Part shown: positions 1-23,186 of the stretch, piece after piece
How the letters are laid out: every line of letters starts with the position of its first letter
Position numbering within the stretch: position 1 is the first letter of the stretch
IMG/VR virus record: IMGVR_UViG_3300044630_000669
Span: 1-23,186 of that record
Source: a virus
Length of the DNA stretch: 23,186 nucleotides
Strand: one strand, 5' to 3'
Made by a program: the position numbers and the translations under genes
Notes under the pieces: generated by a model
What the model was told of the DNA's origin: nothing
The model's input: only the letters and a program-made list of their open reading frames with translations
Database searches by the model: none

Positions 1-62
1 TTAGTCTTTTCTGTAGCCTCGCTCAACTGGCTCATTTTTGCTAGCATGTCTTTTAAATTCAT
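1..62 (-). CDS. Start of an unknown phage gene, cut by the window edge
   Basis: Reading leftwards, an ATG at 62-60 opens a frame that stays open to base 1 and begins MNLKDMLAKMSQLSEATEKT. A good ribosome-binding site (AAGGAAG) lies just upstream, within the 18-base gap after the stop of the 207-residue gene. Only about 20 residues are visible, polar and probably helical. By T4-like gene order the large terminase could lie further left, but these residues do not identify it. Function unknown. Confidence 0.6.
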   Translation of the reverse strand, partial: MNLKDMLAKMSQLSEATEKT

Positions 63-80
63 TTCAATTCTTCCTTTGAA

Positions 81-704
81 TTATTTTCTTGCGCCAGTTT
101 GTGGCTTTGCTGGACGAGTAATTTTACTCATTGGGCTACTTGCACCTTGCTTGTCTTGTGGAATAGCTTTGAACGGATCGAATGCATCAGGTGTTTCTTT
201 ACCAGAATATTGCATTTGAATCTGATTGCCCTTCATTTGCTCTTTGACGCTAGATAGATATGAGTCACCGTATGCCTTATTTGCATCTTTTGCTCCGGGC
301 ATTTCTTCTAATTCAGTGTGATTTAGTAGAGGGCTGTGGCTTTCTTCATTCTCGTAAGCTTGTGTTTCGCTATTAATACTGTCATTATAGTTTGTCTGTA
401 TAGCACGAACCATATTGACATTATAACCCAACAGTTGAGCAACTTGTTGAATCATTGGCTCTGTTGCTGGATATCTAAAGTTAGCTTTGATAATAGTGAC
501 AGATTGATTTCGCAAGTCAGGAAATCCATATGGATCCTTCTGTATAGGTGTAGTAGATGGCTTACTAATGTCAACTGCATCGAACTTCTCTTTTAGATTG
601 TGTGAAAACAAATCTAAGAAATTCTTGTCAACATCGCCGGCGATCTTAATTGTATAATCGTAAAGCTTGACGCTTTCGGTGATATATTGTTTTAGGCTTC
701 TCAT
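81..704 (-). CDS. Conserved T4-like phage protein with a capsid-targeting-like N-terminus
   Basis: A 207-residue protein of no assigned function. Its N-terminus (MRSLKQYITES) resembles the capsid-targeting leader of T4 internal head proteins (MKTYQEFIAEA type) and contains I-T-E at residues 8-10. This fits the L/I-x-E site cut by the T4 gp21 prohead protease. The rest is a small mixed domain (about residues 15-105) followed by a polar, Gln/Pro/Lys-rich tail that looks disordered. A late promoter (GATAAATA, 724-731) overlaps the stop of the upstream terminase gene, and a weak ribosome-binding site (CAGGA) precedes the start. Its position next to gp16 fits a head-related role. That role is inference; membership of a conserved marine T4-like family is from recall. 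Confidence 0.7.
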   Translation of the reverse strand: MRSLKQYITESVKLYDYTIKIAGDVDKNFLDLFSHNLKEKFDAVDISKPSTTPIQKDPYGFPDLRNQSVTIIKANFRYPATEPMIQQVAQLLGYNVNMVRAIQTNYNDSINSETQAYENEESHSPLLNHTELEEMPGAKDANKAYGDSYLSSVKEQMKGNQIQMQYSGKETPDAFDPFKAIPQDKQGASSPMSKITRPAKPQTGARK

Positions 705-723
705 TGCATATTCCTGTATATAT

Positions 724-731
724 TATTTATC
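724..731 (-). promoter_or_regulatory. T4-type late promoter (GATAAATA) for the 207-residue gene
   Basis: GATAAATA on the minus strand, 19 bases upstream of the ATG at 704, overlapping the last codon of the small terminase gene. It matches the late -10 motif seen at many gene starts in this window. Confidence 0.55.
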
Positions 732-1218
732 ATTGTTCATCTTTTTTACCAGACAGAATTTTCAACAATTCATTCCTATCTAGTGTTTGACCCTCGCCCA
801 ACGGAGTAGCTTCAATTTCTTCAGTTTTGACTGCCTGTTTTTGATCTAGTGCGGCTTTTTTAAGCTGAAGTTCAATCATTTTTAGTTTCTTTGTCATCTT
901 AGCAGTTTTAGCAGTAATGGCGTGATTTAACATTGTACCTGCACTATTAAAAATTTCTGCACTGAATCTACTGTCAACTTGCATACCCAAATCCATCAAG
1001 TCTTTGTAACTGTTTTTAGCCAAGTCAGCAAGTTCATCCATTTCAATATCACTAGATTCAAGTCCCCTAACTTGAGGTAGGGCTTGTTCTATTTTTTCTA
1101 AGTTAGTTAAAGCTTCCTGTGTAGATATTTCTATACCTACTTTTTCAAGATTAGATTGATTAACATCTTTATCTGCTTCATTAGGAAGTTCAAACAGTTC
1201 TTCTAGTTTTTTTGTCAT
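730..1218 (-). CDS. 16: Probable small terminase subunit (gp16-like)
   Basis: A 162-residue, largely helical, charged protein; T4 gp16 is 164 residues. The central part (about 65-125), rich in Leu, Lys and Met, resembles the helical oligomerisation core of T4 gp16, which binds DNA and regulates the large terminase (gp17) during packaging. Sequence similarity is weak, so the call rests on length, composition, the core pattern and position in the tail/packaging block. An AATAAATA late motif at 1227-1234 sits only 8 bases before the ATG, overlapping the end of the upstream gene. The large terminase is not in this window. A helical scaffold or core protein is the alternative. Confidence 0.6.
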   Translation of the reverse strand: MTKKLEELFELPNEADKDVNQSNLEKVGIEISTQEALTNLEKIEQALPQVRGLESSDIEMDELADLAKNSYKDLMDLGMQVDSRFSAEIFNSAGTMLNHAITAKTAKMTKKLKMIELQLKKAALDQKQAVKTEEIEATPLGEGQTLDRNELLKILSGKKDEQ

Positions 1219-1226
1219 AATATCAG

Positions 1227-1234
1227 TATTTATT
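1227..1234 (-). promoter_or_regulatory. Late promoter motif (AATAAATA) before gp16-like gene
   Basis: AATAAATA on the minus strand, 8 bases from the ATG at 1218, overlapping the stop codon of the upstream gene. If used as a T4-type late -10 element, the transcript would carry only a few leader bases. Confidence 0.45.
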
Positions 1235-2453
1235 GTATTTTTGGAACACTGCTACTTTTAATAAGATCCAAATCATAGAAGATTGAATAATCAGACGACT
1301 GCATACCTAAGTGCAAGAACCTCCGAAAATTGTATTTTGTTATCTTATCTAGATTCTCAATTTCTCTAAAGTACTCTGCGTCGGTGAGTGTACTCAGTTT
1401 TTTCATTTGACCTATAACTAGATTTTGCTTTTCGTCTAAATCATCAGTAGTGTCATAACTTTCATCAATAAGTGAATCAAATGTTTTAAACCCTTCTTTC
1501 TTTAATAACGCTAAACTTCCAGAAGGGGCTAGCATCATAAAAGGTTTTTTTGATAATATAGCCTTAAAGGTTTTTTCAGTAATCATTATATCTTGTCTTT
1601 CAGGATCATTATAATGTCCTACGGTAGTTTCATGTACTATATTAAGTCCGGACGTAGCATATCTTTTGTATATTTCTAAAGGAAAAGATTGTCTCAAATC
1701 ATTCGTATCTAAACAATAAGGTAATCCATCGATCCAGTTATTAATTGTAGATTTTTTATTAGGGTATAATTTTACGAATGAATCATTTTTAAGTTCGTCC
1801 TTAGTGATCCAGGGATCAGGATATGCTCTAACTTCAGGACTAAAGTTGGTAAAAGTATAATCACACTGTTGTAGCAAATCTGAATCAATCAATTTTAAGA
1901 AAAAAGAAAGCCTATTAGGATGATATCTTCTAGTAAAAATACTAAATCTATGCTGTACTATACTGGTAGACATACTATCAATTAAAGATTTATGTTGAAT
2001 ATATTGGGCATATATTTGTTCTAGATAGCAATTATGAATTCTAATATTTACACCATGTATTCCATTAGCATGTAGTATCTTTTCTAGTTCGTTTTTTTCA
2101 TGATTCCATGCGATTCTAAACCATAATTTATTAGGACTAAACTTATAAATTTTAACCAAATCTATAATATGGTTTGCAGTTTCTTCTATAGGAAGAGTAA
2201 AATCTTCTATAAAAAGAAGATGACCGTTGGATAGATTAACAAATTGATTCAACTGATTCTCAGTTATATATTGAGGTAAACTATTTAAACAAAATCGTTC
2301 CGCAATGTATACAGAATGATCTTCTATTATCGAATGGTCTTCTATCAATAACGGAGTCTCTGATGCAGGGTCATTGTTAAACCTAAATATTAAGGGGTAC
2401 CTAATCAATACTGCCGGATCATTGAATCTCTTGTTGAGATATACTGTCTTCAT
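1230..2453 (-). CDS. Glycosyltransferase-like protein, paralogue 1 of 3
   Basis: A 407-residue protein sharing a C-terminal signature with two other proteins in this window. EKTFKAILSKKPFMMLAPSG starts near residue 293, then comes a G-F-K-T-F and D-E-S-Y-D block (about 331-335). The same pattern (EKT.KP...PF......L..L...G.KTF...DESYD) appears in 20275-21477 and, more diverged, in 21887-22966. It recalls the donor-site end of GT10/GT-B-type transferases and is common in aquatic phages, but I cannot assign a sugar or acceptor. The N-terminal half is unlike the paralogues. Its ATG overlaps the gp4 stop (TAATG), so it is translationally coupled inside a structural operon, an unusual place for an enzyme. 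Confidence 0.5.
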   Translation of the reverse strand: MKTVYLNKRFNDPAVLIRYPLIFRFNNDPASETPLLIEDHSIIEDHSVYIAERFCLNSLPQYITENQLNQFVNLSNGHLLFIEDFTLPIEETANHIIDLVKIYKFSPNKLWFRIAWNHEKNELEKILHANGIHGVNIRIHNCYLEQIYAQYIQHKSLIDSMSTSIVQHRFSIFTRRYHPNRLSFFLKLIDSDLLQQCDYTFTNFSPEVRAYPDPWITKDELKNDSFVKLYPNKKSTINNWIDGLPYCLDTNDLRQSFPLEIYKRYATSGLNIVHETTVGHYNDPERQDIMITEKTFKAILSKKPFMMLAPSGSLALLKKEGFKTFDSLIDESYDTTDDLDEKQNLVIGQMKKLSTLTDAEYFREIENLDKITKYNFRRFLHLGMQSSDYSIFYDLDLIKSSSVPKIQ

Positions 2454-2887
2454 TATTTCCTACCGTTGTAAAACAAATCGTCTTCAGTTATAACTCTAAA
2501 TGTGTATCCTTGCGCCTTACAATATGCCATAGCTGATGCCCACTTAGCATGATTAATAGCAACTACTATTCTGTCTTTAGCATTTGAAACTTTGCTTTCA
2601 ATAATGCTTTGCTTTTTGGGTTTGATCTCAACTACTTCCGCTATCTTCTGTCCATGCTTGTTTTGATACACTACAAAAAAATCAGGAATGTATATAGTAG
2701 GCTTTCCTGTCATGGGATGTTTATAAGGGATTCGTAGTGCTTCACTAGCCCAATATAATACATTCTTGTTTGTGTCACAGAATGTCATGAACGTTAGTTC
2801 CCAACCTGAACGGTATTTAGGTTGATGATTCCCTATATATTTTTCAGGGTGTTTTGGCGTATATATGCCTTGCGCATACTTTGCCAT
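2453..2887 (-). CDS. 4: Head completion protein / nuclease-like, gp4 family
   Basis: A 144-residue protein (T4 gp4: about 150) with the family pattern in order: K-Y-R-S-G-W-E (E30), W-A-S-E and R-I-P-Y (about 46-55), I-P-D-F-F (D69), and E-I-K-P-K-K (E87, K89). The E...D...ExK arrangement matches a TnsA/restriction-type nuclease fold. In T4, gp4 (also called gp50/65) finishes filled heads before tail joining. The start overlaps the previous stop by one base (TAATG), and its own stop overlaps the next start the same way, so translation is coupled on both sides. One of the most secure calls in the window. Confidence 0.88.
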   Translation of the reverse strand: MAKYAQGIYTPKHPEKYIGNHQPKYRSGWELTFMTFCDTNKNVLYWASEALRIPYKHPMTGKPTIYIPDFFVVYQNKHGQKIAEVVEIKPKKQSIIESKVSNAKDRIVVAINHAKWASAMAYCKAQGYTFRVITEDDLFYNGRK

Positions 2888-3249
2888 TATAGTACCACGT
2901 TTCTAGCGACTGGTACTACTGGTTGAGGTATTACACTTACCCCGTACAGTGATGTTTTTGATTTAAGACTGTTTAACCAATAGCAAATCTGCTTGTTCAT
3001 TGACAATGAATTTGGTTGACCCTGCAACTCATCTAGTAGCTGAAGGACAGGTACGCCAGTTTGTGTTGATATCCTAAACAATACTGTTGTGAAATTATCT
3101 GCTATGTTTTTTGTTTCACATACACCGGTAAAGTAGCTATTGATGATATCGTACTCGCTGGCATTTATTCGTAGATCAGTTTGATAGAATGCATCAAAGA
3201 TTCTAACTGTTCTGTCTAATGTTGTTTTGTCATCTATAATTCTAGGCAT
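2887..3249 (-). CDS. Conserved T4-like phage protein of unknown function
   Basis: A 120-residue soluble protein with a helical core (about residues 10-95), including D-I-I-N-S-Y-F-T-G-V and T-G-V-P-V-L-Q-L-L-D-E-L-Q-G, and a Val/Pro-rich tail ending R-N-V-V-L. I recall similar proteins of this size next to tail and head-completion genes in marine T4-like phages, without assigned function. It ends in a one-base stop/start overlap with gp4 and starts 5 bases after the 88-residue gene, so it is part of the late structural operon. A virion or assembly role is inferred from position only. Confidence 0.75.
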   Translation of the reverse strand: MPRIIDDKTTLDRTVRIFDAFYQTDLRINASEYDIINSYFTGVCETKNIADNFTTVLFRISTQTGVPVLQLLDELQGQPNSLSMNKQICYWLNSLKSKTSLYGVSVIPQPVVPVARNVVL

Positions 3250-3254
3250 GTAAT

Positions 3255-3521
3255 TTACAGGTTTGTCTGTCTACCTGCATAAGTTACATCACCTGATGTT
3301 TGTATTGAACTTCTAGCAAGTAGAGTAGGTGATCCCGCTCCATAGTTAGGTGTAGTCAAATTAGTTGGAAATAAGAAGGCTACATTTCTATTTAGATTAG
3401 GATTATCCCGCAATGAGATTGCCAATCCTGCTTGAGATTGCAGTTGATTTGATGTTACTAATCCAGGAACTTTTTGATAATTGTATGCTACATTAGCATT
3501 GTTCTTTGTGATAGTTCCCAT
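3255..3521 (-). CDS. Small unknown protein in the tail operon
   Basis: An 88-residue, Asn/Thr/Gly-rich protein without membrane segments or motifs I recognise. The start is supported by an AAGGA ribosome-binding site a few bases upstream, inside the end of the preceding tube-like gene, which stops only two bases before this ATG. Tight spacing on both sides shows it is a genuine member of the late tail/neck operon. Composition resembles small virion proteins. Function unknown. Confidence 0.65.
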   Translation of the reverse strand: MGTITKNNANVAYNYQKVPGLVTSNQLQSQAGLAISLRDNPNLNRNVAFLFPTNLTTPNYGAGSPTLLARSSIQTSGDVTYAGRQTNL

Positions 3522-3523
3522 GA

Positions 3524-4435
3524 TTAATCCTTTAGTGATTTAATAAATCCGCCTTCTGGATCTAGATACGCACCCGGGCCAGGTACTACCGACTGAGCAC
3601 CTTCAGGTGTGATGGGGCTTAGTTCTCTATCATATGATGCATCTAATCCAAATCCTTGAACTATATTATCCGGTGATCTGCCGTCCATTCCACCTTCATT
3701 GTAAACAACTGTCTCGTATGAAATGTCCATTTTTAATTCCATTGTGCCGGCGCCGTCAGCGTATGCGTAGGTGTCATGGTCAAACTTAGTAATTATAGGA
3801 TTGATTAGTGTGTATGCAGTAAAATTGTGTCTGTTAAAACCAAACACAGTAATGTTTCTAAAGAACGGTTGTTTAACTTGTTGACCGGAATTCGCAAAAG
3901 ATTCTCCTATATAACCCCAATTGTTATCGCCGGTCAGGCTAGGATCATATATGTTTCTAATATTGTAGTTTTGGCTAGCTGCTCCCGAACCAGGTTGTGT
4001 CGATTCTATATCGGCCCCGGTGTCTCCTTTAAAGACTCGTAGATTTGTACTATCCTTGTAATAGTAAGAATAATATGCGTCCCACATTTTTGTAACCACA
4101 TTCAATGAATCGTCATGAAAAGTGATGTTAATAGGATCATAGTTTATTTTAGTCTGCACTATTCTTTTTCTGTTATATTGGTTTAGATCATGTGTTTTGA
4201 TATTAAATGATGGTAACTTTACTGTCTTAACTAATAGACCAAAATTATCCCCGGAGCCTATGTTTTTATCATAGACTGCAGGGTTAATATCAAAGAAAGT
4301 ATGAAATAGAAATTTGAACTTAGGTGCGAGGTCGTATCCACCAGGTCGAAAAATTTTCGCTGCGTGGGTAAAATCTCTAAGGATGGAACTGCCGAAGCCG
4401 GCAGTTCTTTGTACTTCATCACCGTAGTACGACAT
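3524..4435 (-). CDS. Tail-tube-fold protein, second gp19/gp54-family member
   Basis: A 303-residue protein carrying the tube signature. The block at about residues 70-125 (V-K-L-P-S-F, Y-N-R-K-R, then I-T-F-H-D-D and W-D-A-Y-Y) aligns by eye with the T4 gp19 segment containing A-L-P, M-N-R-K, V-M-N-D-D and F-V-D-W. The closing strand near residues 215-245 (T-M-E-L-K-M-D-I-S-Y-E) matches the gp19 C-terminal strand. It is longer than T4 gp19 (163), with a loop-rich insert at about 130-185 and a Gly/Pro-rich tail. It follows gp19 after a 10-base gap with no clear ribosome-binding site, suggesting re-initiation. It could be a second tube subunit or a gp54-like tube initiator/terminator (T4 gp54 about 320 residues). 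Confidence 0.75.
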   Translation of the reverse strand: MSYYGDEVQRTAGFGSSILRDFTHAAKIFRPGGYDLAPKFKFLFHTFFDINPAVYDKNIGSGDNFGLLVKTVKLPSFNIKTHDLNQYNRKRIVQTKINYDPINITFHDDSLNVVTKMWDAYYSYYYKDSTNLRVFKGDTGADIESTQPGSGAASQNYNIRNIYDPSLTGDNNWGYIGESFANSGQQVKQPFFRNITVFGFNRHNFTAYTLINPIITKFDHDTYAYADGAGTMELKMDISYETVVYNEGGMDGRSPDNIVQGFGLDASYDRELSPITPEGAQSVVPGPGAYLDPEGGFIKSLKD

Positions 4436-4445
4436 ACGTTAAGTA

Positions 4446-5093
4446 TTAGGTACCTACGGAAGTCGAGGTTCCATCGCCACCTCGTGGGAATGAACCTGCG
4501 GCTGTGCCTACCCCAGACTCTAGACCATATGGCTCAGACTGAATTGCGTTGTCATATTGCAATGTTAGTGCAATTTTTACGTCTTCAGATGCACCATAGT
4601 TTAGAGTGTTGTAGTTCACTGATTCTAGATAGCAACCATATAGTTCCCATCTTTCAAGAATAACTGGCTCATTTAATCCATTACCACCATCAAGAATATC
4701 AATGTATGTACTAAACTTATAGTCACTTGCTGATGCTGCACTGGCTTGTTCCAAGAAGTCTAATTGTTTCTGTAGTTGTTCACCAACTGCTCTTGAAACA
4801 TTACCTGCAGCATCATCACGAATGTTGACTGTCAATGGTTGCCATGTGTGCTTACCTGCCATGAATACAGTTGAGTTGTATACCGGTAAAGTAATCTTAG
4901 CGAATGACACATTTGGACGTGAACAATCAACAACTTGTCGTGTTAATTCTTGTGCGTCTGTTAGACCAAAGTTAAAGAACAATACACGAAATCTGTATTG
5001 TAACTTTGGCATTAACAACGTGCCGTTAGCTGGTGAAAGGTCTTGACCTCCAGATACCGAGAAGTTGTTTAAAGATTGTGAGGCTGTTGCCAT
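4446..5093 (-). CDS. 19: Tail tube protein gp19
   Basis: A 215-residue tube subunit that would polymerise into the inner tube through which DNA passes. Evidence is the gp19-type core: a basic R-F-R-V-L-F-F strand (about 32-38), S-F-A-K-I-T-L-P-V-Y-N (about 63-73), W-Q-P-L-T-V-N-I-R-D-D (about 84-94), a helix with the L-D-F-L-E-Q region, and final strands W-E-L-Y-G-C-Y and K-I-A-L-T-L-Q-Y-D. It follows the sheath gene as in T4 (18 then 19). It has its own late promoter (5116-5123) and a strong AGGAG ribosome-binding site 9 bases before the ATG, as expected for an abundant virion protein. Confidence 0.85.
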   Translation of the reverse strand: MATASQSLNNFSVSGGQDLSPANGTLLMPKLQYRFRVLFFNFGLTDAQELTRQVVDCSRPNVSFAKITLPVYNSTVFMAGKHTWQPLTVNIRDDAAGNVSRAVGEQLQKQLDFLEQASAASASDYKFSTYIDILDGGNGLNEPVILERWELYGCYLESVNYNTLNYGASEDVKIALTLQYDNAIQSEPYGLESGVGTAAGSFPRGGDGTSTSVGT

Positions 5094-5115
5094 TTTGAAT
5101 TTCTCCTGTTAATAT

Positions 5116-5123
5116 TATTTATC
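5116..5123 (-). promoter_or_regulatory. T4-type late promoter (GATAAATA) for gp19
   Basis: GATAAATA on the minus strand 22 bases before the gp19 ATG, leaving a short leader with AGGAG (5103-5107). This gives the tube gene its own promoter independent of the sheath transcript. Confidence 0.65.
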
Positions 5124-5130
5124 TTTTATT

Positions 5131-5154
5131 AGTAAGCGCCCCAAAAGGCGCTAC
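5131..5154 (-). terminator. Hairpin between sheath and tube genes
   Basis: AGCGCC and GGCGCT pair perfectly around a six-base loop, extended by AGT/ACT with one bulged base, nine bases past the sheath stop. No U-run follows on the minus strand, so it may protect the 3' end of the sheath mRNA or terminate weakly. Confidence 0.5.
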
Positions 5155-5162
5155 TTAATAAA

Positions 5163-8100
5163 TTATGCGCCTGATAGCTCACCTGTATTCAATATACGCA
5201 CTGGGATATAAATGAATTCAGCTGCCTTAACAGGTTCAATCGCAACATCAACCCATAGTTCGTTTCTATCGATACGAGCTGGTGTATTGTTGCTTTCATC
5301 ACAAACTACTAGATAGTCATATATACCTCGTTTTGCAACTAGGTCTAAACATAATGACTCAATAGTGTTAGCAATTTGGCCTCGTGTGAAGCCATCGTTA
5401 GGTTCGAACACATACGGACGACCTGCTAATGTCAACTGTCTACGCATGTAAGCAATTAAACGAGCAACGTTAGTTCTGTCTAATGCAGAGCTAGAATTAA
5501 AGCTTGTCTTATTGCCATAGTTTAATAGACCATTACCGGTAAAGAACACTAATGGATTAATAAAGTTCACATATAGCACATCACGAATACCCAAACGAGT
5601 TTTAATCACTTGGAATTCACCAGTGTCTCTGTTTACGTAACCAATGTTAGCTGCGTTGTCAATGATACCGCGGCGTGTACCGGCTGCTGCTAACCAAGGA
5701 TAAGCAATAGTGTCATTACGTAAGAATGTTCTTAGCATCATATGTGATGCAGGAACAGCAACTAAGTTACCACTCAAATCACTTGTGATACCACTTGGAT
5801 AGAATAGACCTAAATATGTATTACGAGTTACACAACCTTCTTCACCTGTGCTTGTTGCGCCTGCGGCGTTAGTTGCCCACGCTTGAATGTCAGTTGCACT
5901 ATCAGATAGACCCATTGGGGTGTCACCTAAAATGTAACCTGTCTCACCACGATCAGCATTCAATACAACCATGTTAGGTTGTAGTTCTGGATAGTTAGGT
6001 GCAGCCATCAAGTTAAAGAAGTTGTCTTCGTCACGAATGTCTGTATTAGTGTCGATTGCTGCACGAAGTGCCTCAACTACCATAGCTCGTTGAGCTTTGC
6101 GACCCATATACGGACTACCATTACTCTGTAGACCACTTACTGATACCCATGCATCTCTTTCTGTTGGTAAAGACTCGCCAGGGAAGTTAGCGTTGCTAAA
6201 ATAGTTCTCTTTGAACTGCTTAACATTATAACCTGAACGGCGTGTGTTGAACAACAACATACCTGTTGGATACAATGCATCATCGGGTGCATCAATATCT
6301 AAATAGTTACTTGTTAACAAGCTAGTGATTGTTGGGATAGGATCATCAGTTACGGATGTTGTACCGTTAGTTGCCCAACGTGCATCAGCAAATAACACAC
6401 CTGTTGGATTTGTTTGATCTGCATTGTCAATCAATACCCACTGACTTTCACCACTAACAGATTGCCAACGATAGATTACTGGATAGTTTTCTAGATCGGC
6501 TGTACTAATCCACAAGTCACCAAAGACTAGTGCAGTACCATCACTTTGAGTTGTAGGTTCTGTTGCACTTACAATAGGACCTGCAGGGTCAGTTGTGTTT
6601 GATCCAGTTGGTGTTGGGAAACCGTTCAAGTCATACGCTTGATTCTTGTAGCCTTTCCATGCACCATTATAATTAACCATTATATCAACTTGATCTACTA
6701 CACTGTAGAACCAATTTTGATTATTAGGAGGATTTGCTACCGGAGCACCTTCATTTGCAGTATAAGTGAATTCTGCCCAATTAGATAATAATATTCCGTA
6801 TACTGCAAGTGAAACACCAGATACAAATGTTAAACTAGTTATACCACCTGAGCCGTTTACCGAAGTTACTTCTATTACTAAATTATTGGCACCAGCCACA
6901 CCGCCTAAATCAGCACCACTAAATGTCACTATTTCACCTACTACATAACCTGTTCCTGCAACTGACGGGGTTGGTGACGGAGAATAACCACCATACTGAG
7001 AAAATACTGTAATTTCTGCATCAGTTCCTGAACCGGATGTAGCAGATTGCGTTACTCCAGTAAATGTACTTAAAATAGAATCATAATATTTTACATTATC
7101 AGTAGTACTTGCTATTAATCCAGCTTCTACTAGCACTCCGTTAGATTTACCTTGATTTGAACCAGATTGTAAAATATCATTGATAGAAATACATCCACCT
7201 TCAGTGTGTGTTATTTGTATAGCACCTGATGTTGTAACTGATGCAGTTGTGTATGGAATTCCGGCTGATGCCCAATCTATCACAAAATCACTAGCATCAG
7301 ATCCTTCTGTGATCGTTACCGTGTAGGTTGTGCTGGACATTGTACTAGAATTAGGAGAAGATACGTTTACATATAAATTATATGGGCCAGTCGCATCAGG
7401 TCCTAATGATGAGAAGTCAGGTGCAGTATTTGTACCTGTTACTACTGTAGGGCCAGTTGCTGCACGTTTCCAAAGACCAACTGGGGTTACTCTAGAAGAA
7501 CCATTAAAATTATATTGTGCATATATTGTTCCTGCAGGTATAGCTTGACCTCCTGTAGGATCCAATGTTGCAATAACTGCGGCATCCGATACTGCCAATG
7601 CGATTTCCTTTGTTACCCAATCTTCAGTAATATCACTCCATTGCTGAACTACTGGATTTAATCCAGTACCACCTGCTTTTAACCATACTGAACCAGTAGG
7701 GCGAGAATAAGTTTGACTTGCTTGCCATAATGGTTGTTGTGCTGCTGTTGCCCAAGTACTAACTGGTTGATAATATGTGCCTGCATCTATTCCTAGATCA
7801 TCTAGTACAGTGCCTGTACCGGTTGCAATCGTCAAATATCGAGGAGGTGACGTTTCACCCTCAGGATAAATTCCAAATATAACTAATTTACCATTTCTAA
7901 CTGATGCACTTAGATAAGTCCAACCTAAGTTATTAATTGCTGTAGCGACTCCGGCGACATTTCCTACTCCCCCGCCGGCGTCTGGTACTGTAATAGCAAC
8001 AGTAACATCACCGTCTAGGTTTATGCTGAATGTATCACCTGCATCAAGTACTGGGTTAGATTCAGTACCTTCAACGGTAGGCCAATCTTGTTTCCAAGGT

Positions 8101-8753
8101 GCTCCGCCTACTACAACCCAGGAATTACCTGTAGTTTTGTAGAAATACTGGAATACTGTACTAGGTGCAGATCCTTCTTGAGGATCTGTATAAACTGCAT
8201 AATCACCTATGTTTCCAATAGCCTGATTTGGAAATCCACCAGACATATCAGTTGAATCTGTAATTACGATAGGAGATTGTAATACAAAGTTTCCTGTAGC
8301 AGCGTTAAATTCGTATATACCCCAAGTTGATTCAGTCGTGTTTAACCAAACAGTACCATTATCTGGATATCCTACTGGACGACCTGTGGTGCCTACTAAG
8401 CTTGCCAAATCAATGTCTGCTCTCAATACGTAGCAACGATTAGTTACTCCAAGCAAAGAGTACGCAGCTAATAGACCATACTCATTAAGTTCATAACCCT
8501 GCAACGGTGTGCCATTACTACTTGTATAGAATGTTGGGTTACCATAAAGAGTAACGAGGTCACGTTGACTTGTAACTTGATATAGTTTATTTGCGTTCGC
8601 CGCTGTTGTAGCTGTTGCAACACTGACCCCATTTGGGTCAACTTTGTCTTGTGCTGTTGCTAGCAATACAAACGGGACAGAACCGGGTGCGGCTGGAAGG
8701 TACTGACTTTGGTCAATTACTTGTACTTCTACGCCTGGTGATGTTAATGCCAT
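5163..8753 (-). CDS. 18: Tail sheath protein gp18, greatly enlarged
   Basis: The contractile sheath subunit, 1196 residues against 659 in T4. The N-terminal sheath core (about 1-120: S-P-G-V-E-V near the start, A-A-P-G-S-V-P-F-V) and C-terminal core (about 800-1196: G-Y-N-V-K-Q, D-R-G-E-T-G-Y-I-L-G-D-T, Y-P-W-L-A-A-A-G-T-R-R-G, L-N-Y-G-N-K-T, final I-P-V-R-I) are clear. Between them lie about 670 residues of Thr/Ser/Gly-rich beta modules with repeated Trp-containing units (about 130-162, 183-222, 354-384, 680-705, 745-776) and a G-T-G-Y-V-V-G-E unit near 600. T4 gp18 also carries surface insertions, but much smaller. Upstream are a late promoter (8806-8813), a leader hairpin and an AAAGGA site 7 bases before the ATG. 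Confidence 0.92.
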   Translation of the reverse strand: MALTSPGVEVQVIDQSQYLPAAPGSVPFVLLATAQDKVDPNGVSVATATTAANANKLYQVTSQRDLVTLYGNPTFYTSSNGTPLQGYELNEYGLLAAYSLLGVTNRCYVLRADIDLASLVGTTGRPVGYPDNGTVWLNTTESTWGIYEFNAATGNFVLQSPIVITDSTDMSGGFPNQAIGNIGDYAVYTDPQEGSAPSTVFQYFYKTTGNSWVVVGGAPWKQDWPTVEGTESNPVLDAGDTFSINLDGDVTVAITVPDAGGGVGNVAGVATAINNLGWTYLSASVRNGKLVIFGIYPEGETSPPRYLTIATGTGTVLDDLGIDAGTYYQPVSTWATAAQQPLWQASQTYSRPTGSVWLKAGGTGLNPVVQQWSDITEDWVTKEIALAVSDAAVIATLDPTGGQAIPAGTIYAQYNFNGSSRVTPVGLWKRAATGPTVVTGTNTAPDFSSLGPDATGPYNLYVNVSSPNSSTMSSTTYTVTITEGSDASDFVIDWASAGIPYTTASVTTSGAIQITHTEGGCISINDILQSGSNQGKSNGVLVEAGLIASTTDNVKYYDSILSTFTGVTQSATSGSGTDAEITVFSQYGGYSPSPTPSVAGTGYVVGEIVTFSGADLGGVAGANNLVIEVTSVNGSGGITSLTFVSGVSLAVYGILLSNWAEFTYTANEGAPVANPPNNQNWFYSVVDQVDIMVNYNGAWKGYKNQAYDLNGFPTPTGSNTTDPAGPIVSATEPTTQSDGTALVFGDLWISTADLENYPVIYRWQSVSGESQWVLIDNADQTNPTGVLFADARWATNGTTSVTDDPIPTITSLLTSNYLDIDAPDDALYPTGMLLFNTRRSGYNVKQFKENYFSNANFPGESLPTERDAWVSVSGLQSNGSPYMGRKAQRAMVVEALRAAIDTNTDIRDEDNFFNLMAAPNYPELQPNMVVLNADRGETGYILGDTPMGLSDSATDIQAWATNAAGATSTGEEGCVTRNTYLGLFYPSGITSDLSGNLVAVPASHMMLRTFLRNDTIAYPWLAAAGTRRGIIDNAANIGYVNRDTGEFQVIKTRLGIRDVLYVNFINPLVFFTGNGLLNYGNKTSFNSSSALDRTNVARLIAYMRRQLTLAGRPYVFEPNDGFTRGQIANTIESLCLDLVAKRGIYDYLVVCDESNNTPARIDRNELWVDVAIEPVKAAEFIYIPVRILNTGELSGA

Positions 8754-8779
8754 TTTCTTTTCCTTTATGTAAAATTTTG

Positions 8780-8792
8780 AGGCTTACGGCCT
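8780..8792 (-). other. Small hairpin in the sheath mRNA leader
   Basis: AGGC/GCCT around a five-base loop, between the late promoter (8806-8813) and the ribosome-binding site. Could stabilise the 5' end of an abundant mRNA; short enough that chance is possible. Confidence 0.3.
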
Positions 8793-8805
8793 AAATGCAT
8801 ATTAT

Positions 8806-8813
8806 TATTTAGT
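8806..8813 (-). promoter_or_regulatory. Late promoter (ACTAAATA) for the tail sheath gene
   Basis: ACTAAATA on the minus strand, a CTAAATA-type late motif as also described in T4-like cyanophages. It lies 52 bases before the sheath ATG, leaving a real leader. It is divergent from the plus-strand late promoter at 8862. Confidence 0.55.
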
Positions 8814-8861
8814 AAAAAAATCAAAAAAGGCTGGTTTAACGTACCTTCGAAGGTTAATTTT

Positions 8862-8869
8862 TATAAATA
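8862..8869 (+). promoter_or_regulatory. Perfect T4 late promoter (TATAAATA) abutting the HNH-like gene
   Basis: TATAAATA exactly matches the T4 late consensus. Only four bases separate it from the ATG at 8874, so transcription should start at or next to the start codon. No ribosome-binding site could fit on such an mRNA. Confidence 0.7.
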
Positions 8870-8873
8870 CAAG

Positions 8874-9227
8874 ATGAGCATACTTCGACCTATTTGTGAC
8901 AAGTGTAATAAAAATTACCGAGCTATTAATTATGTTCGTGACGGCGTAACTCATTATCGTAGTATTTGCGATGAGTGTGGTAGGAAGAAGAAAAAACTTA
9001 AACCCCGGCGATCCCTATGGACTAAGGGAGGGTATAAGAAAAAAGCCGCATGTGATTTATGCGGCTTTCATAGTGTGATACCCAGTCAGATAACAGTATT
9101 TCACATTGACGGAGATTTAGAAAACATTAATCCAAGTAACTTAAGGTCTATATGTCTTAATTGTATCGAGGTTGTTAAGAAGACAGAGGTTACTTGGCGT
9201 AGAGGTGACCTACAAGTTGATTATTGA
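8874..9227 (+). CDS. Zinc-binding HNH-endonuclease-like protein
   Basis: A 117-residue basic protein with four CxxC pairs: C8/C11, C32/C35, C60/C63, C94/C97. That is enough for two zinc sites. Between the last two pairs, F-H-I-D-G (H77, D79) and N-P-S-N-L-R (N89) resemble the beta-beta-alpha-metal (His-Me finger) core of HNH nucleases. Residues 38-57 form a Lys/Arg-rich linker suited to nucleic acid. I recall close relatives in many aquatic T4-like phages, usually annotated as hypothetical or HNH. It lies alone on the plus strand between sheath and dNMP kinase and overlaps the latter's 3' end by 18 bases. A free-standing homing nuclease or a regulator are both possible. Confidence 0.65.
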   Translation: MSILRPICDKCNKNYRAINYVRDGVTHYRSICDECGRKKKKLKPRRSLWTKGGYKKKAACDLCGFHSVIPSQITVFHIDGDLENINPSNLRSICLNCIEVVKKTEVTWRRGDLQVDY

Positions 9228-9842
9228 TTCGATCTTCTTATGCAAATGATCTATTGTACCGTTGTTTTCAATATAATGATCGTAGTCCAATCCTACACTT
9301 GAGTATTCACTAGCGTGGACACCTAGCTTATCCAATTTAAGCTTACTTAAAGACCAACTCATATTTTTAACTTCACCTTTATTAAATGAGACTGCTGAAT
9401 CGTACCATTCAGGTTGTTCCCCTCGAATTATTCGCATTGTAGTTCCACCAGCAGATTTTATTGCATTAACTTCATTTGCAAAACGGCAATCAGTAATTAC
9501 AATATTATCAGTACTTTGGCGTAGTTTATTTTCGACACTTGCAACCCAAATATCAGTGTGGAAGTGATTTCTTAAAACCTCAGTACCCCAATACTGTAGT
9601 ACCCATCTAGGAGTAATGTCCATTTTCAACCGCGTACTCCACCAAACGTCTTTCTGCTCTCGCCACTCTCTGCTGGTTTTAGTAGTGCCTTCTAGTAACT
9701 CTCTATCCCAACCAAACACATTTGATACTGCATCTTTTAATGAGGCTGCAAAACTCACACGCTTGAATCCGTGAAATGTGCAAAGATAATCTGCTACTGT
9801 GTCTTTGCCACTTCCTATTAAGCCAGTTACTCCTAAAATCAT
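9210..9842 (-). CDS. 1: Deoxynucleoside monophosphate kinase (T4 gene 1 type)
   Basis: A 210-residue P-loop kinase that would phosphorylate dNMPs to dNDPs for phage DNA synthesis. The Walker A motif G-L-I-G-S-G-K-D-T is at residues 7-15. The dNMP-binding region F-A-A-S-L-K-D-A-V (about 31-39) and the lid-type W-R-E-Q-K-D-V-W-W region follow, then V-I-T-D-C-R-F-A-N-E (about 114-123), all typical of phage dNMP kinases. The start has an AGGAG site 7 bases upstream, but that site lies in the 3' arm of a long hairpin (9849-9881) that also contains a -10-like sequence. An enzyme among late neck/tail genes should need its own timing, which this arrangement could supply. Confidence 0.88.
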   Translation of the reverse strand: MILGVTGLIGSGKDTVADYLCTFHGFKRVSFAASLKDAVSNVFGWDRELLEGTTKTSREWREQKDVWWSTRLKMDITPRWVLQYWGTEVLRNHFHTDIWVASVENKLRQSTDNIVITDCRFANEVNAIKSAGGTTMRIIRGEQPEWYDSAVSFNKGEVKNMSWSLSKLKLDKLGVHASEYSSVGLDYDHYIENNGTIDHLHKKIESIINL

Positions 9843-9848
9843 GTGGAA

Positions 9849-9881
9849 ACTCCTATCAGATACTTAGTATATGACAGGAGT
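9849..9881 (-). promoter_or_regulatory. Hairpin burying the dNMP kinase ribosome-binding site
   Basis: A 33-base near-perfect inverted repeat. As minus-strand RNA it pairs along about 15 positions with one mismatch and one G-U pair, closing on a UAA loop. Its 3' arm contains the AGGAG used by the kinase ATG at 9842. The G-U pair would be a C/A mismatch on the other strand, favouring a function in kinase mRNA. Confidence 0.65.
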
Positions 9882-9894
9882 ATGAAAAAGTAAA
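9866..9894 (-). promoter_or_regulatory. Candidate sigma70-type promoter for dNMP kinase, inside the hairpin
   Basis: On the minus strand TTTACT (9894-9889, 4/6 to TTGACA), a 17-base spacer and TATACT (9871-9866, 5/6 to TATAAT). Start would fall near 9859, inside the 3' arm of the hairpin, giving an mRNA that lacks the pairing 5' arm and exposes AGGAG. Confidence 0.45.
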
Positions 9895-9902
9895 GTGTCA
9901 GT

Positions 9903-10688
9903 TTACCCTTGGATCCATGTCAAGGGCTGGGAATAATCAACATAGCGTTTGAGTTCGTCAATCAATGCTTCCTGCAGTGCTTTGGCTTCTGCCTTCATTG
10001 CACTACCGTTTAAGCTAGTACCACCACCTGGGCCTGCTATGCTAGCAAATTTTTCACGGGCTTCACCTATGATACCTTTTAGTACGGCTAAAGTAAAGTC
10101 ACCAATCCATACACCTGCGCCCGGGTCTTGTAGTAACACCTCGACGGATCTCTGGACATCAGCCCATATAAGAACCTTCTCACCTGTACCCTTAAAGTCA
10201 CGCACGATACGCATAACTTTAGTAACAGGGTCAAATGTGTAGTTTAAATAACCACCAAACATACGTGCGGTTAATTCAACATAACCAGCATAAAAATCAT
10301 ATGTTGCTAATCCGCCAGCTACATTATAGTTTAATAGATAGGTATTAAGAATAGCACTAGAGAACGGATCAAAACTAGTAGATCCGGGTCCTGTTTCTAA
10401 ACCAACTGTCCTACGATACAAACATCTTACATTAATAAATTCACTAGGTAATGTGTAGGTATCAACATTTTTAATAACAGTGAATAGTGTATATGTTTCC
10501 GCAGTTGCATTTTGTGCTCTTTGTCGGTATATCTTTATGGCGTAATTAAACGCGGCTTCATAATGCTGAGGATCTAATTCTAAGTCGATGATATCACCAC
10601 CTAACCTCAATCGGATGTTATTAAAGAGGGCTTCTTTTAGTTCATCTAGAGTTAAGTTAGTGGGTGTCGATAATATGCTGGCTACCAT
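9903..10688 (-). CDS. 13: Neck protein gp13
   Basis: A 261-residue homologue of T4 gp13 (309), which with gp14 forms the neck that seals the filled head and joins the tail. The N-terminal block matches T4 gp13 by eye: L-R-L-G-G-D-I-I-D-L-E-L (about 27-38) against R-R-L-G-A-P-I-I-N-V-E-L, then a helix ending A-I-K-I-Y. The C-terminus (A-L-Q-E-A-L-I-D-E-L-K-R) matches E-A-L-R-E-E-L in T4. The start has AGGA upstream and a GATAAATA late promoter 20 bases before the ATG. It is the only neck gene on this strand; gp14 and gp15 lie on the plus strand some 4 kb away. Confidence 0.8.
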   Translation of the reverse strand: MVASILSTPTNLTLDELKEALFNNIRLRLGGDIIDLELDPQHYEAAFNYAIKIYRQRAQNATAETYTLFTVIKNVDTYTLPSEFINVRCLYRRTVGLETGPGSTSFDPFSSAILNTYLLNYNVAGGLATYDFYAGYVELTARMFGGYLNYTFDPVTKVMRIVRDFKGTGEKVLIWADVQRSVEVLLQDPGAGVWIGDFTLAVLKGIIGEAREKFASIAGPGGGTSLNGSAMKAEAKALQEALIDELKRYVDYSQPLTWIQG

Positions 10689-10708
10689 TGTGTATTCCTA
10701 ATATCTTA

Positions 10709-10716
10709 TATTTATC
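10709..10716 (-). promoter_or_regulatory. T4-type late promoter (GATAAATA) for gp13
   Basis: GATAAATA on the minus strand, 20 bases before the gp13 ATG, with AGGA in the intervening leader. Confidence 0.6.
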
Positions 10717-10747
10717 TGGTTACATGTGTTTAGATATTCTTAGGCAA

Positions 10748-10776
10748 TGGCGAGTAGATATAAAATCTACAAGCCA
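10748..10776 (+). other. Strong stem-loop upstream of the candidate structured RNA
   Basis: TGGC (10748-10751) pairs with GCCA (10773-10776) and GTAGAT with ATCTAC, separated by a symmetric GA/AA internal loop and capped by ATAAA. It lies in the gene-free stretch and contains the ATG of a doubtful 65-codon frame. It may be part of the downstream RNA or a separate regulatory hairpin. Confidence 0.4.
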
Positions 10777-10818
10777 AAAACATTCTTGAGGAACATAGGC
10801 GATGATGAATTAAAAGAT

Positions 10819-10824
10819 TATAGT
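10819..10824 (+). promoter_or_regulatory. Possible -10 element (TATAGT) for the candidate RNA
   Basis: TATAGT (5/6 to TATAAT) on the plus strand. A start about seven bases on would coincide with the first base of the closing helix (10830). No good -35 box lies at 16-18 bases; an activator or phage factor would be needed. Confidence 0.25.
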
Positions 10825-10829
10825 GGAGG

Positions 10830-11148
10830 ATTGTCTATGTCTCACCAACCCCGTGAAGGGACCTTTCCGTATTCGCTGTTAAAGTGTAGGTATATTCATC
10901 AGGATTCTACACACAGCCCAGGCCCTCTATCGCAATTACTATGACCTGGCATACTATCAACTGTTAAGATATGGGAAACGTTACTCAACAAAGGTGAGGC
11001 GTTTAAAGCATCCACGGGTAGTCCCATAAATCTAGCGTTGGTCCCGCAGTCTACCGTCGCACCACTATGAGGACGGGTTATAGCCACACTTTGAGGTAGT
11101 GGGTCACCTATAGACCAATTAAAAAACGGGCACTGTGGCCCGTTTTAG
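10830..11148 (+). ncRNA. Candidate structured non-coding RNA of unknown class, ending in a terminator
   Basis: This stretch lacks a convincing gene and is GC-richer (about 46% by hand count over 10861-11100) than the phage background. Bases 10830-10839 can pair with 11109-11119 (ten pairs, one bulge, one G-U), closing a domain of about 290 bases. Inside are GCTGT+GTGTAG with CTACAC+ACAGC (10875-10917), CCAGG/CCTGG (10918-10949), TATGGGA/TCCCATA (10970-11028) enclosing AACG/CGTT and CTCA/TGAG, and CCGTC/GACGG or CTACC/GGTAG (11051-11099). A rival helix TTGGTC/GACCAA (11038-11118) could act as a switch. A strong hairpin follows at once. I find no tmRNA, RNase P, SRP or group I/II intron signatures. 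Plus strand is favoured by the G-U pair and the terminator position. Confidence 0.45.
11122..11147 (-). terminator. Bidirectional terminator between the MazG operon and the candidate RNA
   Basis: AAAACGGGC and GCCCGTTTT form a perfect nine-base stem around a six-base loop. On the minus strand it is followed by a T-run and lies directly after the MazG-like stop (11149), ending that operon. On the plus strand it ends in TTTTAGTT and could terminate the candidate RNA. Confidence 0.8.
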
Positions 11149-11589
11149 TTAGATATCGCCTTCTTTGCGATTCTCTGAGTAGTGTGCATCAAAACTGCCA
11201 CCGGGGTAGCGTGATTCTAATTTACGCACATTTTCATCAATGACTTCATTGGGGTCGATGTTCAATGCCCGACATGCATTGATCCAGTACCACATAACAT
11301 CACCTAGTTCACGCTTCATGTGAAAGACTGCGGCATCATCAAGTGGCTTGCCTTGAAAAATAATCTTTTTGGGCACTTCGATAAACTCTCCGGCTTCTGC
11401 TGCTAAGCCAAAACAAGCAGTCATAAGCAACGGAACGTTGATATCGGGTCCGTGCTCACCCGTAACAGAATTATAGTTACTATCCAAATCATCCAGACGA
11501 TCATGGAATGTAGTCAAGTCATTGCTTGCTCGGCTTGTCACAGCCTCTACGAATTGTTGGTATTTGTTTAAATCAATGTTTTGTGTCAT
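11149..11589 (-). CDS. MazG-like nucleotide pyrophosphohydrolase
   Basis: A 146-residue all-alpha NTP pyrophosphohydrolase of the MazG superfamily. The metal-binding motifs are present: E-A-E-A-G-E-F-type ExxE (E65, E68, with E71) and E-L-G-D (E94, D97), followed by K-L-E-S-R-Y-P-G-G-S-F-D near 123-134, usual in phage versions. It hydrolyses (d)NTPs to monophosphates; in aquatic phages it is thought to adjust nucleotide pools or alarmone signalling. Last gene of the minus-strand operon; its ATG overlaps the preceding stop (ATGA) and a strong terminator follows its own stop. The preceding residues 1-50 form an extra N-terminal helix region. Substrate unknown. Confidence 0.85.
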   Translation of the reverse strand: MTQNIDLNKYQQFVEAVTSRASNDLTTFHDRLDDLDSNYNSVTGEHGPDINVPLLMTACFGLAAEAGEFIEVPKKIIFQGKPLDDAAVFHMKRELGDVMWYWINACRALNIDPNEVIDENVRKLESRYPGGSFDAHYSENRKEGDI

Positions 11590-12338
11590 AATAGTCCTTT
11601 TTCTGTGATATAATTATGAAGATGTTCAGCATAAAGTCTATGCGGAATTTCGTCATGGTGAAAGTACTTTGCTTTCGTATTTTCATACCCTTGATTTTTG
11701 TATTTCCAATAGAATGCATTTTTTGGGTCATTGAGACCTATATAATGCCGTTGATCTATTAGATTTAAATAAAATTCTATATGCTTGTTTTCTTCTTCAA
11801 ACATGCACATGGTGTTACACATTAGATAATTTACTGAGATGGATTTGAAAAAATATTGAAGTTGGAGTATTTGGTTTGCGTTTTGAATTTCTAGATACTC
11901 TAAATTTTTTGCAATGAAATTATGATAGGTTGCTATAAATTCCTTCTCCTCAGGATTTGCACCAGCATAGCCCATGATAATTCTCATATATTTTTTACCT
12001 TCACTTGCATGATAATCACTGAATGGAAAATGCATTCCGTAATTAGAGATGCGATGTACTGGAATTTCCATCCTAGTACTTTCTGCCCATCCTATGACAA
12101 CAAAAACTTCCATAGTACTAGCGTCATATTTTTCATTAAACCATTGTAGGACGCTTCTAGCAATGGTAGAGTTTGTTGATCCGGGTTCTGCAATATTAAC
12201 CGGAGTATAATTCATATGTCCGGCTAATATATTTCCAAAAGAATGATCTCTGTTATATTTACTGTCGTTACTGCCGTCTATCTCAGATCCAGCGGTATGG
12301 CTACACCCGGCAATAAGCATTATTTTTTTATGTGTCAT
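11586..12338 (-). CDS. SGNH-hydrolase-like protein, tandem copy A
   Basis: A 250-residue protein with SGNH/GDSL-hydrolase-like order: I-M-L-I-A-G-C-S-H (candidate nucleophile S13) after the first strand, N-I-A-E-P-G-S-T-N-S (G53, N56) as block II, a strand V-V-I-G-W-A-E in place of the usual GxND block, and H-H-D-E-I-P-H near the C-terminus (D229, H233) as a possible Asp/His pair. It is clearly paralogous to the next upstream gene (12350-13111). I believe this family is catalogued as DUF6071, from memory and unchecked. It lies in the early-type operon, 11 bases after copy B, and overlaps MazG by four bases. An esterase or deacetylase is the natural guess; substrate unknown. Confidence 0.6.
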   Translation of the reverse strand: MTHKKIMLIAGCSHTAGSEIDGSNDSKYNRDHSFGNILAGHMNYTPVNIAEPGSTNSTIARSVLQWFNEKYDASTMEVFVVIGWAESTRMEIPVHRISNYGMHFPFSDYHASEGKKYMRIIMGYAGANPEEKEFIATYHNFIAKNLEYLEIQNANQILQLQYFFKSISVNYLMCNTMCMFEEENKHIEFYLNLIDQRHYIGLNDPKNAFYWKYKNQGYENTKAKYFHHDEIPHRLYAEHLHNYITEKGLL

Positions 12339-12349
12339 TGTAACCTATT

Positions 12350-13111
12350 CTATTTGTAAGTTGTGTGTAGATTGTTTTTAGTAATATACTCGTAAAGATG
12401 ATCCGCATAAAGCTTATGTGGAATTTCGTCATGGTGATAGTACTGTGCTTTTGCGTTCTTGTAACCCATATTAGCGTATTTGTAATAGAACGGTTCGTTG
12501 TTATTGTCGAAATCTAAAAATCTATTACGGTCAATTTGATCTTTGTACCATTGCAATGTAGGATCATTCTGAGTGAACATATATAATGTATTGACTAACA
12601 AATACTTTACCTTCTTCATTTTGAGAAAATATTGTAATTGCAATGTATAGGTCGCACTTAGTATCTCTAGGTATAATTCGTTGTCGGCCATGAATCTATG
12701 ATAACCTTCGATAAAGTCCTGTTCTCGTGAGCCGTTACCTTTGTAGCCCATATTGATTCTGATGTAGTCATCATTTGTAGGACTGTACCAATCTACGTGT
12801 TTATCCCACTCTTGATTATACCAAGTCTTCTGATAGAACGGGACTTCCATTCTGATACCATCAGCCCATCCTACGATTACAAACACATCATCATATGGAT
12901 TGTAGTTGTGATTGAACCAATCTAGGACGCTCCGAACAATTCCACCGTTTGCTGAACCTGATACTGCAATATTAACTGGTTCATACCCTAATTTAGTTGC
13001 AAGCAAATTACCAAAGCTATTTTGACGATTGTATGGGCTGTCACATGTGCCATCTATTTCAGATCCTGCAGGGTCACTTCCTCCTGCTATTAACATTATT
13101 TTTTTACTCAT
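12350..13111 (-). CDS. SGNH-hydrolase-like protein, tandem copy B
   Basis: A 253-residue paralogue of copy A, aligning along its whole length. Shared blocks are K-K-I-M-L-I-A-G, A-G-S-E-I-D-G, S-F-G-N, P-V-N-I-A, a G-W-A-(E/D) strand and H-H-D-E-I-P-H (D228, H232). The nucleophile block differs: G-G-S-D-P (S12) instead of G-C-S-H-T, so the Ser is kept but its neighbours changed. Block II is S-G-S-A-N-G-G. This suggests a tandem duplication followed by divergence in specificity or loss of activity. It overlaps the preceding SGNH-like gene by eight bases and is therefore translationally coupled. Function unknown beyond the fold guess. Confidence 0.6.
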   Translation of the reverse strand: MSKKIMLIAGGSDPAGSEIDGTCDSPYNRQNSFGNLLATKLGYEPVNIAVSGSANGGIVRSVLDWFNHNYNPYDDVFVIVGWADGIRMEVPFYQKTWYNQEWDKHVDWYSPTNDDYIRINMGYKGNGSREQDFIEGYHRFMADNELYLEILSATYTLQLQYFLKMKKVKYLLVNTLYMFTQNDPTLQWYKDQIDRNRFLDFDNNNEPFYYKYANMGYKNAKAQYYHHDEIPHKLYADHLYEYITKNNLHTTYK

Positions 13112-13694
13112 TCATTACTCTTAAACGATTTGACACAGACTGATATACAATCTGATTTCCTTCTTCGGTGTAGTGATTTACTGAACCTCTGTGTTTAGCA
13201 AATACTTCTTTGAAGTTTGCAAAAATTTCAAACTCATGTAAATTTTTCCAATCTATATGAGATATGTGTAGCGTCTTGACCGGACATAATTCTTCAATAT
13301 CACGCAATAATAGATTATGCATGTACTCTGCATATTGTACATCAAAGTACTTGTCAAAGTATTCTACTACGGGTTTTAATTCAGGATGATCGGGTAAATG
13401 TTCCAACACATCACTATATAATAGACAACTGTTTTTATGTAGTTTGTCTTTATGGTGCACCGGATGTTCAGGCACATAAAGGCGGTATGGGCTAGTATGT
13501 GACACTAGCACCATACCAAACTTATCTAAATTAACAGACTGTAATTGTTTTAGGATTTTGTATTCACTACAACCCGCTTGAGCAAGATTCGTTATTTTAT
13601 AATCTTGTTCAAGCAGATTGACCCAACCTTTTCCTTTTACCTTAACAGTCCAATCAGCGGCAAAGCTATCGCCGCAGATTAGAAGTTTATCCAT
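13104..13694 (-). CDS. SGNH-hydrolase-like protein, third member
   Basis: A 196-residue protein with a textbook start for the SGNH/GDSL family: L-L-I-C-G-D-S-F at residues 4-11 (nucleophile S10), then N-L-A-Q-A-G-C-S-E (G41) as block II, V-S-H-T-S-P at the third block position, and V-N-H-Y-T-E-E-G-N near the C-terminus with a candidate catalytic H174 followed by the usual xxxxG. The usual Asp three residues before that His is replaced by Ser (S171), so the acid may come from elsewhere or be absent. Only distantly related to copies A and B. The ATG overlaps the upstream stop (TAATG). Three such proteins in a row point to one shared process. Confidence 0.62.
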   Translation of the reverse strand: MDKLLICGDSFAADWTVKVKGKGWVNLLEQDYKITNLAQAGCSEYKILKQLQSVNLDKFGMVLVSHTSPYRLYVPEHPVHHKDKLHKNSCLLYSDVLEHLPDHPELKPVVEYFDKYFDVQYAEYMHNLLLRDIEELCPVKTLHISHIDWKNLHEFEIFANFKEVFAKHRGSVNHYTEEGNQIVYQSVSNRLRVMNE

Positions 13695-14887
13695 TAAAAC
13701 GCTTTCAAAATAATCATAGATTCGTTGAAGCGACCATTTGGGGTAGTCGCAACAGCTTTAATATCTTTGAAGTATTTACGTGCGGCCGGCTTGCTACCCA
13801 TAATTTCTTTTAGTTGATCACCTGGTTTACGAAGGGTTTTGACTTCACTGTTTGCCGCATCGAACCCAAGCAATGTGTTACCTTTGACTGTAAAAGTCTT
13901 AGAGTATTCATCAGCAATGAAGTGATGCAGTTTACGCTTGGCAGTGTCATAGACCCATGCTTCACTTGAACCATGCAACTTCACCGGATGCAAACTTGTA
14001 AGGTCTAGTTTGGATGCAGTATCTTTGAAAGTCTTGAGGTACTTGAGTTTTGCAACCAGCTTCTCAACAGGAACTGCTTTGCGTTGACGAGGAGTCTTTG
14101 CGGCTTTCTTAACGCTGATATATGCATTCAGATCATTCAATACCTGTTCAATGAATTTGACCACATTACGTACTTGAATCTTAGTCAGGTGTGCATAGCC
14201 CTGCACTAGTTGAGCATCTGTGCCTTTTTGCAATTCTTCAAATTCATTCAGCTTTTTCTTCCATGTTTCAACAAGCATAGGGATATGCTGGGGCAACACG
14301 TTCTTTTTAGCAACTTCATCCATTGGCTTTAGTGAGTGCTTTGTAGGTGCACCTGATGCGATGAAATCATCAAATAGTCCCTCAATCTCACCACCAGCCT
14401 CACGTGCTTTGTCACGCATGATTTCTTGAACATTAGGACGATTGACTTCTTTGACCACTGCAACTTCTTTCTTTGCACCGGTCTGACTTACTTTGGCTTC
14501 AGGAGAGTGTACACTTTGTACAAGTCGATTGACCTCATCCTGAAGCCTTTTGTGTTCATCCTCAGTTAGAGTAAGACCGCGTAGCGTCATCCTAGCCAAC
14601 CAACAAATAGTAGGATTGAGTTCTTTTTCATCAACTTTACGAACAACTTTGGCTAAACCTGCATTGCCACTGAGGTCCAAATACTGCACAATCAAGTCTT
14701 TTGCGTCTTTACGCCCATAGAAACGACTGTACCAGTTAAAACTGCGAATCAATTCAGATGCCCGATTCTCAGGTTGTATGACAAACACAGGTTCAGCACC
14801 AAAATACTTGGTGTCAGGATCTCGTGGATCAAGAGTCTTAACGACTGAGGGGTCAACAGCTTTTTTAACAGATTTACGAGTAGCCAT
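13694..14887 (-). CDS. Unknown basic protein, first gene of the early-type operon
   Basis: A 397-residue Lys-rich soluble protein that I cannot assign. Visible parts: an N-terminal K/R-rich start, a F-N-W-Y-S-R-F-Y-G-R region (about 50-60), a charged linker (about 115-165), a helical middle with repeated Lys (about 200-290), and a compact C-terminal segment containing W-V-Y-D and F-T-V-K-G-N-T-L-L-G-F-D. Overall basicity suggests nucleic-acid binding. It leads a five-gene coupled operon behind a consensus sigma70 promoter, with GGAG 7 bases before the ATG. Related proteins occur in aquatic T4-like phages as hypotheticals, from recall. An early regulatory or DNA-associated role is inference. 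Confidence 0.72.
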   Translation of the reverse strand: MATRKSVKKAVDPSVVKTLDPRDPDTKYFGAEPVFVIQPENRASELIRSFNWYSRFYGRKDAKDLIVQYLDLSGNAGLAKVVRKVDEKELNPTICWLARMTLRGLTLTEDEHKRLQDEVNRLVQSVHSPEAKVSQTGAKKEVAVVKEVNRPNVQEIMRDKAREAGGEIEGLFDDFIASGAPTKHSLKPMDEVAKKNVLPQHIPMLVETWKKKLNEFEELQKGTDAQLVQGYAHLTKIQVRNVVKFIEQVLNDLNAYISVKKAAKTPRQRKAVPVEKLVAKLKYLKTFKDTASKLDLTSLHPVKLHGSSEAWVYDTAKRKLHHFIADEYSKTFTVKGNTLLGFDAANSEVKTLRKPGDQLKEIMGSKPAARKYFKDIKAVATTPNGRFNESMIILKAF

Positions 14888-14916
14888 GTTTGCTCCAAAT
14901 TGAAAGTAATACGAGT

Positions 14917-14945
14917 ATTATATATGATTTCCCATTTATTGTCAA
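14917..14945 (-). promoter_or_regulatory. Consensus sigma70 promoter driving the 14887-11149 operon
   Basis: On the minus strand TTGACA (14945-14940), exactly 17 bases, then TATAAT (14922-14917): both boxes are perfect. It lies 29 bases upstream of the first ATG (14887). In T4-like phages such promoters are read by unmodified host RNA polymerase immediately after infection. Confidence 0.88.
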
Positions 14946-14953
14946 GCCTTCTC

Positions 14954-14961
14954 GATAAATA
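14954..14961 (+). promoter_or_regulatory. T4-type late promoter (GATAAATA) abutting gp14
   Basis: GATAAATA four bases before the ATG at 14966. It decides the start: the in-frame ATG at 14900 lies upstream of the promoter and overlaps the divergent early promoter. Confidence 0.65.
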
Positions 14962-14965
14962 CTAC

Positions 14966-16669
14966 ATGCCAAGATTAAGCCTTTACCGCGAAAACAAACA
15001 AAATGACTATCGTTTTTTGGACAGAACCATTTCTGAACAATTCACGGTGGGTGGTACGGATATGTATATTCACAAGTATTTAGGTCCTACTGACCAAGGT
15101 GCTAGTATAGACTATACCCAACCCCAATATGATAGTTTAAATCCAAATAATATACAAGACTTATTGTTCCTTGAGAACAGAGATAGGTCATATGATCCAA
15201 ATATTTATAGATTGCGTGGACATTATAATGTTCAAAACTTAGACTTTGATTTAAGTCAGTTCGGTCTATTCTTAAACAATGATATTATTTTCATCACCAT
15301 ACACTACAACGATATGATCGACATTATCGGTCGCAAGTTAATGGTTGGTGATGTATTAGAATTGCCTCACTTATTAGATTATAATCCATTAAAAGAAGAT
15401 ATACCAACTGCGTTAAAACGCTTTTATCAAGTTACTGATTCAAATTATGCATCAGAGGGTTTTAGTCAAACTTGGTTCCCTCATTTATGGCGCATTAAAT
15501 GTGAGCCATTAGTTGATAGTCAAGAATTTAGTCAGATATTACAAGCTCCTATTAATCAGGATACTTATCTTGGTATATGGGATGCAGCTAAAACATATCC
15601 TGCTGGTTATGTAATATCGTTTGGAGATAAAAACTATACTTCATTAATACCAGTGCCAGTTGGCATTATGCCACCTAATGAAACTTATTGGCAACTTAGT
15701 GATGCAGATAATCTCAAAGATATATTGTCTACTTATAACAGAAACATACAAATCAATAATGCAAGCATTAATGAAGCTAAACGCATTGTACCTAAATCAG
15801 GTTATGACAATAGCAAACTATATGTAGTCCCGACATACGGAGTATATCAAGAGAATGGTGTATTATCAGGAAAACTATATCAGCCAGCACCACCTACTAA
15901 TACTATAGTAACCAACAGTAGCACGACTGGTACTGTTTCCATGATGCGTGACAAAAACTTTAAGAATCCAAGTCCAGTCATCAGAGTTCCCAAGGCAGCT
16001 TTAAAGAGCATATGGGATATGACCGCAGATATGGATCACGTTGATGCGCTAGATAAATTTGTTCAAACTAGCTTGCAACTTATAGAAGTAGCACCTGATA
16101 GAACATCTTCGGGTTCCGGTGCAGTATCTAATGATATAATATTGTCAGTTCAGAGTCTAGGTTTTATTACAGGACCATATGGAACTGCTGACAACACATA
16201 CGCTACCGCAGATCAAAACCCTGAGCTACCCGGATTCACAGGTGATATTACACAGCAAATGGACTATCGTGCAGATTGTGACCCTAGATATCAATACATA
16301 GTTCGTTCAAGCCCAAGAGATTTTGGATACACTGCCGGATACTTAACTGGTGATGGACAAGCTCCTAACGGATATCCTACTGGTTCAGGTATTTCGTTCC
16401 CACAAAATCCTCAGGTAGGTGATTATTTCTTGCGAATCGATTATTTACCACAGTTACTATTCCGTTGGGATGGCGTTATGTGGATTCGAATATCAGAAAA
16501 TGTAAGAACGGATACGGGCTTCACTGCCGACGATAAATCATTATTGTCAGGCTTTATTAATAACGATAACGAAATTTATCTACAGCAAACACAAACAACT
16601 GTGCCAGAAGCACAGGCGTTGTCAACAATCCTTAGATTGTCACCTGATCCACTACCACCGATAGAATAA
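14966..16669 (+). CDS. 14: Neck protein gp14, enlarged
   Basis: A 567-residue protein whose first third resembles T4 gp14 (256 residues), the neck component that works with gp13. It shows a T-I-S-E-Q-F start, an L-F-L-E-N-R-D-R-S-Y segment matching the family's I-F-G-E-D block, F-D-L-S-Q-F-G-L-F, and G-D-V-L-E-L-P before a strand-rich region leading to W-R-I-K-C-E-P. From about residue 200 it adds a module with Y-P-A-G-Y-V-I-S-F-G-D-K-N-Y-T-S and a closing W, like a type 5/12 carbohydrate-binding module. The C-terminal Trp-rich segment has D-Y-L-P-Q-L-L-F-R-W-D-G. The start at 14966 is chosen because the late promoter ends four bases upstream. gp15 follows after three bases. Confidence 0.75.
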   Translation: MPRLSLYRENKQNDYRFLDRTISEQFTVGGTDMYIHKYLGPTDQGASIDYTQPQYDSLNPNNIQDLLFLENRDRSYDPNIYRLRGHYNVQNLDFDLSQFGLFLNNDIIFITIHYNDMIDIIGRKLMVGDVLELPHLLDYNPLKEDIPTALKRFYQVTDSNYASEGFSQTWFPHLWRIKCEPLVDSQEFSQILQAPINQDTYLGIWDAAKTYPAGYVISFGDKNYTSLIPVPVGIMPPNETYWQLSDADNLKDILSTYNRNIQINNASINEAKRIVPKSGYDNSKLYVVPTYGVYQENGVLSGKLYQPAPPTNTIVTNSSTTGTVSMMRDKNFKNPSPVIRVPKAALKSIWDMTADMDHVDALDKFVQTSLQLIEVAPDRTSSGSGAVSNDIILSVQSLGFITGPYGTADNTYATADQNPELPGFTGDITQQMDYRADCDPRYQYIVRSSPRDFGYTAGYLTGDGQAPNGYPTGSGISFPQNPQVGDYFLRIDYLPQLLFRWDGVMWIRISENVRTDTGFTADDKSLLSGFINNDNEIYLQQTQTTVPEAQALSTILRLSPDPLPPIE

Positions 16670-16672
16670 CAA

Positions 16673-18040
16673 ATGGCACAATACTTTTACGATAATCAGA
16701 TACGCAGATTCCTACTACAATTTGCAAAAATATTCAGCGAATGGTATGTTACCAAAGGAAAAGATCCTGCAGGTAATGAAATCTTAGTTCGTGTCCCTAT
16801 TATGTACGGTGATAGCAGTCGTCAGGCTAGCACAATCATCGCAAAGAATAGTGCAAGTAATCTACCAAGCGCACCATTGATATCTTATTACATAAGTGGA
16901 TTAGAATACGACCAGCGTAGGACTCAAGATCCTACTTTTGTTGACAAATCAACAGTTCGTCAACGAGCATACAATTCTACAACACAAACTTATGAAACTA
17001 CACAAGGACAAGCGTTTACTATTGAACGACTAATGCCTGTCCCCTACACATTACGAATCACTGTTGATTTTTGGACTACTAACTATAATCAAAAACTAGA
17101 GTTGATAGAGCAACTAGGTACACTATTCAATCCTTCATTAGAGATTCAATCTACTGATAACTTCATAGACTGGACCTCATTGAGTGTAGTCTATCAAGAT
17201 GGTCTAACATTCAGTAGTCGTAGTATACCACAGGGAACAGGAAACCCCATTGACGTTTTGACTTGGAAATTTTACATGCCTATATGGTTAAGTACAAGTT
17301 CTAAACTAAAGAAGATGGGCGTCATTCAAAAGATTATCGCAAGTATCTTCAAAGGAAATGCATTACAAGATACTCAGAACGATGATTTGTTATTAGGCAC
17401 TAGACAGAAGATCACACCATATGGATATAAAGTATTATTGTTAAACAACACGCTTCAACTATTACCGGCTAACCAAACGTTTGAACCGTCAAATGAAAAT
17501 CTAACATTACCGAATGCTCCCAATACATCATTATATTGGACATCATTGTTAAACATGTACGGGGCGTATCAGCCCGGGATAAGTCAAATTTGGTTACAGA
17601 ATCCATATATGGATACCGAAATCGTAGGAACAATTGTAGTAGACCCGTTGGATGATAGAATATTGATTTACGATATCGACCCCGATACGTTACCTCAAAA
17701 TACACTTGATCCAGTGGATGCAGTTATTAACCCATTAACATCAGGCCCTGGGGCAGGTTTACCTGCCCCTATACCGGGTAGAAGATATCTTATTGTTGAC
17801 AGTGTGGGTGGAACGTCTACTACAGTTGCATGGGGTAATTTAGTAGCAGAGGCTAACGATATCATAGAATACAACGGGACGATTTGGGAAGTAGTATTTG
17901 AAGCACTGACAGCAACCACTGTAGAATACGTCACTAACTTAACGACAAATGTTCAGTACAGGTATGTTCCGGCTGAAGAAGCTTGGATGAAATCATACGA
18001 AGGTTGGTACGATCAAGGAGATTATTCTATAGTGATTTAA
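16673..18040 (+). CDS. 15: Tail sheath stabiliser / head-tail connector gp15, enlarged
   Basis: A 455-residue homologue of T4 gp15 (272), which caps the tail and connects it to the neck. The start Y-F-Y-D-N-Q-I-R-R-F matches T4 (Y-F-Y-N-S-S-F-R-R-Y), followed by V-R-V-P-I-M-Y-G, L-E-Y-D-Q-R-R-T, a P-Y-T-L-R-I-T-V strand, Q-K-L-E-L-I-E-Q-L-G-T-L-F-N-P and W-K-F-Y-M-P-I-W (about 1-210). The extra C-terminal half holds beta modules, including A-W-G-N-L-V-A-E-A-N-D-I-I-E-Y-N-G and W-M-K-S-Y-E-G-W. It starts three bases after gp14 with no ribosome-binding site, so translation is probably by re-initiation. gp14-gp15 order is as in T4, but the strand is opposite to gp13. Confidence 0.85.
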   Translation: MAQYFYDNQIRRFLLQFAKIFSEWYVTKGKDPAGNEILVRVPIMYGDSSRQASTIIAKNSASNLPSAPLISYYISGLEYDQRRTQDPTFVDKSTVRQRAYNSTTQTYETTQGQAFTIERLMPVPYTLRITVDFWTTNYNQKLELIEQLGTLFNPSLEIQSTDNFIDWTSLSVVYQDGLTFSSRSIPQGTGNPIDVLTWKFYMPIWLSTSSKLKKMGVIQKIIASIFKGNALQDTQNDDLLLGTRQKITPYGYKVLLLNNTLQLLPANQTFEPSNENLTLPNAPNTSLYWTSLLNMYGAYQPGISQIWLQNPYMDTEIVGTIVVDPLDDRILIYDIDPDTLPQNTLDPVDAVINPLTSGPGAGLPAPIPGRRYLIVDSVGGTSTTVAWGNLVAEANDIIEYNGTIWEVVFEALTATTVEYVTNLTTNVQYRYVPAEEAWMKSYEGWYDQGDYSIVI

Positions 18041-18044
18041 AACA

Positions 18045-18052
18045 GATAAATC
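18045..18052 (+). promoter_or_regulatory. Late-type promoter motif (GATAAATC) abutting the Nudix gene
   Basis: GATAAATC, one base off the usual late motif, five bases before the ATG at 18058 and just after the gp15 stop. The same spacing at four other plus-strand genes supports it and the chosen start. Confidence 0.5.
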
Positions 18053-18057
18053 ATTAT

Positions 18058-18465
18058 ATGAGTACATCGGCAGGCATATTTTTTTATTGCAAAAATACTT
18101 CTAGGTATCTTTATCTGTTACGTACAGACAAGAATCCTAGTTGGAGTATGCCCGGCGGAAAAATAGAAAGTGATGAAACATTACTTGAAGGCCTTGAGCG
18201 TGAATGCACAGAAGAAATGCAAGTTTGGAATAAAGATTGGAAACTTATTCCTATTCAAAAGTTTGTCAATGGAACATTTACTTACAATACATTTTTTTGT
18301 TCGGTAGATGAAGAATTCAAGCCGGTATTAAATGATGAACACTGTGGATATGCTTGGGTAAGAGAAGATCATTATCCTAAACCATTGCATCCGGGACTGT
18401 TTAACACAGTGAACTTTGATATAGTTCAAGAAAAACTAATGACATTAACGAAAAAGGGGCAATAA
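18058..18465 (+). CDS. Nudix hydrolase
   Basis: A 135-residue Nudix-family pyrophosphatase, which cleaves nucleoside diphosphates linked to another group (oxidised dNTPs, NADH, capped RNA and so on). The Nudix box is nearly complete: G-G-K-I-E-S-D-E followed seven residues later by R-E-C-T-E-E-M. The usual Gly two residues after the E-E pair is Gln here. P-S-W-S-M-P-G-G-K precedes it. An in-frame ATG exists at 17983 inside gp15, but the late-type promoter ends five bases before 18058, so the shorter form is preferred. The stop codon lies in the loop of the terminator. With MazG and dNMP kinase it suggests nucleotide-pool management; the substrate is unknown. Confidence 0.85.
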   Translation: MSTSAGIFFYCKNTSRYLYLLRTDKNPSWSMPGGKIESDETLLEGLERECTEEMQVWNKDWKLIPIQKFVNGTFTYNTFFCSVDEEFKPVLNDEHCGYAWVREDHYPKPLHPGLFNTVNFDIVQEKLMTLTKKGQ

Positions 18466-18475
18466 GCCCCTTTTT
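18451..18475. terminator. Bidirectional intrinsic terminator
   Basis: AAAAAGGGGC, a five-base loop, then GCCCCTTTTT: a perfect ten-base stem with a U-run in either direction. It ends both the gp14-gp15-Nudix transcript and the opposing transcript of 18481-20147. The Nudix TAA occupies the loop. Confidence 0.92.
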
Positions 18476-18480
18476 CAGTT

Positions 18481-18789
18481 TTACAACAATTTTGTAATTG
18501 TGTCATATCCCAATGATCCGAGAACTATTCCCGCCCCCATCATCATCCACCGCCACTTTTCTAAGGCTGAAATCTTGTCAGACATTGCCTTGTGAGCGGT
18601 TGAACTAGCATCCTTCATCTCTTTAAGAAACTTATGAGTTTCCTCATTGTTTTTTGCAATGCTGGAAGTAACCTCTTTGATATCAGTTTTTATTTCACTG
18701 ATATCATTTTCGATGTTTTGAACTTGCACTTGAAGAACCGCTATTTCAGTTTCAGTCTTGGGCATCTTAATAGCTCTACCGGTTGTCAT
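18481..18789 (-). CDS. Coiled-coil protein with C-terminal membrane anchor
   Basis: A 102-residue protein. Residues about 12-75 form a heptad-patterned, charged coiled coil (I-E-N-D-I-S-E-I-K-T-D-I type repeats). K-W-R-W then introduces a single hydrophobic segment at about 83-97, followed by a short tail. The layout resembles XhlA-type hemolysin/holin-associated proteins and other small membrane-tethered phage proteins, which assist lysis in some phages. No enzymatic motif. It starts two bases after the stop of the repeat-rich structural gene, with no clear ribosome-binding site; a second ATG eight codons in (M9) is possible. Lysis accessory is a guess from architecture only. Confidence 0.65.
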   Translation of the reverse strand: MTTGRAIKMPKTETEIAVLQVQVQNIENDISEIKTDIKEVTSSIAKNNEETHKFLKEMKDASSTAHKAMSDKISALEKWRWMMMGAGIVLGSLGYDTITKLL

Positions 18790-18791
18790 GA

Positions 18792-20147
18792 TTATGCGCT
18801 AGCAATAACTACGATTGGGTTAGGTTGTCCGCCGTATGTATTTGCTGCATACGCTGTATTGAATGTAGCAATAACATCAGGGTTAACAGTAGACACTACT
18901 GCCGTACCTGTACCTGTACCTGTACCTGTAGCAGTGAATGTAATACCGGTCATGCTAGCATATGCACCAACTGCTGTCCAATCAGTAGTACCTGCACTAT
19001 AGATAGTGTATACTGTACCTGCTGATAGTGAATCTGCCGCAACAGTTGCTGGGAACCCTTCACTGTTGTAATCATTCAACGAACTAATAAAATTAGTTCC
19101 GGATGCAGCATTAGTTGACAAGATATTCATTGTGTTCGCTGTTAGTGCCGCATTGGCTGAATTAACAGTAAAGCATTGTGCAGTCAAACCAGTTGTACCA
19201 CCTGTTACCAAATACTTTGTCTTGCCTTTTTGACGAACGATATAACCTGCTTCGTCATCAGCAAATATAAATGCAGCATTAGTTGCATTCACTGCGGCAT
19301 TTGCAGTTAGTTCAACTACATCTTGTTGTGCATCCGGTGTACCTGTAGCATTTGACAAATCAACTTCAGCTCCACCTGGCAATAATGACACTGTAAATGC
19401 GTCTGAGTTTGCAACAGCTTTAACAAAGTAAACTTGACCAGATACTAAACCACCTAAGTTAGCAGTAAATCTTACTGTACCATTAGCAATCAATGTCTCA
19501 GCATTACCTGAAGTACCAATGATATTACCTGTATTTTGTGTGTTAGCAACAGCAACAGTTGTTAAGCCGGGTACTGTATTTGCAAAACCTAAATCAACGT
19601 AGTTTGTGCTACCGTTAATGTTTGCTACTGCAACTTGAATTCCTGAACCAACGCTCAAAGTGTTTGCTAAATCTGTACCTATACCAGTTACGAATTCAGT
19701 AGTGTCAGTTGCATACAATGTACCTGTACCGTTTTGACCAATAGCAACTCGTGCTAGAGTTTGCTTGCCATACAATGCTGTATTTCCGCCAACAACACCG
19801 TATGTGTTAGCTGATCCAATTGGATTGTTGAAGCCTGTGCCAATCAATCCAACTGTCAACTGTGATGCAGTTGTACCAGTAGTTAATGTAACTGGTGTAT
19901 ATGTTGGGTTAGCGTTTAGAGGTGTTGCAGAAACAGTGAATGTACTTGCACCTGTTATTTGCAAGATGAAATATGTTGTGCCTGCAACTAAGTTTGTACC
20001 GGTAGTTGTTGCTGGTACGAAAGGCATACCTGCAATAACACCTACGGTAGCTAGTGTTTGTGACACTGTAACTATGTTGGTTGTTGCTGTTGTGTTTGTT
20101 ACTGATAAGACCGTTTGGGCCTTAGCTATTTTTAGAGGACGTCCCAT
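18792..20147 (-). CDS. Repeat-rich structural (virion) protein
   Basis: A 451-residue Ala/Thr/Gly/Val-rich, Cys-poor protein predicted to be mostly beta. The start M-G-R-P-L-K-I-A-K-A is one I recall from structural proteins of aquatic T4-like phages. It holds related modules: L-V-A-G-T-T-Y-F-I-L-Q-I-T-G-A-S-T-F-T-V-S (about 53-73), L-V-S-G-Q-V-Y-F-V-K-A-V with D-A-F-T-V-S (about 234-254), and L-S-A-G-T-V-Y-T-I-Y-S-A-G-T-T-D-W (about 374-390) followed by a Thr-Gly tandem repeat. Likely a head decoration or fibre-like protein. A late promoter lies about 80 bases upstream and AAGGA precedes the ATG. Confidence 0.7.
   Translation of the reverse strand: MGRPLKIAKAQTVLSVTNTTATTNIVTVSQTLATVGVIAGMPFVPATTTGTNLVAGTTYFILQITGASTFTVSATPLNANPTYTPVTLTTGTTASQLTVGLIGTGFNNPIGSANTYGVVGGNTALYGKQTLARVAIGQNGTGTLYATDTTEFVTGIGTDLANTLSVGSGIQVAVANINGSTNYVDLGFANTVPGLTTVAVANTQNTGNIIGTSGNAETLIANGTVRFTANLGGLVSGQVYFVKAVANSDAFTVSLLPGGAEVDLSNATGTPDAQQDVVELTANAAVNATNAAFIFADDEAGYIVRQKGKTKYLVTGGTTGLTAQCFTVNSANAALTANTMNILSTNAASGTNFISSLNDYNSEGFPATVAADSLSAGTVYTIYSAGTTDWTAVGAYASMTGITFTATGTGTGTGTAVVSTVNPDVIATFNTAYAANTYGGQPNPIVVIASA
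18905..18930. repeat. Tandem hexamer repeat (TACCTG x4) within the structural gene
   Basis: Four exact copies of TACCTG plus two bases, encoding a Thr-Gly run on the minus strand. Being a multiple of three, copy-number change would alter length without frameshift. Confidence 0.85.
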
Positions 20148-20186
20148 TTGATTTTCCTTAATGTTAGTGCGAGTTCTAGTCGCTAC

Positions 20187-20200
20187 GCAGTGGGTACTGC
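20187..20200 (-). other. Leader hairpin of the structural gene mRNA
   Basis: GCAGT and ACTGC pair around a four-base loop in the roughly 80-base leader between the late promoter (20230-20237) and the gene at 20147. Possibly mRNA-stabilising, like the sheath leader hairpin. Confidence 0.35.
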
Positions 20201-20229
20201 ATAAACCTTCACCATGAAAGTATACATGA

Positions 20230-20237
20230 TATTTATC
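20230..20237 (-). promoter_or_regulatory. T4-type late promoter (GATAAATA) for the structural gene
   Basis: GATAAATA on the minus strand in the 127-base divergent intergenic region; leaves a leader of about 80 bases with a hairpin and AAGGA site. Confidence 0.6.
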
Positions 20238-20262
20238 AAATATTTAGAAAATCAAGGTCCCT

Positions 20263-20270
20263 ACTAAATA
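20263..20270 (+). promoter_or_regulatory. Late promoter (ACTAAATA) abutting the second glycosyltransferase-like gene
   Basis: ACTAAATA, the same variant as at the sheath gene, four bases before the ATG at 20275. Divergent from the late promoter at 20230. Confidence 0.5.
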
Positions 20271-20274
20271 TCGA

Positions 20275-21477
20275 ATGTCATTACTAAATCAAGATTCCTA
20301 TTTTTACATAGAAACACACAATAACCGCAATTCAATTGCACCTAAACCTAGTGTTAGACAGCATGGTGGCTGGCCTGGAACTGCTGTTAGAAACTGGGAC
20401 GATAAAGATTATTGGTATGTAGAATTTATAAACGGGGATGCCTTCTATCAGTATCCTATAGAAAAACTGGCCGGACCTGAAATGTATAATCGAATAAAAA
20501 GCGGTGAGGTTACATTGTGTATTTCTCATTTGCATGAGGCGTACCATTATGTCATTGAAGACATATACAATGATGTAGTTGTAGCGTCAGGAATAGATCC
20601 AGCTAACATTCTATATTTGACAAACTCTGCGGATATAGACAAAGAGATAGTTGCTATTAGCTCAAAGTTAAATTTACCTAAAATCAAATCAGAGTTTATT
20701 AGCTTATTTGAACTAGTGGCTAAGCATGAATTATTGTCTAAGAAAGATGAGTATGCTTCTAATACTCTAGACAAAACTACATACGACAAGAAATTCATAT
20801 GTTTGAACGGACTATGGAGACCTCACAGGCTATTAACAGTGTCATTATTAGAAGCACTATCAGTTCGATCTAATGGATATGTGAGTCTAAATGCATGTGT
20901 ATGTGATTATCCATCGATGGATGAGATGTTTCCTGAAATGCTCAAGTGGTGCGCTAATTCGGAAGATGCTATTCAATTATTGTTGTCTAATGAAAACGTT
21001 GTAAAAACGCTAGATAAACTATATATCGATACTGACAATTCAACTATACACTGGCACGGGGCAGTATATCATAGCTTACACAAACGATACTATGAAAATA
21101 CTTATTTTTCTATAGTCACAGAAACACTATGCAGCCCTGAGTTTTCTGCAGGTGGAAATACAATAGGCAGGGCGATAAGTGAAAAAACATTTAAACCTAT
21201 GCTTCATAATCACCCGTTCATGATAGCAGGTGTACCCGGCGTATTAAGATTGTTGAGAAAGTTAGGATACAAGACATTCAGCCCAATGATTGATGAATCA
21301 TATGATGATGAACTCGATGCCTCTAAAAGATGCTTTATGATAGCTAAAGAAGCTGAAAGATTGGCTAGTCTAAAAGAGGATGAGCTACAAGAGTTTTTAA
21401 ACAAGTGCAAGCCCATCGTTGAATATAATTTAAATGTTCTTAGGTCTAAAGAAACGTTTGCACATCATATGACTTGA
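20275..21477 (+). CDS. Glycosyltransferase-like protein, paralogue 2 of 3
   Basis: A 400-residue protein sharing the C-terminal signature of 1230-2453: E-K-T-F-K-P-M-L at residue 303, H-P-F-M-I-A-G-V-P-G, a G-Y-K-T-F block and D-E-S-Y-D at 341-345. An earlier shared segment, C-L-N-G-L-W-R-P-H-R-L-L (about 170-185), matches N-R-K-P-R-I-H-R-Q-W in paralogue 3. These are features of a family widespread in aquatic phages that I link to GT-B/GT10-like transferases; donor and acceptor are unknown. The N-terminal 150 residues are distinct from the other copies. It starts four bases after a late promoter with no ribosome-binding site, and its end overlaps the opposing DUF6165-like gene by 13 bases. 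Confidence 0.5.
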   Translation: MSLLNQDSYFYIETHNNRNSIAPKPSVRQHGGWPGTAVRNWDDKDYWYVEFINGDAFYQYPIEKLAGPEMYNRIKSGEVTLCISHLHEAYHYVIEDIYNDVVVASGIDPANILYLTNSADIDKEIVAISSKLNLPKIKSEFISLFELVAKHELLSKKDEYASNTLDKTTYDKKFICLNGLWRPHRLLTVSLLEALSVRSNGYVSLNACVCDYPSMDEMFPEMLKWCANSEDAIQLLLSNENVVKTLDKLYIDTDNSTIHWHGAVYHSLHKRYYENTYFSIVTETLCSPEFSAGGNTIGRAISEKTFKPMLHNHPFMIAGVPGVLRLLRKLGYKTFSPMIDESYDDELDASKRCFMIAKEAERLASLKEDELQEFLNKCKPIVEYNLNVLRSKETFAHHMT

Positions 21478-21833
21478 TTGTGATATCGTTTTTTCTCACG
21501 AATAGGATCATTGAGTTTTTCTGCAATCCTATTTTTGATAGCGTAGCGATCTATGTTTATGTCTCTGATTAGAATGGCTCTTCGCCCAATTTCTTCTAAT
21601 GGATACTTCAGTTCTACTACACATTTCTTAAAGTCATCTTCCATATCCCAAATTCTACAATGTATATCGGTCAATTCTTTTAAGTCTGCTTCTACTGTAG
21701 AAATATCAAATTCAGAACTAAGCTGTTCTTTATAAAAGTCAAGCTCATCTTGGTTGTTTCCAAGTATACTGAGTTTTACTTGTGCTATGCAATATCTGTC
21801 TACCAATTCAATAAGTGCTAATTTAAATGCCAT
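21465..21833 (-). CDS. DUF6165-like small helical protein
   Basis: A 122-residue helical protein matching, by eye, the layout of the DUF6165 family: an N-terminal L-V-D-R-Y-C-I-A-Q-V-K-L-S-I-L helix, an L-x-E-L linker, I-W-D-M-E-D-D-F-K-K-C, then I-R-D-I-N-I-D-R-Y-A-I-K-N-R-I and a final E-K-K-R-Y-H. Family members are often beside glycosyltransferase or sugar genes, and here it sits between two glycosyltransferase-like genes. The biochemical role is not known. A CATAAATA late motif (21850-21857) and a TAGGAG site about 9 bases before the ATG support the start. The 3' end overlaps the convergent paralogue 2 gene. Confidence 0.6.
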   Translation of the reverse strand: MAFKLALIELVDRYCIAQVKLSILGNNQDELDFYKEQLSSEFDISTVEADLKELTDIHCRIWDMEDDFKKCVVELKYPLEEIGRRAILIRDINIDRYAIKNRIAEKLNDPIREKKRYHNQVI

Positions 21834-21849
21834 AATGTGCTCCTAGTGT

Positions 21850-21857
21850 TATTTATG
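21850..21857 (-). promoter_or_regulatory. Late promoter motif (CATAAATA) for the DUF6165-like gene
   Basis: CATAAATA on the minus strand, 16 bases before the ATG at 21833, with TAGGAG between. Divergent from the late promoter at 21874. Confidence 0.5.
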
Positions 21858-21873
21858 TGTTGGGGGACAACCC

Positions 21874-21881
21874 TATAAATA
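21874..21881 (+). promoter_or_regulatory. Perfect T4 late promoter (TATAAATA) abutting the third glycosyltransferase-like gene
   Basis: TATAAATA five bases before the ATG at 21887. It rules out the in-frame ATG at 21857, which lies upstream of the promoter. Confidence 0.68.
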
Positions 21882-21886
21882 TCATT

Positions 21887-22966
21887 ATGATAACAGTTCA
21901 CGAATTTAATAATCTAGAAAATGAAATTTTCTACGGGGATACTCAGGATAGGATCTATTACACCAGTGATCCAAAAGAACTTGGTATATTTGAAAGAGAA
22001 TGGCTTAACAGCCTTAAAAAAGAGATAGTAGAACAGTCTACATATCAACACAATGTTTTAGTTAACTTAACATGGTTTAATGCAAATTGGGATAAGACAA
22101 AGCCATTGATAGATTTGGTAGAAAGTTTAGGTACTAGTAAAGAAGTTAAAATATGGTATGCAGGATCGATTGATGGAAACTACTGGATTACTTATTCTAA
22201 TATGGAGTTTTATCATTACTTGACTGAAAAGGGCTATACTTCTTCGTTTGTTGGATTCTCTGATGAACATTGGCATTCTTGGTTGCCAACCTGGTTCGTT
22301 GATAGCAATTTAAGAATTGACACCAATAAATTAATGCTTAAAAACGATCCTAAAAACTTATATCTAGCATATAACAGAAAACCTAGAATTCATCGACAGT
22401 GGCTAGTAGATTCACTAAAAGAAAATAATTTGCTTGACAGAGGATGGATAACTTTTGAGCAAGGCCATTATCCAGAGATTGACATCAAGACCGGCGAAAC
22501 CGATCAAGAAAAGCATTCAAGTGATGTTAGATTTACTCGACCGGAAGATACATGTTCCTTAGGTGATTTAAATGTATGGCAAGACAGTTATCTAGTCGTA
22601 GTAAGCGAAACAGAACACGATGATCCATGGCAGTTGTCAGAAAAAACGTGGAAACCTATTTTTGGTATGAGACCATTCTTAATTAATGGTAGAAGAGAAG
22701 TTTATAAAATACTTGAAAAGCTTGACCTATATACGCCTAAAGATTTTTTTAAGAATAGTGATTTAGACTGTCACCATGAAAGTGTTGTCAAACAAATTCA
22801 GGCGCTTTATAACAAAACGCCTGAAGAGTTATACGATTTATGGAACAGTCAATTTGAAATGTTGTTACACAATCGTAAAAGAATGTTTGAAATAGCTAAT
22901 TGTGACCCTAGTAAAATACTGAATTGGCCACAAGCTAAATCTTATTCTGTACCTGTATTAGCGTGA
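21887..22966 (+). CDS. Glycosyltransferase-like protein, paralogue 3 of 3
   Basis: A 359-residue, more diverged member of the family. It keeps S-E-K-T-W-K-P-I-F (E-K-T-W at 252) and R-P-F-L-I-N-G near the C-terminus and N-R-K-P-R-I-H-R-Q-W-L-V in the middle. The D-E-S-Y-D block is replaced by a D-F-F...D-L-D-C-H-H stretch. Before the signature, S-Y-L-V-V-V-S-E-T-E matches Y-F-S-I-V-T-E-T in paralogue 2, consistent with a nucleotide-sugar-binding fold. The start at 21887 is chosen over 21857 because the late promoter ends five bases upstream. Its 3' end overlaps the convergent partial gene by 25 bases. Substrate unknown; sugar transfer itself is inferred. Confidence 0.5.
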   Translation: MITVHEFNNLENEIFYGDTQDRIYYTSDPKELGIFEREWLNSLKKEIVEQSTYQHNVLVNLTWFNANWDKTKPLIDLVESLGTSKEVKIWYAGSIDGNYWITYSNMEFYHYLTEKGYTSSFVGFSDEHWHSWLPTWFVDSNLRIDTNKLMLKNDPKNLYLAYNRKPRIHRQWLVDSLKENNLLDRGWITFEQGHYPEIDIKTGETDQEKHSSDVRFTRPEDTCSLGDLNVWQDSYLVVVSETEHDDPWQLSEKTWKPIFGMRPFLINGRREVYKILEKLDLYTPKDFFKNSDLDCHHESVVKQIQALYNKTPEELYDLWNSQFEMLLHNRKRMFEIANCDPSKILNWPQAKSYSVPVLA

Positions 22967-23186
22967 GGCATACCTAGTTCACTGATACTAAACTCTGTAC
23001 CTGCACTTGCATTTGATCCAGTTGTAAGAAATGCTACTACATTGCCTTGACCGCAATAAACACTATTGTAGGAGTCATTAGCAGAATAAATCGCTGACTG
23101 TTGTGTAGCAATTGCGTAAGGAACACCTGCATTATTATAAGTGTATGCAACATTTGATAGTGCTACTCCTGCGTTAGCAGTAAGCG
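22942..23186 (-). CDS. 3' end of a probable structural protein gene (partial)
   Basis: On the minus strand a frame is open from the window edge to a TAA at 22944-22942, giving about 80 residues. They are Ala/Ser/Asn/Thr/Gly-rich, with A-G-V-P-Y-A-I-A-T-Q-Q-S-A near the middle and a C-terminus ending G-M-P-H-A-N-T-G-T-E. The composition matches the repeat-rich virion protein at 18792-20147, suggesting another virion or decoration protein. It overlaps the end of the convergent glycosyltransferase-like gene by 25 bases. The start lies outside the window, so family and length cannot be judged. Confidence 0.55.
   Translation of the reverse strand, partial: LTANAGVALSNVAYTYNNAGVPYAIATQQSAIYSANDSYNSVYCGQGNVVAFLTTGSNASAGTEFSISELGMPHANTGTE

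Follow-up and report, generated by a model that had tools for sequence, protein, structure and literature searches.

What large, structured RNAs do phages carry? Two described classes come closest to the one reported here. ROOL RNAs are large, multi-pseudoknotted, and phage- or prophage-borne, with no known protein partner or function (PMC12286853), while GOLLD RNAs are phage-borne molecules from lake and marine metagenomes with one conserved and one variable half (PMC12286853). We analyzed a stretch of 23,186 nucleotides, the whole of IMG/VR virus record IMGVR_UViG_3300044630_000669 at positions 1 to 23,186 (hereafter, the window), which carries on its minus strand a pseudoknotted noncoding RNA gene of ~385 nt. 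It matches no catalogued family, several dozen uncultured phages share its fold, and it probably represents a new type of phage RNA. Like ROOL (RF03087), the RNA is large, multi-pseudoknotted, and phage-borne, but it is ~385 nt long against 574 model positions, has no tRNA genes nearby, and lies in an early-operon setting. Like GOLLD (RF02032), it is phage-borne and has one conserved and one variable half; however, the conserved half is the 5′ one here and the 3′ one in GOLLD, the RNA is about half the length, and again no tRNAs are found nearby. Another structured RNA, freshwater-2 (RF02980), occurs in the same phage as a separate, 77-nt cis-type element ahead of another gene.

How well do models of known RNA classes account for the locus? 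None of the 4,227 Rfam models matched this region of the window on either strand, at the gathering or a loose threshold, or matched distant members of the family at the gathering threshold, which bears out the proposal in a first-pass annotation of this DNA that the RNA is novel. The GOLLD covariance model gave no match in 12 records at E ≤ 10 and was absent from a loose cmscan of 10690–11160. The ROOL model was equally silent in these records, as were its controls, which makes this a weaker negative, although the loose cmscan agrees. There were no tRNA genes near the RNA in 160 loci (1.37 Mb). Thus, we file the RNA as a new class. That it is a divergent, unrecognized member of a large class such as GOLLD or ROOL seems highly improbable: size range, pseudoknots, phage location, and the pairing of a conserved with a variable half are similar (PMC12286853), but both models fail to match, tRNA genes are missing, and the homologues measure 376–489 nt rather than 600–800. 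New by sequence and fold, the class may nonetheless work like GOLLD or ROOL.

The first-pass annotation had also recognized no tmRNA or intron signature, and we agree: ARAGORN and Rfam found no tRNA or tmRNA in the window, and no covariance model of a group I or group II intron matched there. The string UUCAAGAGACUACC in distant members resembles the R element of group I introns (a lead only). The RNA differs from such introns in that we saw no strand that could complete a P7 helix, Rfam gave no match, and no gene is interrupted.

A minus-strand, noncoding RNA gene

The window covers 23 kb of a T4-like freshwater jumbo phage and encodes gp13 (phrog_211), MazG (phrog_229), tail sheath, and gp15-type proteins. 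Compared by gp13, Atu_ph07 and PA5oct come out as the best named relatives (~40% identity). The first homologues of the RNA were 32 contigs found by tblastn with a 65-amino acid plus-strand open reading frame (10747–10944); profile searches of fetched loci and pattern scans gave 125 matches in viral contigs, ~50 of them nonredundant, with 60–97% identity to the window. Several were retrieved by exact motifs (GGAGGATTGTCTATGTC, ATTCGCTGTT...CAGCCC, GGGTAGTC...CTACCGTC, and others), so the invariance of those motifs is partly selection; all counts below are of sequences, not of independent events.

An alignment of 44 homologues places the RNA at 10737–11119 on the minus strand, with its 5′ end near 11119 and its 3′ end near 10737, both ends being set by conservation to about ±10 nt. 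The first-pass annotation, which had put the element at 10830–11148, was right that this DNA is noncoding, conserved, and structured, with many helices, yet conservation begins ~95 bases earlier, at 10737. Its 5′ half, ~170 nt long, is conserved, whereas the 3′ half varies more. Two homologues (L082 and L083) share one half without any difference but diverge clearly in the other, a mosaic that we read as recombination within the RNA gene.

Does the locus encode a protein instead? Among the homologues, 409 of the 450 indels have lengths that are not divisible by three, so the locus is not coding; the longest open reading frames vary, and a conserved reading frame, which the first-pass annotation had named as the competing outcome, was not found across them. 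A coding interpretation of the 65-amino acid open reading frame was rejected, because frameshifts and stops break the frame while the DNA is still conserved.

A plus-strand transcript was rejected on the basis of tetraloop counts. Among perfect 4-bp stems with 4-nt loops in 56 sequences, the minus strand showed 38 GNRA or c(UNCG)g loops and the plus strand 3; in 15 distant sequences, the counts were 11 and 0. The loops vary inside the GNRA family (GUAA, GAAA, GCAA, and GAGA). Well-aligned pairs read on the minus strand include 54 G-U against 27 A-C. The tetraloops, this wobble excess, and the promoters described below all place the RNA on the minus strand.

In the plus-strand transcript proposed by the first-pass annotation, the RNA would begin after a TATAGT box at 10824, be closed by a helix 10830–10839/11109–11119, and be ended by a hairpin at 11126–11146. 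A plus-strand hairpin followed by TTTT does exist. Against this stand the strand of the tetraloops, wobble pairs, and promoters, as well as the conserved structure that extends ~95 nt beyond the proposed start, on its upstream side. The closing helix shows no covariation: it has no two-sided changes, and 76.5% of its cells are paired, exactly as in shuffled controls (76.5%); one arm (the 5′ one) hardly varies, and the other covaries with 11038–11043. The TATAGT box falls within the RNA itself, in or beside helix P4, and so is not its promoter. The terminator hairpin (11121–11146), taken for the 3′ end, is upstream of the RNA, and the longer of its U-tracts is the minus-strand one. We regard the plus-strand transcript as very improbable.

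A conserved, pseudoknotted fold

Is the fold supported by covariation? On the 44-sequence alignment (gene strand, MAFFT, without hand refinement), a structure of 85 pairs had 92.2% of its cells paired, compared with 79.4% after shuffling. Changes on both sides were seen at 64 pairs (shuffled, 41.2 ± 2.8), cells with two-sided changes numbered 520 (shuffled, 160 ± 13), and the covariation score was 0.375, against 0.155 for shuffled alignments and at most 0.091 for slid partners. Under a tree-preserving null (our own script, with FastTree, Fitch reconstruction, and 30 simulations), 13 pairs reached E < 0.05, of which 12 were below 1/30, and all consist mostly of standard pairs. The covariation check suggested in the first-pass annotation thus comes out in favor of a structured RNA. 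The significant pairs include long-range pairings absent from the structure as first drawn; 10812–10866 scored highest, and 10748–10934 had E = 0. Among the helices that the 85 pairs form, at least four cross others, as pseudoknots or long-range pairings.

Folding energy, also suggested as a check, gave a different answer. The originally proposed span had z scores of −1.24 (plus) and −0.52 (minus) relative to shuffled sequence, and the true RNA had +0.42. Taken alone, this test would have refuted the proposal by the first-pass annotation's own criterion, energy no better than that of shuffled sequence; pseudoknots are invisible to it, and the comparative evidence decides.

All helices are given here on the minus strand, 5′ arm first. 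The RNA 5′ end (11113–11118) pairs with the loop of hairpin PD (11045–11047/11035–11037) at 11038–11043, forming pseudoknot PK1, in which six of six pairs show two-sided changes. This is one of two exclusive pairings that the first-pass annotation had drawn for 11113–11118; the other, with 10830–10833, is not supported, and neither is the proposed switch. PD itself is weakly aligned (48–67% of cells), and it and PC are weakly supported helices. Next to PK1, PK2b (11106–11109/11094–11097) is crossed by PK2a (11099–11102/11084–11087) in a 5′ H-type pseudoknot, with two-sided changes at three of four and four of four pairs, respectively, followed by hairpin PE (11072–11076/11054–11058; 98.2% paired, four of five pairs compensated). 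The core consists of PA (11022–11028/10970–10976) around PC (11016–11017/11012–11013) and PB (10995–11003/10977–10987). PA is paired in 100% of cells, is compensated at seven of seven pairs, and is kept in distant relatives too; it is crossed by PF (11007–11008/10961–10962), which is paired in 100% of lettered cells, shows a CG-to-UA change, and has E = 0.03 under the tree-preserving null.

The 3′ half holds two further hairpins whose loops pair at long range. In P7 (10945–10949/10918–10922; 100% paired, four of five pairs compensated), the loop at 10926–10934 forms helix LR with 10748–10758 (bulge at 10754, gap at 10749; 99.7% paired, three of nine compensated). In P6 (10906–10917/10875–10890; 9 of 11 pairs compensated), the loop at 10895–10901 pairs with 10803–10809 in an interaction we call KISS (98.4% paired, five of seven pairs compensated), as exemplified by CATAACTT/AAGTTATG in one homologue (L213) and CCGTGG/CCACGG in another (L278). 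P3 (10862–10866/10812–10816; five of five compensated) encloses P5 (10858–10860/10850–10852) and P4 (10840–10845/10823–10827). The stretch from 10823 to 10845, GUGAGACAUAGACAAUCCUCCAC / CAAUCCUCC, is nearly invariant, in part because that motif was used for retrieval; it contains an anti–Shine-Dalgarno–like string, CCUCC, half buried in P4.

The 3′-terminal hairpin P1 (10766–10775/10749–10759; 91% paired, three of nine compensated) is an alternative to LR. Both helices use the strand 10748–10758—which pairs with either 10926–10934 or 10766–10775—and both show compensations; thus, they are mutually exclusive. From this sequence pattern, a conformational switch is possible, or one of the two pairings may be intermolecular.

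Near the RNA 3′ end lie similar, co-varying direct repeats, CTTAGG (10739–10744) and CTTGAGG (10785–10791), which do not pair on the RNA strand; a helix between them, which had seemed to form on the plus strand, was rejected because it does not hold up on the minus strand. Early consensus folds (ATTC/GAAT and 10738–10742/10965–10969) were also dropped, having no support from distant members.

Constant place in jumbo phages and patchy presence

Where is the RNA gene found? In the window, it lies between two complete minus-strand genes, for a MazG-like pyrophosphatase upstream (11149–11589; phrog_229, E = 1.4e-46) and a gp13-like head-tail adaptor downstream (9903–10688; phrog_211, E = 2.4e-22). 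Throughout the jumbo-phage group, the RNA is co-directional with its neighbors, 3′ of MazG (or of a small gene behind MazG) and 5′ of gp13, a placement that is constant across ~40 loci. Between the RNA and gp13 is a T4-type late promoter, GATAAATA (10709–10716, minus), which precedes gp13 in the loci inspected, with or without the RNA. The string TATTTATC at 10709 was considered as a promoter of the RNA and rejected, being this late promoter on the other strand.

Other GATAAATA/TATAAATA motifs in the window, at 724–731, 5116–5123, and 20230–20237 on the minus strand (as at 10709–10716) and at 8862 on the plus strand, lie mostly 5–25 nt ahead of gene starts (83 nt at 20230), like T4 late promoters. 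The freshwater-2 RNA (20145–20221, minus; 60.8 bits, gathering threshold 49.9) sits between one of them (20237–20230, minus) and the start of the open reading frame 18792–20147 (minus), apparently in its 5′ untranslated region; the phage therefore carries two structured RNAs.

Presence of the RNA at the gp13 junction is patchy. Among close gp13 loci with room for it, 15 of 76 carry the RNA; in the RNA-less loci, the stop of the upstream gene is directly followed by the gp13 late promoter. Presence and absence on the gp13 tree require 12 changes, at least 6 of which are forced by well-supported branches. Some basal gp13 branches are entirely RNA-bearing, a pattern in keeping with an old RNA that was lost repeatedly, along with some recombination. 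No partner gene was found to travel with the RNA. A protein cluster occurs near the RNA in four loci (L253, L098, L282, and L270), and the L253 member has a NUMOD3 homing-endonuclease motif, which suggests a homing hot spot.

How far does the family extend? A covariance model, R1, of the 5′ half (172 positions) aligned from end to end with another ~20 loci, all from smaller phages, at E values of 1e-10 to 1e-20; on the window, it matched 10953–11120 (minus) with E = 3.9e-36, the window being one of the model's own rows. The same helices recur in the distant members, where they are compensated independently (89% of cells paired; score 0.564 versus 0.183), in an alignment that was fitted to R1 and so leans toward the model. 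These smaller phages are probably marine; one encodes a tail protein related to those of pelagiphages (28% to HTVC026P). In other phages, the RNA adjoins different genes: it lies on the strand opposite to its neighbors in one locus (L414) and ahead of a convergent gene in another (L382), and one 277-kb genome (G001) holds two diverged copies (L441 and L442).

R1 found no RNA in seven named jumbo phages (Atu_ph07, PA5oct, Vibrio 2.275.O, Phosso, SE_PL, XaC1, and SCTP-2), three pelagiphages, one roseophage, or phage DSL-LC06. In blastn against GenBank phages and plasmids, the RNA had no match (three weak, partial ones look like chance), and a final viral scan gave chance matches only. Two GTDB matches from pattern scans of genomes were rejected as chance, a weak search of 198 genomes of one phylum found no RNA, and targeted searches of the open literature found no description of the RNA at 10737–11119.

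Could the RNA be a mobile or selfish element, ribozyme-like or spread by neighboring homing endonucleases, that inserts into intergenic sites? Its presence or absence at one site, the two diverged copies in G001, the mosaic sequences, and the NUMOD3 homing endonuclease–like protein near the RNA in some loci speak for this. However, the site is always the same in the jumbo lineage and early branches bear the RNA, as expected for old presence with repeated loss, and we saw no target duplication, no group I or II intron signal, and no interrupted gene. We consider mobility doubtful, even more so than the cis-acting role discussed below.

Probable early expression and possible roles

When in infection might the RNA be made? 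In the lineage of the window, it closes an early-type operon, following MazG and preceding the gp13 late promoter. The operon has a perfect sigma70 promoter, TTGACA-N17-TATAAT, at 14917–14945 (minus), and of 30 homologous operons, 24 agree with this promoter at 10 to 12 of 12 positions in the corresponding place (perfect in 10, near-perfect in 14 more). Within it are tandem DUF6071 (PF19547) paralogues at 11586–12338 and 12350–13111 (minus), the former called below the family cutoff. Some distant members have a minus-strand sigma70 promoter of their own, TTGACA-N17-TATAAT, matching at 12 of 12 positions in L412 and L413 and at 11 of 12 in L403 and L404; CTAATAC-like repeats and ACAGAACCC lie between promoter and RNA in L403, L412, and L413. 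In the jumbo-phage group, neither a promoter just upstream of the RNA nor a clear 3′ terminator was found.

Between the MazG stop and the RNA, the window has an intrinsic terminator (11121–11146, minus; CGGGC/GCCCG stem, T6), which most likely ends the MazG message. Such a minus-strand terminator occurs in the window and some relatives; many relatives lack it. With a terminator ahead of the RNA, its production in the window needs read-through or an undetected promoter. Judging from the sigma70 promoters, the RNA is most likely an early transcript in both the jumbo and the distant settings.

A different possibility is that the RNA is a cis-acting element at the joint of the early operon and gp13—a leader or insulator on read-through transcripts in which LR/P1 switching would control downstream transcription or translation. 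The constant, co-directional place between MazG and gp13 and the two mutually exclusive, covarying pairings at the 3′ end, next to the late promoter, are in keeping with this idea, and since gp13 is the constant neighbor in the jumbo lineage, there is room for a cis role there. On the other hand, the gp13 late promoter stands between RNA and gene whether or not the RNA is present, most close relatives have no RNA at the same junction, and in other phages, the RNA precedes other genes, has its own promoter, or is antisense to or facing its neighbors. We judge a cis-acting element, such as a regulatory leader or riboswitch, unlikely. Different neighbors, own promoters, two copies in one genome, antisense or convergent placement, and patchy presence all favor a trans-acting accessory RNA over a gp13 leader.

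The interpretation we prefer, with a probability of roughly 60%, is that this is a large RNA of a new class, early, accessory, and acting in trans, free or partnered, perhaps in host take-over, counter-defense, or as a scaffold. It would be made early in infection by the host RNA polymerase—in jumbo phages at the end of a sigma70-type early operon, in distant relatives from its own sigma70 promoter—and would be released from, or terminate on, the early operon transcript. It would then act in trans, either alone in its folded form or together with a partner, and would be accessory, as many relatives do without it. Its presumed early timing and its accessory status point to host take-over or counter-defense, and its pseudoknots and kissing loops would also be compatible with an assembly made of RNA alone, as in GOLLD and ROOL; early host take-over, counter-defense, or an RNA scaffold is our guess at the likeliest use. 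More tentatively, many unrelated aquatic phages may make this undescribed class early, as a trans-acting RNA machine that can switch between the two 3′-end pairings and serves counter-defense or host take-over or forms a self-assembling scaffold.

To our knowledge, large RNAs with so much conserved tertiary structure are rare, and nearly all of those with a solved function did something central. The RNA described here occurs in both jumbo and smaller phages but neither in Rfam nor in the GenBank phages searched. It offers a testable fold, strand, and promoter and a tangible starting point for asking what purpose large phage RNAs serve.
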